The notes beneath the pieces were generated by a model. The model saw only the letters and a list, made by a program, of their open reading frames with translations. It ran no database searches and was not told the origin of the DNA. From contig NZ_CP038492.1 in assembly GCF_004751985.1 (NCBI RefSeq), positions 2,170,001 through 2,234,000 on the forward strand: a DNA stretch of 64,000 nt, in the 5' to 3' direction. How positions within the stretch are numbered: the first letter of the stretch is position 1; each line of letters begins with the position of its first letter. Origin of the DNA: Rhodophyticola sp. CCM32. Its GTDB lineage: Bacteria > Pseudomonadota > Alphaproteobacteria > Rhodobacterales > Rhodobacteraceae. Position numbers and translations under genes: made by a program. This document shows, piece after piece, positions 1-64,000 of the stretch.

Positions 1-191
1 CTGACCCCGCTGCCTTTGCGGTGCAGACCACGCGCTTCGGCTATCCCGATTGCCCCGAGGATCTGTTGCTCGACACCATGCGCCTGCGGTTTCGCCCTTG
101 GGCCCGTGGGCCGCTGGATGGCACCGATATGGCCCTGATCACCGATCTTGCCACCCGCTACGGCGTTGACCGGGGCGCCACAACCGCGTAG
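1..191 (+). CDS. C-terminal end of an N-acetylmuramoyl-L-alanine amidase (partial)
   Basis: An open frame runs in from the window edge (first full codon at 3) to TAG at 189-191, about 62 residues. The segment reads TRFGYPDC, then RLRFRPWARGPLDGTD, then a short helix ending in RGATTA. This resembles the C-terminal helical tail of AmpD-type amidases of Rhodobacterales, which cleave the lactyl-amide bond of peptidoglycan. The catalytic domain lies outside the window, so the assignment rests on the tail alone. The gene ends only about 10 bases before the rnpB transcript. Confidence 0.55.
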   Translation, partial: DPAAFAVQTTRFGYPDCPEDLLLDTMRLRFRPWARGPLDGTDMALITDLATRYGVDRGATTA

Positions 192-199
192 AGCCGCCG

Positions 200-598
200 G
201 GCGCGGAGGGTCGGATGGCCGCGAGCCCGTAAAGGTTCGAGGAAAGTCCGGACTCCCTGAAGCAACGGTGCCGGGTAACGCCCGGGCGGAGCAATCCGAC
301 GGAAAGCGCCACAGAAAACAGACCGCCTTCGGGCTGCCCGGGGTCACCCCGGGTGTGCAGCGGAGGTCAGGGTGAAACGGTGGGGTAAGAGCCCACCGCG
401 CCGCTGGCAACAGCGGCGGCATGGCAAGCCCCACCGGGAGCAATGCCAAATAGGGATCTCGCGGGCCTGTCCCAGGGCCGCTTCAGCCCGAGAGATCCGG
501 GTTGGCAGCTAAAGCCGGCGGGCAATCGCCGGTATAGAGGAATGGTCATCAAGGGCGGCAACGCCTGAACAAAATCCGGCTTACAGACCCTCCGCGCA
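200..598 (+). ncRNA. rnpB: RNase P RNA (type A)
   Basis: This is the catalytic RNA that trims the 5' ends of pre-tRNAs. The closing helix is visible: GCGCGGAGGGTC at 201-212 pairs with GACCCTCCGCGC at 586-597. The conserved 5' core GAGGAAAGTCCGGACTCC follows at about 240-257, ACAGAAAACAG appears near 311, and GGTAAGAGCCCACCGC near 383. The universal 3' core ACAAAATCCGGCTTACAGACC ends the gene. Length (about 400 nt) fits the bacterial A type. Exact ends are inferred from the helix. Confidence 0.95.
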
Positions 599-614
599 TT
601 TCTGTTGACCCAAC

Positions 615-656
615 CGGTTTCCACAAGGAAACCGTGTGGCATTCATGCGAATGCCA
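615..656 (+). terminator. Two back-to-back hairpins downstream of rnpB
   Basis: Hairpin one is CGGTTTCC-ACAA-GGAAACCG (615-634). Hairpin two is TGGCATTC-ATGC-GAATGCCA (637-656). Both are perfect 8-bp stems and start 17 nt after the rnpB 3' end. Neither is followed by a T-run, so they could end the rnpB transcript only in a Rho-assisted way or serve as processing or stability elements. The rest of 657-738 shows only a copy of the GCCTCCGGCGG motif at 692-702. Confidence 0.4.
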
Positions 657-738
657 AACCCGCAGCCAAAGCGACGGCCTGATCTGCAGGAGCCTCCGGC
701 GGCCATATTTATAAAGCAAAGAGGAGATATGGTGCGCC

Positions 739-1410
739 TTGCCATGTCCATTGGACAAGGTGACCCTGCGGTTCCCTGCGCCAGCGCCAAACGTGCTGTG
801 GGTCAGCGATTTTACCTATGTCACGACATGGCAAGGGCTTGTCTATGTCGCCTTTGTCATCGATGTCTTTGCTCGCCGTATCGTTGGGTGGCGTGTCAGT
901 CGCACGGCCACTGCCGGATTTGTCCTCGATGCTTTGGAGCAGGCCATTCATCAACGCAGGCCTGCACAGGACCAACTGGTGCATCACTCGGATCGCGGGT
1001 CGCAATATCTGTCGATTAAATACACTGAACGATTGTCTGAGGCGAAGATCGCTCCGCCCGTCGGCAGCGTCGGGGATTCCTATGACAATGCCCTAAAGCA
1101 CCCTGCCTTAAACTTGAATCACAAATACCCTGCCACGCTTCGCGTTCTCGGGACATTTGTGATGCGCGATGTCTCAGGTTTAAGGCAGCATGCTGTAGCA
1201 GAAACGATCAACGGTCTCTTCAAAGCAGAGGTCATTCACCGGCGGGGGCCCTGGCGCAGCTTTGAGGCCGTCGAATACGCCACCCTCGAATGGGTAGATT
1301 GGTTCAATAACCGGCGACTGCTGGAGCCGATCGGGAACATCCCACCAGCCGAAGCCGAGGCGAACTTCTACGCCGCACTGGAAAGATCAGACTTGGCCGC
1401 TCAACTATAG
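739..1410 (+). pseudogene. IS3 transposase OrfB C-terminal part, carrying an in-frame MITE
   Basis: This is the DDE integrase core of an IS3-family transposase. The first Asp is in VSDFTYV, the second in HHSDRGSQY, and the Glu is in the AETINGLFKAEV segment. The N-terminal half (about 130-150 residues, with the helix-turn-helix and HTH_21 region) is missing. Between SYDNAL and AETINGLF, where family members are continuous, 34 extra residues (starting KHPALNLNHKYP) are encoded by a 100-bp MITE plus its duplicated TA, so the frame stays open. The stop TAG at 1408-1410 lies in the first bases of another miniature element. The protein is almost certainly inactive because it lacks its N-terminus. 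Confidence 0.85.
1094..1197 (+). mobile_element. MITE family A, copy 1 (inside IS3 orfB)
   Basis: This is a 100-bp element (1096-1195) flanked by a duplicated TA (1094-1095 and 1196-1197). Its ends are inverted: AGCACCCTGCCTTAAACTTG at the left faces AGCATGCTGCCTTAAACCTG read from the right, and inner ATCACAAAT arms also pair. It encodes no protein of its own. Removing element plus one TA restores the normal IS3 reading SYDNAL-AETING, which fixes both boundaries and the target CTAG. Near-identical copies lie at 42769-42872 and 51742-51845. Confidence 0.9.
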
Positions 1411-1508
1411 CGTTTCGACTTTATATTGAGACAGTGTAACGGCTTTCGCGTTTGAGCCAAAGACGAAAGCCAGCGAAAGGCGTTTCAACAGTAAGTCGAA
1501 ACTCTTTA
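1406..1508 (+). mobile_element. MITE family B, copy 1
   Basis: This 103-bp unit includes flanking TA at 1406-1407 and 1507-1508. The left end TAGCGTTTCGACTTTA is inverted relative to the right end (…AAGTCGAAACTCTT). The centre contains GGCTTTCGCGTTTGAGCC. It is about 90% identical by eye to the unit at 22811-22913. It sits between the end of the IS3 orfB frame and the IS3 right terminus, so it entered the IS after the IS arrived. Confidence 0.8.
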
Positions 1509-1674
1509 AGGCAAATCAGCCTCCAGAAAACCCGGCGCGGTTCAGACAGCGAACACCGCCTGTGCCTTCATGCCGGTGATAAAGCTGGTCAAATCCCCGG
1601 GCCTCTGTCATCGGGCAGTCCATCCTGTCATGGCATTCGCGCTGATCTGCAATCCAATGCTCCTGAGCTGAGGT

Positions 1675-1688
1675 TGCAATCGTTTACA
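1675..1688 (+). promoter_or_regulatory. LacI-type operator-like palindrome
   Basis: TGCAATCGTTTACA is an imperfect palindrome centred on CG, of the form seen for LacI/GalR-family operators (TGTAANCGNTTACA-like). It lies upstream of the broken LacI gene that begins near 1800-1833, so it is a plausible remnant of its autoregulatory or pathway operator. Nothing else recognisable was seen in 1545-1800. Confidence 0.4.
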
Positions 1689-1796
1689 TGTCGATTTCAG
1701 AATAAGCGAGACAGCAGGTATCAGGTTATGAAAACGACTACATACCCGATCTGTCATCAGATTCGTGTCAACCCAAGTTATGCAGAAAGCCCCTGA

Positions 1797-2826
1797 GAGA
1801 GCAGGGCATCCAAACCCGCAACGATTCAGGATGTGGCCCGGACCGCGGGTGTCTCCACCGCGAAGGTCAGCCGGGCGCTCGGCAACCCGGACCTGTTGAC
1901 CGACCGCACCTGGAACGCGGTGTTCGATGCGATCCGCCGCACCGGTTACCGGGTCAATCAGGCGGTCCGCAATCTCAGGATGCAGCGCGCAGGCGCGGTG
2001 CTGTTGCTGGCGCCAAATCTGGGAAAACCGTTCTATTCCACCATCCTTGCCGGGTTGAGCGCGGGCTTTGCAGGCAGCGATTATGCGGTTCTGATCTCCG
2101 ATACCGAGGCCCGCCCGCTGGGGCATACGGAGCTTGCGGGTAATTTCCTTGACGGGCGGATTGGCGGGGTGATCTCGCTGGATGGCGGCCTGCCGCCCGC
2201 GATGCTGGATCACTGTGTTGAAACCGGGGTCGGCAACCGCATCGTCTTTGCCTGCGAATGGGTCAAGGGCGACAGGTTTCCGGTTGTGCAAAGCGACAAT
2301 GTGAAAGGCGCCCGGCTTGCGATCCGGCATCTGCATGACCTGGGCCACCGGCGCATCGCCCATGTGACGGGCCCCAGGGCAATGTGCTGACCGCTGAGCG
2401 TCGCAGGGGCATGCTGGAAGAACGCGCCCGGTTGGCCTGCCCACGCGGGATGAATGGATCATGCGGGGGGATTTTTCGCTGCAATCCGGCCATGACGCCG
2501 CCGCCCGGATACTGGCGATGGCAGACCGGCCAAGCGCGGTTTTCTGTGCCGCCGATATGGTGGCTTTCGGTCTGATCTCCGGCCTGCAGGAGGGTGGGGT
2601 GTCGGTGCCGGGGGATATTTCGGTCATCGGCTTCGACGGGATCGACATGGCGGAATATTACGTGCCCGCGCTGACCACCATCTGGCAGGACAGGCACAGG
2701 ATCGGCCTGCGCGCCGCCGCACTGCTGCTGGATCGGCTGGCATGCCCGGACGACCCGGTTGTGCCGCAGGTGAATATGGTCGATGTGGCGCTTATGATGC
2801 GGGACAGCAGGGCGCCGCCTGCCTGA
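1797..2826 (+). pseudogene. LacI-family transcriptional regulator, frameshifted
   Basis: The translation in three frames gives one LacI-family protein. The HTH begins TIQDVARTAGVSTAKVSRAL near 1821. The periplasmic-binding-protein-like effector domain continues to about 2380 (HVTGPR), then switches frame (MLTAERRRGMLEERARL), then switches again at about 2440 to MRGDFSLQSGHDAAARIL and runs to the stop at 2824-2826. Each switch is explained by loss of one G (AGGGC for AGGGGC near 2378, TTGGCC for TTGGGCC near 2432). No in-frame ATG precedes the HTH either: an ATG at 1780 is one base out of frame. With two or three lesions this is best read as a true pseudogene of a sugar-catabolism repressor. 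Confidence 0.8.
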
Positions 2827-2911
2827 TTTTGCGGTCTTGCAAAACGGCCTCATCCCAAGGCCCCTGTGACCTGTTGTTCCAGATCAATCACCTTATCGGC
2901 CGGCGAAAGCT

Positions 2912-3322
2912 TCATCCGCCGATCCTGTCCAGAAAGGTATCAAGCTCTGCCTTTGGCATCTTCACAATCTGGCGGTCGCCCGGAAAGGCGCCCGAGGCCA
3001 CATCATCGCGAAATTCGGAAAAGGCCGCGATGCGTTCCGCCTGCAACCGGTCATATTCAGCGGCGAAATTGCGATAGATTCTGGCATGGCGCGGAATATG
3101 GCCGCGATCCTCGCCCGGAATATCCTCGGCAAACAGATATTGCGCTTCATATCCGGCGCCGGAGCCCATGGACCAGAGCATAATATCCAGCCGGGCACTG
3201 ATTGCATGGACGACCTCTGCCGGGACGATGCCGATCCCCGCCACTTCCGCCGCCGCGGCCTCATCCAGGGTGAAATAGCGCAGCATGGTCAGTCGCTTAC
3301 GGCCCTTCAGGGCTTTCAGCAT
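2912..3322 (-). pseudogene. PanB-like ketopantoate hydroxymethyltransferase with internal deletion
   Basis: The frame starts MLKALKGRKRLTMLRYFTLD, which resembles the N-terminus of PanB-family proteins. It then jumps after about 28 residues to VPAEVVHAISARLD and the C-terminal PanB segment (SMGSGAGYEAQYLFAEDIPG, later YRNFAAEYDRLQAERI and GAFPGDR). Family members are about 260-280 residues and this frame has about 136, so some 120-140 central residues, including most of the barrel and metal site, are missing in frame. It cannot make ketopantoate. It lies tail to tail with the LacI pseudogene, inside the decayed island. Confidence 0.65.
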
Positions 3323-3327
3323 CGGCG

Positions 3328-3579
3328 ATGCTGGGTAGGGTGCGGGCGCTGAAGGATCATGACCGGGCCGTGAATACAGTTTTTGTCGCCCATGAAGCGA
3401 CCAATGACAACAAGACATTGCTGCTGAACGGCACGCTGGACGCGGTGATTGACCAGAACCCACAGGTCGAGATTCGCGAGATGTTCAACACGCTGACCCA
3501 TGCAGTCCGCGGACAGGGTTATCACATGGCCCTCCCGCGCCTTAAGGTAATTTTCCGCGAAAACCTGCCGGGAGATTAG
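3328..3579 (+). pseudogene. C-terminal fragment of a LacI-family regulator
   Basis: The short frame contains TVFVAHEATNDNKTLLLNG, then LDAVIDQNPQ, then a C-terminal VIFRENLP. This is the end of the sugar-binding domain of a LacI/RbsR-type regulator (the D-Q-[ND]-P motif is typical). The DNA-binding domain and most of the effector domain are absent. It is not a continuation of the pseudogene at 1797-2826, which has its own C-terminus, so it is the relic of a second regulator. Confidence 0.6.
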
Positions 3580-3826
3580 GGTCCTGCTTCTCGTCAGGGA
3601 TGTTGATCTCCCCCTGAAAAAGTCCCGGAAAACCGCGTTTCGTGCGAAGGTATATCCGGTCCTATAGGCGTGATACGGGTACGGGCTTGACCGAAGGAAA
3701 CACACACCAGCTTAATACCCTTGGGTCTGTATGGCAAAACGTATACAGGACAAAGCGTTGCGATGAGGAGCCGGGTTTCAGCCCTGAAACGGGCCGGGAG
3801 CTGGCAATCTGAAGGCGACGCCAGAT

Positions 3827-3912
3827 GCGGGCGTGATGGAATGGTAGACATATCAGACTTAAAATCTGAAGGGCGTATGCCCGTGTGGGTTCGAGTCCCA
3901 CCGCCCGCACCA
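3827..3912 (+). tRNA. tRNA-Leu (anticodon TAA)
   Basis: The acceptor stem GCGGGCG (3827-3833) pairs with CGCCCGC (3902-3908), followed by A and an encoded CCA (3910-3912). The anticodon stem TCAGA/TCTGA encloses CTTAAAA with TAA at 3860-3862. There is a long variable arm (GGGCGTATGCCC) as expected for leucine, and a TGGGTTCGAGTCCCA T-arm. The serine recombinase pseudogene reads antisense into the 3' end of this tRNA, which suggests the tRNA was an integration site. Confidence 0.97.
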
Positions 3913-4102
3913 CTTCTCAAATATTGGGTTTCAACACTCCTTAAGGCCTTGAATGGCTTGGATATTTGCGGATTTCTAGCTCCCTCAAATCGGTGGTATT
4001 GGAGGGGCTCCATAAAGGCCAGTTTCAGGACCAGTCGGCGGGCATTCACACAACCACTTTCCCAGATTTTCCAAGGGTTTGAGAGGAATCTCAGGCAGAG
4101 TT

Positions 4103-4872
4103 CTAGGCAGCGGACTCATAAAACTGGCACCATAGCCTGACGGATGCGAGTTTGATCATCGCCAAGAAGTTGGCAGATGTCTTTTCGTATCGGGTGGCTA
4201 TACGGCGGAAGGAAGCTTTGAGGCGGCCAAAGAACCGCTCGATCTTGTTGCGCTCGCGATAGATATCGACGTCGAACTCGGCGGGCAGTTTGCGGTTGGA
4301 TTTGGACGGGATGACGTCGATGGCGCCCTGTTCCCAGATCATCTTGCGGATCGAATCCGCGTCATATGCCTTGTCAGCCAGAACGTATTGGCCAGGTTGC
4401 AGCCCGTCCAAAAGCTGTTCGCATGGGGGTGCATCGTGGGCTTGGCCCGGCGTCAGTTCATAGCGGATCGGCAACCCGTCCTGATTGGTAAGTGCATGTA
4501 TTTTCGTGGTTAACCCACCCCGCGACCGGCCCATGCAACGACGCGGGTCGTTTTTTTGAGCGTCGCTGCAGAATGGTGAACCCGAACCGATGTGCCATCC
4601 ACCATCACGGTGTCGATATTGTGCGCATCGGCGACCGCCTCCATTACCCGATCCCAAATGCCCGCATAAGTCCATCGGTTGAAACGGTTGTAGATCGTTG
4701 TGTAGGGGCCGTATTGATCGGGCAAATCGCGCCACGGGATGCCTGTGCGCAAGACATAGAAGATGCCATTGATCACACGCCGATCATCGACACGCTTAAC
4801 CCCTCGGCTGTTATTTGGGAGCACTGCTTTGATGAACTCCCACTCCAAATCGCTCAAATCTGACCGCGCCAT
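4103..4872 (-). CDS. IS5-family transposase (two frames joined by a -1 frameshift)
   Basis: Frame 1 starts MARSDLSDLEWEFIKAVLP (DUF4096-like N-terminal domain) and reaches VMVDGTSVRVHHSA, which carries the first DDE Asp. An A7 tract (T7 on the plus strand, 4551-4557) then allows a -1 slip into frame 2. Frame 2 reads GRSRGGLTTKIHALTNQDG, then VLADKAYDAD with the second Asp, and ends near YRERNKIERFFGRLK with the catalytic Glu. Programmed -1 frameshifting at such A tracts is usual in this IS group. The stop codon TAG is supplied by the CTAG target duplication at the element edge. All motifs are intact, so it may be active. Confidence 0.88.
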
Positions 4873-4954
4873 TCCACTGCTCCGCATATTGTCTTGCGGG
4901 AAATGAATCATAACAGGCTGGAAACGTGAAGCTCTTTGTAAGTACGCTGCCTAG
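4103..4954 (-). mobile_element. IS5-family (IS427-like) insertion sequence, apparently complete
   Basis: An 844-bp element (4107-4950) is flanked by CTAG at 4103-4106 and 4951-4954. Its ends are inverted: GCAGCGGACTCATAAA at the left faces GCAGCGTACTTACAAA read from the right. It carries a transposase on the minus strand in two overlapping frames. Length, TA-rich target and two-frame transposase fit the IS427 group. It interrupts the serine recombinase. Confidence 0.88.
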
Positions 4955-6282
4955 TTTTTCGTCGAAGGCGTGCTTTGGTGGGCTCTGTTTGGTGAGAGTC
5001 TCACTCATTCTCGCGCGATCTTTTTCCAAGTCCGCGATCTTGGTTTCATAGGCGCGGATAACTGCGCCGTTGGTGGCTTCGACAATACGTGTGAGGATCT
5101 GGTCGATTTCGGCCTCGATCTTTCTCAGGCGCTGTTTCGCCGCTTGGATATTCGACTTCGCCTGTTCCGCCCGCATCGCCCAGGCATTGCGGAACATCGC
5201 GGTTGCGACGGTGATCAGGCCCTGGGTGGGTTCCAGCGTCTTGATGATTTCTCCGACCTGGCTTTCCAGCTTGCCCCGGGGAATCGATTTACCATAGGCC
5301 TCACAGCCCTTGGTCTGGCAAAGATAATAGGCGTATTGGCGGTATTTGCCTTTCGACCAACTGGACCGCAGAGGCGCGCCACAGCAGGTGCAGGTGGCGA
5401 TCCCCCGCAGGGCGAAGTCATTGCCGATATTCTTGCGTTTGGGGGCGTAGGTTGCGCCTTGGCGGCGCTCCTGCACTTTCTCAAAGACCTCCAGCGAGAT
5501 CAGGGGCTCATGCTGTGCTTTGAGCCAATTCAGCTTATAGCGCTCGGAACAGATGTACCCGGCATAGACGGGCTGCGTAAAGATATCGACGACGCGCTTC
5601 TGTTCGACCACGCCATTCCGGTTGCGTGGAAACTCCTGGCAGCTCTCGAAGAAGCGCTTCACTTCGGCCTGCGTGGCGAAGCGCCCCGAGGCAAAGCCCT
5701 CGAACGCCTCACGGATGATCGCATCGAAAGGCGGATTGGGCACCAGCACTTTGCCGCGCCCTTTGATCGTTTGATAGCAATAGCCAATGGGCGCGGTGTG
5801 AATCCAATAGCCATTCTCCATCCGCGCCTGCATCTTCTGGGCCACCTGACGGCCATTCTGTTTGCGCTCCAACTGGCCTTGGGCCGCGAGGATCGTTTCG
5901 ATGAACTCACCTTCGGGTGTTTCTTCGAACTTGAAGTTGAGGCACTCAACTTGGGCGTCTCGTTGACGGAACGCATCCCTCAAACGGAAGTGGAAATCTC
6001 TGTCACGCGCAAAGCGCTTGAGATCATCGAAGATGACGACGAAGCGTTCATCCGGTTGTGCATCGAGAAACGACAACAGTGCGACCATGCCCGGTCGCTT
6101 CATGAAGTCCCCGCCGCCTGTAATCGTATCCGGGAATACCGCCGCGACCTCATAGCCCTTGGCCTCGGCATATTGCCGACACCGCGTCTCCTGGCTTTCC
6201 AACCCATGCCCCTCAGATTCTTGCGCCTTGGAGCTGACTCGGCAATAGATCACGGCCTTCATGGGTTCATTCTTTGTGTTTG

Positions 6283-6588
6283 CTACTCCGTCCATGAATC
6301 CTCCTCGCTGGCGGATTGATCCGCCCATTCCTGTTCCATCAAGGATAGCAAATCCGGCGGATCATCGGACAAGGCTTCATCCTCTTGTCCACAGATTTGA
6401 CGCACCGGATCGACGTCAAAACCAAGATCGACAAACATCACAACGATGGACCACAAGATTTCAATAAGCTCGCGCTGCTGATCCAACGGCAAATCACTCT
6501 CCTCCAACATGGCAGCATAGAGCTCCCAATCCACAGTCAGACTGGGGGGTGCTGGTGATAAGGCATGGGTGTTTGGCAGGCGTGACAT
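6283..6588 (-). CDS. Small acidic protein encoded upstream of the serine recombinase
   Basis: A 101-residue protein whose centre reads ELIEILWSIVVMFVDLGFDVDPVRQICGQ, with an acidic C-terminus. It overlaps the recombinase start (its TAG is at 6283-6285, the recombinase ATG at 6295), and the GAGGAG inside its last codons serves the recombinase. Small proteins with an LIEILW..VDLGFGVDPVQQxCG-like core seem to recur next to such recombinases in Rhodobacterales phage and island modules, but I know no function. A recombination directionality factor or an anti-defence role are possibilities, not conclusions. A SOS box lies about 75-90 bases upstream. Confidence 0.75.
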   Translation of the reverse strand: MSRLPNTHALSPAPPSLTVDWELYAAMLEESDLPLDQQRELIEILWSIVVMFVDLGFDVDPVRQICGQEDEALSDDPPDLLSLMEQEWADQSASEEDSWTE

Positions 6589-6660
6589 GGCCAGGGCTCC
6601 TTTTGTTACTGGGTTGAGATTGTGCCGTTCGTTCCGTTGTTATTGCCGCAGACGGAAAAA

Positions 6661-6675
6661 GAACAATTACAGAAC
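6661..6675 (-). promoter_or_regulatory. LexA (SOS) box of the recombinase operon
   Basis: GAAC-N7-GAAC on the plus strand (GTTC-N7-GTTC toward the operon), the alphaproteobacterial LexA site described for Rhodobacter and Rhizobium. It lies about 73 bases upstream of the small ORF at 6588 and so would place the recombinase under DNA-damage control. The rest of 6589-6850 shows no other clear feature. Confidence 0.65.
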
Positions 6676-6835
6676 AAACATGACACACATCTCACGTGGG
6701 CGCAAGATTATTTTGCAATGATCTAAGACGCTTAGCCTGTCACTAGCACGGCAGACCTGTGGTCATCTTGGGTGAGGGCGGAGTGAAAACGGGTGACGTG
6801 GACGCTTTGAGGCTTGGCGAGCAAAACCAACCCAT

Positions 6836-6849
6836 CATACGGTCGTATG
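6836..6849 (+). promoter_or_regulatory. Palindrome abutting the start of the 117-residue gene
   Basis: CATACG-GT-CGTATG is a perfect 6-2-6 inverted repeat that ends one base before ATG 6851. It occupies the place of a Shine-Dalgarno, so the mRNA may be leaderless or the site may be an operator or recombination site for the adjacent resolvase. Confidence 0.45.
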
Positions 6850-6850
6850 T

Positions 6851-7204
6851 ATGAGCTTTGATCCGAAAAACCCCGCTGACAAGGCCGCCCTCTACACAGC
6901 CATTGTGAAGGTGGGCCGCTTGTACGGTCACAACGCGCTGGCCGCGCTCAATTTGCCTTTTCCAAATGGATGGGCCTTGTCCGAGAGCTCACTAAGTAAC
7001 CTGCGCAAGGGCCAATACGACAGCCACCGTGCGCGGGTGATGTATGATTGGTTGATGAAGCATCACTTCAAAAACGCAAATGAGGTGGATGCGGCGTTGT
7101 TCCCAGAAACGCCGGATCAGCGGTTTGCGCGGTTTGTGGAAGAGAATGCGGTGGAAGGGGAGCCGGACGAACGGGTGTGCGACGAACGGACTCAGGCAGT
7201 CTGA
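6851..7204 (+). CDS. Hypothetical protein paired with a resolvase
   Basis: A 117-residue protein of unknown function. It begins MSFDPKNPADKAALYTAIVK, has an aromatic, basic middle (SLSNLRKGQYDSHRARVMYDW) and a very acidic tail (EENAVEGEPDERVCDE). No domain was recognised. The stop TGA at 7202-7204 lies four bases before the resolvase ATG at 7209, so the two form an operon. The basic middle would suit a nucleic-acid-binding or resolvase-accessory role, but this is only inferred. Confidence 0.65.
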   Translation: MSFDPKNPADKAALYTAIVKVGRLYGHNALAALNLPFPNGWALSESSLSNLRKGQYDSHRARVMYDWLMKHHFKNANEVDAALFPETPDQRFARFVEENAVEGEPDERVCDERTQAV

Positions 7205-7208
7205 GGAT

Positions 7209-7603
7209 ATGAAGCAAGAAACAACGGGCCGGAAGATCGGCTATGTAAGAGTATCTGATGCGGATCAGTCTGAGGCGCTCCAGGTGGATGCGCTGAAAGC
7301 AGCCGGATGTGACATTATCTATGGGGATCTGGGCGTCTCAGGCGCGATCAAGGACAGGGCGTCCTTGGAAACCCTACGGCGCGAACTGAGTGAAGGCGAT
7401 GTGCTGGTCGTGTGGAAGCTGGACCGTCTAAGCCGGTCGATGCTGCACCTGCTGCAGATTCTGGATGATCTCCGGCAGAACGGTGTGGACTTCATCGCGG
7501 TCACGCAGGGTATCGACACGACTACTGCAGTAGGGCGAATGCTCTATGGCCACCTGCCGGTCTTTGCGGAGTTTGAGCGGGAGCAAATCAGGGAGCGCAC
7601 CAA
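7209..7603 (+). pseudogene. Resolvase/invertase-type serine recombinase, C-terminally truncated
   Basis: This is the N-terminal catalytic domain of a Tn3-type resolvase. GYVRVSDADQ carries the nucleophile Ser16; the conserved VWKLDRLSRSM and the E-helix (FAEFEREQIRERT) follow. Homology ends at about residue 131, just where the DNA-binding helix-turn-helix should begin. The frame then enters unrelated antisense sequence of a conjugation gene. It has lost its HTH and should not bind res sites. The breakpoint at about 7600 is shared with the truncated gene on the other strand. Confidence 0.82.
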
Positions 7604-8021
7604 TCCATCGACCGTGATTGTATCGCGCCACGACTTCGTCATCATGTTTGAGAACCAGTTGCTCAATCCGCCCCTCCTCCATCCCATAGGGTGTGGGGGC
7701 GTCATTGACGCGGGCCAGAAACGAATACCCCGGCATCGTGGGCATATCGCCAGTGTAGTAGCGCATGGGGTCGGCGTTGATGGCGCTGGTGAAGGTGAGC
7801 TTTGCCTCTGGATCAAGCGGTGGTGGATCAGCTTCTCTGACCTGCGCCTGTCCAAGCCCCGTCCGAATGCCCATCGCCCCGCTTGGCGCCAGATTGGGCG
7901 CAGGCCGAGAATATTGCATCTGGGGTCTGAGCTGGGGCGCATCATTATCCTTGTCGCGCAGTGGCCAGCCATCGGGATTGGCGATGCGGTTGAACGGGTC
8001 TTTGCTGTCATCTTTGGCCAT
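7600..8021 (-). pseudogene. Conjugal-transfer-associated hypothetical protein, 3' end lost
   Basis: The frame starts MAKDDSKDPFNRIANPDGWP, is rich in Pro and Asp, and runs to VLKHDDEVVARYNHGRWI, where it meets the resolvase breakpoint (about 7600). Beyond that the frame is antisense of the resolvase. It lies directly downstream of the TraG/VirD4 fragment (85-nt gap, same strand), as small unknown genes often do in conjugation modules of Rhodobacterales. No domain is recognised. Confidence 0.5.
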
Positions 8022-8105
8022 GATGTGGCTCCTCAGAAACTGTCATCGGTGATGAAAGGAAAACCCACCCCGACGCACGCGCCGGGGTGGGGGGAAGGCG
8101 TTAGG

Positions 8106-9485
8106 TCACGCCGCCTGGATGTCTTGGACGTTCTGGATATCGACGTTGTCAGCTTCGTCTTCGCGCGCATGGGTGTTCACACCCATGACAGAGAGCTCTT
8201 CATCCTCATACCAGCGAATCTTCTTGGCCATGATCGGGTTCATGTTCTCGATCAGCAGCAGCTGACGATCCAGCGGCAGACGGCGCAGCTCATCGGGATA
8301 GGCCAGGTTGCGCTGGGACGCGGCCCTGTTGTCCGAATAGGTCGTGGTTGTCCCCGAGGAATAGCCATCCTTGCTGGTGTTCGAGGTGAAGGCACTGGAG
8401 ACCGCTGAGGAGAAGTTCCACACCGTTGTGGTGCCACAGGCCGCCGCAAAATACTCCGTCGAGGTTTTGTCCGGCGACCCAAAGTAGGCCACCGCACCCG
8501 AGTTGGCGATAAAGCTCTCATAGTCTTCGCCATAGACCCGCCGCAGCTGGCAGAGGTCCTGGGTGATGCCCCAAAGCTGGATGCCAAAGCCCGCCATCAG
8601 CCCATAGGCCTGTTCCACCATCGAGAGCCGCCCTAGGGCGGGCATCTCATCAAGGATGAACAGCACGGGCTTCTTGGGCTTGTCGGCCACATTGCGCGCA
8701 TTGACCGTGATAGCCTGCTGGACCAGCAGGCGCAGAAAGCGGCTGAACGCATCCAGGCGATCAGCTGGCAGGATCAGAAAGATGGACGTTGGGTTGGTCT
8801 TCAGATCCCCAAAGTCGAAATCCGAGACCGAAAGGCTGTCCCGCAAGCGGCCACTGTCCAGCATATGGGTCTCTGCCTGGGCCGAGGCCATGACATTGGC
8901 CATGAGCTTCGGTTCCTTTTGCAGCGACCGCGCGCCGGTGGAGGCCACGAGGTGATGCGGAGAGTTCGCCATATACTGGAACTGCTCCATCAGCGCATCG
9001 CCGTTACGGCGAGCAAAGACATCGATGACAAAGGCGACATAGACAAGCCCTTGCCATGTCGTGACATAGGTAAAATCGCTGACCCACAGCACGTTTGGCG
9101 CTGGCGCAGGGAACCGCAGGGTCACCTTGTCCAATGGACATGGCAAAGCCTTGTCCGGGATCGTTGTCTTTGGTTTTTTACCACGCACGACGCCTTCGAT
9201 CCCAATGTCCTTCATCAACCGTGCAATAGTGCAGCGCGCAACATCAAATCTTTCTCGGCGCATTTGATACCAAACCTTTCGAACGCCATAGACGCTTAGG
9301 TTTTCCTCAAATACCCGCTCAATCTCGGGCTTGAGTTCTGCATCATGCATGGCGCGATCCGACAGCAATGACGGGTCAGCCCGCTTGGCCAAATGATCAT
9401 AAAATGTCGCTGGGGCAATCGGCAGAATACGGCAGATTGGCTCGACCCCATGATCAGCGCGGTGATCTTCGATGAACTGGATCAT
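8106..9485 (-). pseudogene. Chimeric frame: IS3 OrfB N-terminus fused to TraG/VirD4 coupling-protein C-terminus
   Basis: Residues 1 to about 160 are the start of IS3 OrfB ([20 protein letters not shown] to YVAFVIDVFARR), including the first catalytic Asp. At about 9005 the frame passes directly into a type IV secretion coupling protein: LMEQFQYMANSPHH, then the Walker B-like VLFILDEMPALGRL, then FGIQLWGITQDLCQLRRVYG and AYFGSPDKTSTEY, ending in a low-complexity tail. The Walker A and membrane parts of the coupling protein are missing. The fusion is in frame over 459 residues, so a hybrid protein could be made, but neither half can be functional. Confidence 0.85.
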
Positions 9486-9852
9486 CGTTTCAGTGGGCGG
9501 TCGAGCTCCGCCTGAGCAAAATATGCGGATGCTTTGCGAAGGATCTCATTGGCTTGCTTGAGCTCGCGCACTTCGCGCTCCAAAGCCTTCATCTTCTCGG
9601 CCTGTTCGGGCGTGATACCGCCACGCTGGCCAGTATCGACTTCGACCGTCTTGACCCATTCGTTCAGCGTTTGCGGTGCACAGCCGATCTTTGACGCAAT
9701 CGCCGCACAACGGCTCTCATGCTGTCCTGCGCCGCCCAAAACCATCCGCACGGCACGTTCGCGCACTTCTGGTGAATACTTGTTCGTTGTCTTTGTCATG
9801 ATGCTCCATCCTACTCATGAGTTGGAGCCTCCGGCAAACCCGGCGCGGTTCG
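9005..9852 (-). mobile_element. IS3-family element, 3'-truncated copy
   Basis: This is the left part of the same IS3 as at 739-1544, in the opposite orientation. The left terminal repeat is at 9825-9852, followed by orfA and the first 160 codons of orfB, and then a breakpoint at about 9005 into traG. The terminal base differs from the other copy's right end. With the 739 copy it forms a perfect inverted repeat of about 150 bp. Confidence 0.85.
9482..9799 (-). CDS. IS3 transposase OrfA
   Basis: This 105-residue protein has the N-terminal helix-turn-helix ([15 protein letters not shown], then [12 protein letters not shown]) and a leucine-zipper tail ([21 protein letters not shown]). It is the DNA-binding regulator half of the IS3 transposase and appears intact. 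Its stop overlaps the orfB start (ATGA at 9482-9485), which suits translational coupling or frameshifting. The orfB it serves is broken. Confidence 0.9.
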
Positions 9853-9921
9853 GCGCGTACAACAACTCTGGCAAACCTTGGCTTTGGAATAGAGGGGAGC
9901 GCGGCTCACCCTTAATCCGGT

Positions 9922-11511
9922 TCAGCGCCCGCTGCGCACAACCGCATCGGCCCCGATTGCGTTGGCAAGCGCCTGAAACCGGGCCTGCGCGACCTCGCCA
10001 AACAGGTCCTGTCCGACCCCTGTCAGAAGGTGCAGTTCCAGGATTTTCTTCTTGGGGAACAGTTTCAACCGGCCATGATCTGTGGGGCGGTCCAGCGCGA
10101 ACATCGCGCCGAACCGCATGGCGCGGCCCAGAATTTCTGCTTGCCGCACATCGGCCTCGGGCAGCAGGTTCAGCAGATCCGCGTCGAAATTCGTCCCCGC
10201 CCGGCTGGATTTGTAGCGATGCAGCAGGGCCAGACCCAGAAACACCCGTTCCGCATGGGTCAAGCCGCCCAGATTGGCCTGGGTGGCGTTGTCAAAACAG
10301 ACCTCGGCCCGGTAATCGGGATGGGCGCGCCAGCTGACATCATGCAACAGACAGGCCGCCCGTATCAGGCGTTTGCGTGCCGGTTTGGCACCGGAGAAGA
10401 TCGGTTCGACAAAATAATGCAGCGCCCGGCCAAATCCCGGCATCCGGGCATTGACCGATTCCGCATAACGTGTGGCCTCGATCAGCGGGTCACGATGGCG
10501 CAGCTCATCGCCCATCTGCTCGTAAAGCAGCCCCTCCCGAATACCATAACTGGAAACCGCCACCTCACGCGGCTTGAATTTGCGCACCAGCACGCGCAGC
10601 ACCTCGGAGGCCAGAGGCACCAGCCGCATCCGCGCCTCACTGGTGCCGGTCTGGCCCCGCAGGGCCAACATGTCAGTTTTGCCGATATATTTGATGGTTT
10701 GCATGATCGCCTTGGGCGTCATCCGGTATTCATGCAGCACTTTCAGCGGGTAACCGCGCCGCTCCATATCCACCCGGGCAATGGCACGCCACGACCCGCC
10801 CACCAGAAACAGCCGATCCGGTCGTTCGGCAAACTGGTTGGCCAGGGCGCCGATCCGGTCCTTGATATGGGCGCGCATCGCCTTCTTGCCGCCCTTCATC
10901 CCCATCAGCTTCAGCGGGCCCAGATCAGATGTGGCACGGGCCCCAACCCTGCCGCCGCCCAACAATTCGGCCAGTTCCATGGATGAGCCGCCAATGTCGC
11001 AGACCAGCCCCTGCGCGCCGGGCCAGCCCAGCAGCACCCCCTGCGAGGCAAGCCGCGCCTCTTCGGCACCGTCGATCACAACCATGCGCAACCCGGTTTC
11101 GGCTTCCACCTCTTCGCGGAATGCGGGGCCGTCTGCGCTGTCGCGCACGGCGGCGGTTGCCACGGTGACCAGCGGCGAGACGCCCATCCCTTCGGCCAGC
11201 GTCGCAAAGCGTTTCAGCGCTGCCAGCGCCCGCACCCGGCCATCGGGGTTCAGCCGCCCGGTTTCGGAAAATCCGATCCCAAGACCGCATAATATCTTTT
11301 CGTTGAAGAAATAGGCCGGGGAACGCGCGGCCCCGTCAAACACCACCAGACGGACAGAGTTTGACCCGATGTCGATCACCCCCACCCGGCTGAGCGCCCG
11401 GGCCCGGGGATCGTTGAACAAGGGTTCACCAAACGGGCCCCAGTCGGACGGCAACGCATCCGTTTCACTGCCCAGCGCTGGCGATGCATCCCCCATCATG
11501 GTCACAGGCAT
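9922..11511 (-). CDS. ppx: Exopolyphosphatase (Ppx/GppA family)
   Basis: This enzyme removes terminal phosphates from polyphosphate or pppGpp. The protein has 529 residues. The actin-like ATPase fold starts VGVIDIGSNSVRLVVFDG at about residue 43, with catalytic EAARLASQG-type and IGGSSMEL motifs. The C-terminal part (residues 330-520) has the HD-like helical domain (ACLLHDVSWRAHPDYR). It lies 21 bases downstream of ppk on the same strand, the usual ppk-ppx operon, so synthesis and breakdown of polyphosphate are co-transcribed. The first ATG (11511) is used; a start nearer VGVID is possible. Confidence 0.93.
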   Translation of the reverse strand: MPVTMMGDASPALGSETDALPSDWGPFGEPLFNDPRARALSRVGVIDIGSNSVRLVVFDGAARSPAYFFNEKILCGLGIGFSETGRLNPDGRVRALAALKRFATLAEGMGVSPLVTVATAAVRDSADGPAFREEVEAETGLRMVVIDGAEEARLASQGVLLGWPGAQGLVCDIGGSSMELAELLGGGRVGARATSDLGPLKLMGMKGGKKAMRAHIKDRIGALANQFAERPDRLFLVGGSWRAIARVDMERRGYPLKVLHEYRMTPKAIMQTIKYIGKTDMLALRGQTGTSEARMRLVPLASEVLRVLVRKFKPREVAVSSYGIREGLLYEQMGDELRHRDPLIEATRYAESVNARMPGFGRALHYFVEPIFSGAKPARKRLIRAACLLHDVSWRAHPDYRAEVCFDNATQANLGGLTHAERVFLGLALLHRYKSSRAGTNFDADLLNLLPEADVRQAEILGRAMRFGAMFALDRPTDHGRLKLFPKKKILELHLLTGVGQDLFGEVAQARFQALANAIGADAVVRSGR

Positions 11512-11532
11512 GACATGGGGGTGCCGCGCGCG

Positions 11533-13707
11533 TCAATCATCGGAATGGGTCAGCGCGGGCACATCCTTGGCGCCCGCAGACCCGCGGCCGGAGAGGGAGG
11601 GGTTTTCCATAAAGAAGCGGTGGCAGGAAAACGGATTGTCGATCGCGCCGAGATCGGGGCGCAGAAAGGTGCCATCGGCACAAAGCACCCAGCTTTGCGC
11701 CACATCGGCCAGATTGGCGGCCATGATCTGGCTGACGATCTGCGCCTTCACCGTGGCATTGGTGCATTCCACCAGCGTTTCGACCCGCCGGTTCAGGTTT
11801 CGCCCCATCCAGTCCGCCGAGCTGATATAGACCCGCGCCTTTTTCGACGGCAGGCCCGAGCCATTGCCGAAACACACGATCCGGCTGTGTTCCAGAAACC
11901 GCCCGACGATGGATTTCACCCGGATATTCTCGCTCAACCCCTTCACGCCGGGCCGCAAGCCGCAAATGCCCCGGATCACCAGATCAATCTTCACACCCGC
12001 CTGACTGGCCTCATAAAGCGCATCAATGATATCGGCCTCGATCAGGCTGTTCATCTTGGCCCAGACCATGGCGGGTTTGCCGGCACGGGCATGTTCAGCC
12101 TCGGCTTTCAGGTTTTCCAGAAGCGTTGATTTCAGACTGATCGGTGAAATCGCCAGATTCTCCAGCCCCTCGGGCTCTGCATATCCGCCGACATAGTTGA
12201 ACACTTTGGTGGCATCGCGCCCCAGGGCATCATCACAGGTGAACAGGCTGAGATCGGTATAGATGCGCGCCGTGATCGGATGGTAATTGCCGGTGCCGTA
12301 ATGGGTATAGGTCACCAGCTTGTCCTGTTCGCGGCGCACCACCGTGCTGATCTTGGCATGGGTTTTATAATTGATGAACCCGTACACCACATGTGCACCT
12401 GAACGTTCCAGTTTGCGCGACTGGCGGATATTCGCAGCCTCGTCGAACCGCGCCTTCAACTCGACCAGCGCGGTCACCGATTTGCCGTTTTCCGCCGCCT
12501 CGCACAGCGCCTCGACAATCGGGGATTCATTCGAGGTGCGGTACAGCGTCTGCTTGATCGCCACCACATTGGGGTCCCGCGCGGCCTGCGCCAGAAAGCG
12601 GATCACCATATCGAAAGTCTCATAAGGGTGATGCAGCAACATATCCTTCTGCCGGATCGCCGCGAACATATCACCCTCATGGTCCTGCACCCGTTCGGGC
12701 ACGCGGGGCATGAAACTGGGCCAGAGCAGATCGGGGCGTTCATCCAGCACCAGTTCCTTCAGCCCGATCAGGCCGATCATACCGTGGCTTTCGACCACCT
12801 CATCCCCGCGCACGCCCAGATTTTCGGTAATCTCGTCATGCAGATCCGCAGGCGCGTCGGTCGATATCTGCAGCCGCACCACCTCCCCCCGGCGGCGTCG
12901 TTTCAGCGCGGTTTCAAACTCACGCACCAGATCTTCGGCCTCTTCCTCCACCTCCAGATCGCTGTCGCGCAGCACCCGGAAATTGCACGATCCGGTCAGC
13001 TTGTACCCCGGGAACAGCGCCGAGACATGAAGCAGCAGCAACTCCTCCATCGGCAGGAACCGCGCCTGGCCTTCTGCGGCCGGCAGGCGCACGAAACGGT
13101 CGATCTGTGAGGGGATCGGCAACAGCGCCTTCAGGCTCCGCCCGTCACGTTCACGCTTCATCTGCAATGCCAGCGAGAACCCTTCGTTCGGAATGAAGGG
13201 GAACGGATGCGCCGGGTCGATGGCCAGCGGCGACAAAACCGGGAAGACCTGCGTCAGGAATGCGGTTTCCAGATGTGTCTTGTCGGCCGCGCCCAGAGCG
13301 GATCGGCTGACCACCGTGATCCCTTTGGCTTCCAGCTCTTTGCGCAGCGTGGCCCATACTTTCTGCTGGCTTTGCATCAGTGCGCGGGCATTTTCATTGA
13401 TCAGGGTCAGTTGTTCCGACGGGCTGCGACCATCGTCAGACGGCATCGTGTTGCCCGCCAGGGCCAGTTCGCGCAGACCCGCGACACGGACCGTATAGAA
13501 TTCATCAAGATTGCCTGCAGAGATCGAGACAAACCGCACCCGTTCCAACAGCGGAACACGGGGGTTTTCAGCTTCATCCAGCACCCGCCAGTTGAAGGAC
13601 AGCCAGCTGAGCTCACGATTGAAAAACCGTTGCGGGCCTTTGGTTTCAGCCTCCGGCAGGGCAACGGGATCAGGGATCGGTGCGGTCAGAAAATCTGCGT
13701 ATGTCAT
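11533..13707 (-). CDS. ppk: Polyphosphate kinase 1
   Basis: This kinase transfers the gamma phosphate of ATP to polyphosphate. The 724 residues start with the N-domain RFFNRELSWLSFNWRVLDEA. The phosphorylated histidine is in INYKTHAK (His450), and the second conserved histidine is in RFLEHSRIV. FDEAANI is also present. The length is normal for PPK1. The gene is the first of ppk-ppx; hdaA and the transporter gene lie upstream on the same strand with a 41-nt gap. Confidence 0.96.
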   Translation of the reverse strand: MTYADFLTAPIPDPVALPEAETKGPQRFFNRELSWLSFNWRVLDEAENPRVPLLERVRFVSISAGNLDEFYTVRVAGLRELALAGNTMPSDDGRSPSEQLTLINENARALMQSQQKVWATLRKELEAKGITVVSRSALGAADKTHLETAFLTQVFPVLSPLAIDPAHPFPFIPNEGFSLALQMKRERDGRSLKALLPIPSQIDRFVRLPAAEGQARFLPMEELLLLHVSALFPGYKLTGSCNFRVLRDSDLEVEEEAEDLVREFETALKRRRRGEVVRLQISTDAPADLHDEITENLGVRGDEVVESHGMIGLIGLKELVLDERPDLLWPSFMPRVPERVQDHEGDMFAAIRQKDMLLHHPYETFDMVIRFLAQAARDPNVVAIKQTLYRTSNESPIVEALCEAAENGKSVTALVELKARFDEAANIRQSRKLERSGAHVVYGFINYKTHAKISTVVRREQDKLVTYTHYGTGNYHPITARIYTDLSLFTCDDALGRDATKVFNYVGGYAEPEGLENLAISPISLKSTLLENLKAEAEHARAGKPAMVWAKMNSLIEADIIDALYEASQAGVKIDLVIRGICGLRPGVKGLSENIRVKSIVGRFLEHSRIVCFGNGSGLPSKKARVYISSADWMGRNLNRRVETLVECTNATVKAQIVSQIMAANLADVAQSWVLCADGTFLRPDLGAIDNPFSCHRFFMENPSLSGRGSAGAKDVPALTHSDD

Positions 13708-13748
13708 AGGGCTGGCGCTAGGTGGAATATGTGACAGCAGCGTGACAT

Positions 13749-14426
13749 TTATTGCTTATCCTCCGCAAGGATCGCTTTGGCCATCTTCCGGGTGGGGGCG
13801 CGTTTTGCCGCCAGTGCCATGGCATCAAGGGCCGCGATAAAGGCCTGCGCTGCGGCGAAAGACCGCTCAATCCGCGCCAACGCATAGCTGAGAATACGCG
13901 GCTTCAGGGGCATGTTGCGGTCGTGCGCCAGTTTCATCATCACCGCCGATAACAGCGCGTCATCGGGGGAGCCAAGACGCAACACACCGGCCTGCCGCAT
14001 CCGGCTGTCCAGATCGGGCAGATGCAGGCCCCAGCGCTCCGGCGCATCACGCGCGGTCAGCAACAGGGGCGCGTCCGCCTGAGCCAGCGCGTTGTGCAGA
14101 TGGAAAAGCGCGGTTTCCGCCTCCTCGCGCCCGGCGATCTGGTCGACATCTTCCACCGCAACACCGCCCGCACCGGCCAGCACCTGGCCATGATGGTCGG
14201 TCAGGTCACGGGCCTCCACCACCTCAGCCCCCGCCATATCGGCCCAGACATGGGCCAGATGGGTTTTGCCCGCGCCGGCCTCGCCCACCAGCACCATTTT
14301 GCCAAAAGGCCATTCTGCCCAGGTGTCAATGCCTGCAACCGCAACCGCATTGCCGGGGGAGACAAAGAAATCATCACGCCCCATCGCTGCGCGGATGGGA
14401 AGGGTAAACACCAGTTGCTCACCCAT
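13749..14426 (-). CDS. hdaA: HdaA-type DnaA regulatory ATPase
   Basis: This DnaA-like protein is expected to stimulate ATP hydrolysis by DnaA after initiation (regulatory inactivation). The 225 residues open EQLVFTLPIRAAMGRDDFFV, a start with the clamp-binding QLxFxL motif. Walker A GEAGAGKTH is at about residues 48-56, and a Walker B-like VAVEDVDQI follows. A small helical lid is present, but there is no DNA-binding domain IV of DnaA. The stop of the upstream transporter gene is three bases away. The arrangement transporter-hdaA-ppk is common in Rhodobacterales. Confidence 0.88.
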   Translation of the reverse strand: MGEQLVFTLPIRAAMGRDDFFVSPGNAVAVAGIDTWAEWPFGKMVLVGEAGAGKTHLAHVWADMAGAEVVEARDLTDHHGQVLAGAGGVAVEDVDQIAGREEAETALFHLHNALAQADAPLLLTARDAPERWGLHLPDLDSRMRQAGVLRLGSPDDALLSAVMMKLAHDRNMPLKPRILSYALARIERSFAAAQAFIAALDAMALAAKRAPTRKMAKAILAEDKQ

Positions 14427-14429
14427 GGG

Positions 14430-15496
14430 TCAATCGTCCTCGGGGCGATCCAGGCCACGGTAAAGCAGGCTTTGCTGATATCGCTCCACCCCATAGCGCA
14501 CAAGGACGCCGATCACGGCGGCAATCGGCACGGCAATCATCAGGCCGACAAAGCCGAACAGCGCCCCAAAGGCGGACAGGGCGAAAATCAGCCAGACCGG
14601 ATGCAGCCCCACGGACCCGCCCACCAGTTTCGGGGTCAGGATATTGCCCTCGATCAGCTGGCCGATCTGGAAGATCGCGGCCACCGCCAGAATCCACCAC
14701 CATTCCCCCAGAACTGGAACAGCGCCAGACCAACGGCCAGCGCCCCGCCAAACAGCGCCCCCACATAGGGAATGAAAGAAATCAATCCGGCCACGAACCC
14801 CACAACAACCCCGAATTGCAGCCCCACAAACATCAGCGCAACGCCATAGAAGGTGCCGAGGATCAGGCAGACCGTGCCCTGCCCACGCACAAAACTGGCC
14901 AGCGTCCGGTCGATCTGCGAGGCCAGACGCCGGATCACCGGGCGATGATCGCGCGGCAGCAGGCTGTCGATCTGCGCCACCATCCGGTCCCAGTCGAGCA
15001 GCAGGTAGAAAGACACCACCGGCACGACCACCACAAAGACCATGAAATTCACCACGCCCATGGCCGATGACAGAACCGTATTCACCAACTCGCCACCGCG
15101 CGCCTGTATCGTTTCACCGATTGAGGCCAGCGATTGCCGGAGTGGTGAGGTTTCTTCCATGATTGTGGGAAAGCGCTCTGACAGAAAGGCCTGTAACTGG
15201 CCAAACAGATCCGGCGCGCTTTGCACCAGTTCCGCCAGTTGCGAGATCAGCACCGGGATCACGATCAGCCCCGCCAGAACCACAATCAACAGGGCCACCA
15301 GCGAGATCAGCACGGTCGCCAATATCCGCGACAGGCCCAGACGTTCCAGACGGTCAGCCACCGGATCAAGAAAATAGGCCACCGCACCGCCGACCACGAA
15401 GGGCAGAATGATATCTCCAAGCGCCCGCAGCAGCAGAAAAAACACCGCCGCCGCGATGCCCCAATATATCAGCTGTTGTCGAACCGGCAAAGCCAT
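14430..15496 (-). pseudogene. AI-2E family (PerM/YdiK-type) transporter, single frameshift
   Basis: This membrane protein has eight or so helices and belongs to the AI-2E exporter-like family. ATG at 15494-15496 follows GGAG (GGAGACC). The family core FSLIPYVGALFGG-like stretch is present as LISFIPYVGALFGGAL. At about 14705 the frame breaks: after LFQFWG the natural continuation (E)WWWILAVAAIFQIG is one base out. A run of five Gs on the coding strand where six would restore the frame explains it. The rest (NILTPKLVGGSVGLHPVWLI) is intact and ends at 14430. This is either a real lesion or a homopolymer error. The substrate is unknown. Confidence 0.8.
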
Positions 15497-15653
15497 GGCG
15501 CGCAGGTCTCCTTTGGTCCAGTAAATGCGACAGCGCACCGCTCAGGGCAAGCCCAAAGGCCCGCAACTCAGGACGGATATGGGTATTCAGAGCCCGAAAT
15601 CATCGCCCGGGAACAGGCGACCCTCTTGCTGCGAACCGGGTCAGGGCACCGGA

Positions 15654-16574
15654 TCACGGCGCCAGATTGATTGACCATTCCTGTTCCACCAGCGCCACGC
15701 CGAACGAGGTGACCGGCTCGGACCTGCCCAGCGAAAACCCGTTTTTGCGGTAAAGGGCACAGGCGGCGCGATGGCTTTCATGGGTCCACAGCACCATCCG
15801 CCGATAGCCCTTATCGCGGGCGAACCCCATGCAGGTCTCCAGCAGGCACTGGCCCAGCCCCTGCCCCCGCGCCTCGGGCGTCAGCAGAAACAGGCGCAGC
15901 TTGGCCACATCCGGCTCCGGCCCGGTGACGCAGAAGATCGACCCCAGACGGCGACCGCCCTGCCAGGCGATCCAGCCGCGTTCCCGGCGGGGATCATGAT
16001 TGCGGATGAAATCCGCCAGAATTTCCGCGACCAGCGCCTCGAAACTGGCATCAAACCCTTCATCGCGGGCATAGAGCACGCCGTGCTGCTCGATCAGCCA
16101 GCCCAGATCGCCGATGGCCAGATCCCGCAATTCAATCTCGGGCCTCTGCGCCGCCTGTCTTGACAGGGTCGCATCCACCCCAGCCATCCGGGCAACCAAA
16201 GCGGCACGTTCAACCGCTGGCATATCCTCAATCCACTCCGCAATCTGCGCCCGCGACAGCGCTGTCAGCTCCGCCGCGCGGATCAATCCTTTGCGGGTCA
16301 GGCCCAGAATATGCACCCGGCGATCCCGCGAATGTCGGGTCCGCTCCACCAGCCCGGCCCGGGACAGGCGGCTCAGCATCCGGCTGAGATACCCCTCATT
16401 CAGGCCAAGATGCTGGGACAGAACGCCCGCGGTCCAGTCAACGCCATCGGCCAGCTCGAATACCACCCGCGCCTCGGCCAGGCTCAGCCCGGCCTGAAGA
16501 TATTCCTGACGCAACAACCCCAGACGCCGTGTATGCGACCGGTTGAAGGCCCTGATCTGATCAATTTCGTCCAT
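15654..16574 (-). CDS. MarR-type regulator fused to a GNAT acetyltransferase
   Basis: The 306 residues carry two domains. Residues 1 to about 145 form a MarR winged helix (LSLAEARVVFELADG, LGLNEGYLSRMLSRLSRAGLVERTRHSRDRR). Residues about 148-305 form a GNAT domain with the acetyl-CoA loop TPEARGQGLGQCLLE. Fusions of this type occur across Proteobacteria and probably sense or modify a small molecule, but substrates are mostly unknown. A perfect inverted repeat 11 bases upstream of the start codon is the likely autoregulatory site. The gene is monocistronic, next to a divergent small ORF. Confidence 0.88.
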   Translation of the reverse strand: MDEIDQIRAFNRSHTRRLGLLRQEYLQAGLSLAEARVVFELADGVDWTAGVLSQHLGLNEGYLSRMLSRLSRAGLVERTRHSRDRRVHILGLTRKGLIRAAELTALSRAQIAEWIEDMPAVERAALVARMAGVDATLSRQAAQRPEIELRDLAIGDLGWLIEQHGVLYARDEGFDASFEALVAEILADFIRNHDPRRERGWIAWQGGRRLGSIFCVTGPEPDVAKLRLFLLTPEARGQGLGQCLLETCMGFARDKGYRRMVLWTHESHRAACALYRKNGFSLGRSEPVTSFGVALVEQEWSINLAP

Positions 16575-16584
16575 TGCACCCTAT

Positions 16585-16605
16585 ATACTTGCCGAAAGCA
16601 AGTAT
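16585..16605 (-). promoter_or_regulatory. Operator of the MarR-GNAT gene
   Basis: ATACTTGC-CGAAA-GCAAGTAT is a perfect 8-5-8 inverted repeat centred about 20 bases upstream of the MarR-GNAT start (16574). Its position overlaps the expected promoter, which fits autorepression. The neighbouring divergent gene at 16671 may share it. Confidence 0.6.
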
Positions 16606-16670
16606 TAGCCCCTTGTCTCGGAAATGGCAAGGGGCTACCTGAATTTGCGCACCCAAGTGGAGACCCGCCA

Positions 16671-16859
16671 ATGAGCATCAACACAGAAAGCGATCAGGCC
16701 GCGAATTTGCAGATCGGCCCCACGACGCTTGGCATGGTGCGTATCTATGTCGATGCCGAGGGTGTGGACCTGCCGCTGGATTTCGAGCCCGAGGAAGCGC
16801 TGGAAATTGCCGAGGAACTGCGCGCCGCCGCCCAGGCCGCACAAAAGATGGCGAAGTGA
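16671..16859 (+). CDS. Small conserved protein (DUF6324-like)
   Basis: This 62-residue protein begins MSINTESDQAANLQIGPTTL, continues MVRIYVDAEGVDLPLDF and ends in a helix EEALEIAEELRAAAQAAQKM. ATG 16671 follows GGAG nine bases upstream. Such proteins are conserved in Alphaproteobacteria with no known function. It is divergent from the MarR-GNAT gene and convergent with mmcB. Confidence 0.75.
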   Translation: MSINTESDQAANLQIGPTTLGMVRIYVDAEGVDLPLDFEPEEALEIAEELRAAAQAAQKMAK

Positions 16860-16912
16860 CACACAGCCTGTGACTGCACTGTCTCCCGGTCAGGGCCGGT
16901 AACACCCCTGTC

Positions 16913-17365
16913 TCAGACTGCCCCGCCCGGATCTCGCAGCCCTTGCAGGCGCAAGGCCGCATGCCGCGCAAACCGTTGGGTCAGGGCCTTGCGCCGGGCC
17001 GCTGCCAGTTTGGTTTCCGGCCCGAAACGCAGAATATCCGCATCATAGGCATCGGCGATCATCAACCCTGTCCCTTCAGGCAGAAGGTCGGTCGGAAAAT
17101 CCTCATCCACGGCCCAGAAATAGCGGTCAGCCCAGTCCAGATATCCCTTCCACTTGCTGTCCGAGGTGAAATCCACACGGGAGGATTTGCACTCGACCAC
17201 CCACAGCTCCCCCTTGGGGCCGAGGGCCATGACATCAACACGTTTGCCCCGTTCCGGCGTGAACTCCTCCAGCACGGCGAAATCATGGCTGCGAAGATGG
17301 CGGCACACACCCCGGGCCAGCAACTGGCCGGGGCGCAGGGATGTGGGGGGCAGATCATCTGGCAT
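16913..17365 (-). CDS. mmcB: MmcB-family DNA repair protein
   Basis: This protein has a PD-(D/E)xK-like nuclease core: KRVDVMALGPKGELWVVECKSSRVDF contains the D...ExK signature. The name comes from a Caulobacter DNA-damage gene. The start at 17363-17365 (MPDDLPPTSLRPGQ, 150 residues) is preferred over an ATG at 17392 because a LexA box at 17376-17390 lies directly upstream and would otherwise be coding. It is expected to act in mitomycin-type damage repair and to be SOS-induced. Confidence 0.82.
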   Translation of the reverse strand: MPDDLPPTSLRPGQLLARGVCRHLRSHDFAVLEEFTPERGKRVDVMALGPKGELWVVECKSSRVDFTSDSKWKGYLDWADRYFWAVDEDFPTDLLPEGTGLMIADAYDADILRFGPETKLAAARRKALTQRFARHAALRLQGLRDPGGAV

Positions 17366-17375
17366 GCCGAACCAT

Positions 17376-17390
17376 GAACAATAGGGGAAC
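17376..17390 (-). promoter_or_regulatory. LexA (SOS) box of mmcB
   Basis: GTTC-CCCTATT-GTTC read toward mmcB, a perfect GTTC-N7-GTTC direct repeat ending 10 bases before the mmcB start. It is also about 25 bases from the divergent arsR promoter, though control there is less likely. Confidence 0.75.
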
Positions 17391-17411
17391 AAAAATCAAG
17401 CCGGGCGGGGA

Positions 17412-17463
17412 TTGACATGAAACCAGAGGGTGTCATAAATAACATGAAACCAGAAGGTGTTAT
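17412..17463 (+). promoter_or_regulatory. arsR promoter overlapped by a tandem operator
   Basis: TTGACA (17412-17417), then 17 bases, then ATAAAT (17435-17440) makes a good sigma-70 promoter. ACATGAAACCAGAGGGTGTCAT at 17415-17436 (22 bases, given by position) is repeated with two to three changes at 17442-17463, period 27. Each unit contains ACC-N4-GGT arms. The first unit fills the spacer and the second the start region, as expected for repression by the ArsR-type protein encoded just downstream. Confidence 0.6.
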
Positions 17464-17468
17464 TTCCA

Positions 17469-17789
17469 ATGCAAGACACTCAAACCACCTTCCGCGCCCT
17501 GGCAGACCCGACACGGCGCGGCATTCTGCACCTTCTGATGGGGCAGGAAATGACCATCGGCGCCGTGGCAGAGCGTTTCGACATGACCCGCCCGGCGATC
17601 AAAAAACATCTCAGCGTGTTGGAGGCCGGTGAGTTGATCACCATCACCCCCCGGGGCCGCGAACGCCTGAACAGCATCAACCCCGAGGGTTTCAGGGCCG
17701 TCCAAAGCTGGCTCGACCTGTTCGAGAGCTTCTGGGATGACCGTCTTGCCGCGCTGAAAACCGCCATTGAAAAGGACCAGACCCAATGA
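17469..17789 (+). CDS. ArsR-family transcriptional regulator
   Basis: A 106-residue winged-helix repressor: TTFRALADPTRRGILHLL, then the recognition helix region MTRPAIKKHLSVLEAGEL, then PRGRERLNSIN. The metal-binding cysteine box (ELCVCDL) of metal sensors is absent, so it is the type that is coupled to an SRPBCC partner. ATG 17469 is used; an in-frame start at 17457 is possible. Its stop overlaps the next gene by ATGA. Confidence 0.88.
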   Translation: MQDTQTTFRALADPTRRGILHLLMGQEMTIGAVAERFDMTRPAIKKHLSVLEAGELITITPRGRERLNSINPEGFRAVQSWLDLFESFWDDRLAALKTAIEKDQTQ

Positions 17790-18193
17790 CCACCCACCGG
17801 ATTGAGAAAACCCAGATCCTTGCCGCCCCGCCAGCTGATGTCTGGGCCTATCTGACCGAGCCGGACAAACTGGCGATCTGGTTCCACCGGCCCACGGCGC
17901 CGCTGGATCAGACCGGCCCGTTTTCGATGCCGGGCCAGGATGGGGACCCGCTGTGCTGGGGCGAGGTGCAGGAGGTCAAACCGGTCTCGAAACTCAGCTA
18001 CAGCTTTACGGCACGGCCCATGGACGGGCTGATGACGCATGTGACCTGGACCCTCACCGCAGTTGAGGCCGGCACCCGCCTGCATCTGTGTCATGACGGT
18101 ATCCCGGAGGGGGCCGCAACATTCGGCCTGCTGACCGCCTTCGATTCCGGCTGGGATGACCACCTGATCCGGTTTCGCAAGGCGATGGCGTAA
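17786..18193 (+). CDS. SRPBCC (AHSA1-type) domain protein
   Basis: A 135-residue START/Bet v1-like fold: TTHRIEKTQILAAPPADVWAYLT, LAIWFHRP and a final helix ESGWDDH-like (FDSGWDDHLIRFRKAM). It is translationally coupled to arsR (ATGA overlap at 17786-17789). ArsR-AHSA1 pairs are frequent, and the SRPBCC protein probably binds a hydrophobic ligand or acts with the regulator. The exact role is unknown. Confidence 0.85.
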   Translation: MTTHRIEKTQILAAPPADVWAYLTEPDKLAIWFHRPTAPLDQTGPFSMPGQDGDPLCWGEVQEVKPVSKLSYSFTARPMDGLMTHVTWTLTAVEAGTRLHLCHDGIPEGAATFGLLTAFDSGWDDHLIRFRKAMA

Positions 18194-18277
18194 CGCCCGG
18201 CCCGATCCAAAGCCTTGCCCCGCCCCTTACACCACCTTATCTGCTGACACAGGCGGGTACTGCTTTTCTTGTCACAT

Positions 18278-18462
18278 GGGGCATGATTCCGGTGGCCTTA
18301 CACATCTCCGAGGGAGCTGGCTCTGTGCGGATTCTGGTCCGTTTACCTGGCGCCCACCTGTACTCACAGGTCCTCGGGAATGAAAACCCCGACGGTTTAT
18401 GCGGTCCCGCCGCCTTACATACAACGAAGGCCAGCCCCGTGCAGGCTGGCCTGTTTGTTTAC
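18278..18462 (+). ncRNA. Structured stand-alone RNA, possibly 6S RNA
   Basis: No protein frame explains 18194-18487. An outer helix GGTGGC (about 18290) pairs with GCCGCC (about 18409). TCCGAGG (about 18308) pairs with CCTCGGG (about 18372) and encloses hairpins GAGC-TG-GCTC, CGGA-N6-TCCG and ACCTG-N6-CAGGT. AAACC-N5-GGTTT follows. The transcript ends in a strong terminator (18428-18460). Possible promoters are TTGCCC-N16-TTATCT (18215-18242) and CTGACA near 18243. Size (about 185 nt) and position suit a 6S RNA, and the sequence has the feel of Rhodobacterales 6S genes, but I could not confirm this from structure alone. It may be another conserved RNA. Confidence 0.45.
18428..18460 (+). terminator. 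Rho-independent terminator of the ncRNA
   Basis: AGGCCAGCC-N7-GGCTGGCCT is a perfect 9-bp stem followed by GTTTGTTT. It is the strongest terminator in this part of the window, and no coding gene ends just before it, which supports an RNA gene upstream. Confidence 0.85.
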
Positions 18463-18487
18463 AGTGCATTGTTTGTACACGTAAAAA

Positions 18488-18796
18488 TCAGTGACGATCC
18501 TCTACCCGGATCGGGACCGGTGCTGCGTTCAAAAGCGGCATCCTGTCCCGCCTGCCACCCTGCGGGCCCTCATCTTCCTCGCCCATCGACATGATTTTAT
18601 AGCCGATCTGAACCGAGCCGAAGGTGATCGTGCTGAACACCACCAGCATCACCACCGCAATCGGCCCTTCGACCGTATGGGTCACAAGATGCCACAGATT
18701 GGCGATATTGAACCACAGCAGCATGGCAACAAAGGCCAGCGCGATCAGAAAGCCGTAAAAGGCGTGGCGCAGGATGAGTTTGATATGATCGGGCAT
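18488..18796 (-). CDS. Small membrane protein of unknown function
   Basis: The 102 residues have two predicted membrane helices (FYGFLIALAFVAMLLWFNI and AVVMLVVFSTITFGSVQIGY) and a polar, charged C-terminus. ATG 18796 follows a GGTTACTT-type weak ribosome site. It is convergent with the ncRNA. No family was recognised. Confidence 0.7.
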   Translation of the reverse strand: MPDHIKLILRHAFYGFLIALAFVAMLLWFNIANLWHLVTHTVEGPIAVVMLVVFSTITFGSVQIGYKIMSMGEEDEGPQGGRRDRMPLLNAAPVPIRVEDRH

Positions 18797-18901
18797 AAGT
18801 AACCGGGTCCTCTGTCAGCCTTTTGATAATCCATAGCGGTTTTTGATAGGGCAAACGCAAACTACCTTAGCAGCGCAAGGCAGTGTTGCAAAGCAATGCC
18901 G

Positions 18902-19231
18902 TAGCCTGCGGCTGAATATCGCCAGCGGCTCCGGCTCTGACGCGGAGCAGGAATTCTCAAGAATTCCTGATGGAAAACTGCAGTTTTCCGGTCCATTTCC
19001 GAAAGAGTCGCAACCTGCGGCCGAATACCGCCAGCGACCTCAACTCTGGCACGAAACCGGAATTCTCAAGAATTCCTGACGGGAAACTGCAGTTTTCCGA
19101 TCCGTTTCCGAAAGGGACGCAACCTGCGGCCGAATATCGCCAACGCCCCAACTCTGGCGCGAAGCCGGAATTCTCGAGAATTCCAGACGGAAAACTGCAG
19201 TTTTCCGATCCGTTTTCGAAAGGGACGCCCG
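18902..19231. repeat. Three tandem ~108-bp units carrying two palindromes each
   Basis: Each unit contains CCTGCGGC.GAATA.CGCCA, then the palindrome GGAATTCTCAAGAATTCC (starting at 18950, 19059 and 19167; the third has CGAG in the centre), then GGAAAACTGCAGTTTTCC or a close variant, then CCGATCC-N-TTTCGAAAG. Periods are 109 and 108. Open frames through the array are repeat-driven and not credible genes. A half-unit with the same two palindromes occurs at 29685-29724. The array fills most of the 436-base gap between 18797 and 19232. Confidence 0.85.
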
Positions 19232-19232
19232 C

Positions 19233-19718
19233 TTAAAACGCCTCGGGTCTGGCTTCGCGCGCCATGTGATCCAGAACCGCATTCACGAATTTCGGCTCCC
19301 GCCCCTCGGGGAAAAACGCACGGGCCACATCGACAAACTCGGTAATCACCACCTTGGGCGGTGTCTCCGCCGCAACCAGTTCGGCGCCCGCAGCACGGAA
19401 CAGGGCGCGCAGGGTCGGGTCGATCCGGTCAATCGGCCATGTGGCGACCAGGGCCCGGTCAGTCATCTGGTCGATCTTCGCCTGCCGGTCCACGGCATCA
19501 TCCAGAAGCTTGCGGAACAAATCCACATTGCCCTCGGCCATCTCATCGCCCTCGATCCTCTCGCCAAAGCGAAAGCTCTCGAACTCCTGGCGCACGACAT
19601 CCACGCCCTGGCCGGAATGTTCCATCTGAAACAGCGCCTGCACGGCGTAAAGCCGCGCCGCCGATTTCATCTGCCATTTCTCGTCTCGGCTGGGCCCTTT
19701 CGGGCGGGTCTCATTCAT
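19233..19718 (-). CDS. nusB: Transcription antitermination protein NusB
   Basis: This RNA-binding factor works with NusE at boxA in rRNA operons. The 161 residues show the family core SAARLYAVQALFQMEHSG near the N-terminus and VVITEFVDVARAFF, then KFVNAVLD near the end. It overlaps ribH by four bases (19715-19718, ATGA), the classical ribH-nusB arrangement. Confidence 0.95.
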   Translation of the reverse strand: MNETRPKGPSRDEKWQMKSAARLYAVQALFQMEHSGQGVDVVRQEFESFRFGERIEGDEMAEGNVDLFRKLLDDAVDRQAKIDQMTDRALVATWPIDRIDPTLRALFRAAGAELVAAETPPKVVITEFVDVARAFFPEGREPKFVNAVLDHMAREARPEAF

Positions 19719-20263
19719 GCGATCGCCGGTCCTTCGCTGTCACCCGCGATCTGGATGCTGTCTCCACGCGGTTTGAATCCGATGCCGCCTTTAGGCGCCC
19801 CGAACCGCCGCGTCAACGCGATCAGATGCAGGGCTGCCGCCGCCGCGCCGCCGCCCTTGTTCATCTGCGCCGGGTCCGCGCGCACCGCTGCCTGTGCGTG
19901 GTTTTCCACGGTCAGAATGCAATTGCCGATACAGGCCCCGCCAAGGCCCAGCCCGGTGATCCCCCGGTTCGATTCCTCGCAGACCGTCTCATAATGGGTT
20001 GTTTCCCCCCGGATGACACAGCCAAGCGCTACATAGCCGTCGAAATTCGACTGCCGATGCGCGATCCCGATGGCGACAGGGATTTCCAGCGCCCCGGGCA
20101 CCTCAACCAATTCATAACTGGCCCCGGCCTCCTCCAGTACGGTTTTGGCACCGGCCAGCTGCCCATCGGCAATATCCTTGTAATAGGGCGCGATGACGAT
20201 CAGCAGTTTGACCGGCCGGTCGAGTTTCGGCAGCGCCAGCGTATGATGGGACGGGCCTGCCAT
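19715..20263 (-). CDS. ribH: 6,7-Dimethyl-8-ribityllumazine synthase
   Basis: This enzyme condenses 3,4-dihydroxybutanone 4-phosphate with the pyrimidine amine in riboflavin synthesis. The 182 residues include VPGALEIPVAI, GCVIRGETTHYE and a C-terminal GGAAAAALHLIAL helix. The family signature with the catalytic His (ETTHYE) is present. It is directly downstream of ribBA with no gap and upstream of nusB. Confidence 0.96.
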   Translation of the reverse strand: MAGPSHHTLALPKLDRPVKLLIVIAPYYKDIADGQLAGAKTVLEEAGASYELVEVPGALEIPVAIGIAHRQSNFDGYVALGCVIRGETTHYETVCEESNRGITGLGLGGACIGNCILTVENHAQAAVRADPAQMNKGGGAAAAALHLIALTRRFGAPKGGIGFKPRGDSIQIAGDSEGPAIA

Positions 20264-21400
20264 CTATCCGATCTCCGATATTTTGCGCGTCTGCGTGATG
20301 TTCAGGCCATAGGCCTCAAGCCCCACCACTTTCGGCTTGGGCGAATTGGTCAGCAGAACCAGCTCCGACAATCCAAGTGATGACAATATCTGCGCGCCCA
20401 ACCCGTATTGCCGCAATGTCTGGGGCGACACCTCATGCTCCGCGCTCAGTTTCATGTTGAGATCACGCAGCAAGACCAGCACGCCGCGCCCCTCTTCGGC
20501 GATCAGCCGCATCGCATCGCCGAACTCACCCGCCCGGCCCGGGCCACCGGCGCCAACCACATCCAGCATCGGGTCCAGCGCGTGCATCCTGACCAGAACC
20601 GGCTGAGCGGTGGTGATATCCCCCTTGATCAGCACGATATGTTCAGCGCCCTGTGTCTCATCGGTATAGATGCGCATCCGCCATTCGCCGCCGAATTCCG
20701 AGATGATCGTGTCTTCGGTGCGGACTTTCACCAGATTGTCATGGCGACGGCGATAGGCGATCAGATCGCTGATCGTGCCGATTTTCAGATTGTGCAACTG
20801 CGCGAAGGCCACCAGATCGGGCAGCCGCGCCATGGAGCCATCCTCGTTCATGATCTCGCAGATCACGCCTGACGGGTTCAGACCGGCCAGCCGCGAGATA
20901 TCGACCGCGGCCTCCGTATGCCCGGCGCGCACCAGCACCCCGCCATCGCGTGCGCGCAGCGGGAACACATGGCCCGGTGTCGCGATATCCGCCGCCCCCT
21001 TGCCCGCGTCGATGGCCACCGCCACGGTGCGCGCCCGGTCATGGGCGGAAATTCCGGTGGAAACCCCTTCGCGCGCCTCGATCGAGATCGTGAAGGCCGT
21101 TTCATGCCGCGAGGAATTATACGACGCCATCAGCGGCAGGCCCAGCGCATCCACCCGGTCCCCCGGCAGGGACAGGCAGATCAACCCGCGCCCATGCATC
21201 GCCATGAAATTGATCGCCTCGGGCGTGGCCATCTGCGCCGGGATCACCAGATCACCCTCATTCTCGCGATCCTCATGATCCACCAGCACGAACATCCGCC
21301 CGTTGCGGGCATCCTCGATGATCTCCTCGATGGAAGACACCGCATCGGACCAGTCCTGTTCGACCGGACCCGGTTTTTCGAAAGGGATGGGCTCAGACAT
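20264..21400 (-). CDS. ribB: 3,4-Dihydroxy-2-butanone 4-phosphate synthase with degenerate GTP-cyclohydrolase-II-like domain
   Basis: The N-terminal half (residues about 20-220) is a good DHBP synthase: VLVDHEDRENEGDLVIPAQM with the acidic loop, THPGH-type ATPGHVFPLRARDGGVL, and RAGHTEAAVDISRLAG. The C-terminal half resembles RibA, but the Zn-binding C-x2-GD-x8-C-D-C-G block is replaced (RMHALDPMLDVVGAGGPG has no cysteines), so cyclohydrolase activity is unlikely. A separate ribA is expected elsewhere. ATG at 21398-21400 is chosen from the MSEPIPFEKPG start; its first eight bases overlap the upstream gene. Confidence 0.93.
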   Translation of the reverse strand: MSEPIPFEKPGPVEQDWSDAVSSIEEIIEDARNGRMFVLVDHEDRENEGDLVIPAQMATPEAINFMAMHGRGLICLSLPGDRVDALGLPLMASYNSSRHETAFTISIEAREGVSTGISAHDRARTVAVAIDAGKGAADIATPGHVFPLRARDGGVLVRAGHTEAAVDISRLAGLNPSGVICEIMNEDGSMARLPDLVAFAQLHNLKIGTISDLIAYRRRHDNLVKVRTEDTIISEFGGEWRMRIYTDETQGAEHIVLIKGDITTAQPVLVRMHALDPMLDVVGAGGPGRAGEFGDAMRLIAEEGRGVLVLLRDLNMKLSAEHEVSPQTLRQYGLGAQILSSLGLSELVLLTNSPKPKVVGLEAYGLNITQTRKISEIG

Positions 21401-21968
21401 GTTGGCTCCTGAAAAAGGCATCGGCGCTCAGCAGACCGGCCAGTTGCCCCGCCCCGCACCAGTCCCGTTCGATGGCGGTAGCCGCGACCAGCACAACCCC
21501 GTCAGCGGGCAGGTTGCTGGTGCAAAGCGTGGTTTTGATCCGGTCGCGCAGGGCCGCCCAGCTGTCGGTGAACCCCGGTGCGGGGGCGGCAAAATCAATC
21601 AGATCGGGGTTGGCCGCCAGAACCGCCCCGGGATGGGCGGGTGCATAGACCGCCGCAACCCGCACGGCCTCGCCCTCCAGCCCCGCCAGCCGGGCGCGCA
21701 GTCCTTCCGGCACCGCCACCTGTCTTGGCCGCAAATCCAGCGCATTGCCGGAAAACAGAAAGCCCACGATATCCCGGCCCGCAGTGGCCCGGATCGTGGC
21801 ATAGGTCCTGTATTCCAGCCCCAGGCGTTTGGCCCGCGCCACACGGATGCGCACGATCTGCAAGGGCAGTTTGGGCAGCAAATCCTTACGCGCCTTGGCC
21901 CAGGCATGTTTGCGAAAACCAAAGCCCGGCCCCATCACCGGGCCGCCATTGTGACCGATCCCGCTCAT
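21393..21968 (-). CDS. Conserved hypothetical protein of the rib operon
   Basis: The 191 residues start MSGIGHNGGP, a short opening common in Rhodobacterales proteins, followed by a basic region (KHAWAKARKDLLPKLPLQIVRIRVARAKRLGLEYRTY). The gene overlaps ribB by eight bases and its upstream neighbour by four, so it is co-translated with riboflavin genes. No catalytic motif was recognised. A role in flavin metabolism is suggested only by position. Confidence 0.75.
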   Translation of the reverse strand: MSGIGHNGGPVMGPGFGFRKHAWAKARKDLLPKLPLQIVRIRVARAKRLGLEYRTYATIRATAGRDIVGFLFSGNALDLRPRQVAVPEGLRARLAGLEGEAVRVAAVYAPAHPGAVLAANPDLIDFAAPAPGFTDSWAALRDRIKTTLCTSNLPADGVVLVAATAIERDWCGAGQLAGLLSADAFFRSQHV

Positions 21969-22195
21969 CTGTCTGCCTCCTCTGCGGCCAGCCAGCCGAC
22001 ACTGCCGCGTGCAACATCAAGCGCTGCGGGTTTATCCGCATAAGGCCCATGAGGCGCATCCAGGCGCCGCCAGCCATGGGCATCTTCCGGGTCGCGGCGG
22101 CAGTCCGACCAGAACACGCCTGCCCCGTCTTTCAGGAAATCCACGCAGCGCTGCCCGCTGGCATCATTGATCGACAGGATCACAACCGGGCTCAT
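21965..22195 (-). CDS. Small hypothetical protein of the rib operon
   Basis: The 76 residues begin MSPVVILSINDASGQRCVDFL and contain FWSDCRRDPEDAHGWRRLDAP. ATG at 22195 overlaps the ribE stop by ATGA, and its own stop overlaps the next gene by ATGA, which argues that it is real and co-translated. No family is known to me. Confidence 0.65.
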   Translation of the reverse strand: MSPVVILSINDASGQRCVDFLKDGAGVFWSDCRRDPEDAHGWRRLDAPHGPYADKPAALDVARGSVGWLAAEEADR

Positions 22196-22782
22196 GCGCT
22201 CCACTCCTGCAGCCGGGCCACATAGCGGGCCAGGGTGTCGATCTCCAGATTGATCCTGTCACCCACGGCCACATCCCCCCAGGTGGTGACCTCTTTGGTA
22301 TGCGGGATGACATTGATGCCAAATTCGGCACCCTTCACATCATTCACGGTCAGCGATGTGCCGTTCAGCGCCACCGAACCTTTCGGCGCGATGAAGCGTG
22401 CCAACGCATCAGGGGCGCGAAAGGTCAGCCGGGTGCTGTCGCCTTCCTCCGCCATGCCAATCAGATCGGCCACACCATCCACATGGCCGCTGACAATATG
22501 CCCGCCCAGTTCATCGCCCACTTTCAGGGACCGTTCCAGATTGATCCGGCCCCCTTCAACCCAGTCGCCGATATTGGTTTTCGACACTGTTTCGGCGGAA
22601 ATATCCACGTCGAACCAACCGGCCCCGAGCGCCACCGCTGTCAGGCAGATACCATCGCAACAGATCGAGGCCCCGATATCAATGCCGGCGGTGTCATAGC
22701 CCGTGCCGATCCGTGCCCGCAGATCGCCGCGATGCTCCAGCGCCTGAACCGTGCCGATATCGGTGATGATACCTGTGAACAT
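22192..22782 (-). CDS. ribE: Riboflavin synthase alpha subunit
   Basis: This enzyme dismutates lumazine to riboflavin. The protein has two lumazine-binding repeats: MFTGIITDIGTV with SICCDGICLTAV, and LGGHIVSGHVDGV with SVALNGTSLTVNDV. The 196 residues are normal for the family. Start ATG at 22780-22782 gives the conserved MFTGI N-terminus. A family-B MITE ends 29 bases upstream and supplies a TATAGT box there. Confidence 0.96.
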   Translation of the reverse strand: MFTGIITDIGTVQALEHRGDLRARIGTGYDTAGIDIGASICCDGICLTAVALGAGWFDVDISAETVSKTNIGDWVEGGRINLERSLKVGDELGGHIVSGHVDGVADLIGMAEEGDSTRLTFRAPDALARFIAPKGSVALNGTSLTVNDVKGAEFGINVIPHTKEVTTWGDVAVGDRINLEIDTLARYVARLQEWSA

Positions 22783-22808
22783 AACAGCCTCGTTGTTTCC
22801 CGGTTCCA

Positions 22809-22913
22809 ACTATAGCGTTTCGACTTTACATTGAAGCAGTAGAACGGCTTTCGCGTTTGAGCCAAAGGCGAAAGGCAGCGAAAGGCGTTTCAACATTAAG
22901 TCGAAACGCTTTA
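22809..22913. mobile_element. MITE family B, copy 2, with a promoter-like end facing ribE
   Basis: TA at 22811-22812 and 22912-22913 flanks a 99-bp element with inverted ends (TAGCGTTTCGACTTTACATT, facing …AATGTTGAA-type AAGTCGAAACGCTT). It is close to the copy at 1406-1508. Read toward ribE, the element end plus flank gives TATAGT (complement of 22809-22814) about 29 bases before the ribE ATG, with GCTTCA 17 bases further up. A role as the ribE promoter is inference. The rest of 22914-23051 shows no feature. Confidence 0.8.
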
Positions 22914-23051
22914 GCCGCCGCAGAGACGCGGGGCAAGGCGCGCCGCGCCATAATCCGCACCAAAACCGGCCTTCAATCAGCCAAGCCTCTATGAAACCTT
23001 ACGTCAAAGCGATAAGCCGTGACAACGGCACGCCCCTGAAGGATTAGCCAG

Positions 23052-24326
23052 TTGCACAAGGTTTTTTTGTTCCTGCAAGGCCCCCATGGACCTTTTTTCC
23101 ATCGGCTTGGCAAAATGCTGCGCGCGGCGGGGGCGGATGTGTGGCGCGTGGGTTTCAACCAGGGCGACAGCGCATTCTGGCCCCACCGGGACAGTTATAT
23201 TGCCTATACCGGCATCATCGAAGACTGGCCGGATCGCCTGCGCCAGCTGATCGAAGACAAAGGCATAACCGATCTGGTGCTTTATGGTGACACAAGGCCC
23301 GTCCATGCAGACGCGGTCGCCATCGCCAAAGCCCTTGGCATGACCGTGCATGTGTTCGAGGAAGGGTATCTGAGACCTTATTGGGTGACCTATGAACGAG
23401 GCGGCGCCAACGGGCATTCGCGGCTGATGGACAGATCTGTGCCGCAGATGCGCAAAGCGCTGAAAGGTCTGGATCTGAATCTGCCGGACACGCCTTCAAA
23501 ATGGGGCGATATGCGTCAGCACGTCTTTTACGGTGCGCTTTACCACTGGTTTGTGATGTTCCTGAACATCCGCTACCGGAATTTCAAACCGCATCGCAAT
23601 ATCACCGTCGCCCGCGAGCTATGGCTCTATCTGCGCCGTCTGGCGCTTATGCCGTTCCTGTGGCTCGACCGGGTGCAGGCCACCTGGCGGATTCGCCAGG
23701 GCGGGTTTCCCTATCATCTGGCCCTGTTGCAACTGGAACATGATGCCTCGTTCCGCGACCATGGGCCGTTTGAAACCATGGCCGATTTCCTGGCGGTTCT
23801 GATCGAAGGCTTCGCCCAGGGGGCACCGGAGCATCATCATCTGGTGTTCAAGGCCCACCCTCTGGAGGATGGCCGGGTGCCGATCCGCCGCGACATCCGC
23901 CGCCTGGCGCGCATGCATGGTGTTTCTGACCGCGTCCATTACGTGCGCGGCGGCAAACTGGCCCGGCTGCTGAACGACGCCCGGTCTGCGGTGACCGTGA
24001 ATTCCACCGCCGCGCAACAGGCGCTCTGGCGCGGGTTGCCGCTGAAGGCTTTCGGGACAGCGGTCTATCTGAAGCCGGAATTCGTCTCGACCCAGCCGAT
24101 GGAGGCGTTTTTCACCAATCCGACCCGCCCCGACAGCCGGGCCTATCGCGATTATCGCCATTATCTGCTGGAAACCTCACAGATCACCGGCAGCTTCTAT
24201 TCCAGCCGCGGGCGCCGCCAGTTGCTGCGCCAGGTGGTCGATATGATGCTGTTATCCGAAGACCCCTATGATGCGCTGAAAGCGGGCCGACCGGCACCAA
24301 GGCAACACCTGCGCGTTGTGAAATAA
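23052..24326 (+). CDS. kpsS: Capsule polysaccharide protein KpsS (beta-Kdo transferase family)
   Basis: This protein is expected to add Kdo to the lipid-linked linker of group 2-type capsules at the inner membrane. The 424 residues show VFLFLQGPHGPFF at the N-terminus, LVLYGDTRPVH, VFEEGYLRPYWVT, and a C-terminal LVFKAHPLEDG with TVNSTAAQQALWRG. The start is TTG at 23052, which gives the family-typical opening; no ATG fits. It heads a plus-strand group kpsS-OPX-kpsC placed inside the rib region. No kpsMT transporter genes are nearby. Confidence 0.9.
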   Translation: MHKVFLFLQGPHGPFFHRLGKMLRAAGADVWRVGFNQGDSAFWPHRDSYIAYTGIIEDWPDRLRQLIEDKGITDLVLYGDTRPVHADAVAIAKALGMTVHVFEEGYLRPYWVTYERGGANGHSRLMDRSVPQMRKALKGLDLNLPDTPSKWGDMRQHVFYGALYHWFVMFLNIRYRNFKPHRNITVARELWLYLRRLALMPFLWLDRVQATWRIRQGGFPYHLALLQLEHDASFRDHGPFETMADFLAVLIEGFAQGAPEHHHLVFKAHPLEDGRVPIRRDIRRLARMHGVSDRVHYVRGGKLARLLNDARSAVTVNSTAAQQALWRGLPLKAFGTAVYLKPEFVSTQPMEAFFTNPTRPDSRAYRDYRHYLLETSQITGSFYSSRGRRQLLRQVVDMMLLSEDPYDALKAGRPAPRQHLRVVK

Positions 24327-24411
24327 ACCAAAGGCTGGCGCAGTTTGCACAAATAAGCTAAAGTCACAAAAAAATATACTGAGGCAGTTTCGGGTTATAA
24401 GGAGCCACTCC

Positions 24412-25545
24412 GTGAAATTACTGGCTTCCAAAGGGGCGCGCATGGTCGCGCTTGCTGTTGTTATGGGTATTGTTGCGTCCTGCGGCCTGCCGCGATCCGG
24501 GCCCACACGCAACGAAATCTTCGCAGGATCGGTACAGCGCGAGGGCGACGCCTTCGTGGTTGAGGTGAACCAGCGTGTCATCGCAGCCACATCCGTGGTG
24601 CCCGCGCTTGGCTTTTCCGAGGATTTCCAGAATGCCGGCATCAGTTCGACCGAGGTGATCCGCCCCGGCGATGTGCTGGGCCTGACGATCTATGAAAACG
24701 TCGAAGACGGGCTGCTGGCCGGGCAAGGCGCAAATGCGGCCGTGATCGACGAGGTCACCGTTGATGGTGCCGGTTTTATCTTTATTCCCTATGCGGGCCG
24801 GATCCGCGCCGCAGGCAACACCCCCAATGCCCTGCGCGAAATCATCACCCGAAATCTTGATGAACAAACCCCTGATCCACAGGTGATCATACGCCGCGCC
24901 TCAGGCGATGGCGCCACCGTTTCGGTGGCCGGGGCCGTCAACGGCCAGGGCATTTTCCCGGTGGAACGCGCCACCCGCACCTTGTCGGGCATGCTGGCCG
25001 CTGCCGGTGGCATCCGGGGCGAGGCCGATATCGCCCGGATCACCGTTGTGCGCGGGGCGCAAAGCGGCACGATCTGGTTCGAAGACCTTTATGTCAATCC
25101 CGCTTTCGATATTGCGATGCGCGGCGGCGACCGCATTCTGGTGGAGGAAGACAGCCGCAGTTTCACCTCTCTTGGCGCCACCGGGCAACAAGCCCGGGTG
25201 CCGTTTGAAAGCCAGACGATCTCTGCCATCGAGGCGATTGCCACCGTGGGCGGTCTGCAATCGACCTTGGCCGACCCCACCGGGGTCTTCGTTCTGCGCA
25301 ATGAACCGGTGGAGATTGCATCACAGGTTTTGGGCCGTGGCGATCTGCAGGGCACCCAGCGGATGATCTATGTGCTGGACCTGACTGCCCCCACAGGTAT
25401 GTTCGAAGCGCGCGATTTCGTCATCCGGGACGGAGACACCGTTTATGTGACCGAGGCACCTTTTGCCCAGTGGAGCAAGGCGCTCAACGCCCTGACCGGA
25501 ACCCTTGGCACGGCCAATTCGATCGCCGGTCTGGCAAGCGACTGA
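24412..25545 (+). CDS. Outer-membrane polysaccharide export lipoprotein (OPX, Wza/KpsD type)
   Basis: GTG 24412 is preceded by AAGGAG. The lipoprotein signal ends VASC-GLP (Cys at about residue 24). The polysaccharide-export motif VIRPGDVLGLTIYEN is followed by SLBB domains (VSVAGAVNGQGIFPV, LSGMLAAAGGI, and a second ISAIEAIATVGGL). The 377 residues would form the outer-membrane channel for capsule export. The last 20 codons overlap possible earlier starts of kpsC, but the accepted kpsC start lies eight bases after the stop. Confidence 0.92.
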   Translation: MKLLASKGARMVALAVVMGIVASCGLPRSGPTRNEIFAGSVQREGDAFVVEVNQRVIAATSVVPALGFSEDFQNAGISSTEVIRPGDVLGLTIYENVEDGLLAGQGANAAVIDEVTVDGAGFIFIPYAGRIRAAGNTPNALREIITRNLDEQTPDPQVIIRRASGDGATVSVAGAVNGQGIFPVERATRTLSGMLAAAGGIRGEADIARITVVRGAQSGTIWFEDLYVNPAFDIAMRGGDRILVEEDSRSFTSLGATGQQARVPFESQTISAIEAIATVGGLQSTLADPTGVFVLRNEPVEIASQVLGRGDLQGTQRMIYVLDLTAPTGMFEARDFVIRDGDTVYVTEAPFAQWSKALNALTGTLGTANSIAGLASD

Positions 25546-25553
25546 CGCCGGTC

Positions 25554-27617
25554 GTGGCCAGGACCGGCTCAGAGAACCTTGCCGGGGATACGCCCCGGAA
25601 GGGGTTTCATTTCAATGCCGGGTTTCTGACCAACGCACGCATCCGGCGCATTCTGACCCTGTCGGGCTATCAGTTGAAAATCGGCAAGCCGGGGCCTGAT
25701 GACGATGTGCTGGTCTGGGGTCATTCCCCCTATGCCCCACGCGGCGAAAAAGCCGCCGCCGCCACGGGCGCGCATCTGGTGCGGGTGGAGGATGCGTTTT
25801 TACGCTCCCTGCATCCGGGCCGCGCAGGGGAACCGCCCCTTGGTCTGACCATCGATCGGCGCGGCGCGTATTTCGATGCCAGTCAGCCTTCGGATCTGGA
25901 ACATCTTCTGGCCACCCATCCGCTGGATGACACCGCATTGCTGGACCGCGCCCGGAACGCCATCGCCCGCATGGTCGAGGCGCATCTGACCAAATATGCC
26001 GCCGTCGATCCCACGCTGGACCCGCCGCCACCCGGTTATGTTCTGGTCATCGACCAGACCCGGGGTGATGCCTCGATCACCCTTGGCGGGGCCAATGGTG
26101 ACAGTTTCCGCGAAATGCTCTATTGGGCGCAGCAGGATCATCCCGGCGCAAAGATTGTCATCAAGACCCATCCCGAAACCCGGGGCGGGCATCGCGAGGG
26201 GCATTTCAGTGCTGCGGATGCCGGGGGGGACATCCTGCTTTGCGAAGGGCCGGTATCGCCCTGGCGGCTGATGGAACATGCCCGGGCGGTCTATACCGTT
26301 TCAAGCCAGATGGGGTTTGAGGCTATTCTGGCAGGCCACAGGCCGGTGGTCTTCGGGCAACCCTTCTATGCCGGTTGGGGGCTGAGCGATGATCGTCAGC
26401 CGGTGCAGCGCCGCCAGCGGGTGCTGACCCGCGCACAACTGGTGGCAGGTGCGCTGATCCTCTACCCAAGCTGGTATGATCCCTATCACGACCGGCTTTG
26501 CCCGCTGGAGGATGTTCTGGGCGCGCTGGAGGCACAGACCCGCAGCTGGCGCGCGGATCGGCATGGCCATGTGGCAATCGGCATGCGCGCCTGGAAACGG
26601 ACCCATTTGCAGGCGTTTTACGGCGCCAGCGGCAAATCTGTGCAATTTGCCGACACGGCCGAGGCGGCGGTCACATCGGGCAAGCCGGTCATGGTCTGGG
26701 CGGGCCGTGAAGATGACCACCTGGGCCATGCCTGTAGCGCCACCGGCGTGCCACTGACCCGCGTCGAAGACGGGTTCCTGCGCTCCCGCGGGCTGGGGGC
26801 GGCGCTGATCCCGCCCCTGTCGCTGGTACGTGATGATCTGGGGATCTATTACGACCCGTCCCGCGAAAGCAGGCTTGAACGACTGATCACCGAGGCCGCC
26901 GCCCTGCCCGCCAAGCGGCTGGCCCGCGCCGAAGCCCTGATTGCCCGGCTGACGGCATTGGGCCTCAGCAAATATAATCTGGGCAGCCCCCCCGATCTGC
27001 CGGATCCCGGCACCCGGCACGTGGTGCTGGTGCCCGGACAGGTGGAAGATGATGCCTCGATCACGCTTGGGGCGGGCAAGGTGAAGACCAATCTCGATCT
27101 GTTGCAAACCGCACGGCGCCTGCACCCCGATGCGATGGTGGTCTATAAACCCCACCCGGATGTGGAGGCGGACCTGCGACCGGGTGCTGTGCCCGAGGAT
27201 GCGCTGGCCCGGCTGGCCGATCATGTGGCCCGGGGCGCCGATCCCGCCGCCCTTCTGGCGCAGGCCGATAAGGTGGTGACCATGACCTCGCTTCTGGGGT
27301 TCGAAGCGCTGTTGCGCCGGGTGCCGGTCACCACGCTTGGCACGCCTTTCTATGCCGGGTGGGGCCTGACCCATGATCTTGGCCCGATCCCCGTTCGTCG
27401 TCAGGCCCGCCCCTCGCTGGCAGCGATGGCCCATGCCGCGCTGATCACCTATCCCCGGTATCTGGACCCGGTCACCTCCCTGCCCTGCCCGGTCGAGGTG
27501 GCGATGGAACGGCTGGCCGCAGGCGAGGGTCTGCCACGCAAACCCGGGTTGCGGGTTTTGGCAAAACTGCAGGGATGGTTTGCAGGTCATGCCTGGCTTT
27601 GGCGGCGCGGACGCTGA
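25554..27617 (+). CDS. kpsC: Capsule polysaccharide protein KpsC (dual beta-Kdo transferase)
   Basis: The 687 residues are two repeats of one glycosyltransferase module. RVEDAFLRS with LGLTIDRRGAYFD in the first half corresponds to RVEDGFLRSRGLG with LSLVRDDLGIYYD in the second, and each half ends with GQPFYAGWGL or GTPFYAGWGL. KpsC is known to carry two Kdo transferase domains that build the alternating linker. GTG 25554 is the chosen start because it follows the OPX stop; upstream in-frame sequence overlaps the OPX gene. Confidence 0.9.
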   Translation: MARTGSENLAGDTPRKGFHFNAGFLTNARIRRILTLSGYQLKIGKPGPDDDVLVWGHSPYAPRGEKAAAATGAHLVRVEDAFLRSLHPGRAGEPPLGLTIDRRGAYFDASQPSDLEHLLATHPLDDTALLDRARNAIARMVEAHLTKYAAVDPTLDPPPPGYVLVIDQTRGDASITLGGANGDSFREMLYWAQQDHPGAKIVIKTHPETRGGHREGHFSAADAGGDILLCEGPVSPWRLMEHARAVYTVSSQMGFEAILAGHRPVVFGQPFYAGWGLSDDRQPVQRRQRVLTRAQLVAGALILYPSWYDPYHDRLCPLEDVLGALEAQTRSWRADRHGHVAIGMRAWKRTHLQAFYGASGKSVQFADTAEAAVTSGKPVMVWAGREDDHLGHACSATGVPLTRVEDGFLRSRGLGAALIPPLSLVRDDLGIYYDPSRESRLERLITEAAALPAKRLARAEALIARLTALGLSKYNLGSPPDLPDPGTRHVVLVPGQVEDDASITLGAGKVKTNLDLLQTARRLHPDAMVVYKPHPDVEADLRPGAVPEDALARLADHVARGADPAALLAQADKVVTMTSLLGFEALLRRVPVTTLGTPFYAGWGLTHDLGPIPVRRQARPSLAAMAHAALITYPRYLDPVTSLPCPVEVAMERLAAGEGLPRKPGLRVLAKLQGWFAGHAWLWRRGR

Positions 27618-27779
27618 AGCACCCCGCCTTAGACCTGCATCACTCTTCCGCCCGGCGGCACCGCCGGGCAGCGCCCACCCCTCGGTTCGGACGCTGCCCT
27701 CTCCGAAATGCATATGTATTGCAGAATGTCAGTCCGGCGCCGTAAAGCACGTCTCAGCCATAAATCTGCGATCACAGAT

Positions 27780-27802
27780 GCCTCCGGCGGGAGTATTTTT
27801 GA
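27780..27802 (+). repeat. Recurrent intergenic motif GCCTCCGGCGG..AGTATTTTTG
   Basis: GCCTCCGGCGGGAGTATTTTTG here is nearly the same as in 33159-33180 and, on the other strand, 53606-53627; a weaker copy is at 692-712. A GCC-TCC-GGC mini-hairpin is followed by a T-run. It lies 3' of genes each time, so it probably helps end or process transcripts. The rest of 27618-27826 has a strong hairpin CCCGGCGG-CA-CCGCCGGG near 27656. Confidence 0.6.
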
Positions 27803-27826
27803 CCAGAAGAAACGGAAGGGAGTGGA

Positions 27827-28933
27827 TCAACCGGTTTCGCGGGTCCATTGATGGAGGATATCGGGACCAATGGCGCGGGTGCTCCGCAGGGTAAACCTTG
27901 GCGCTTCCTGCAAGGCGGCCACGCCCATCGCGCCAATCGCCGGTTGCCCCTCGGCGCCCAGCACAAGCCCGGCGGTGAAGCCCAGAAGATCATCCACCAG
28001 ATCCCCGGCCAGAAGCGTGGCAGCCAATGCGCCGCCACCTTCGCAGAACACCCGGGTCAGCCCCGCCCGGCCAAGCGCCTGCATCACATCGGAAAGGTCC
28101 AGCTGTCCGCCCGGCGCAGTCGCGCATCCAATCAGCACCGCGCCCCGCGCGCGCCAGGCGGCCTCCACCTTCGCCGGAACCTCGCCGGCCCCGTGGCACA
28201 GCCAGAGCGGCACCGTATCAGCGCTGCGGGCCAGCGCACCGCCCTCGGGGATGTCGAGCTTGCGCGAGATCACAATCCGCACCGGTTGGTGGGACAGGCC
28301 CAGATCGCGTATGGTCAGGCTGGGATCATCAGCGCGCGCCGTACCCGCACCGATCATCACCGCATCATGGCGCGCGCGCAGTCCATGAACGACCCGGCGC
28401 GCCGCAGCCCCGGTGATCCACTTACTTTCACCGCTGGCCGTGGCGATCCGCCCGTCAAAGGAGGTGGCAAGTTTCAGGGTCAGCGCCGGGCGTCCCCGGG
28501 TCACACGGCTGATGAACCCCGCATGGGCGCGGCGGGCCTGATCTTCCAGAACATTCATGGTCACTGCAATCCCGGCCGCCTGCAAACGGGCCATGCCCTG
28601 GCCATCTGTGCGCGGGTCCGGATCGTCCATGGCAATGACAACCCGCGCAACCGAGGCCGCAATCAGCGCCTCCACACAAGGCGGCGTGACCCCGTGATGG
28701 GCGCAAGGCTCCAGGCTGACATAAGCCGTTGCGCCATTGGCACCCGCCCCGGCCTGCGCCAGCGCCTGCGGTTCTGCATGGGGCCGCCCGCCCGGCGCGG
28801 TCCAGCCCCGGCCCAGCACACGGCCCTCTTTGACGATGACACAACCCACAGCCGGGTTTGGCCAGACCCGGCCCTGCCCCCGCGCGCCCAGGGACAGCGC
28901 CAGACGCATCCAGCGGGCGTCTTCCCCGGTCAT
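27827..28933 (-). CDS. ribD: Bifunctional riboflavin deaminase/reductase RibD
   Basis: Residues 1 to about 145 are the deaminase domain with Zn ligands in PHAEPQAL and EPCAHHGVTPPC. Residues about 146-368 form the reductase domain: RPALTLKLATSFDGRIATASGESKWITG, then RHDAVMIGAGTARADDPSLT and VFCEGGGALAATLL. The 368 residues match RibD. It starts three bases after the nrdR stop, so nrdR-ribD is one transcript; the rest of the rib genes (ribE to nusB) is 5 kb away. Confidence 0.95.
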   Translation of the reverse strand: MTGEDARWMRLALSLGARGQGRVWPNPAVGCVIVKEGRVLGRGWTAPGGRPHAEPQALAQAGAGANGATAYVSLEPCAHHGVTPPCVEALIAASVARVVIAMDDPDPRTDGQGMARLQAAGIAVTMNVLEDQARRAHAGFISRVTRGRPALTLKLATSFDGRIATASGESKWITGAAARRVVHGLRARHDAVMIGAGTARADDPSLTIRDLGLSHQPVRIVISRKLDIPEGGALARSADTVPLWLCHGAGEVPAKVEAAWRARGAVLIGCATAPGGQLDLSDVMQALGRAGLTRVFCEGGGALAATLLAGDLVDDLLGFTAGLVLGAEGQPAIGAMGVAALQEAPRFTLRSTRAIGPDILHQWTRETG

Positions 28934-28936
28934 GGC

Positions 28937-29404
28937 CTAGCTTTCTGAGGGGTTGGGCGGGCGCAGTTCGGCCACGAATTCCTCGAAATCATCCGCGTCC
29001 TTGAAATTCTTGTAGACGCTGGCGAAGCGGACATAGGCGACCGTGTCGATCCGGGCCAGGCTTTCCATCACGATCTCGCCGATGGTGCCCGATGGGATAT
29101 CCGTCTCGCCCATGCTTTCCAGCCGCCGGACGATGCCGCTGATCATCTGGTCGATCCGTTCAGGTTCCACCGGGCGTTTCTGCATCGAAATGCGGATCGA
29201 GCGTTCCAGCTTGTCGCGGTCGAAATCCTCGCGTTTGCCGTTTGATTTGATCACCACCAGATCGCGCAGCTGCACCCGTTCATAGGTGGTGAACCGTCCG
29301 CCACATGCCGGGCAGAACCGCCGCCTTCGGATCGCCACATGATCTTCGGCCGGGCGGCTGTCTTTCACCTGAGTGTCCACATTTCCGCAAAACGGGCAGC
29401 GCAT
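28937..29404 (-). CDS. nrdR: Transcriptional repressor NrdR
   Basis: This nucleotide-sensing repressor acts on ribonucleotide reductase genes. The 155 residues have the Zn ribbon MRCPFCG with later [12 protein letters not shown] (C3, C6 and a second pair near 31-34) and the ATP-cone ([21 protein letters not shown]). It is upstream of ribD as in many Alphaproteobacteria. Confidence 0.96.
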
Positions 29405-29763
29405 CCATGTCCCCTCTTCTTATCGCTTGGCGCCCGGATACCGGCCGCTGATCTTGCCTGATTGGGTCTGAAGCCCAGTTATCCACAGGCACTATAGGGG
29501 AGCCGCGAGGGGTTGGGTAGAGGGCAATTCAACCCCCTAGATGAGGGGGAAATCTGCAACAGCCCCGCCATGTTCCGGCGGGCCACTCTGGTCTGCAGCG
29601 GCTTTCAAGGAAGACCAACGCAAACCGGTTCAAGATTTCATCCCAATGGTGACAGGCTGGGTCGGTCGCAAACCCCGGGCGGCAGACTTCTCAAGAATTC
29701 CACATGGAAAACTGGAGTTTTCCACCCGGGAGGCAGCGCCATAACCTGAAAATCCGGGGCGCG
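29405..29763. repeat. Intergenic stretch with two palindromes of the 18902 repeat family
   Basis: GACTTCTCAAGAATTC (29685-29700) and TGGAAAACTGGAGTTTTCCA (29705-29724) correspond to the two palindromes of the tandem array at 18902-19231, here enclosed by CCCGGG on both sides. A single TTATCCACA (29479-29487) matches a DnaA box and a short GGG-N-CCC hairpin precedes it. Nothing else is seen in this 359-base gap. Confidence 0.7.
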
Positions 29764-30180
29764 TCAGCCCTGCATCAGCATCGCCACCACTTGTCGCGCA
29801 TGTGGGCGGCGGCGGTGTTCGACCACGTAAATCCCCTGCCATGTCCCCAGCATCATCTGGCCCGCCGCCACAGGGATCGACAGGGAAACCGGCATCATCG
29901 CCGCCTTGATATGGGCCGGCATGTCATCGGGGCCTTCATAGGTATGGGTCAGATAGGACATGGACGGGTGATCGGAGGGCGGCACCAGACGGTCGAAATA
30001 GGCGATCAGATCGGTCTGCACCTCCGGGTCGGCATTTTCCTGGATCAGCAGGCTGGCCGAGCTATGGCGGATGAACAGCGTCAGCAGACCATCGCCCTGC
30101 CCCGCCAGCCATCTGCGCAGTTCTCCGGTGATCTCGTAAAGACCGGGGCCATCTGTCTGCGCTGTCAATACGGTTTGCAT
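29764..30180 (-). CDS. yjbQ: YjbQ/UPF0047 family protein
   Basis: The 138 residues carry the family core LTLFIRHSSASLLIQENADP and MLGTWQGIYVVEHR. Proteins of this family are small and trimeric, with a metal-like His/Glu pocket, and have weak thiamine-phosphate synthase activity, so the true role is unclear. The gene stands alone between repeat sequence and the next small gene. Confidence 0.9.
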   Translation of the reverse strand: MQTVLTAQTDGPGLYEITGELRRWLAGQGDGLLTLFIRHSSASLLIQENADPEVQTDLIAYFDRLVPPSDHPSMSYLTHTYEGPDDMPAHIKAAMMPVSLSIPVAAGQMMLGTWQGIYVVEHRRRPHARQVVAMLMQG

Positions 30181-30246
30181 CTGCCTTCACCTGATCCTGC
30201 CGGGCAGCAGCACCCTGCCCGGTTTCAGAGGAAAGGAAAAGCGGGC

Positions 30247-30564
30247 TCAGACCTCGGCGGGCAGCCCGGTCCCGGCATCCGACAACAAGCCAAGGCTGGG
30301 GCCGGATACGGGGCGCCGGGTTTTGCGTGACAGATCAACAATCTCGCATTCGGGGTTGCAGGCGCGCGCCACCGACAGGATCGCATGGCTTTGCCCGCCC
30401 AGATGGCCAAGACGCAGACCAAGACGGTCATAGCAGCTTGCAATCAGCATCAGCCGGGTCTGCGCGGCACTGATCGCCACATGACAGGTATCATCATCCG
30501 TGCCATAGCGCGCAACCCAACCCCGTGCACGGGCCGCATCAGGTTCCAGAATGAGGGTTTTCAT
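30247..30564 (-). CDS. Small receiver-like protein
   Basis: ATG at 30562-30564 gives 105 residues: MKTLILEPDAARARGWVARY, then MLIASCYDRLGLRLGHLGGQ, then SVARACNPECEIVDLSRKT. The opening and spacing are like a response-regulator fold with the phospho-Asp region lost (CYDRLGLRLG in place of VMDLMLP). It lies downstream of uvrD on the same strand. The function is unknown, and homology is only suggested. Confidence 0.55.
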   Translation of the reverse strand: MKTLILEPDAARARGWVARYGTDDDTCHVAISAAQTRLMLIASCYDRLGLRLGHLGGQSHAILSVARACNPECEIVDLSRKTRRPVSGPSLGLLSDAGTGLPAEV

Positions 30565-30632
30565 AGCAGCCTCCTGTCTTGGGCCAGACCGGCCCAGTCT
30601 AAGATCCTGCCTCTCTCGATCGTTTTTTGTTG

Positions 30633-33077
30633 TCAGAACGGCACATCGCCCGCGCCATCCGCCGTGACCAGAAACCGGGCCACCACATGTTTCACACCGG
30701 CCTTGTCGAAATCGACCTCGACCTTGTCCCCTTCTACCGCATTCACCTGCCCGTATCCGAATTTTTGATGAAACACCCGGTCGCCCAGCAAGAATGCGCT
30801 GACTGCCTCGCTGTCGATGGTCATGGTGCGGCTTTCGCGCGGCTGGCGGATGCCGCGATTGCCCTGATTGGCCTGTAAACGTTTCCATCCCGGGGAATTA
30901 TAGACATCTGCGCTGGCCGCTTTCCGGTGCAGATCCGAGCCGTCCACGGCCTGGGCCACGGGCGATGCGCTGGCCGACATGCCCCCGCCATGGCCATACA
31001 GGCCCGGCGGTGTCAGCACCTCCACATGGGCCTCGGGCAGTTCATCAATAAAGCGGGAGGGCATCTGACTTTGCCACTGGCCATAGACCCGGCGGTTGCC
31101 GGCAAAGGAAATCGTGCAGACCTCCTCGGCGCGGGTGATGCCCACATAGGCCAGGCGGCGTTCCTCCTCCAGACCCTTTACCCCATCCTCATCCATCGAG
31201 CGCTGGCTGGGGAACAGCCCGTCTTCCCAGCCCGGCAGAAAAATCGCGGGAAATTCCAGCCCCTTGGCGGCGTGAAGCGTCATCAGGGTGACTTTCGCCT
31301 CTCCATCCTCGGTTTCATTATCCATGATGAGAGAGACATGTTCGAGGAAACCCTGAAGGTTTTCGAACGCTTCCAGCGCCTTGACCAGTTCTTTCAGGTT
31401 TTCCAGCCGCCCGGGCGCTTCCGGGGTCTTGTCGTTCTGCCAATGACCGGTATAGCCGCTTTCGTCGAGGATGATTTCGGCCAGTTCGATATGGGTGGGG
31501 GCGGTGCCTGCGGGGCTGTCCACCTCGATCAGGTCGCTATCCGGCGCGGCAGCGATTTGCGGCCCGCGCAACATGGCCCGCCACCGCTTGATACCGTCCA
31601 GCAGCCTGGCCAGTTCCCTGGCGCCTTTGCCGCCGAGGCCCTTTTCATCCAGCAGAATCCGCGCGCCCTCGATCAGCGCCACACCGTTCTGCCGCGCCGT
31701 GACCTGCATTTTCTGCATCGCCACATCACCCAGCCCGCGTTTGGGAGTGTTCACGATCCGCTCGAACGCCAGATCATCCTCGGGGCTGACGACCACGCGG
31801 AAATAGGCCATCGCATCGCGGATCTCCATCCGCTCGTAAAACCGGGGCCCGCCGATCACCCGGTAAGGCAGGCCGATGGTCAGGAACCGGTCTTCAAAGG
31901 CGCGCATCTGGTGGCTGGCCCGGACCAGAATCGCCATCTGGTCGGGTGTGATCGGGTCCATATGGCGGGTGCCCCGGGTCATCGCCTCAATCTCATCGCC
32001 GACCCAGCGGGCCTCTTCCTCGCCATCCCAATGGCCGATCAGGCGCAGCTTTTCGCCATCCTCCCCCTCGGTCCACAGCGTCTTGCCAAGCCGGTTCTTA
32101 TTGCCCGCAATCACGCCGGAGGCGGCCGCCAGAATATGCCCGGTGGAGCGGTAATTCTGCTCAAGCTTGACGATTTTGGCGCCGGGGAAATCCTTGTCAA
32201 AGCGCAGGATATTGCCCACCTCCGCGCCCCGCCAGCCATAGATCGACTGATCATCATCGCCGACGCAGCAGATATTCTGATGGTCCTGCGCCAGAAGCCG
32301 CAGCCAGAGATACTGGGCGATATTGGTATCCTGATATTCATCCACCAGAATATAGCGGAACCAGCGCTGGTATTGCGTCAGCACATCCTCATTTTCCTGA
32401 AAGATACGGATGACATGCAGCAGCAGATCGCCGAAATCGGCCGCGTTCAGCGTTTTCAGCCGGGCCTGATAGGCCGCATAAAGGGCCACCCCGCGTTTGT
32501 TATAGGCCCCGGCCTCGGCCTCCGGGACATGTTCAGGCGTCCAGGCGCGGTTTTTCCAGTTGTCAATGATCCCGGCCAACATCCGCGCGGGCCAGCGTTT
32601 TTCGTCAATCCCCTCGGCCAGGATCAAATGTTTCATCAGCCGGATCTGGTCATCGGTGTCCAGAATCGTGAAATTGGATTTCAGCCCCGCCAGTTCCGCA
32701 TGACGGCGGAGCAGTTTGACGCAGATCGCGTGGAAGGTGCCCAGCCAGGGCATGCCTTCAACGGCACCGCCCATCAGCGCGCCAACGCGGTTTTTCATCT
32801 CGCGCGCGGCCTTGTTGGTGAAGGTCACCGCCAGAATTTCATTGGGCCGCGCCGTGTGTGTGGCCAGCAGATGGGCGATCCGGGCGGTCAGGGCCCGGGT
32901 CTTGCCGGTGCCCGCCCCCGCCAGCATCAGAACCGGGCCGTCAAGCGTTTCCACCGCTTTGCGCTGCGCCGGGTTCAGCCCGTCCATATAGGACAGGGCG
33001 GGTGCGCCCATGGCGCCCATGGCGCGGGCGGAAAGCGACGCGGCCTCGAACGTGTCTGTGTCGTCAAATCTGCTCAT
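30633..33077 (-). CDS. uvrD: UvrD/PcrA-type DNA helicase
   Basis: This superfamily 1 3'-5' helicase acts in nucleotide excision and mismatch repair. The 814 residues carry motif I AGAGTGKTRALTARI near residue 50, motif II YILVDEYQDTN, motif III CCVGDDDQSIYGWRGA, motif V VTLMTLHAAKGLEFP and motif VI ERRLAYVGITRAEE. A C-terminal Tudor-like RNA-polymerase-binding domain (GDRVFHQKFGYGQVNAV) is present. The start is taken at MSRFDDTDTFEAAS (33077). A LexA box sits 41 bases upstream. Confidence 0.95.
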   Translation of the reverse strand: MSRFDDTDTFEAASLSARAMGAMGAPALSYMDGLNPAQRKAVETLDGPVLMLAGAGTGKTRALTARIAHLLATHTARPNEILAVTFTNKAAREMKNRVGALMGGAVEGMPWLGTFHAICVKLLRRHAELAGLKSNFTILDTDDQIRLMKHLILAEGIDEKRWPARMLAGIIDNWKNRAWTPEHVPEAEAGAYNKRGVALYAAYQARLKTLNAADFGDLLLHVIRIFQENEDVLTQYQRWFRYILVDEYQDTNIAQYLWLRLLAQDHQNICCVGDDDQSIYGWRGAEVGNILRFDKDFPGAKIVKLEQNYRSTGHILAAASGVIAGNKNRLGKTLWTEGEDGEKLRLIGHWDGEEEARWVGDEIEAMTRGTRHMDPITPDQMAILVRASHQMRAFEDRFLTIGLPYRVIGGPRFYERMEIRDAMAYFRVVVSPEDDLAFERIVNTPKRGLGDVAMQKMQVTARQNGVALIEGARILLDEKGLGGKGARELARLLDGIKRWRAMLRGPQIAAAPDSDLIEVDSPAGTAPTHIELAEIILDESGYTGHWQNDKTPEAPGRLENLKELVKALEAFENLQGFLEHVSLIMDNETEDGEAKVTLMTLHAAKGLEFPAIFLPGWEDGLFPSQRSMDEDGVKGLEEERRLAYVGITRAEEVCTISFAGNRRVYGQWQSQMPSRFIDELPEAHVEVLTPPGLYGHGGGMSASASPVAQAVDGSDLHRKAASADVYNSPGWKRLQANQGNRGIRQPRESRTMTIDSEAVSAFLLGDRVFHQKFGYGQVNAVEGDKVEVDFDKAGVKHVVARFLVTADGAGDVPF

Positions 33078-33117
33078 GCGGCAAGCATATAGGGGCTTGG
33101 GGCCTGTGGGAAGGCAT

Positions 33118-33132
33118 GTTCTTAGATTGTTC
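33118..33132 (-). promoter_or_regulatory. LexA (SOS) box of uvrD
   Basis: GTTC-TTAGATT-GTTC, a perfect GTTC-N7-GTTC, 41 bases upstream of the uvrD start (33077). The direct repeat reads GTTC on the plus strand, opposite to the gene; in the other two boxes of the window it reads GTTC toward the gene. Confidence 0.65.
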
Positions 33133-33155
33133 CACCCCAGTGGTGGCGGGGCCCG

Positions 33156-33180
33156 GATGCCTCCGGCGGAAGTATTTTTG
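33156..33180 (+). repeat. Recurrent GCCTCCGGCGG motif, copy upstream of uvrD
   Basis: GGATGCCTCCGGCGGAAGTATTTTTG lies between the divergent uvrD and FMN oxidase genes (described by position 33155-33180). It is followed by GAGATAGAGAAGCAG, the same continuation as the reverse-strand copy at 53591-53630. See 27780 for interpretation. Confidence 0.6.
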
Positions 33181-33275
33181 AGATAGAGAAGCAGGGGACC
33201 CGCTATCCCGCGCGCCCTGTCGTGAGCGGTTGATTTTGCTGGACAAGCGGGCGGGGAGCGCATTGGTTGACCCCG

Positions 33276-34409
33276 ATGTCCCTGTCACAGACATACCCGG
33301 CCCTGTCCGATCTGAAAGCCCGCGCCCGGCGGCGCATCCCGTATTTTGTGTGGGAATATCTGGACAGCGCGACGGGGGCCGAGACGATCACAGCGCGGAA
33401 TCGGGCCGCGCTTGATCAGGTGCTGTTCCGCAGTTCGATCCTGCATGGGGAGATGGTGCCGGATCTGTCCACCAGGTTTCTGGGACGCGCGTATCCGGTG
33501 CCTTTCGGGATCGCGCCTTTCGGGATGTCGGGGCTGATCTGGCCGGGGGCCGAGCGGCTTTTGGCAGGTCACGGGGCGGCGGCGGGCGTGCCCTATACCC
33601 TGTCCACCGTGGCGACCCAGACCCCGGATGCACTGGCCGGTGTGATCGGCGATCAGGGCTGGTTTCAGATGTATCCGCCGCGCGATATGGATATCCGCGC
33701 CGATATGCTGCGCCGGGCGCGGGAGGCCGGGTTTCACACGCTGGTTCTGACCGTGGATGTGCCCGCCGCCTCGCGGAGGGAGCGGCAGACCCGTGGCGGG
33801 CTGGTCCAGCCGCCGAAGCTGACGCCCCGTCTGGCCATGCAGGTGGCGCGCTGCCCGGTCTGGGCCGCGGGTATGCGGAAAACCGGCCTGCCGCGGATGC
33901 GGCTGATGGACAGCTATGCACCCGAGGCGCAGGGCACCCTGCCCTCCACCGCCCATGTGGGCTATCTGCTGCGCACCTCACCGGACTGGGCCTATCTGGC
34001 GGATTTGAGAGCCGCCTGGGACGGGTCGCTGATCGTGAAAGGGGTGCTTGATGCGGGCGACGCGGCGCGATTGGGCGATGAAGGGGTGGATGCGATCTGG
34101 GTGTCTAACCATGCGGGGCGCCAGTTTGACGGGGCACCGGCCAGCATCAGCGCCCTGCCCGCCATTCGCGCCGCGACGCATCTGCCGGTGATTTTCGACA
34201 GTGGCATTGAAGGCGGTCTTGATATCCTGCGCGCCCTGGCGCTTGGGGCGGATTTCGTGATGCTGGGGCGGGCCTGGCATTATGCGCTTGGCGCCCTTGG
34301 CCGCGCCGGGCCTGCCCATCTGCACGATATGCTGGCACAGGATATGGTGGCGAATATGGCGCAGATCGGGGCCGTTTCGCTTGCCGATCTGCCGGGGCGC
34401 GTCGTTTAA
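33276..34409 (+). CDS. FMN-dependent alpha-hydroxy-acid oxidase/dehydrogenase (LldD-like)
   Basis: The family oxidises L-lactate, glycolate or similar acids. The 377 residues are a TIM barrel: SDLKARARRRIPYFVWEYLDSATG at the N-terminus, PFGIAPFGMSGL, QMYPPRD and LTVDVPA for FMN, a conserved LIVKGVLDAGDA Lys, and VSNHAGRQFDG with the catalytic His and Arg. FDSGIEGGLDILRALALGADFVMLGR binds the phosphate. The substrate is not decided by sequence. The stop TAA (34407-34409) takes its TA from a MITE target site. Confidence 0.9.
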   Translation: MSLSQTYPALSDLKARARRRIPYFVWEYLDSATGAETITARNRAALDQVLFRSSILHGEMVPDLSTRFLGRAYPVPFGIAPFGMSGLIWPGAERLLAGHGAAAGVPYTLSTVATQTPDALAGVIGDQGWFQMYPPRDMDIRADMLRRAREAGFHTLVLTVDVPAASRRERQTRGGLVQPPKLTPRLAMQVARCPVWAAGMRKTGLPRMRLMDSYAPEAQGTLPSTAHVGYLLRTSPDWAYLADLRAAWDGSLIVKGVLDAGDAARLGDEGVDAIWVSNHAGRQFDGAPASISALPAIRAATHLPVIFDSGIEGGLDILRALALGADFVMLGRAWHYALGALGRAGPAHLHDMLAQDMVANMAQIGAVSLADLPGRVV

Positions 34410-34508
34410 AGCGGTTTGCGTTTTAGATGAGACAGCCCCATCGAAACCCGCGTTCGACCCGAAGGGGAGAGGCAGCGGTTTTCGATACAGATCAAACGCA
34501 AACCGCTA
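34407..34508. mobile_element. MITE family B, diverged copy behind the FMN oxidase gene
   Basis: TA at 34407-34408 and 34507-34508 flanks a 98-bp element. Left AAGCGGTTTGCGTTT is inverted at the right as AAACGCAAACCGC. The centre shows CGACCCGAAGGGGAGAGGCAGCGG, akin to the centres of the units at 50482 and 51861. The element starts within the oxidase stop codon, so the third base of TAA belongs to the element. Confidence 0.75.
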
Positions 34509-34599
34509 TCGCCGCTTTCCTTTCGCTGCGTCAGCCCTATTATGCCGCTCTGCAGCATGGGGCCTGATCCCGTGACTTATGACGTTAAAGGAATAACGC

Positions 34600-37500
34600 A
34601 TGACCAATTTCAGCAAGATCCTCATCGCCAATCGCGGCGAGATTGCCATTCGCGTGATGCGCGCGGCCAATGAGCTGGGCAAACGCACGGTCGCGGTCTA
34701 TGCGGAAGAGGACAAGCTGAGCCTGCACCGGTTCAAAGCTGATGAGGCCTATAAGATCGGCGAGGGGCTGGGCCCGGTGGCGGCCTATCTGTCGATCCCC
34801 GAAATCATCCGCGTGGCCAAAATGGCGGGCGCGGATGCGATTCATCCCGGCTATGGTCTGCTGTCGGAAAACCCGGATTTCGTCGATGCCTGCACGGCAG
34901 CCGGGATCGCCTTTATCGGCCCCAAGGCCGACACCATGCGCGCCCTTGGCGACAAGGCCAGCGCGCGGCGCGTGGCGATTGAGGCCGGGGTTCCGGTGAT
35001 CCCGGCAACCGAGGTTCTGGGCGAGGATATCAAGGCGATCCGCGCCGAGGCGGAAAAGGTGGGCTATCCGCTGATGCTGAAAGCCTCCTGGGGCGGCGGC
35101 GGGCGCGGCATGCGGCCGATCATGGGGCCCGATGAGCTGGAAGAGAAAGTGCGCGAGGGCCGCCGCGAGGCCGAAGCCGCCTTTGGCAATGGCGAGGGGT
35201 ATCTGGAAAAGATGATCCTGCGCGCGCGCCATGTGGAGGTGCAGATACTGGGCGATCAGCATGGCGATATCTATCACCTGTATGAGCGTGACTGTTCGGT
35301 CCAGCGGCGCAATCAGAAAGTGGTGGAACGGGCGCCCGCGCCTTATCTGAGCGATACCCAGCGCGAAGAGATCTGCCGGCTTGGCAAGAAGATCTGCGCG
35401 CATGTGAATTACGAATGCGCCGGAACGGTCGAATTCCTGATGGATATGGAGACCGGCGATTTCTATTTCATCGAGGTGAACCCGCGCGTGCAGGTGGAAC
35501 ACACGGTGACCGAGGAGGTGACCGGGATCGACATCGTGCGCGCCCAGATTCTGATTGCCGAGGGCAAGCATCTGGCCAAGGCAACAGGTGTGGCCAGCCA
35601 GTATGACGTGAAGCTGGACGGTCACGCGATCCAGTGCCGGGTCACAACCGAAGACCCGACCAATAACTTCATTCCCGATTATGGCCGGATCACCGCTTAT
35701 CGCGGGGCGACCGGCATGGGCATCCGCCTGGATGGCGGCACCGCCTATTCCGGCGCGGTGATCACACGCTATTACGACTCGCTGCTGGAAAAGGTCACCG
35801 CCTGGGCGCCCACGCCCGAAGCCGCGATTGCCCGGATGGACCGGGCCCTGCGCGAGTTTCGCATCCGCGGGGTGTCGACCAATATCGCGTTTGTCGAGAA
35901 CCTGCTGAAACATCCGACATTTCTGAACTACCAGTACACCACGAAATTCATCGACGAGACGCCGGAACTGTTCGATTTCGCCCCGCGCCGCGACCGGGCC
36001 ACGAAAATCCTGCGCTATATCGCCGATATCACCGTGAACGGGCACCCGGAAACCGAGGGCCGCCCCCTGCCCGCTGCCGATATCAAACTGCCCCGCGCGC
36101 CCGCGCAAAAGGCCGAGCCGACCCCCGGCACACGCAACCTGCTGGACGAAAAGGGCCCGCAGGCGGTGGCCGACTGGATGGCGGAACAGACCCATCTGCT
36201 GATCACCGACACCACCATGCGCGACGGGCATCAATCGCTTCTGGCGACGCGGATGCGCTCGATCGACATGATCCGCACAGCACCCGCCTATGCGGCGAAC
36301 CTGCCGGGGCTGTTCAGCGTCGAATGCTGGGGCGGGGCGACCTTTGATGTGGCCTATCGGTTCCTGCAGGAATGCCCCTGGCAGCGGCTGCGCGATATCC
36401 GCCGGTCGATGCCCAATATCATGACGCAAATGCTGCTCAGGGCATCAAACGGGGTGGGCTATACCAACTATCCCGACAATGTGGTGCAAAGCTTCGTGAC
36501 CCAGGCCGCCATATCCGGTGTCGATCTGTTCCGCGTGTTTGATTCACTCAACTGGGTCGAAAACATGCGCGTGGCGATGGATGCGGTGATCGCGGCGAAC
36601 AAGGTCTGCGAAGGCACGATCTGCTACACCGGCGACCTGCTGAACCCGGACCGGGCGAAATACGATCTGAAATACTATGTCGAGATGGGCAAGGCGCTGA
36701 AAGCGGCGGGCGCCCATGTGCTGGGCCTGAAGGACATGGCGGGTCTTCTGAAACCGGCCTCGGCGCGGATATTGATCAAGGCGCTGAAAGAGGAGGTCGG
36801 CCTGCCGATCCATTTCCATACCCATGACACGGCGGGCATCGCCTGCGCCACGATCCTTGCGGCCTCGGAGGCCGGAGTGGATGCGGTGGATTGCGCGATG
36901 GATGCGCTGAGCGGCAACACCAGCCAGGCCACGCTTGGCACCGTGGTGGAAGCCCTGAAACATACCGAGCGTGACACCGGGCTGGATATCGGATCCATCC
37001 GCGAAATCTCGGATTACTGGGAATATGTGCGCGCCCATTACGCCGCCTTCGAAACCGGTCAGCAGGCCCCGGCATCCGAGGTCTATCTGCATGAGATGCC
37101 CGGCGGCCAGTTCACCAATCTCAAGGCGCAGGCGCGTTCTCTGGGGCTGGAGGACCGCTGGCACGAGGTCGCGCAGACCTATGCGGATGTGAACCAGATG
37201 TTCGGCGATATCGTGAAGGTCACCCCGTCGTCGAAAGTTGTGGGTGATATGGCGCTGATGATGGTCAGCCAGGGTTTGACCAGGGATCAGGTCGAAGACC
37301 CGAAAACCGATGTCGCCTTCCCGGATTCGGTCATCGACATGATGCGCGGCAATCTGGGCCAGCCTGCGGGCGGGTTTCCGGCCGGGATACTGAAAAAGGT
37401 TCTGAAAGACGAAAAGCCGCTGACGGATCGCCCGGGCAAACATCTGGAACCGGTCGATCTTGAGTCCACGCGCGCCGAACTGGCAGATGAAACCGGCATG

Positions 37501-38037
37501 GAAATCGACAATGAAGACCTGAACGGCTATCTGATGTATCCCCGCGTCTTCACCGATTACATCACCCGTCACGCCGATTATGGCCCGGTCCGCACCCTGC
37601 CCACGCGCACGTTTTTCTATGGGATGGAACCCGGCGAAGAGGTCGAGGCCGCCATCGACCCGGGCGTCACCCTGGTGATCCGCATGCAGGCGGTGGGTGA
37701 GACCAATGAAGAAGGCGAGGCCAAGGTCTTTTTCGAGTTGAACGGCCAGCCCCGGACGATCCGCATTCCAAACCGCAAGGTCGCCGCAAGCACCGCAAAA
37801 CGCCCCAAGGCTGAAATGGGCAATGCAAACCATATCGGCGCGCCGATGCCCGGGGTTGTGGCCACGGTCGCGGTGCAACCCGGTGCAAAGGTGAAAGAGG
37901 GCGATCTGCTGCTGACCATCGAAGCCATGAAGATGGAAACCGGTATCCACGCAGATCGCGACGCGGTGGTGACGGCGGTCCATGTGGCGCCGGGCGGGCA
38001 GATTGATGCCAAGGATCTGCTGGTTGAGGTGGAATGA
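34600..38037 (+). CDS. pyc: Pyruvate carboxylase
   Basis: This enzyme adds CO2 to pyruvate to replenish oxaloacetate. The 1,145-residue single chain has a biotin carboxylase domain (1 to about 460; FSKILIANRGEIAIRVMRA, then ASWGGGGRGMR and EVNPRVQVEHTVTEE). A carboxyltransferase TIM barrel follows (about 530-810; LLITDTTMRDGHQSLLATRMR, LGLKDMAGLLKP, HFHTHDTAGI). The C-terminal biotinyl domain contains EAMKMETGI, with the biotinylated Lys at about 1111. AAAGGA precedes the ATG. The gene is monocistronic, with family-B MITE and the FMN oxidase upstream. Confidence 0.97.
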   Translation: MTNFSKILIANRGEIAIRVMRAANELGKRTVAVYAEEDKLSLHRFKADEAYKIGEGLGPVAAYLSIPEIIRVAKMAGADAIHPGYGLLSENPDFVDACTAAGIAFIGPKADTMRALGDKASARRVAIEAGVPVIPATEVLGEDIKAIRAEAEKVGYPLMLKASWGGGGRGMRPIMGPDELEEKVREGRREAEAAFGNGEGYLEKMILRARHVEVQILGDQHGDIYHLYERDCSVQRRNQKVVERAPAPYLSDTQREEICRLGKKICAHVNYECAGTVEFLMDMETGDFYFIEVNPRVQVEHTVTEEVTGIDIVRAQILIAEGKHLAKATGVASQYDVKLDGHAIQCRVTTEDPTNNFIPDYGRITAYRGATGMGIRLDGGTAYSGAVITRYYDSLLEKVTAWAPTPEAAIARMDRALREFRIRGVSTNIAFVENLLKHPTFLNYQYTTKFIDETPELFDFAPRRDRATKILRYIADITVNGHPETEGRPLPAADIKLPRAPAQKAEPTPGTRNLLDEKGPQAVADWMAEQTHLLITDTTMRDGHQSLLATRMRSIDMIRTAPAYAANLPGLFSVECWGGATFDVAYRFLQECPWQRLRDIRRSMPNIMTQMLLRASNGVGYTNYPDNVVQSFVTQAAISGVDLFRVFDSLNWVENMRVAMDAVIAANKVCEGTICYTGDLLNPDRAKYDLKYYVEMGKALKAAGAHVLGLKDMAGLLKPASARILIKALKEEVGLPIHFHTHDTAGIACATILAASEAGVDAVDCAMDALSGNTSQATLGTVVEALKHTERDTGLDIGSIREISDYWEYVRAHYAAFETGQQAPASEVYLHEMPGGQFTNLKAQARSLGLEDRWHEVAQTYADVNQMFGDIVKVTPSSKVVGDMALMMVSQGLTRDQVEDPKTDVAFPDSVIDMMRGNLGQPAGGFPAGILKKVLKDEKPLTDRPGKHLEPVDLESTRAELADETGMEIDNEDLNGYLMYPRVFTDYITRHADYGPVRTLPTRTFFYGMEPGEEVEAAIDPGVTLVIRMQAVGETNEEGEAKVFFELNGQPRTIRIPNRKVAASTAKRPKAEMGNANHIGAPMPGVVATVAVQPGAKVKEGDLLLTIEAMKMETGIHADRDAVVTAVHVAPGGQIDAKDLLVEVE

Positions 38038-38115
38038 TACACCGCAGACGCTCCGGCTTGCATCGCCGCTGATATACACACATTCTGCCCCCAGTTTCAG
38101 ACCGGGGAGCAACAG

Positions 38116-38229
38116 ATGACATCCAGCCTTCCCGCAACCATGTGCGGCGTGGTTCTGGTCGCCGCCCAGGTCGCCTTTGGCGAAAAGCGCCATATCGGCA
38201 AGATCGCCATTCCGGTGGCAGAGACCTGA
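38116..38229 (+). CDS. Possible 37-residue peptide
   Basis: ATG 38116 follows GGGGAG and opens MTSSLPATMCGVVLVAAQVAF, ending KIAIPVAET before TGA 38227-38229. It could be a small membrane peptide or a random frame; no homology is known to me. The rest of 38038-38331 shows nothing else but a CCCC-N-GGGG hairpin near 38090. Confidence 0.2.
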   Translation: MTSSLPATMCGVVLVAAQVAFGEKRHIGKIAIPVAET

Positions 38230-38331
38230 CCCGCCTCGGGAGGCCCCGGGCGCCATGGGATAAAAATCCGCACAAGTGGAAAAAAGCACTTGCGAGCACC
38301 GGCTGGTCAAAATAGATACCACCGGCACAGA

Positions 38332-38406
38332 GCGGGCGTAGCTCAGGGGTAGAGCATAACCTTGCCAAGGTTAGGGTCGTGAGTTCGAATCTCATCGCCC
38401 GCTCCA
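38332..38406 (+). tRNA. tRNA-Gly (anticodon GCC)
   Basis: Acceptor GCGGGCG (38332-38338) pairs with CGCCCGC (38396-38402), then T and encoded CCA. The anticodon stem TAACC/GGTTA surrounds TTGCCAA with GCC. D-arm (AGCTCAGGGGTAGAGC) and T-arm (GTGAGTTCGAATCTCAT) are standard. Confidence 0.97.
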
Positions 38407-38538
38407 ATTTCAAGACTGTCAATCCAACAGTCCGGCACGGGACCGCTCAGGCGGTCCTTTTGCTTTTTGGGGCGCGCGCCCTCATGCCCGGGGCGCAGCC
38501 CATGGCAACCTGCTTGCCCGGATCCGGTCGCGCGCGGA

Positions 38539-39387
38539 TCAGCGGGTCGTCGCAATGGTCTGTTGCGATGTCTTATGGGTCACATGCAGCCGCCGCAGGA
38601 AGGCAATGATGAAAACCCCCGTCAGGATCAGAACAATCGTCGGGGCAGGCGCACTGTCGATATAGAAGCTTGCATAGCTGCCGAACAGCATTGCGAAAAG
38701 ACAGACCGCAACCGAGACCAGCAACATCCGGTCAAAGCTGCGCACCATCAGGAAGGCAATCGCCCCCGGGGTGACCAGCAGGGCCACCGCCAGAATCAGG
38801 CCGGTGGCGGTCAGCGTGGAGACGATTGTCAGGGACAGCACCGACAGCAGCCCGTAATGCAGCAAACCAGTGCGCAAGCCGCTGGCACGGGCCTGCGCCG
38901 GATCGAATGCGTGCAGCAGCAGATCCTTCCATTTCATCACCAGAAACGCGCAGACACCAAGCGAGATCAGGCCCGAGGTCCACAGATCCTGAGACCCGAC
39001 ACCCAGCATATTGCCGAACAGGATATGGTCCAGATGCTGGTTCGTGGTGATCGAGGTATAGAGGATGATCCCGATCCCGAACATGCCCGAGAACACCACC
39101 CCCATCACCGTATCCTGTTTCACCCGGCTGTTATAAGACAGGTATCCGGTCAGCAGCGCACAGGTCATGCCGGCGCCGAACGCGCCCAGGATCAGGGGAA
39201 TACCGGTGATCCAGGCCAGCACCACACCGGGCAACACGGCGTGGCTGACCGCATCCCCCATCAGGGCCCAGCCTTTGAGCACCAGAAAACAGGACAACAA
39301 AGCGGTGGGCGGGGCAACAAGTATGGCAATCCAGAAGGCGTTCTGCATGAACACGAACTGAAACGGCTGCAGAAGCGTGTCGATCAC
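38539..39387 (-). CDS. sitD: Mn/Fe ABC transporter permease (SitD)
   Basis: This multi-pass permease belongs to the ABC-3 metal family. The 282 residues include the ATPase-contact loop LMGDAVSHAVLPGVVLAW and repeated helices to about residue 265. The start is GTG at 39387, which follows GGAGGT and overlaps the sitC stop (GTGA); no ATG suits. It is the last gene of sitABCD. A polar tail ends in the cytoplasm. Confidence 0.92.
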   Translation of the reverse strand: MIDTLLQPFQFVFMQNAFWIAILVAPPTALLSCFLVLKGWALMGDAVSHAVLPGVVLAWITGIPLILGAFGAGMTCALLTGYLSYNSRVKQDTVMGVVFSGMFGIGIILYTSITTNQHLDHILFGNMLGVGSQDLWTSGLISLGVCAFLVMKWKDLLLHAFDPAQARASGLRTGLLHYGLLSVLSLTIVSTLTATGLILAVALLVTPGAIAFLMVRSFDRMLLVSVAVCLFAMLFGSYASFYIDSAPAPTIVLILTGVFIIAFLRRLHVTHKTSQQTIATTR

Positions 39388-40283
39388 GGGCGGACCTCCT
39401 CTTGTGTCGCGGCCAGACCAGCGCCGCGCTTTTCCGCCAGCGCCTGAGAGGCCTTGCGGCGGGCGGCCAGCATCCCGTGCTTCGGCGCGAAGACAAATGC
39501 CGTCAGGAACAGAAGCGTCTGAAAGGTCACGATCACCCCGCCCGTCGCCCCGTCCAGGAAATAGCTGGCATAGGCGCCGACAAAACTGGTCACGGTTCCG
39601 ATCAGAACCGAGACGATGATCAGGCGCGGAAAGCGGTCGCACAGCAGATAGGCCGTGGCCCCCGGTGTCACCACCATCGCAATCACCAGAAACGCGCCCA
39701 CGGTGATCATCGCCGCCACGATGGCCGCGGACAGCAATCCGAAGAACACTGCTTTCAGAAGCTCCGGATAGAGGCCGATAGTACGGGCGTGGTTTTCATC
39801 GAAAAAGACAACCATCAGATCCTTCCATTTGGCCAGCAGCACCACCAGCGACACAAAACCGATGATCGCCAGTTGCATGGTGTCTTCCGGCGTGATCGCC
39901 AGAATATTGCCCAGAATGATCGTCTGGATGTTGACTGCCATCGGCGACAGCGAGATCAGAAACAGGCCCAGCCCGAAGAAAGACGTGAAAATGATGCCGA
40001 TGATGACGTCGATTTTAAGCCCTGATCGCCCGGACAGAAACAGCATTGAGCCCGCCGCCAGCCCGCCCGCGATGAACGCGCCAAGCGCAAAGGGCAGGCC
40101 CAGTATATAGGCGGCGGCCACCCCGGGGACGACCGAATGGGACAGGGCATCGCCGATCAGCGACCAGCCCTTGAGCATCAGATAGCAGGACAGAAACGCA
40201 CAGACCCCGCCAACCAGCGACGAAACCCACATCGCATTGAACATGTAGCTATAGCCGAAGGGCTCCAGAAGCGTGCCGATCAT
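39384..40283 (-). CDS. sitC: Mn/Fe ABC transporter permease (SitC)
   Basis: The 299-residue ABC-3 permease has the EAA-like loop [21 protein letters not shown] and at least eight hydrophobic helices. It overlaps sitB by four bases and sitD by four, so all are translationally coupled. With SitD it forms the heterodimeric channel. Confidence 0.93.
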
Positions 40284-41179
40284 GTCTTGCCTTTCGGCTC
40301 AGACCGCTCGCTGTAATCCACGAAGGGCCGTTCATCATCGGTGATGATGCGAACCACGCGCGGGTCGTCATCCTCGTGCAGTTCATCCCCACCCAATGTG
40401 AAGTGGCGCAACACGCCGCCAAAGGCCTTTTCCAGATTGTCACGCGTAAAGGTTGTCTCTGTCGGTCCGTAGGCCAGCACGGTTCCCTTGACCAGAACGG
40501 TGCGGTCGCAAAATTCCGGAACCGAGCCAAGGTTATGGGTTGAGACCAGCATGACGCGGCCTTCATCCTTCAACTCCCGCAGGAGCGCGACAATCTGTTC
40601 TTCGGTCTTCACATCCACGCCGGTGAAAGGTTCATCCAGCAGGATCACCTGCCCGTCCTGCGCCAGCGAGCGGGCCAGAAACACGCGTTTGCGCTGCCCG
40701 CCGGACAGTTCGCCAATCTGGCGGTGGCGGAAATCCTGCATGTTGACGCGGCGCAGCGCCTCTTCAACAGCGTCATGATCCGCGCGGCGGGGGCGCCGTA
40801 AAAATCCCATATGGCCATAGCGGCCCATCATCACCACATCCTCGACCAGCACCGGGAAGGCCCAATCGACCTCTTCGGACTGGGGAACATAGGCGACAAG
40901 ATTTGCGGCCAGCGCCTCTTTCACGGTCTTGCCCAGCAGCCGGATGTCCCCGCGCGCGGCAGGCACGAACCCCATGATCGCCTTGAACAAGGTTGATTTG
41001 CCCGCGCCATTCACACCGACCAGGGCGGTGATGGTGCCCCGTGGTATCTCAAAACTGGCGTCATGCAGGGCTGTGTGACCATTACGGTAGGTCACCGTAA
41101 CCTCCCGGGCAAGGATACCGCCTGACGGCCCATTGGTATCAATGCTGTGCAATGGCTCGGGGGATTGGTCAAGCATCAT
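40280..41179 (-). CDS. sitB: Mn/Fe ABC transporter ATP-binding protein (SitB)
   Basis: The 299-residue ATPase shows Walker [16 protein letters not shown]-loop [11 protein letters not shown], signature [15 protein letters not shown], Walker [13 protein letters not shown] and the switch His in STHNLG. A C-terminal extension of about 55 residues is unlike bare ABC ATPases but usual for SitB. The 105-base gap to sitA contains a strong hairpin. Confidence 0.94.
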
Positions 41180-41231
41180 GACATCCTTGCTGTTTCGGGG
41201 TCTTTGATATCAACGATAAATCATAAACCAA

Positions 41232-41257
41232 CCGCCGTGAACCAGGGCTCACGGCGG
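41232..41257 (-). terminator. Hairpin between sitA and sitB
   Basis: CCGCCGTGA-N8-TCACGGCGG is a perfect 9-bp stem between sitA and sitB, followed (toward sitB) by a loosely T-rich stretch. It could give partial termination or protect the sitA message, so that binding protein exceeds ATPase. No other feature lies in 41180-41284. Confidence 0.6.
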
Positions 41258-41284
41258 CAACACTTGTTAATTGGTCTGTGCGTC

Positions 41285-42199
41285 TCAGTTCATATTCTCG
41301 GTCAGACCATCGGCCACGGTCTGGGCAGTGACACGCAACAAATCAAGATAGGTCGGAACCGGGCCATCCGCCGTGCTGAGACTGTCCACATAAAGAACAC
41401 CGCCATAGGCTGCCCCGGTTTCACGGGCGACCTGCTCGGCCGGCGATGTGTTGACGGTGCTTTCACAGAACACAACCGGAATGTCATGTTCGTTCACCGC
41501 ATCAACCACACTGCGCACCTGCTGCGGCGTGCCAACCTGATCGGCATTCATCGGCCACAGATACAGTTCACGCATGCCGAAATCACGGGCAAGATAGCTG
41601 AACGCCCCTTCGCAGGTGACCAGCCAGCGCAGATCTTCGGGAATCTCTTCAACCGAAGCCCGAAGCGGCCCGATCGTATCGCGGATCTGCTGCTTATACG
41701 CCTCGGCATTGGCCATATAGGTGTCGGCATTGTCCGGGTCATGTTCGGCAAAGGCGGCGGCGATATTGTCGACATAGATCAACGCATTGTCCAAACCCAT
41801 CCAGGCATGGGGGTTGGGCAGCCCTTCATAGGAACCAGACGCGATGGAAATCGGTACAATCCCGTCAGTCAGCGTCACCGAGGGCAGATCGCCAAGATTG
41901 TCCAGGAACTGTTCGAACCACAGTTCAAGATTCATCCCGTTCCACAGGATAAGATCGGCATCGCTGGCGGCGACAATGTCCTGTGGTGTGGGCTCATACC
42001 CGTGGATTTCCGCGCCGGGCTGCGTGATCGAAACAACCTCTGCCGCATCACCGGCCACATTCTGCGCCATATCGGCCAGAACCGTGAAGGTTGTTACGAC
42101 GACAAAATCATCGTCTTCGGCAAGGGCAGAAGAGGCGAGTACCGAAGCAGATGCCAGCGTCGCGGCCAGTACGGCGGATCGCGGTGAGAATCGTATCAT
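41285..42199 (-). CDS. sitA: Mn/Fe-binding periplasmic protein (SitA)
   Basis: A cleavable signal peptide ends SSALA-EDDD. The 304-residue protein is a cluster A-I metal-binding protein with ligands in GAEIHGYEPTP (His), NPHAWMG (His), FCESTVN (Glu) and LYVDSLS (Asp). H-H-E-D ligand sets are typical of Mn/Fe binding. It leads the sit operon and lies divergent from mur with a palindromic box between. Confidence 0.94.
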   Translation of the reverse strand: MIRFSPRSAVLAATLASASVLASSALAEDDDFVVVTTFTVLADMAQNVAGDAAEVVSITQPGAEIHGYEPTPQDIVAASDADLILWNGMNLELWFEQFLDNLGDLPSVTLTDGIVPISIASGSYEGLPNPHAWMGLDNALIYVDNIAAAFAEHDPDNADTYMANAEAYKQQIRDTIGPLRASVEEIPEDLRWLVTCEGAFSYLARDFGMRELYLWPMNADQVGTPQQVRSVVDAVNEHDIPVVFCESTVNTSPAEQVARETGAAYGGVLYVDSLSTADGPVPTYLDLLRVTAQTVADGLTENMN

Positions 42200-42264
42200 T
42201 TTTAAACTCCTAATCAGTTAAGACCGGCATACTGTGAATGCGAAGCAGTCGCAAGAGTCAAGCC

Positions 42265-42285
42265 AAATGAGAATGATACTCATTT
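42265..42285. promoter_or_regulatory. Mur/Fur box between sitA and mur
   Basis: AAATGAG-N7-CTCATTT is a perfect 7-7-7 palindrome with AATGATA in the middle, close to a Fur box. It lies about 66 bases upstream of sitA and 38 upstream of the mur ATG used here, so Mur with Mn should repress both genes. Confidence 0.8.
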
Positions 42286-42322
42286 TCTTGCTTGCCCGGT
42301 GATGACAGGCTATTCATATCTC

Positions 42323-42757
42323 ATGGAGCATTCTGAACCCCCGGCAGAGAAAAACACCGAATATGCCCGGCTTCTGCGTGAAGCCGGGTTGCGGGTGACA
42401 CAGCAAAGGACTGTGATCATCGCCATTCTTGCAACGGCAGATGATCACCCGAATGCAGATGATGTGTTTGTAAAGGCCCGGCTGCTGGATGACACGGTTT
42501 CGGTCGCCACCGTTTACCGGACGATGGCCACCCTTGAAGCGGCTGGGGTCATCCGCAAGCTGACTTTCGAGGACGCGCCCGCCCGCTATGAAATGACGCC
42601 GCATAACGACCATGATCATCTGGTGGATATCGACACCGGTGAACTGATCGAGATACCGGCCCATGAAATTGCCCGGCTGCGCGACAAGGCGGCGGCAGAG
42701 CTGGGATATGAAATCATCAGCCAGCACACCATCCTGCGCGGGCGGCGAAAATCTTGA
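42323..42757 (+). CDS. mur: Manganese uptake regulator Mur (Fur family)
   Basis: The 144-residue winged helix includes LREAGLRVTQQRTVIIAILA and VSVATVYRTMATLEAAGVI. The metal region is HNDHDHLVDIDTGELIEI. The C-x2-C that would bind structural zinc in Fur (HLxCxxCG) is replaced by LVDIDTGE, as in alphaproteobacterial Mur. Its place next to sitABCD supports the Mn role. The start is uncertain: 42299 (GTG), 42302 or 42323. A family-A MITE is inserted 12 bases past the stop. Confidence 0.88.
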   Translation: MEHSEPPAEKNTEYARLLREAGLRVTQQRTVIIAILATADDHPNADDVFVKARLLDDTVSVATVYRTMATLEAAGVIRKLTFEDAPARYEMTPHNDHDHLVDIDTGELIEIPAHEIARLRDKAAAELGYEIISQHTILRGRRKS

Positions 42758-42768
42758 AGCCCCCTGCC

Positions 42769-42872
42769 TAAGGCACCCTGCCTTAAACTTGAATCACAAA
42801 TACCCTGCCACGCTTCGCGGGTCCGGGACATTTGTGATAAGCGATGTCTCAGGTGTAAGGCAGCATGCTGTA
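42769..42872 (+). mobile_element. MITE family A, copy 2 (behind mur)
   Basis: This is a 100-bp element (42771-42870) between TA repeats at 42769-42770 and 42871-42872. It differs from copies 1 and 3 by a few bases (AGGCACCC, GCGGGTCCGGG, TGATAAGCG, GTGTAAGG). Target CTAA (CCTA before, AA after). The TIRs AGGCACCCTGCCTTAAACTTG and AGCATGCTGCC-type are intact. Confidence 0.9.
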
Positions 42873-42903
42873 AAAGCCGGTAGCGCCCGCATCCCGAGAC
42901 GGG

Positions 42904-43158
42904 TCAGGTCTTTCGGGAGGTCACCCGTTCGGTGAATGACAGCACCAGAAACGTCAGAACAACCCAGATTTGCAGGCTGAAAGGCGCGTAAGGCGTACCG
43001 CGCAGCCATAGGCGCACAAGGTCTCCCCCCGGCGGCAGGGCGCGCAGACCAAAAAGACCGGGGCGCGACCACAAGTCAAACGGCCAGAAACGGGACAGGT
43101 AGAGCAGCGCCACACCGACAATGACAGCCACCGCAATCCGCAGGAGACGTGCAATCAT
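42904..43158 (-). CDS. Rieske operon gene 7: small membrane protein
   Basis: The 84 residues have two predicted helices (RIAVAVIVGVALLYLSRFW and LQIWVVLTFLVLSFTE). The ATG overlaps the gene upstream by four bases. Its function is unknown, and it is the last gene of the seven-gene unit. Confidence 0.7.
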   Translation of the reverse strand: MIARLLRIAVAVIVGVALLYLSRFWPFDLWSRPGLFGLRALPPGGDLVRLWLRGTPYAPFSLQIWVVLTFLVLSFTERVTSRKT

Positions 43159-43916
43159 TCCAGCGCCTCCAGCGTGTCTTCATCCAGAATGAACACCGGC
43201 AGATCGCCGCGCAGCGACACCCGCCCCTCTGCCATCACAAGCAGCCCCACATATTCAAGGATGGCGCGGTCAATCGGGGTGCCATCTTCACGTCCCACAA
43301 GAAAAAACTCATGCCCCTGCACCGGTTCGGAGGACACGAAAACCGGTGGCACCTCCCCGATCAGGCACAGCGAGGCGCAGGCGCGATGGGCAATCCCGCG
43401 CCCCGGCCGCATGGCGCCCGCCAGGCATTTCCCGTCGCAGATTTCGCCGGAAAGCCGCCAGCGCCCCAGATCGGTGGTCTCCACATCGGGCACCTCCCCC
43501 TCTGCCGGCATGACACCCTGATTGCCGCCCGCCAGTTGCAGCATGTTCAGATCGCCCCGCTCCAGAACAACGCCCTGCAGGGTGACCAATGCGCCATCAA
43601 AATCCGCGACCCGCCCGGCCACGCCGAATTTGCCGCCCCCCGCCAGCATGATCGACTGACCGGCCCCGATATGGTCTGTTCCCTCTGTGACATGCAGCAT
43701 CGGGTAGGGCACCATTGAGATCACACCGGTCAGAGCCTGGCGCCCGTAATCGAACCGGAACCGGCCCGGCCCCGGATCCTCCTGGGTGGAGCCCACCCCC
43801 CAACTGAACAGCGCAAACCCCCAGATCAGAACCGCCGAGACCAGCAGCAGAAACCCGCGCAATCCGGCAGGGACCGGCAGGTAACCCACAAAGAAAGGGC
43901 GATCCGGGTCAGACAT
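43155..43916 (-). CDS. Rieske operon gene 6: membrane-anchored protein with Cys/His motif
   Basis: A single N-terminal helix (GFLLLVSAVLIWGFALFSWG) anchors an exposed domain of about 200 residues. GEICDGKCLAGAMRPG, followed by GIAHRACASLCLIGEVPP, gives a C-x3-C and an H-x2-C-x3-C pattern that could bind metal or form disulphides. ATG at 43916 is used, just after the TGA of the upstream gene; a GTG at 43919 is possible. The function is unknown, but the position argues for a redox-complex role. Confidence 0.75.
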   Translation of the reverse strand: MSDPDRPFFVGYLPVPAGLRGFLLLVSAVLIWGFALFSWGVGSTQEDPGPGRFRFDYGRQALTGVISMVPYPMLHVTEGTDHIGAGQSIMLAGGGKFGVAGRVADFDGALVTLQGVVLERGDLNMLQLAGGNQGVMPAEGEVPDVETTDLGRWRLSGEICDGKCLAGAMRPGRGIAHRACASLCLIGEVPPVFVSSEPVQGHEFFLVGREDGTPIDRAILEYVGLLVMAEGRVSLRGDLPVFILDEDTLEALE

Positions 43917-45016
43917 CACGCAGTCTCCGTTGTCTGTGTTGGTCCTGTCTGTGCCGGCGCCGCCCCGGGTGGGACAGGCACCGGCGCCACATATGTTCCG
44001 GGCGGGTTGGGCAGGGTGCGGATAATCACCGCCCCGTCGCTGACCCGCAAATCATAGGTGGGCACTTTTTCGGTAAACGGCTCGGGGGAGCGCCCGGTGG
44101 TCACATCATACTGAAACCCGTGCCAGGGGCAGGTGACAAGGCAATCAATGATCCGCCCCTCACCCAATGGGCCGTTCTGATGGGCGCAGGCGTTGGAGAT
44201 TGCCGACAGTTTATCGGATTGCCGGAACACCGCCACCCGGTCCCCCGAAGACAGGATCGCGACCTTGCCGAACCCTTCGCGCACATCCTCAACCCGGCAG
44301 ACGGTTTCCCATCCGGGCTCTGCCGCCATTGTCGCGCCCGGGTCGCCCTTGCGGCGATCATGCCAGGCGGCGGCCACATGCAGCCCCACCACCAGCGCCG
44401 TGGCCAGACCAAAGCTGATCGCCATGCCCGGGGCATGCATATCCTGCAACACGCCCAGACCGATATGGCCCACCAGGGCCGCATAGGCGGCATAGACAAG
44501 GACATGCAGGTTTTTCCAGATCCGCGGCGTCAGGAATTTCATCCAGAAATCATGACTGGTCAGCGCCATGATCCCCAGGCACAGCAAGGTGAACAGACCC
44601 AGGATTTCAAAGGGAAACCCGCGCAACCGGGTGAAGGAGATATTGGCCGATAAAAGCGCCTCATACCGATCCACCGGCGAGAAGGAAAAATACCAGCCAA
44701 GGACAGAATAGGCATGGGAGAGCGCAATGAAGAACACCATCACCCCGAAATGACGCCGGTTATACAGCAACGGCAGAAACCGGGTGTCGAGCCGCGCCAG
44801 AGGACCGATGCACAGGATCACCGTCAGCATGAAAAACCCGCAGGCGCCAAACGCCCGCGCATTGCGGATTTGCGGATTGATCGGTTGTTCATGATTCAGC
44901 AGACCGGGGCTGATGAAGATGAAAATCCACAAGAACAGCGCCACGCCGGTCAGCATGATCGCGTCATATATCCATTTATTCGGGTTCCATTGAACCGGAA
45001 TGTATTTGACGCTCAT
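43916..45016 (-). CDS. Rieske operon gene 5: ferric-reductase-like membrane protein with Rieske domain
   Basis: The 366 residues start with six or so helices like a ferric-reductase/YedZ-type haem protein: conserved His in RRHFGVMVFFIALSHAY and KNLHVLVYAAYAALVGHIGLG could bind two haems. A C-terminal Rieske domain follows: C277-A-H279 and C296-P-W-H299 (CAHQNGPLGEG, TCPWHGFQYD), then a Pro/Thr-rich tail. It would accept electrons at the membrane. ATG overlaps gene 4 by four bases. Confidence 0.9.
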   Translation of the reverse strand: MSVKYIPVQWNPNKWIYDAIMLTGVALFLWIFIFISPGLLNHEQPINPQIRNARAFGACGFFMLTVILCIGPLARLDTRFLPLLYNRRHFGVMVFFIALSHAYSVLGWYFSFSPVDRYEALLSANISFTRLRGFPFEILGLFTLLCLGIMALTSHDFWMKFLTPRIWKNLHVLVYAAYAALVGHIGLGVLQDMHAPGMAISFGLATALVVGLHVAAAWHDRRKGDPGATMAAEPGWETVCRVEDVREGFGKVAILSSGDRVAVFRQSDKLSAISNACAHQNGPLGEGRIIDCLVTCPWHGFQYDVTTGRSPEPFTEKVPTYDLRVSDGAVIIRTLPNPPGTYVAPVPVPPGAAPAQTGPTQTTETA

Positions 45017-45390
45017 TGCCCGGCCTCCTGTGGCGGCTCCAGCAGCACCGGGGCGGTCAGTTCGGTCAGGCTCTGGCGCGCGGCCAGTGACGCGATGAAG
45101 ATCAGCGGGATGATGATGGCCATAACGCACCAGGCCCGGGCGTGGAAACGGCGCGGCGGATGGTGGCGGCGTGTCCAGTCATCGCGACCGGTTTCCAGCA
45201 CCCACCAGCGCCACAGCACAAGCGGCCAGATCATGATCACCCCCGGGGCGATCAGCGGCCGGAACACATAGGCTCCCCGGGCATCCTCGTCGATCCGCCC
45301 CATGCCGATGGTCAGAAAGGCCAGCGCCACGGCGGCCCCGACCCAGAGCCAGATTTTGGTCAGCAGAACAAGGGCGGCGGCCAGTGTCAT
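45013..45390 (-). CDS. Rieske operon gene 4: membrane protein
   Basis: The 125 residues have about three helices (LAAALVLLTKIWLWVGAAVALAFL, APGVIMIWPLVLWRWW, AWCVMAIIIPLIFIASLA) with a charged middle (RRHHPPRRFHAR). It overlaps genes 3 and 5 by four bases. The histidines suggest possible haem or quinone contacts; no family was recognised. Confidence 0.75.
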   Translation of the reverse strand: MTLAAALVLLTKIWLWVGAAVALAFLTIGMGRIDEDARGAYVFRPLIAPGVIMIWPLVLWRWWVLETGRDDWTRRHHPPRRFHARAWCVMAIIIPLIFIASLAARQSLTELTAPVLLEPPQEAGQ

Positions 45391-46997
45391 TGAATACCTC
45401 CATAGGCCACGCCCGACAGGTCAGACATCTCGCGTTTCCAGGTGGTCAGGTCGGCGGATGTGAACCCCGACAGATGATCATGCCCACAGGCCCGTGCCAT
45501 CACCGCCATCAGATGGGTGCTGGCCTCGAAGAAATTCGCCAATTGCCGGGCCGAGCTTTCGACGATGATCCGGCTGGCCAGTTCCGGTTTCTGACTGGCA
45601 ATGCCGACCGGGCAATTATTGGTGTGGCAGGCCCGCATCGCGATACAGCCGATGGCCTGCATCGCCGCGTTCGACACCGCGATGGCATCGGCGCCAAGGG
45701 CCATGGCTTTCACGAAATCCGCCGGTTTTCTGAGCCCCCCGGTGATCACCAGCGTGACATCCTTGCGCTCCGATCGGTCCAGATGCCGCCGGGCCCGGGC
45801 AAGCGCCGGAATGGTCGGGACCGAGATATTGTCGCGGAAGATGATCGGCGCCGCGCCCGTGCCGCCCCCGCGCCCGTCAAGGATGATGTAATCAACACCC
45901 ACAGCAAGAGCCGCGTCGATATCCTGTTCGATATGCTGCGCGGACAGTTTGTACCCGATCGGGATACCACCGGTCCGGTCGCGCAGTTCATCGGCGAAAT
46001 CCCTGATCTGGGCCGGGTCCGTCCAGTCGGGGAACCGCGACGGGGAAATCGCATCCTGCCCCGGTTCCAGCCCCCGGACCTCGGCAATCTTGCCTTTGAC
46101 CTTGGAGCCCGGCAGGTGCCCGCCGGTGCCGGTCTTGGCCCCCTGCCCGCCTTTGAAATGGAACGCCTGCACATTGGCCAGCTTGTCCCAGTCAAACCCG
46201 AACCGGGCCGAGGCAAGCTCATAGAAATACCGCGTATTTTCCGCCTGTTCCTCGGGCAGCATGCCACCCTCGCCCGAACAGATGCCGGTGCCCGCCATCT
46301 CGGCCCCCATCGCAAGCGACAGTTTGGCCGGCTCAGACAGCGCGCCAAAAGACATGTCCGAGACGAAAAGCGGGATTTTCAGGCGCAGGGGTTTCTGGGC
46401 ATTCGGGCCGATCACCACATCGGTGCCCACCTCTGCATCATCCAGAAGCGGCGGGCGGTGAAGCTGCGCGGTCAGAATCTGGATATCGTCCCATGTGGGC
46501 AGTTCATCCCGTGGCACGCCCATCGCATCGACCACCCCGTGATGGCCGGTTTTCGACAATCCGTTCTTCGCATAGGACTGGATCAGCCCGGTATGGGGTT
46601 CCTCCGCCGTGCCATGTGACGTGTCCGCATAAAGACCCAGATAGGCATCGCGGTTGAAAGGTTGCGGGTTTTCGGCGGCCCAGGTCGTGATCTCGTCTTC
46701 ATCGACGCAGATGTCATCGCCCTCCACCCAGCTTTTGAACTTCGGCAGCGCCTCCTCATTGGCATAGGCCGAGACGCCGGTTTCCAGCCGGTAATCCCAG
46801 TTATGCACCCCGCAGATCAGGTCTTTGCCGCGCACGAACCCATCGGACATCAACGCGCCCCGGTGCAGACAGCGGCCATAGAAAACCGAAAGCTCCTCAT
46901 CAAAACGCACGACCACAAGATCAACTTCGCCGACCAGCGCATAAGCGGGGGACCGGTCTGGCAGGTTGGACAGTTTGGCTATTATGGCTTTGGTCAT
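45387..46997 (-). CDS. Rieske operon gene 3: Rieske domain fused to GltB-like FMN/3Fe-4S protein
   Basis: Residues 1 to about 100 are a Rieske domain: C43-L-H45 and C62-G-V-H65. Residues about 130-536 are the glutamate-synthase-like FMN barrel: LFVSDMSFGALSEPAKLSLA, GICSGEGGMLPEE, IGYKLSAQHIEQDIDAAL, DYIILDGRGGGTGAAP and, near the end, the 3Fe-4S site C451-x5-C457-x4-C462 (CHTNNCPVG). There is no glutaminase domain. It could oxidise or reduce a small substrate and pass electrons through three cofactors. The start is MTKAIIAK (46997). Confidence 0.9.
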   Translation of the reverse strand: MTKAIIAKLSNLPDRSPAYALVGEVDLVVVRFDEELSVFYGRCLHRGALMSDGFVRGKDLICGVHNWDYRLETGVSAYANEEALPKFKSWVEGDDICVDEDEITTWAAENPQPFNRDAYLGLYADTSHGTAEEPHTGLIQSYAKNGLSKTGHHGVVDAMGVPRDELPTWDDIQILTAQLHRPPLLDDAEVGTDVVIGPNAQKPLRLKIPLFVSDMSFGALSEPAKLSLAMGAEMAGTGICSGEGGMLPEEQAENTRYFYELASARFGFDWDKLANVQAFHFKGGQGAKTGTGGHLPGSKVKGKIAEVRGLEPGQDAISPSRFPDWTDPAQIRDFADELRDRTGGIPIGYKLSAQHIEQDIDAALAVGVDYIILDGRGGGTGAAPIIFRDNISVPTIPALARARRHLDRSERKDVTLVITGGLRKPADFVKAMALGADAIAVSNAAMQAIGCIAMRACHTNNCPVGIASQKPELASRIIVESSARQLANFFEASTHLMAVMARACGHDHLSGFTSADLTTWKREMSDLSGVAYGGIQ

Positions 46998-47011
46998 AAG
47001 TCCCTCTTCTT

Positions 47012-48223
47012 TTATACGTCTTTTTGCAATCCCGATACCCGCCCGATCCATCTTGCGGCAGGCGCGGCGGACACGCCATGCAGAACCGCGCTGATCAGAA
47101 CCGCGGTGAAGGCGATCAGCAAAATCTCATCCCCGTGGGTCAGCCCGTCAAAATCATGCAACACCAGAAGCGCGAACAGCGCCGTGGCAAGACCGCGCGG
47201 ACCGAACCAACCCATGAAAAGCTTTTCACCCGGCTCGGCCCCGCTGCCCGTGAGGGAAAGCCAGATCGCCAGCGGGCGGGCGACAAACAGGCTGGTGACG
47301 ATCAGCCCGATCCAGACCGGGTCCACAGCCATCAGCCGGTCCATCGAAAATGTCAGCCCGATGGTCAGAAAGGCCAGAAGAACCAGCATCTGACCCTCGG
47401 TTTCCATGAATTCCAGAAGGAACGGGTGGCGTTCGCCCAGAACCATGCCAAAGGCCAGACCCGCCACAAAAGTTGCAAGAAACCCGTTGCCGCCCAGCTC
47501 GGCACTCAGCAGATAGGCCAGCCCGGCCAGCGCCAGAACGCCGATCCCCTCATAGAGATCATTGCTGTATCCGGTGGAGGAGGCTTTTTTGATAAACCAG
47601 CCACCTCCGGCCCCGACCAATGCTCCGGTCAGAACACCCAGCCCGACCTGCTCCATCGCGAAGACAACCCAGCTTGTCTGCACATTGTCGTGGAGCCCCG
47701 CAACCGCCAGGCATCCGAACAGCAATATCGCCGGCAGCGCCAGACCGTCATTCAGCCCGCTTTCCATGGTAATCGCCGTCCGAATACGCTCGGGCACGGC
47801 AGTATTGCTGATCACCGCCTGACCAAGGGCCGCATCGGTCGGCGCCAGAATGGCCGCCAGCAGCGCGACCTCCCACAGGGGCCAGTCAGGCAGCAGCGGG
47901 CGGGCGATCAGATAGCCGATCAGGATCATCAGCGGCAGCCCCAGAACCAGCATCCGCCCGGCACGGGTGACCCCGGCCCTGTCGCCGCGTTTCAGCCGCA
48001 TCATCGCCGCGTCGGTGAACAGCACGATCACCAGCGTGATTTCGGCCAGAGGATGCAGCAAATCCTGAAGCTGCTGCATCTCGGGCGCGTCGACAAACAG
48101 CGTGGCCACCAGCCCCATGCCCAGAAACACCATCGGCGCGGTCACCACGCCCTCAGCCAGACGGCGCGCCATCAGCGCATATAGAAAGGTCAAAGCCGAC
48201 AGGGCCAGCAGCGCAACAGTCAC
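47012..48223 (-). CDS. Rieske operon gene 2: cation/proton antiporter (CPA1 type)
   Basis: The 403-residue protein has 11-12 helices: LYALMARRLAEGVVTAPMVFLGMG, LLAAILAPTDAALGQAVI with the TD motif, ESGLNDGLALPAILL with the ND motif of CPA1, and MGWFGPRGLATALFALLV. GTG 48223 is the start. It exchanges Na+ or K+ for H+. Its presence among redox genes suggests a need to balance charge or pH, but the link is inference. Gaps to neighbours are 34 and 14 bases. Confidence 0.9.
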   Translation of the reverse strand: MTVALLALSALTFLYALMARRLAEGVVTAPMVFLGMGLVATLFVDAPEMQQLQDLLHPLAEITLVIVLFTDAAMMRLKRGDRAGVTRAGRMLVLGLPLMILIGYLIARPLLPDWPLWEVALLAAILAPTDAALGQAVISNTAVPERIRTAITMESGLNDGLALPAILLFGCLAVAGLHDNVQTSWVVFAMEQVGLGVLTGALVGAGGGWFIKKASSTGYSNDLYEGIGVLALAGLAYLLSAELGGNGFLATFVAGLAFGMVLGERHPFLLEFMETEGQMLVLLAFLTIGLTFSMDRLMAVDPVWIGLIVTSLFVARPLAIWLSLTGSGAEPGEKLFMGWFGPRGLATALFALLVLHDFDGLTHGDEILLIAFTAVLISAVLHGVSAAPAARWIGRVSGLQKDV

Positions 48224-48257
48224 CCGTCCTCCCCCGCATCCTGTGGCCAGATACGCA

Positions 48258-50240
48258 TCAGACCAGTTCCATATCGGTCATGATCTCCACCAGGGCGGGC
48301 CCGTCATAGGCAAGCGCCTCTGCAATCGCGGCAGGGATCTGATCTGCCTTGGTCACCTTGGCCCCGTGCCCGCCGCACAGCCGGGCAAAGGCCGCGAATG
48401 AGGGGTTGATCAGATCGGTCTGCCAGGCCGCGAAATGGCCCGCGCGCTGTTCCTTGGTGATCTTCCCAAGCTGGCCGTTATTCAGCAAAATATGGGTGAT
48501 GTTCATCCGGTATTTTACCGCCGTGGTGAATTCCATTGCATATTGGCCAAACCCGCCATCGCCCGAGATCGAGATGACCGGCCGCCCGGCATATTCCGGG
48601 TCCTCCTGCGTGGCGGCCCAGGCCCCCATCGCCGCAGGGAAGGAAAACCCGATGGAGCCCAGATACCCCGACATCAGCACCCGCTGGCCCTTGGTCTCGA
48701 AATAGCGTCCAAAGGAATAGGTGTTGTTGCCCACATCCACGGCAATCACCGCATTCGCGGGGCAGAGATCGGACAGATGCCGGAAGATCACCGCCGATCC
48801 CAGCCCCTTGCCCGCGTCATCGCTGACCCGGCTCTGTTTTTCCTCCCGCCAGATGGCCCAGCGCTCCGCGATTCCGGCGGCATGATCCTCGGCCTCCGCA
48901 TGGCGGGTCAGCCCGGTCTGCACCGCATCGCAGAACGCCCCGATTTCCCCCCAGACCGGCAGGGTGACGGGATGGAACTTGCCCAGCTGCGCCTGCTCGA
49001 AATCCACCTGGATGATCGTTTTTCCCGGTTCGATCCCGGTGTGATTGGCGAAAGACGACCCAAGGGTCAGCACCAGATCGGCCTCATTCATGAACCAGCT
49101 GGCAATCGGCGTGCCCGAGCGGCCCAGAACACCTGCTGCATAGGGGTGATCATCGGGGATCAGCCCCTTGCCCTTGAAGGTGGTCACAGCGGGCGCTTTC
49201 AACGCCTCGATCAGCGGCATCACCTTGTCCATGCTGTCAACCGCCCCATGGCCGATGACGATGAAGGGCCGTTTGGCCGCTGCGATCATCGCGCGCGCAC
49301 GGTCCAGCTCGCTATCGGCGGGGATCACCACCGGCAGGGCCATGCGCCCCTCCGGCCCTTTTGCGGGCGCGTCCGAGGGGATGGTCTGCACATCATCGGG
49401 GAAGACCAGATGCGCAACATCGCGTTCGATGATCGCCGATTTGCAGGCCAGAGAGGCCAATTCGCTGTGCTGTGAACTGGTCAGCACGGGCTGCGAAAAC
49501 TTCGCAACCGGCGCAAAGGCCGCCAGCAGATCAATATCCTGAAACGCCCCGGGGCCGAACACCTGTGTCTGCACCTGACCGGTCAGCGCCAGAACCGGCG
49601 CGCGGTCCACTTTTGCGTCCCACATGCCGGTCATCAGATTTGTGGCCCCCGGCCCGGCAATGGTCAGACAGGCGGCAGGTTTGCCGGTCAGCTTGCCATA
49701 GCCCGAGGCCGCAAACCCCGCCGCCCCTTCATGGCGGACACCGATATAGCGCATCTTTCCATCCGCAGTCTGCCGCCGGATCGCATCGGCCAGACCCAGA
49801 TTGGAATGGCCCACCATGCCAAAGACCGCCCGGATACCCCAGTTCGAGAATGTCTCGGCCATCACATCGGTGACGGTCCGCTGATGTGGCGGCTCGGGCG
49901 CCAGCCCGACCAGAACATCCCCATCCTCAACCCGGACCGGAAAGATCGCCTGGCCCGTATCCTCATGCCCGCCGGGAGGCGCGCCGGTGACCGGGTCAAA
50001 ATCCCACCCGTGCCAGGGGCATCTGATCCAGCAGGCGCCATCGACACCCTTCTCGATAGACCCTTCACCCAGGGGGCCACCCTGATGCGGGCAGTGATTG
50101 TCCATCGCGGCCCATTGACCGTCAAAATGGACAAGACAGATCGAACTTGTCCGCGCCGTCACCGTCATCACCCGGCCTTCCGGCAATTGTTTGGCTTCGG
50201 CGACCTTGATCCAGTCCAGATCCGTAGCTGTATCGTTCAT
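48258..50240 (-). CDS. Rieske operon gene 1: Rieske domain fused to a ThDP-dependent enzyme
   Basis: Residues 1 to about 115 are Rieske: C50-P-H52 and C74-P-W-H77 (NHCPHQGGPLGEG, RCPWHGWDFD). Residues about 120-660 resemble the pyruvate oxidase/acetolactate synthase family. The catalytic Glu171 is in VRHEGAAGFAASGYG, IAGPGATNLMTG follows, and ThDP/Mg binding is at GDG 560-562 with NN 587-588. The FAD-type middle domain is present in length. The expected chemistry is decarboxylation of a 2-oxo acid with electrons leaving through the Rieske cluster. ATG at 50240 (MNDTATDLDW) is chosen. It leads the operon. Confidence 0.88.
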   Translation of the reverse strand: MNDTATDLDWIKVAEAKQLPEGRVMTVTARTSSICLVHFDGQWAAMDNHCPHQGGPLGEGSIEKGVDGACWIRCPWHGWDFDPVTGAPPGGHEDTGQAIFPVRVEDGDVLVGLAPEPPHQRTVTDVMAETFSNWGIRAVFGMVGHSNLGLADAIRRQTADGKMRYIGVRHEGAAGFAASGYGKLTGKPAACLTIAGPGATNLMTGMWDAKVDRAPVLALTGQVQTQVFGPGAFQDIDLLAAFAPVAKFSQPVLTSSQHSELASLACKSAIIERDVAHLVFPDDVQTIPSDAPAKGPEGRMALPVVIPADSELDRARAMIAAAKRPFIVIGHGAVDSMDKVMPLIEALKAPAVTTFKGKGLIPDDHPYAAGVLGRSGTPIASWFMNEADLVLTLGSSFANHTGIEPGKTIIQVDFEQAQLGKFHPVTLPVWGEIGAFCDAVQTGLTRHAEAEDHAAGIAERWAIWREEKQSRVSDDAGKGLGSAVIFRHLSDLCPANAVIAVDVGNNTYSFGRYFETKGQRVLMSGYLGSIGFSFPAAMGAWAATQEDPEYAGRPVISISGDGGFGQYAMEFTTAVKYRMNITHILLNNGQLGKITKEQRAGHFAAWQTDLINPSFAAFARLCGGHGAKVTKADQIPAAIAEALAYDGPALVEIMTDMELV

Positions 50241-50481
50241 ATATGTCTCTCTTTGCTGTCGACCCCGGATATGTCTCAAGGCAGACATCTGGCAAATATA
50301 ACGACTTCAAAAAAATACGCGCGCTGCCATCCCTCAAATCCCCTGACCGGAACATTAGGGATCGGCTGTATGTGCAGAAACTCACTTCATCTCAAGAATT
50401 TGTCAGGGACTGTGATGACACATCAGGGCCGGTGTCCCTGTCAACCGGGCACATAGGGGTATCACAGGCGTTACACTTTAC

Positions 50482-50620
50482 TAGGGCGAAATCGTTTTAT
50501 TCTGCACCACCGCTCATCAAAATTCGCGTTCTATAGCGTTTCGACTTACTGTTGAAACGCATTGGATCAACAGTTTGCTGACCCGGAGGCAGCGAATTTT
50601 GATTCAGATTAAATGAAGAC
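50482..50620. mobile_element. Degenerate or nested MITE (families B and C)
   Basis: This stretch begins CTAGGGCGAAATCGTTTT and contains TTTGCTGACCCGGAGGCAGCGA and TTCAGATTAAA, which match the reverse strand of the element at 51861-51977. Between these lies about 42 bases starting TATAGCGTTTCGACTTACTG (50532), the end of family B. It therefore looks like a family-C element with a family-B end set into it; the right terminal repeat is lost. It fills part of the 459-base gap 50241-50699; the remainder shows no gene. Confidence 0.6.
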
Positions 50621-50699
50621 GCCCCCTGAACCCGATCACAAGGAAAGGACGCCCGTCACAGGCGCCCCTTCCCCACACACACCTCGTGTGTCGCCCGTG

Positions 50700-50927
50700 T
50701 CAGTGCACGCTGACCGGCGTCATATCGTTCTGCCTTGCGACCATAAAGGCCAGCTTGCGGTCCTTGACCAGCGCCAGTTGTTCGCCTGTCTCGCTGCCGA
50801 TCGCGTAAAGCTCCTCCAGACCCTTGGCCTGTTTGCGCACATCGCGCGGCAAATCCGCGACCGCAACCTTGCGGATATAAACAATCGGCTGTCCTTCGGT
50901 TTGGGCAGCTTCATTTTGTTCAAACAT
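50700..50927 (-). CDS. DUF1150 family protein
   Basis: The 75 residues begin MFEQNEAAQTEGQPIVYIRKV, then DLPRDVRKQAKGLEELYAIGS. This small family follows hsp20 in many Alphaproteobacteria. Its start overlaps the hsp20 stop by eight bases, so the two are co-translated. The function is unknown. Confidence 0.85.
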   Translation of the reverse strand: MFEQNEAAQTEGQPIVYIRKVAVADLPRDVRKQAKGLEELYAIGSETGEQLALVKDRKLAFMVARQNDMTPVSVH

Positions 50928-51348
50928 TGCTCTGACCTCCGGTTTTGATTTCAATTGTCTGTACAATACTGTCGGGCATCACGCGCGCCAGATCCACATG
51001 CAGCAGCCCATGCTCCATCAGGGCACCTGCAACCTCGACCCCTTCTGCCAGCACGAAACTGCGCTGGAACTGCCGTGCCGCAATGCCCCGGTGCAGGAAC
51101 ATCCGGTCGCTGTTCTCTTCGGCCTGACGACCCCGGACCATCAACTGACGGTCTTCAACGGTGATCGACAAATCCTCTTCGGCGAACCCGGCCACAGCCA
51201 GCGTAATGCGATAGGCGTTTTCGCCCTTTTGTTCTATATTATAGGGTGGATAACCGTCATTGCCGGATTTCGCGGTGCGCTCCACCAGCCGCTCCAGCTG
51301 ATCAAAGCCCAGTAAAAACGGGTGTGATCCAAGGGTCAGTTTCGTCAT
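50920..51348 (-). CDS. Hsp20 family small heat-shock protein
   Basis: The 142 residues have an alpha-crystallin domain: YPPYNIEQKGENAYRITLAVAGF, EDLSITVEDRQLMVRGR, HRGIAARQFQRSFVLAEGVEV and a final LLHVDLARVMP. A holdase that keeps unfolded proteins soluble. The start MTKLTLGSHPFLLGFD (51348) is favoured over 51366. I did not see a clear sigma-32 promoter. Confidence 0.93.
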   Translation of the reverse strand: MTKLTLGSHPFLLGFDQLERLVERTAKSGNDGYPPYNIEQKGENAYRITLAVAGFAEEDLSITVEDRQLMVRGRQAEENSDRMFLHRGIAARQFQRSFVLAEGVEVAGALMEHGLLHVDLARVMPDSIVQTIEIKTGGQSNV

Positions 51349-51525
51349 TCGGCACATCCTTAGCATTCAAGCGATCTGCAGGGTCGGGCCCCGCATTCGG
51401 CAGCCCTGTTGCAATAAATATGGGGGACCGGGCACAGACCTGCAAGGGCAGGACCGCTTTGCCTCACGGGCATTTGTGGGTATCGTTAGCGGCTCTAACC
51501 GACGAATCCCCATCAAGGCCGGCCC

Positions 51526-51744
51526 ATGAACGCCCCCACCGAGATGACCCATGAAGATGTGCTGCGGGTGAAGCTTGAAGTGCTGCGCCGCGAACATCGT
51601 GATCTGGATGAGGCGATTGCCGCCCTGGCGGACCGCACCATGCCGGATCAGTTGACACTGAAACGGCTGAAAAAGCAGAAACTATCCCTGAAAGACCGGA
51701 TTGCCCGGATCGAGGATGAACTGACCCCCGACATCATTGCCTAA
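51526..51744 (+). CDS. DUF465 (YdcH-like) small protein
   Basis: The 72 residues are a helical hairpin: LEVLRREHRDLDEAIAAL and LKRLKKQKLSLKDRIARIEDEL. This widespread family has no known function. Its original stop was probably TAG at 51742-51744; a MITE inserted in the TA and now supplies the last base of TAA. Confidence 0.88.
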   Translation: MNAPTEMTHEDVLRVKLEVLRREHRDLDEAIAALADRTMPDQLTLKRLKKQKLSLKDRIARIEDELTPDIIA

Positions 51745-51845
51745 AGCACCCTGCCTTAAACTTGAATCACAAATACCCTGCCACGCTTCGCGTTCTCGGG
51801 ACATTTGTGATGCGCGATGTCTCAGGTTTAAGGCAGCATGCTGTA
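51742..51845 (+). mobile_element. MITE family A, copy 3 (at the DUF465 stop codon)
   Basis: A 100-bp element (51744-51843) between TA repeats (51742-51743, 51844-51845). Its sequence is identical by eye to copy 1. The target was CTAG (GCC-TAG), that is, the stop codon of the gene; element base A51744 makes the present TAA, and the original G is now at 51846. Confidence 0.92.
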
Positions 51846-51860
51846 GCCCGCCCGTCCGGC

Positions 51861-51977
51861 TAAAGCAGAAATCGTTTAATCTGACACAAAATTCCCTGCC
51901 TCCGGGTCAGCAAGATGCTGATCTCGAACGAGAATTTCGATGATTGATATTGCGGAATAAAACGATTTCGCTCTATA
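51861..51977. mobile_element. MITE family C with TATAGT end facing purE
   Basis: Left TA-AAGCAGAAATCGTTT and right (complement) TA-TAGAGCGAAATCGTTT are inverted repeats; the flanks give target CTAG. The centre contains CCCTGCCTCCGGGTCAGC. At the right edge TATAGT (51974-51979) with TTGCGG (51950-51955, spacing 18) makes a possible promoter for purE, whose ATG is 34 bases further on. Confidence 0.7.
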
Positions 51978-52012
51978 GTGCGCGCTCTGATCCGCCGAAG
52001 GGGCCACAGATC

Positions 52013-52501
52013 ATGGATAAAATCGAGGTCGGCATCATCATGGGCAGCCAGTCTGACTGGCCCACGATGCAGCAAGCCGCCGATATGCTGGATGCACTTG
52101 ATGTGGCCTATGAAACCCGCATCGTCTCGGCCCACCGCACGCCTGACCGGCTGTGGGAATATGGCAAAACCGCCGTCGAACGCGGGCTGAAAGTGATCAT
52201 CGCAGGCGCAGGCGGGGCGGCCCATCTGCCCGGCATGATGGCCTCGAAAACCCGGGTGCCGGTGATCGGCGTGCCGGTCCAGACCAAGGCGCTGTCCGGG
52301 GTCGACAGCCTCTATTCCATCCTGCAGATGCCCCGCGGCTACCCGGTCGCCACCATGGCCATCGGTGCCACGGGTGCTGCCAATGCCGGTCTGATGGCCG
52401 CCGCCATTCTGGCCGTCTCCGATCCCGCTCTTGGCAGACGCCTCGACACATGGCGCGCCGATCTTTCCGCTTCGATCCCCGAGGGACCGCAGGATGACTG
52501 A
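52013..52501 (+). CDS. purE: N5-carboxyaminoimidazole ribonucleotide mutase PurE
   Basis: This purine-pathway enzyme turns N5-CAIR into CAIR. The 162 residues open [14 protein letters not shown], with [30 protein letters not shown] and [21 protein letters not shown] 52013 ([12 protein letters not shown]) is chosen. The stop overlaps purK by eight bases. Confidence 0.96.
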
Positions 52502-53564
52502 CCCGCTCCCGCAAGGCAACACCATCGGCATCCTTGGCGGCGGGCAACTGGGCCGGATGCTGGCCATGGCCGCCGCGCGGCTTGGGTACAAGACCCATAT
52601 CTATGAGCCCGGCGCCGCCCCCGCCGCCGATGCCGCCGCCGCCTGGACCCAGGCCCCCTATAGCGATCATGACGCGCTGCGCGCCTTCGCCGCGGCGTGT
52701 GATCTGATCAGTTTCGAGTTTGAAAACATCCCCGCCGCAGCCCTTGATATCCTCTCAGGCAACACGCCGCTCTTTCCCGATCGCCGCGCGCTGGAGATCA
52801 GCCAGGATCGTCTGACCGAGAAAAGCTTTCTCACGGATCTGGGCCTTTCCACCGCCCCCTTTGCCCCGATCGACAACGCCGCCGATCTTGCCGCCGCGCT
52901 GGCCGTCACCGGCACCCCCGCGATCCTCAAAACCCGCCGTTTCGGCTATGATGGCAAAGGGCAGGCCCGCATCGCCAGCCCCGATGATGCGCAAGCCGCG
53001 CTGGACGATCTGCAAGGCGCCCCCGCCATTGCCGAAGGGTTTGTCTCCTTCACCCGGGAGATTTCCGTCATCGCCGCGCGCGGCCGCGATGGCAGCGTGG
53101 CCGCCTATGACCCGGGCGAAAACCACCATGAAAACGGCATTCTCGCCACCACCACTGTGCCTGCATCACTCCCTGCAAACGTCAAAACCGACGCGATCCT
53201 GATCGCCTCGCGCATCCTCACTGCACTGGACTATACGGGTATTCTGGGGGTGGAGCTTTTCGTCACCCCAAAGGGCCTTATCGTCAATGAAATCGCACCA
53301 CGGGTGCATAATTCCGGCCATTGGACCCAGGCCGGCTGCGCCGTTGACCAGTTCGAACAGCATATCCGCGCAATCACCGGCTGGCCCCTGGGCGATGGCA
53401 GCCGCCACGCCAATGTCCTCATGGAAAACCTGATCGGCACAGAAATCGACAGCGCCCCGGCCCATGCCGCCACACCCGGCACCCAGATCCATCTCTATGG
53501 CAAGACCGATACCCGCGAAGGCCGCAAAATGGGCCATATCAACCGCATCACCGGCCCCGCCTGA
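52494..53564 (+). CDS. purK: N5-carboxyaminoimidazole ribonucleotide synthase PurK
   Basis: This ATP-grasp enzyme makes N5-CAIR from AIR and bicarbonate. The 356 residues show [62 protein letters not shown] and the final [16 protein letters not shown]. The start [12 protein letters not shown] fits. Encoded together with purE, as usual. Confidence 0.96.
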
Positions 53565-53605
53565 TCCGGCCCCCCTTCTCTGTCTCTACCCGCCTTCTCT
53601 ATCTC

Positions 53606-53630
53606 CAAAATACTTCCGCCGGAGGCATCC
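53606..53630 (-). repeat. Recurrent GCCTCCGGCGG motif behind purK (reverse strand)
   Basis: On the minus strand: GGATGCCTCCGGCGGAAGTATTTTGG, followed by AGATAGAGAAGG. It lies between the convergent purK and the hydrolase gene and so ends up 3' of both. This orientation would suit the minus-strand hydrolase transcript. Confidence 0.6.
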
Positions 53631-53740
53631 CAGGCCGACACCCCGCGCCCGCATATCCAACCTGCAAACCAAACCCCGCCACACCGCCCGTGGCAACGCG
53701 CCCCGACAAGGGCCCCGCAGGGGCGCCCGCCCCGATCCGT

Positions 53741-54468
53741 TCACTCAACCAGCTCTTCAATCGCGTCAAAGAAATCCATCTCGTGATCAAAGGCCCCGGT
53801 ATCCAGAAACGTAACGACCTCGGCGATCACCAAAGGGTTGTTCATCATGAATGTATGGGTCACCGGCAAAACGATGTGATCCGACATGCCCTCCACCCGC
53901 GTGCTGTCCACCGCAACCTTGCCGTCATCCGCCCCTTCGATCAGCGCGGAATAAACCGGGTTCAACGTCCGGTCCCCGGCGATCACGCCCAGATCGAAAT
54001 CCACCGGCGGCAGGCGATGGGGCAAATCCTCATCACCGGTGCCCAGTTCCAGTCCCGAGGGCCCGTTCAACCATTCAAACGGCTCCAGCTGGCCCAGCAC
54101 ATCCACCAGTTCCGAGCCGCCATTGGGCGGCGCCAGCATCACCACCCGGCCTATCCGCTCCGGCCGGTATTGCGACATCCAGTAACGCAGCAGAATGCCG
54201 CCCATGGAATGGGTCACGAAATGCACATCCTCCGCCCCGCAGCGCGCCATGGCCGGCAGGATCGTCATCGGGGCCAGTTCGGCGATCGAGGCCCGGGTGG
54301 ACGGGTAATTCTGGTTCACCACGCGATAGCCCGCCGCCTCCAGCGCCTCTTCCATCACCGCCAGAGAACCCGCGCGCCGCGCCAATCCATGCAGCATCAC
54401 CACACACTCCGCCTGTGCCGGGGGGCAGGCAGCATGATCAGGATCAAAATCGCAAATACGGCACGCAT
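53741..54468 (-). pseudogene. Secreted alpha/beta hydrolase (lipase-like), single frameshift in the signal peptide
   Basis: ATG at 54466-54468 opens a signal peptide [15 protein letters not shown] in one frame. The mature part, [19 protein letters not shown] onward, lies in another. They join if the C6 run (G6 on plus strand, 54420-54425) had seven bases. The mature domain has the oxyanion HGLAR, nucleophile elbow THSMGG and, near the end, VTHTFMMN with the probable His. Its family is triacylglycerol lipase/PGAP1-like. If read without the signal, an internal start could give a cytoplasmic protein. The lesion may be a sequencing error. Confidence 0.75.
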
Positions 54469-54557
54469 ATCCCCAATGTAGGGTGGCAGGACCCGTCCTG
54501 CGAGGGCAGATATCCTGCCCTTGCATCGCCGTCTCGTCACAGGGCACCATCGCGCCC

Positions 54558-55004
54558 ATGTCCACCCGCCGCCCCCGTCTTGCCGTCCGTGGCCTCCTGC
54601 TGCTGGAAAACCGCCTGCTTCTGGTCAATGCTTGGCCGGGCCAGAGCGATCTGTGGTGCGCACCCGGCGGCGGGGTCGAGCCGGGCACCTCCCTGCCCGC
54701 CAATCTGATCCGCGAATTTCACGAGGAAACCGGGCTGACCGTCACCGTCGGCGCCCCCTGTCTGATCAATGAATTCCACGATCCCGAAGGCGATTTCCAT
54801 CAGGTTGATCTCTATTTCCACGTCTATCATCAGGCCGGTCAGCTATCCGACGGCTGGGCTGACCCCGAAGGCGTGGTCAGCCATCGCATTCTGGTCACAC
54901 GGGACGAGTTGACCGGATTGCGGGTAAAACCCGACAGCCTTGCCCAAGCCGCATGGGGTGACAGCCTGCTTTACGACCCGCTGGAGCCGATCCTGCGCGC
55001 ATAA
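54558..55004 (+). CDS. Nudix hydrolase
   Basis: The 148 residues carry the Nudix box [24 protein letters not shown] (described as 54667-54738): the REFHEETG part is intact, but the first Glu (G-x5-E) is Thr. That Glu is less essential than REUxEE, so activity is likely. The substrate is unknown. It is divergent from the hydrolase and overlaps the next gene tail to tail by 34 bases. Confidence 0.85.
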
Positions 55005-55846
55005 AGCCCATAGGCGATGCCGCCCAGAACCAGCGCACTGGCCCCGATCAGCCGCCAGGTCACCTCTTCACCCAGCAACAGAACACCGCCCGCGATGGCA
55101 ATCACCGGCACGGTCAGCTGCACCAGCCCGCCGATCGAGGCGCCAAGGCGCGGCAGGACGCTGTACCACAGCGCATAGCCAAGCCCCGAGGTGATCGCCC
55201 CCGCCAGAACAGCCAGGGCGATGCCGATGGCCGTCATCGCCCCCGTATCCGCCGGGGCAAGGCCCGACAGCAATGGCAGCGCGCAAACCGGCACTGCCAG
55301 AAGAAAATTCGCCGCCGTTTCCGCCAAAGGGTCCCGCGCCCGGCGCCCGGCCAGCGAATAGAGGCCCCAGCCAAACCCGGCCAAACCCATCGCAGTGGCC
55401 GCAATCAAAGGCACGGTCACCGCACCCGCAGGCCAGATCAGCCAAGCCAGCCCGATCAGCGCAAGCGCGGCCCCGATCCACCGGCGGGCAGGCAAATCCT
55501 CCCCCCCGATCACGCCGCCTGCAAACATGGTCACCTGCACCACCCCAAACAGGATCAGCGCCCCAAGCCCCGCATCAAGCTGCACATAGGCCACGGAAAA
55601 CCCCAGCAAATACAGGCTCAATGCCAATGCCCCCAGAACCCTGCCCCATGCCAGAACCGGCAGGGGCCTGCGGGCAAGAAAGACCAGCAGGCACAATATC
55701 GCGCCCCCCGCCCCGACACGGATCAGCGAAAACTCCAGCGCACCGATATGACCGCCGCCAACCGCCAGCCGGTTCAGGATTGAATTGGCGGCAAAGGCGG
55801 TCATTGTCAGCATCGTCAGAGCAATCAGACGAAAAACGGGAGTCAT
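54971..55846 (-). CDS. EamA family (DMT) transporter
   Basis: The 291 residues form ten helices in two EamA repeats: FAANSILNRLAVGGGHIGALEFSLIR and, at 175 onward, the second half (AGAITSGLGYALWYSVLPRLGASIGGLVQLTVPVIA). They export or import small metabolites. The start MTPVFRLIALTML overlaps phnM by four bases, so they may be co-expressed. Confidence 0.88.
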   Translation of the reverse strand: MTPVFRLIALTMLTMTAFAANSILNRLAVGGGHIGALEFSLIRVGAGGAILCLLVFLARRPLPVLAWGRVLGALALSLYLLGFSVAYVQLDAGLGALILFGVVQVTMFAGGVIGGEDLPARRWIGAALALIGLAWLIWPAGAVTVPLIAATAMGLAGFGWGLYSLAGRRARDPLAETAANFLLAVPVCALPLLSGLAPADTGAMTAIGIALAVLAGAITSGLGYALWYSVLPRLGASIGGLVQLTVPVIAIAGGVLLLGEEVTWRLIGASALVLGGIAYGLYARRIGSSGS

Positions 55847-57009
55847 GTCATCAGCCTCCCGGCCAGAGCGCCGGACAGATGGCTGAGACATCCGCCGGAC
55901 AGGGTTGCAGCCACACGGTCCCGGGGGTCGAGGATCACCAGATCGGCCCGCAACCCGGCTGCGATCCGCCCCCTGTCATGCAGGCCCAGTACCGCCGCCG
56001 GGCGTGCCGAGATCAGCGCCCAGGCCCGGGCCAGCGGCATGCCTTCCGCCACCAGCCGCAATGCGGCCCCGGGCAGCGCGGGATAGTGATAATCCGAGGC
56101 CAGGGCCTCCACCAGCCCATCCCGCACCAGTTCGCTGGCCGAAACGGCTTTGGCATGACTGCCCCCCCGCAACATATTGGGCGCGCCCATGACCACCGCA
56201 TCACCCGCCGCCGCTGCCGCCTCTGCGGCGGCGCGGGTGGTGGGGAATTCGGCCACGGCCATGCCCATATCGTGCCATCCGGCCCATTGATCTGCCGTGC
56301 TGTCATCATGGCTGCCCAGGATCACACCCATGGCCCGCAGTTCCGCCACCAATGCGGGCAGTTTTGCATGGGCCTTCTCAATCTCGCCATGAAGGCGTTC
56401 AAGCAAAGCCAGATGATCGGCGGGCGCACGACCGGATTTCAGCGCCTGGCCATCCAGCCTCGGCGGGCGTTTGCCTGTGGCCAGCTGCCGGTGCGGCAGA
56501 TGATCATTCAGCACCACATACCCGATTTCATGGCGCATGATCAGCGCCTTGGCCGCATCAAACTGATCGTGACAGCCGATTTCCAGCCGCAGTTGGACAC
56601 GCAGATCGCAGAGCGCCTCATACCCGTCCAGCGCCGCACAAAGCCGGGTGGCGAAATCCGGACCGCGCATGCCGCCTTCCCAACTCCAGAACTGGGCCAG
56701 AACCGCGGTGGTGATCCCGTTGGCGGCCAGTTCTGCCTCCAGCGCGACAAGCCCCGCCGCAGGATCGGTGACCGCCCCGCGCCGGGGGGCCAGATGACGT
56801 TCAAACCCGTCGCCATGGATATCCACGATACCGGGCAGAATGCGATAGCCCGAAAGGTCCACCACCCGGCCCGGGGTCTCGGTCAGATATCCCCCGGACA
56901 GGCTGAGATCGGTTCGGGTCAGGCCCGTTTCCGTCAGCACCTCCGCCCCGCGCAGCGTCAGATGCGGCAGGCAGGCGGGGTCAGGCCCAGACCGTTCAGG
57001 CGCGTGCAT
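55843..57009 (-). CDS. phnM: PhnM-like alpha-D-ribose 1-methylphosphonate 5-triphosphate diphosphatase
   Basis: This amidohydrolase of the carbon-phosphorus lyase pathway has PGIVDIHGDGFERHLAPRRG (HxD metal site), VVLNDHLPHRQLATG, ILGSHDDST and a C-terminal ADLVILDP. The 388 residues are normal for PhnM. No phnGHIJKL genes are present in the window, so it may serve elsewhere or be an orphan. ATG 57009 overlaps the next gene by 14 bases. Confidence 0.82.
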   Translation of the reverse strand: MHAPERSGPDPACLPHLTLRGAEVLTETGLTRTDLSLSGGYLTETPGRVVDLSGYRILPGIVDIHGDGFERHLAPRRGAVTDPAAGLVALEAELAANGITTAVLAQFWSWEGGMRGPDFATRLCAALDGYEALCDLRVQLRLEIGCHDQFDAAKALIMRHEIGYVVLNDHLPHRQLATGKRPPRLDGQALKSGRAPADHLALLERLHGEIEKAHAKLPALVAELRAMGVILGSHDDSTADQWAGWHDMGMAVAEFPTTRAAAEAAAAAGDAVVMGAPNMLRGGSHAKAVSASELVRDGLVEALASDYHYPALPGAALRLVAEGMPLARAWALISARPAAVLGLHDRGRIAAGLRADLVILDPRDRVAATLSGGCLSHLSGALAGRLMT

Positions 57010-57841
57010 AGGCCGCCGCGACCAGAGCCGCCGGGTCCTGATCGCCAAGGCCGGTTGCAATCGCCGCGTTCTGCGCCGCCTCGGCCACCGCAAGCGTGGG
57101 GGTGGCGACGCCGAAATCGCGGGCGATCCGCTGGAACACCTCGTTGTCTTTCAGAATACCGGCCACCGTGAACCCGACCTGCGTATCCTCGCCCAGGATT
57201 TTGGGGATACGGGCGGTCACCATGGGCACGCCCGCAGGCCCGTTGCAGATGATCCTGATCGCGGCTTCCAGCGGCAGCCCGGCGCGTTTGGCCAGCGGCA
57301 TCATCTCGCCCAGGGTGGCGAAATAGGTTTGCAGCATGGAATTGTTGATGACTTTCATGACCATCCCGGCGCCAAGCGGGCCCAGATGGGACACCCGTTC
57401 AGAAAGCGGGGCAAGGGCCACCAGCGCGCGGGCGGCGTCCGCATCGGCGCCGCCGACAAAGATGCCGCATTGGCCCGCCATGACCAGATCAGGACCGCCT
57501 GAAATGGGTGCATCCACCGCGCCTGCGCCTTTTGCGGTGATCGCCTCGATGCGTTCGGTCAGGCAGGCAGGCGCAACAGTGCTGGTCTCGACAATCAGCT
57601 TGCTGGTGAGATCAAGCTCAAGCAGGGCGTCCAGCATCTGGCTCACGGCGGCATCATCGTAAAGCGACAGGATCAGCACATCGCTGGCAGCGACCAGAGC
57701 AGCCAGATCAGGGGCCGAAGCAATACCCTCAACCCTGCGCCCGCTGCGGGTCCAGCCGGTGATATGACGGCCCTGCGCCCTGAACCGGCAGGCCATGGCG
57801 CTGCCCATGCGGCCCAATCCGATGACACCAATGCGATCCAT
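56996..57841 (-). CDS. NAD(P)-dependent beta-hydroxyacid dehydrogenase
   Basis: The 281 residues are of the 3-hydroxyisobutyrate/tartronate semialdehyde family: DRIGVIGLGRMGSAMACRF (Rossmann), DAPISGGPDLVMAGQCGIFVGG, GPLGAGMVMKVINNSML with the catalytic Lys. GGAGG precedes the ATG (57841). Its substrate is not fixed by sequence. It overlaps phnM and is divergent from the TfoX-like gene. Confidence 0.88.
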   Translation of the reverse strand: MDRIGVIGLGRMGSAMACRFRAQGRHITGWTRSGRRVEGIASAPDLAALVAASDVLILSLYDDAAVSQMLDALLELDLTSKLIVETSTVAPACLTERIEAITAKGAGAVDAPISGGPDLVMAGQCGIFVGGADADAARALVALAPLSERVSHLGPLGAGMVMKVINNSMLQTYFATLGEMMPLAKRAGLPLEAAIRIICNGPAGVPMVTARIPKILGEDTQVGFTVAGILKDNEVFQRIARDFGVATPTLAVAEAAQNAAIATGLGDQDPAALVAAAYARA

Positions 57842-57920
57842 GTTATCCTCCATCAAGATCCCGGCCTTACTGACATGGAATCCGGGATCAGGGAACCTGC
57901 CATGTTCGGAGGATCGCCAG

Positions 57921-58235
57921 ATGACGACAGCAGAAGACCTATATACTCCTTTGGCTGCTGCATGTCTTATGGACCCAAGGGTCACTAAGGGCCGCATGCT
58001 CAAAGCCGAAGCCTTGCGCGTGGACGGCAAAAGCTTCGCCTATCTGTCAGAGACAGGGCTTGTCCTGAAGCTTCCGAAAGCGACGGTCGACAGATTGATT
58101 GCCGAGGCGCGCGGCACGGCTTTGACCGTAGGCACGAGGGTGATGAAAGAATGGGTGGTCGTTCCGCCTTCCGAAAGCGATCACTGGCAGGGCTTGATGG
58201 CCGAAGCGATGGGGTTTGTTGGCGGGGCCGGGTAA
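57921..58235 (+). CDS. TfoX N-domain/MmcQ-like small protein
   Basis: The 104 residues read TPLAAACLMDPRVTKGRMLKAEALRVDGKSFAYLSETGLVLKLPKATVDRL, then VMKEWVVVPP. The pattern (R-M-F/L..LRVDGK.FA.L..GLVLKLP) is that of TfoX_N/YjbR-type domains. ATG 57921 follows GGAGG. Its role is unknown; it has a strong terminator just after. Confidence 0.75.
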   Translation: MTTAEDLYTPLAAACLMDPRVTKGRMLKAEALRVDGKSFAYLSETGLVLKLPKATVDRLIAEARGTALTVGTRVMKEWVVVPPSESDHWQGLMAEAMGFVGGAG

Positions 58236-58245
58236 CATGTGAAAA

Positions 58246-58272
58246 GGGCATCCCTGCGGATGCCCCTTTTTT
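58246..58272 (+). terminator. Terminator of the TfoX-like gene
   Basis: GGGCATCC-CTGC-GGATGCCC followed by CTTTTTT, with AAAA on the other side, so it can act in both directions. Confidence 0.9.
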
Positions 58273-58300
58273 GATGTCCGGCAGTTTCCCCTCTTGTGAC

Positions 58301-58322
58301 AAAGGCCCCGGTCGGGGCCTTT
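58301..58322 (-). terminator. Terminator of groEL
   Basis: AAAGGCCCC-GGTC-GGGGCCTTT is a perfect hairpin about 40 bases beyond the groEL stop on the minus strand, ending in T-rich sequence. Confidence 0.8.
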
Positions 58323-58362
58323 GCACTGACGGGTCCAGGCCTGTTCGCAAAAGCGAACGGTC

Positions 58363-60015
<1,653 letters not shown>

Positions 60016-60065
60016 CTATCAAAATATGTTTCGTAAGGTCAGCTTGGCGGGAAACCCGCAAATCC

Positions 60066-60353
60066 TCAGGCGATCAGGCCGAGGATGTCGCTTTCCTTCA
60101 TGATCAACAGCTCTTTGCCATCGACGGTGACTTCGGTGCCCGACCATTTGCCGAACAGAATTTTATCGCCTGCCTTGACGTCCATGGCGATCCGTTCGCC
60201 ATCGTCGTCCTTGGCACCTGCGCCGACGGCCACAACCAGGCCTTCTGCGGGTTTTTCCTTGGCGCTGTCGGGGATGATCAGCCCGCCAGCAGTTTTGTCG
60301 TCGCCTTCAATGCGCTCGACCAGAACACGGTCATGAAGCGGTGTGAATGCCAT
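60066..60353 (-). CDS. groS: Co-chaperonin GroES
   Basis: The 95 residues include [36 protein letters not shown] with the mobile loop (TAGGLIIPD), [14 protein letters not shown] and the end ESDILGLI. It is the first gene of groESL. Confidence 0.98.
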
Positions 60354-60392
60354 CTGCGAACACTCCTTCGGTTCGTTGTTTCTCCCATGGCG

Positions 60393-60455
60393 TTAGCACT
60401 ACTCCTTGCTGAGTGCTAACGCAGCGCAGATAGGCAAAGCCTTGGCGCCTGTCAA
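60393..60455 (-). promoter_or_regulatory. groESL promoter and CIRCE operator
   Basis: On the minus strand TTGACA (60450-60455), 17 bases, TATCTG (60427-60432) make a strong sigma-70 promoter. Then TTAGCACTC-N9-TAGTGCTAA (60393-60419) is CIRCE with a single mismatch (AGTGCTAA arm has TAG for GAG), the HrcA operator. It lies 40 bases before groES. Confidence 0.93.
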
Positions 60456-60654
60456 GCAGATGGCGGTGCAGAATATTCATCTTTTTGCGCCGGGCGACCC
60501 ACGGGGATGGATCACCCGCCCTGCCCCTGTGGGCAGACCCGTGCGACGCGCAAAATGACCCGGGAGGCACGAATGCGTCAGTCTTTGCACCTGACAAGCC
60601 CCCGCACAAAGGTTAAGAGGCCCGCGACATCAGACAAAGGACGGGAATCGCCCC

Positions 60655-61581
60655 ATGACAACCCTTGTATTCGGCCATAAATCCCCCGACACCGATTCCA
60701 CCGGCTCTGCCCTGATCTGGGCCTGGTATCTTTCCGAAGTGAAAGGCACAGCGGCCGAGGCCCGCCTGTTGGGCGAGCCCAATACCGAAGCTGCCTTTGT
60801 GATCGACCGCTGGTCGCTGACCAAGCCCGAAATCCTGTCGGATGTGGCCGAGGGCACGCCGGTTGTCATCGTCGATACCAATAACCCCGCTGAATTGCCC
60901 GAAGGTATCAACGCCACCGACATCACCGCGATTATCGACCACCACAAACTGGTGGGCGGGCTGGAAACAAAAGGCCCGATCGACATCACCATCCGGCCCG
61001 TGGCCTGTACTGCCACCATCATGCATGACCTGATGGGCGCGGATGTGATTGCCGGAATGCCCGACGCGATGAAGGGCGCGATGCTGTCCTGCATCCTGTC
61101 CGACACGCTGGAATTCCGGTCCCCCACCACGACGGATGAAGACCGCGCCGTGGCCGAGGCGCTGGCCAGGGATCTGGGCATCGACATCCCCGGGTATGCC
61201 GCCGAGATGTTCGCGGCGAAATCCGATGTCTCGGAGTTTTCAGATGCGGAACTGCTGCGGATGGACAGCAAGGAATACGGCGTCGGCGATAAAACCTTCC
61301 GGGTCTCCGTGCTGGAAACCACCTCGCCTGAAACGGTCCTGTCACGCAAGGCCGACCTGATGGAAACCATGCCTCTGGTGGCTCAGGAAGACGGGGTGGA
61401 TCAGGTGCTGCTGTTCATCGTGGATATCCTGAACGAGGAAAGCACCATGCTGATCCCCAATGATCTGACCAAGCAACTGGCCGAGGCCAGCTTTGCCACC
61501 GCCTGCGGCGATGCGGACACCGTCGTGTTGCCCGGGGTGGTCAGCCGCAAGAAACAGATCATCCCGAACCTGACGTTTTAA
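60655..61581 (+). CDS. ppaC: Manganese-dependent inorganic pyrophosphatase (family II)
   Basis: This DHH enzyme splits PPi. The 308 residues have GHKSPDTDSTGSAL, VDTNNPAELP, IIDHHKLVGG (DHH), PVACTATIM and a C-terminal PGVVSRKKQIIPNL. Family II enzymes need Mn or Co, which fits the nearby Mn uptake genes only loosely. The gene is monocistronic and divergent from groESL. Confidence 0.95.
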   Translation: MTTLVFGHKSPDTDSTGSALIWAWYLSEVKGTAAEARLLGEPNTEAAFVIDRWSLTKPEILSDVAEGTPVVIVDTNNPAELPEGINATDITAIIDHHKLVGGLETKGPIDITIRPVACTATIMHDLMGADVIAGMPDAMKGAMLSCILSDTLEFRSPTTTDEDRAVAEALARDLGIDIPGYAAEMFAAKSDVSEFSDAELLRMDSKEYGVGDKTFRVSVLETTSPETVLSRKADLMETMPLVAQEDGVDQVLLFIVDILNEESTMLIPNDLTKQLAEASFATACGDADTVVLPGVVSRKKQIIPNLTF

Positions 61582-61598
61582 GGGCACGGCTCAGACGC

Positions 61599-61620
61599 TG
61601 CCCGGCGGGCCTGCCGGGCA
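61599..61620 (+). terminator. Hairpin behind ppaC
   Basis: TGCCCGGC-GGGCCT-GCCGGGCA is a perfect 8-bp stem 18 bases after the ppaC stop. No T-run follows, so factor-dependent termination or mRNA protection is likely. Confidence 0.55.
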
Positions 61621-61799
61621 GGAACATCACACCCCTTTTCCCGCCCTGCGGGTAAACCGCGCATCACATGTCAGACATACCCGTCTTTTGGCCCCGTCTT
61701 TTGGCAAAAACCCGATCATCCGGCCATTTCGCGCATTTCCGACAAGCATCTGTCACGAAACCGGTGTTAGGCTTGGCCCATAACAGCGGAGTATGCCCC

Positions 61800-63758
61800 A
61801 TGTCCCTTATCCTCAATCGCCGCACCTTTCTGGGTGCCACAGCCAGCTTCATTGCGGTACACCCGTTTTCGGCCCGCGCGCAGTCCAATCAGGCCCATCT
61901 GCGGATCATGGAAACAACCGATCTCCACGTGCATGTATTCCCCTATGATTACTACGGCGACCGGCCCGTCGATACTGTCGGCCTGGCCCGCACCGCCTCG
62001 CTGATCAAGGCGGTACGCGACGAATCCACCAATTCGCTTCTGCTGGATAATGGCGACTTTCTGCAAGGCAATCCGATGGGCGATTACATCGCCTATGAAC
62101 GCGGCATGTCCGAAGGCGATATGCACCCGGTCATCACGGCGATGAACACGCTTGGCTTCGACGCCTCCACGCTTGGGAACCATGAATTCAACTATGGCCT
62201 GAATTTCCTGACAAACACGCTTGCGGGGGCGGGCTTCCCCGTGGTCTGCGCCAATGTGGTGCGCGAAATGGGCGCAAGCCCCACCGAAGACACCACCCTG
62301 ATCCCGCCCTACACGATCATCGACCACATGCTGACCGATGGCGCGGGTGAAACCCACCCGATCCGCATCGGTCTGATCGGCTTTGTCCCGCCACAGATCA
62401 TGAACTGGGATCGCGGCCATCTGGAGGGCAATGTGACCGCCCGCGACATCGTGGATACCGCGCGGGCCTATATTCCGCAGATGAGAGAGGAGGGCGCGGA
62501 ACTGATCATCGCCCTGTCCCATTCCGGCATCGGGGCGGCAGATCATTCCGACGGTATGGAAAACGCCTCGATCCCGCTGGCGGCGCTGGAGGGCATTGAT
62601 GCGATATTGACCGGCCATCACCATCTTGTCTTCCCCGGCCCGGATTATTCGGAAACCCCCGGCGTCGATGCCGAGGCCGGCACGATCATGGGCAAACCCG
62701 CCACCATGGGCGGGTTCTGGGGCAGCCATATGGGGCTGGTCGATCTGATGCTGGAACGCGATGGCAACGCCTGGCGTATTATATCACATATGTCCGAAGC
62801 CCGGCCCATTTCGCGGCGCGAGGAAGACCGGTCGATCACCGCCCTGGTGGAAAGCGATGCGGATGTTCTGGCCTCGGTTCAGGCCGAACATGACGCGACC
62901 CTGGCCTATATCCGCCGCCCGGTGGGCCAGACCGACGCCCCGCTTTACAGCTATTTTGCGCTGGTGGCCGATGACCCGTCAGTGCAGATCGTTTCGAACG
63001 CACAGACCTGGTATATCGAACAGATGATGGCGGGCACCCAGTATGAGGGCCTGCCGATCCTGTCTGCCGCAGCGCCCTTCAAGGCCGGTGGCCGGGGCGG
63101 GCCGGAATATTACACCGATGTGCCCGTGGGGCCGGTGGCGATCAAGAATGTCGCCGATCTCTACCTGTATCCAAACACCGTGCGCGCGGTGCTGATCACC
63201 GGGGCGCAGGTGAAGGACTGGCTTGAACGGTCCGCGGGCATGTTCAACCAGATCACCCCGGGCGGCACGGATGAGGTGCTTCTGAACCCCGATTTCCCGT
63301 CTTACAATTTCGACGTGATCGACGGGGTGGAATACCAGATCGACCTGTCGCAACCCTCGCGTTTCGACCGGGATGGCAATGTGGTTTCCGCCGATGCGAA
63401 CCGGATCGTCAACCTGACCTTCAACGGTGCGCCGGTGGACCCGGATCAGCAATTCATCGTGGCCACCAATAACTACCGCGCGGGCGGCGGTGGCCATTTC
63501 CCCGGCGCCTCGGCGGAAACCACGGTGTTCGAGGGCCCCGATACCAACCGCGATGTGATCGTGCGTTATATTGTCGAACAGGACACCATTGATCCGGCGG
63601 CCGATGCCAACTGGTCTTTCGCACCGATGCCGGGCACCACGGTTCTGTTCGATACCGGACCGGCGGCCAGCGCCTATGTGGATGCGGTTGAAAGCCTGAC
63701 CATCGAACCCGCAGGCGACGGCCCGGACGGGTTCGCAAGGTTCCGCATCGCTTTGTGA
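61800..63758 (+). CDS. cpdB: 2',3'-cyclic-nucleotide phosphodiesterase/3'-nucleotidase (CpdB-like), Tat-exported
   Basis: ATG 61800 gives a Tat signal with NRRTFLG (twin Arg at 7-8). The metallophosphoesterase domain (about 35-330) contains [37 protein letters not shown] and GHHHLVFPG. The C-terminal 5'-nucleotidase domain (about 370-600) has [20 protein letters not shown] and [13 protein letters not shown]. The 652 residues match. It probably recovers phosphate and nucleosides from extracellular nucleotides. In-frame starts further up (61668) are less likely because the Tat signal must lead. Confidence 0.93.
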
Positions 63759-63765
63759 TCGCAAA

Positions 63766-63797
63766 GGCGGGCGGGGCTTTCAATCGCTCCGCCCGTC
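63766..63797. terminator. Bidirectional hairpin between cpdB and the last gene
   Basis: GGCGGGCGGGGC pairs with GCTCCGCCCGTC across eight bases (one G-T and one mismatch). It lies between two convergent genes. Confidence 0.6.
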
Positions 63798-63812
63798 CCT
63801 CGGGTATTCCGC

Positions 63813-64000
63813 TCAAAGCCAGCCGATCCGTTGCAAGCCCCAGAGTATGGCGGCCGTTGCACACATCACCGCAACGAACCCATCAACCCCGAACCATTCG
63901 CGGGTTTTTGCCATGAAGCCGACAAAGAAGAACATCGAAGCCGCAAACAGCAATGCGTATGTGTCTGTCTCTCCCGCGATCTTGAGGATGCAGAACAGCG
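63813..64000 (-). CDS. Membrane protein, partial (5' end outside window)
   Basis: The minus-strand frame from the window edge ends at TGA (63813-63815). It reads LFCILKIAGETDTYALLFAASMFFFVGFM, then KTREWFGVDGFVAVMCATAAILWGLQRIGWL: two helices. It has no recognised family, and the start lies outside. Confidence 0.6.
   Translation of the reverse strand, partial: LFCILKIAGETDTYALLFAASMFFFVGFMAKTREWFGVDGFVAVMCATAAILWGLQRIGWL

Follow-up and report, generated by a model that had tools for sequence, protein, structure and literature searches.

Why should three different enzymes of a single operon each carry a Rieske [2Fe-2S] domain? The question is raised by seven minus-strand genes, here named g1 to g7, in Rhodophyticola sp. 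CCM32 (contig NZ_CP038492.1). The genes lie within a stretch of 64,000 nt (positions 2,170,001–2,234,000), referred to below as the window, and all positions are given as window coordinates (Table 1), with gene starts taken from the start codons in the ORF list. From g1 to g7, the genes are separated by gaps of 34 and 14 bases and then overlap by 4, 4, 1, and 4 bases, a layout that had been read from the DNA in the initial annotation and that the ORF list and translations confirmed in every detail. A literature search, whose coverage omits most subscription papers, found no published description of this gene set.

Table 1. Genes of the operon and their Rieske domains, in window coordinates.
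Feature	Coordinates	Strand	Description	Evidence
g1	48258-50240	minus	Rieske + ThDP enzyme (TPP_enzyme N/M/C), 660 aa	Pfam, alignment
g2	47012-48223	minus	Na_H_Exchanger (CPA1-type) antiporter, 403 aa	Pfam
g3	45387-46997	minus	Rieske + GltB-type FMN/[3Fe-4S] synthase domain, 536 aa	Pfam, alignments
g4	45013-45390	minus	Small membrane protein (judged by eye), 125 aa	ORF list, without Pfam family
g5	43916-45016	minus	YedZ/MsrQ-like transmembrane haem domain + C-terminal Rieske, 366 aa	Pfam, alignment
g6	43155-43916	minus	N-terminal helix + two beta domains	Alignment, AlphaFold2
g7	42904-43158	minus	Small membrane protein (judged by eye), 84 aa	ORF list, without Pfam family
Rieske domain of g1	49980-50216	minus	C50-x-H52 ... 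C74-x2-H77	
Rieske domain of g3	46767-46985	minus	Two CDGSH domains in its place in sister proteins	Profile search
Rieske domain of g5	44054-44311	minus	C277-x-H279 ... C296-x2-H299	

The three Rieske domains

Pfam searches agreed with the earlier domain calls, recognising TPP_enzyme N, M, and C in g1, Na_H_Exchanger in g2, Glu_synthase in g3, and Ferric_reduct in g5, and gave no match up to E 0.1 for g4, g6, and g7. The Rieske domains of g1, g3, and g5 score 59.3, 43.0, and 56.7 bits, respectively, against a cut-off of 20.3, and each contains the four ligands of the C-x-H ... C-x2-H pairs that had been noticed by inspection. These ligands are invariant in all 18 aligned relatives of g1, in all 24 of g5, and in the 13 Rieske-type rows of a 23-row g3 alignment, the other ten rows of which are CDGSH or MgsC/GlxD-type relatives (see below). 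Judged from the ligand residues, the three domains are predicted to bind Rieske clusters, and g5 is likewise predicted to bind haem. Whereas the genome's own bc1-type Rieske protein (L166) has a second cysteine pair (CTHLGC..CPCH), the domains of g1, g3, and g5 have the ligands without the extra disulphide cysteines, which is characteristic of the soluble, ferredoxin-type class. Soluble-type Rieske domains have a ferredoxin-like potential near -0.15 V.

A whole-genome search identified 13 Rieske matches in 3.86 Mb, three of which belong to this operon and lie within 7.3 kb. The g1 domain is 31% identical to that of g5 and 23% identical to that of g3 (the g3–g5 value is not among the printed matches), and a recent triplication of a single Rieske domain was therefore rejected. 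In a tree of the genome's Rieske domains, the three intermix, with weak support, with a fourth (L164) and form no exclusive group.

Conservation and neighbourhood of the genes

Gene neighbourhoods were compared in the best 80 of 453 g1 loci, of which 50 extend over 9 kb to either side (long-flank loci). In these 50, g3 is present in 44, g4 in 31, g5 and g6 in 31, g2 in 28, and g7 in 15; g1, g3, and g5 occur together in 28, and gene content and order vary across 12 distinct arrangements. Where a long-flank locus contains the antiporter gene, it adjoins g3 in 27 of 28 cases, and the g2–g3 pair is also kept where g1 is located elsewhere (L144 and L148). A class sample of 289 genomes contains the g1 fusion in 13, a full Rieske-GltB protein in 8, a full-length g5 in 15, and a clear g6 in 14 genomes, with weak g6 matches only in three others, and all four of these genes are present in seven. 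The association with g1 is strong both for g3 (Fisher p = 4e-10) and for g5/g6 (p = 2e-7), values that serve only as a guide because the sampled genomes are related.

The same genes are also found apart. Of the 13 class genomes that encode the g1 fusion, six lack g3 as well as g5/g6, and in seven sampled genomes g5–g6, together with g4 or g7 where recognised, are located away from g1 and g3 among unrelated genes. Furthermore, at the thresholds used, no relative of g1 or g5 was found in 18 of 19 genomes picked for a g3 relative of either the Rieske or the CDGSH type. The operon is thus assembled from modules that also exist separately, namely g2–g3, g1, and a membrane cassette around g5–g6. The initial annotation had proposed one complex passing electrons from soluble enzymes via Rieske clusters to a membrane haem protein, with an antiporter balancing charge. 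The three Rieske fusions do keep a shared gene neighbourhood in 28 long-flank loci and co-occur in the class sample, but the modules also occur apart, so a single obligate chain is not required, and an obligate complex was not supported. Charge balancing by g2 found no direct support either, the antiporter going with g3.

Further neighbours bear on the conditions under which the operon may act. Among the best 80 of 453 g1 loci, an ECF sigma gene lies at most 3 kb away (midpoint to midpoint) in nine and a zf-HC2 anti-sigma gene is present in ten, both raw counts, while 70 of the 80 have no recognised ECF gene. Of 35 loci, just two show an ECF-like promoter pattern upstream of g2, and none of the 10 loci with an ECF match does; the pattern proved uninformative. 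Genes for MsrA, nitroreductase, old yellow enzyme, GST, pirin, and a CDGSH-Fer4_19 protein are neighbours in several relatives, and these stress-type genes, which were chosen by eye before the Pfam check, point to redox stress. In the window itself, by contrast, the operon is flanked by a zinc-uptake-type ABC system, a Fur-family gene, HSP20, and DUF1150. A partner protein, c9, occurs in 19 of the 80 loci; one query of the Rhodophyticola sp. CCM32 genome, run without a positive control, did not find it. Branched-chain-type ABC, DUF1194-like, aminolevulinate-synthase-like, and acyl-CoA genes (named by eye) were set aside as lineage-specific, being mostly from Roseibium/Labrenzia/Stappia loci, and a broad ABC-ATPase cluster (21 loci) was dropped as a partner since it represents a large paralogous family.

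Relationship of the proteins to known systems

The best solved relative of g1 by sequence is E. coli PoxB, with g1 residues 121–656 aligning to PoxB 3–528 over the whole ThDP core. Pfam and the alignment identify all three ThDP domains (N, M, and C) along with the catalytic Glu and the GDG...NN motif, and E171, G560–G563, and N588 are invariant in 18 sequences. The protein differs from PoxB in its N-terminal Rieske domain and in the absence of the C-terminal membrane-binding peptide: g1 ends four residues past the aligned stretch, whereas the PoxB chain has 572 residues. It also falls far below the NCBIfam equivalog cut-offs, reaching at best 367.5 versus 742 bits (PRK08611) and 304.7 versus 792 bits for ubiquinone-dependent pyruvate dehydrogenase. 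A lysine, K593, that is invariant in the same 18 sequences stands opposite a phenylalanine of PoxB (presumably residue 465), and for this reason the substrate of g1 may be one other than pyruvate. Some g1 relatives (L126 and L129) contain two CDGSH domains and a Fer4_19 domain, which we take to be DUF1271, ahead of the Rieske and ThDP parts. These additions resemble type 7 CISD proteins, defined in PMC3174974 by CDGSH and DUF1271. In the window's g1, the ThDP part is preceded by a Rieske domain alone.

The g2 protein matches Na_H_Exchanger with 104.2 bits (cut-off 26.2). Its top NCBIfam models are K+/H+ antiporters, and it scores below the cut-off of all six models matched. A Na_H_Exchanger gene is also found near a CDGSH-GltB gene (L160). 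The FMN/[3Fe-4S] synthase domain of g3 (PF01645, 307.3 bits) resembles glutamate synthases and, in alignments to these enzymes and within the family, retains their active-site motifs SGEGG, QGAK-G-GG-LPG, and C-x5-C-x4-C. It differs from them in having its own Rieske domain and in its operon, since no Pfam match to glutamine amidotransferase or GXGXG domains was found on any of the seven genes. By contrast, g3 relatives at about 36–42% identity, which we take to be the families MgsC and GlxD, adjoin genes for amidotransferase-like and GXGXG-like subunits (read by eye).

Sister proteins of g3, such as L134, contain two CDGSH (mitoNEET-type) domains in place of the Rieske domain. In a GltB tree of 23 rows, 13 Rieske and 6 CDGSH rows split from the 4 MgsC/GlxD rows with 100/100 support (midpoint root, small outgroup), and both the Rieske-GltB and the CDGSH-GltB forms are found directly before g1 (CDGSH in L070 and L097). 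The CDGSH forms correspond to type 5 CISD proteins, described in PMC3174974 as tandem CDGSH with a glutamate synthase FMN domain; CISD function is there called yet to be understood. The GltB part of g3 falls in the type 5 clade, with 65–71% identity to four of its members, and both groups have an N-terminal His-ligated [2Fe-2S] tether on the same enzyme. They differ in the tether itself, which consists of two CDGSH domains in type 5 proteins and of a Rieske domain in g3, for which Pfam gave no zf-CDGSH match.

In g5, H89, H101, H155, H171, H184, and R87 are invariant (24 sequences). By spacing, H101, H171, and H184 correspond to NOX2 His-115, His-209, and His-222 in the numbering of PMC3591440 and, together with R87, form a YedZ-like pattern in TM3/TM5; YedZ is described in that source as having three of the four canonical FRD histidines, with arginine at the first. 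The protein thus shares the ferric reductase domain and this histidine/arginine pattern with MsrPQ (YedYZ) and the FRD superfamily, but it has the extra invariant H89 and no FMN domain match in Pfam, and it scores 37.9 bits with the curated MsrQ model (cut-off 130). A Rieske-carrying FRD architecture is listed, with FMN, as model M4 in the Figure 3 legend of PMC3591440. The AlphaFold2 model of g6 (pLDDT 89) consists of a single N-terminal helix and two beta domains, which we read as OB-like by strand order. Its Cys164, Met169, His177, Cys180, and Cys184 are invariant in 34 sequences, and g6 is a candidate extracytoplasmic protein in which this motif may serve as a metal site. The window g6 has no Pfam family and therefore no MsrP-type match, which distinguishes it from MsrP. 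Five Pfam families each match a single one of the 34 sequences (E 0.01 to 0.07), which was taken as chance, and no convincing solved relative was found by sequence (best E 0.0031, a sporulation protein).

Possible functions of the operon

The best explanation, to which we assign a probability of about 0.4, is a stress-linked circuit in which covalently attached Rieske [2Fe-2S] domains would be the contacts that pass single electrons between flavoenzymes of the cytosol and a membrane-spanning haem protein. As a putative pyruvate-oxidase-type enzyme, g1 would oxidatively decarboxylate a 2-oxo acid and pass the electrons to its own Rieske cluster, which would replace the route of PoxB to quinone via the C-terminal membrane peptide. 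The g3 protein would represent a ferredoxin-type GltB module whose ferredoxin is fused to it as a Rieske domain, and might either use such electrons on a 2-imino or 2-oxo acid or, in reverse, supply them. Electrons accepted by the cytosolic Rieske domain of g5 would travel via membrane haem b and end up either in the quinone pool or at the extracytoplasmic, metal-site-like motif of g6. Here, g5 may act like MsrQ, with g6 standing in for MsrP; g4 and g7 would be small subunits, and g2 would act with g3. The circuit would most likely serve under redox or electrophile stress and not in routine catabolism. A more specific form, in which stress induces the circuit and interchangeable Rieske/CDGSH tethers wire the ThDP and GltB-type enzymes to a haem protein that exports electrons to g6 as a new metalloprotein, is possible but doubtful.

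A catabolic role, along the lines of the initial annotation, appears unlikely. Here, 2-oxo-acid oxidation would feed the respiratory chain via g1 and g5, the antiporter would handle the acid and charge load, and g3 would supply or drain an amino or imino acid. Pyruvate oxidases are indeed nearest to g1, g5 is a membrane haem protein, and, by eye, LutABC-like genes lie near the g2–g3 pair in L144 and genes reading like a two-component pair follow L163. However, inspection by eye of the neighbour clusters around g1 loci found no acid transporter or acid-pathway gene that recurs across genera; the clusters of 8–13 loci beyond g1–g7, c9, and ECF are mostly from Roseibium/Labrenzia/Stappia, with the ABC-ATPase family spread wider, and g3 relatives exist without g1 and g5. 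The co-regulation of three independently useful redox units (g2–g3, g1, and g4–g7), without any circuit and with Rieske domains serving different partners, would fit the occurrence of each unit without the others, the diversity of arrangements, and the mixing of the three domains with L164. Set against it are the clustering of 3 of the genome's 13 Rieske proteins, the frequent conservation of the trio in long-flank loci, and the strong co-occurrence in the class sample; this reading, too, appears unlikely.

We consider it very improbable that the operon is a pH or osmotic module, in which g2 would be a K+/H+ antiporter, g3 would make or sense a glutamate-type acid, and the pH-sensitive His-ligated clusters would be sensors and not wires. 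The tight g2–g3 linkage, the antiporter models, the exchanger gene in L160, and the His-ligated [2Fe-2S] type shared by Rieske and CDGSH domains would agree with such a module, but g2 lies under the cut-off of every NCBIfam model it matches and is absent from 22 of the 50 long-flank loci, and g3 bears the redox motifs of an enzyme.

Neither ThDP enzymes nor GltB-type enzymes are among the textbook partners of Rieske domains, and the conserved neighbourhood of the two fusions with a Rieske-carrying haem protein suggests that the cluster is the shared contact of g1, g3, and g5. The exchange of a Rieske domain for two CDGSH domains provides two natural versions of one enzyme that differ in the tether, one of which has likely partners, and makes the role of bacterial CDGSH-glutamate-synthase proteins directly testable. 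If true, the circuit with interchangeable tethers would assign both a function and a set of partners to the type 5 CISD proteins.

Conservation of the operon and its modules

The operon comprises seven genes, g1 to g7; the first two intergenic gaps measure 34 and 14 bases, and the remaining four junctions are overlaps of 4, 4, 1 and 4 bases. Rieske domains score above the Pfam cut-off (20.3 bits) on g1 (59.3 bits), a ThDP enzyme, g3 (43.0 bits), a GltB-type FMN/[3Fe-4S] enzyme, and g5 (56.7 bits), a ferric-reductase-like haem protein; these are 3 of the 13 Rieske matches genome-wide. No Pfam match was found for g4, g6 or g7.

Features of the operon region and of loci with relatives
Feature	Coordinates	Strand	Content
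Operon g1-g7	window 42904-50240	minus	seven genes
g1		minus	TPP_enzyme N/M/C (Pfam)
g2		minus	Na_H_Exchanger (Pfam)
g3		minus	Glu_synthase (Pfam)
g5		minus	Ferric_reduct (Pfam)
Genes adjoining operon	window 39384-42757		ZnuA/ABC-3-type metal uptake genes, divergent Fur-family gene
Upstream of g1	window 50700-51366		HSP20 gene overlapping DUF1150 gene
g1 relative, L126	9090-11705	minus	CDGSH x2 + Fer4_19 + Rieske + ThDP, single protein (Pfam)
g1 relative, L129	7941-10718	plus	CDGSH x2 + Fer4_19 + Rieske + ThDP, single protein (Pfam)
g1 relative, L125			CDGSH x2 + Rieske + ThDP (Pfam)
Near Rieske-GltB, L152	8727-15654		dense cluster: MsrA, b561, YceI, nitroreductase, old yellow enzyme, GST, pirin, CDGSH-Fer4_19
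Near CDGSH-GltB, L161			smaller set akin to that of L152: pirin, nitroreductase, YceI, b561, GST
Neighbour, L153			GST (Pfam)
Neighbour, L154			MsrA/B (Pfam)
Neighbour, L155			FMN reductase (Pfam)
Neighbour, L157			ferritin-like (Pfam)
Neighbour, L160			antiporter (Pfam)
~283-aa protein, L044	12004-12855	plus	weak DUF5996 match, below cut-off
Membrane-type protein (by eye), L060	7218-7916	plus	

Genome contigs were scanned with aligned relatives of g1, and the 80 best of the 453 loci found were retained, a selection biased to close relatives. By their titles, these 80 belong mainly to Rhodobacterales and Hyphomicrobiales-type Alphaproteobacteria, with a few records labelled otherwise. Among the 50 with more than 9 kb on each side, g3 is present in 44, g4, g5 and g6 in 31 each, g2 in 28 and g7 in 15, and g1 stands without any other member of the set in two. 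The most frequent orders are g2-g3-g1-g4-g5-g6 (13 loci), g2-g3-g1 (9) and g3-g1 (7), followed by g2-g3-g4-g5-g6-g7-g1 and g3-g4-g5-g6-g7-g1 (5 each). The order of the window, with g1 ahead of g3, recurs in just one of the 50 (L022) and in one of the other retained loci (L021). All three Rieske proteins occur together in 28 of the 50. The three-Rieske operon described in the initial annotation is real, conserved in synteny and beyond chance.

We also surveyed 289 alphaproteobacterial genomes that were not chosen by gene. Tallied by hand from match lists, the full g1 fusion is present in 13 (54-100% identity), full Rieske-GltB in 8, full-length g5 (at least 44% identity) in 15 and clear g6 in 14; automatic tallies (225, 210, 160 and 17 genomes) include distant relatives. 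Seven genomes hold g1, g3, g5 and g6, a co-occurrence far beyond chance in Fisher tests, which ignore kinship of the genomes. In four of these seven (G157, G290, G270 and G373), g1 and g3 are non-adjacent. An order-level sample contained the g1 fusion in 15 of 149 genomes. The modules also occur apart: g3 and g5/g6 are absent from 6 of the 13 genomes with g1, and seven others (G002, G364, G295, G254, G207, G422 and G284) have g5 and g6 without g1 or full g3, amid seemingly unrelated genes as judged by eye, with g4 and g7 recognised in two each by crude ORF calling. Of 19 searched genomes with Rieske- or CDGSH-GltB, one (G471) matched both g1 and g5, and 18 matched neither g1 (E 1e-70) nor g5 (E 1e-25).

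Cluster domains and their exchange

All four cluster ligands are invariant in hand-picked alignments of 18 g1 relatives, 24 g5 relatives and 13 Rieske-type g3 rows. Because the extra cysteines of the genome's bc1-type protein are absent from them, the three Rieske domains look, by sequence, like the soluble kind, whose redox potential would be low. The g1 domain is 31% identical to that of g5 and 23% to that of g3. In a tree of these three and the other ten Rieske domains of the genome, which has good support at one inner branch only, they form no separate group and join a fourth domain (L164; fork 84/93).

In five of the six alphaproteobacterial genomes with g1 but without g3 and g5/g6, the g1 relative is longer; those of L127 and L128 resemble by eye the long forms in the table, and the sixth (L124, 664 aa) resembles the window's g1. 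The L126 and L129 proteins carry four iron-sulfur domains ahead of one ThDP enzyme. L126 further contains a gene sharing 41% identity with g2, together with genes for an FMN reductase, an ECF sigma factor and a zf-HC2 anti-sigma protein.

In some relatives of g3, the Rieske domain on the GltB enzyme is exchanged for CDGSH, a mitoNEET-type [2Fe-2S] domain. In G432, G357, G001 and G348, the g3 match is confined to the GltB part (65-71% identity) and CDGSH motifs lie at the N-terminus; none of these four genomes has the g1 fusion. The Pfam-tested example, L134, has two zf-CDGSH domains and no Rieske. This form is the type 5 CISD of PMC3174974, where it is defined as a fusion of tandem CDGSH with the FMN domain of glutamate synthase; according to the discussion of that paper, the function of CISDs is yet to be understood. 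PMC5859297 also lists CDGSH combined with Glu_synthase, Fer4_19 and Rieske domains. In L070 and L097, CDGSH-GltB directly precedes g1, in the slot of the Rieske form. Across a phylum sample, 44 of 299 genomes match g3 at E 1e-90 or better: 12 matches, 10 of them full length, include Rieske sequence; another 25 start at residue 107 or later and cover GltB to its end or close to it; the last 7 are either partial or less than 50% identical. Of the late-starting matches from beyond the class, eight were inspected by eye (L155-L162), and every one has a CDGSH motif at its start. A GltB-domain tree (23 rows) sets 19 Rieske and CDGSH rows apart from four MgsC/GlxD-type rows (support 100/100); with a midpoint root, a single change between tethers suffices (Rieske rows 71/59, CDGSH rows 93/84).

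Mechanistic clues, neighbours and function

The best solved relative of g1 by sequence is E. coli PoxB; the two align throughout except for the N-terminal Rieske part of g1 and the C-terminal peptide of PoxB. Database names of g1 relatives are 'pyruvate oxidase' or 'thiamine pyrophosphate-binding protein'. Like glutamate synthase, g3 retains the active-site and [3Fe-4S] motifs, and Pfam found no amidotransferase or GXGXG match across the operon. Relatives of g3 at ~36-42% identity lie within clusters that by eye resemble MgsABC/GlxBCD. In g5, H89, H101, H155, H171 and H184 are invariant (24 aligned relatives). When spacing is compared with PMC3591440, H101, H171 and H184 correspond to three of the canonical set of four haem histidines, and R87 to the position of an arginine in YedZ; that paper also lists a Rieske-bearing FRD architecture (model M4, alongside FMN). 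The predicted g6 structure is confident (pLDDT 89), with a helix followed by two beta domains, and its D-x2-C-x4-M ... H-x2-C-x3-C motif is invariant in 34 sequences; judging by the single N-terminal helix, these domains would lie on the extracytoplasmic side of the membrane.

Within 3 kb of g1, g2 or g3 (midpoints), ECF sigma genes are found in 9 and zf-HC2 anti-sigma genes in 10 of the 80 best loci. In L163, an ECF gene is divergent from a g2-g3-g4-g5-g6-g1 set, in an ORF listing down to 110 aa for which g7 is too small. The ~283-aa protein typified in L044 lies within the same distance in 19 of the 80, and a one-query search of the genome of the window gave no match to it; the membrane-type protein lies within 3 kb in 11, and an ORF of its cluster in L069 has no Pfam match. 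At 13 non-alphaproteobacterial loci carrying Rieske- or CDGSH-GltB (L150-L162), neighbours were selected by eye and then tested with Pfam in L152-L155, L157, L160 and L161, which confirmed redox-stress-type neighbours in six (L152, L161, L153, L154, L155 and L157).

Two architectures are already in print: CDGSH-GltB (PMC3174974) and Rieske-bearing FRD (PMC3591440). No description of the g1 fusion, the Rieske-GltB form, the tether exchange or the gene set was found in the literature searched, which covered few subscription papers. The initial annotation had proposed a complex passing electrons from soluble enzymes through Rieske clusters to a membrane haem protein. Such electron flow to the membrane is still the simplest way to account for an operon with three such tethers, but one fixed complex is disfavoured because the distribution is modular. 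Because of the neighbours in several relatives, a role in redox stress is favoured over routine catabolism.
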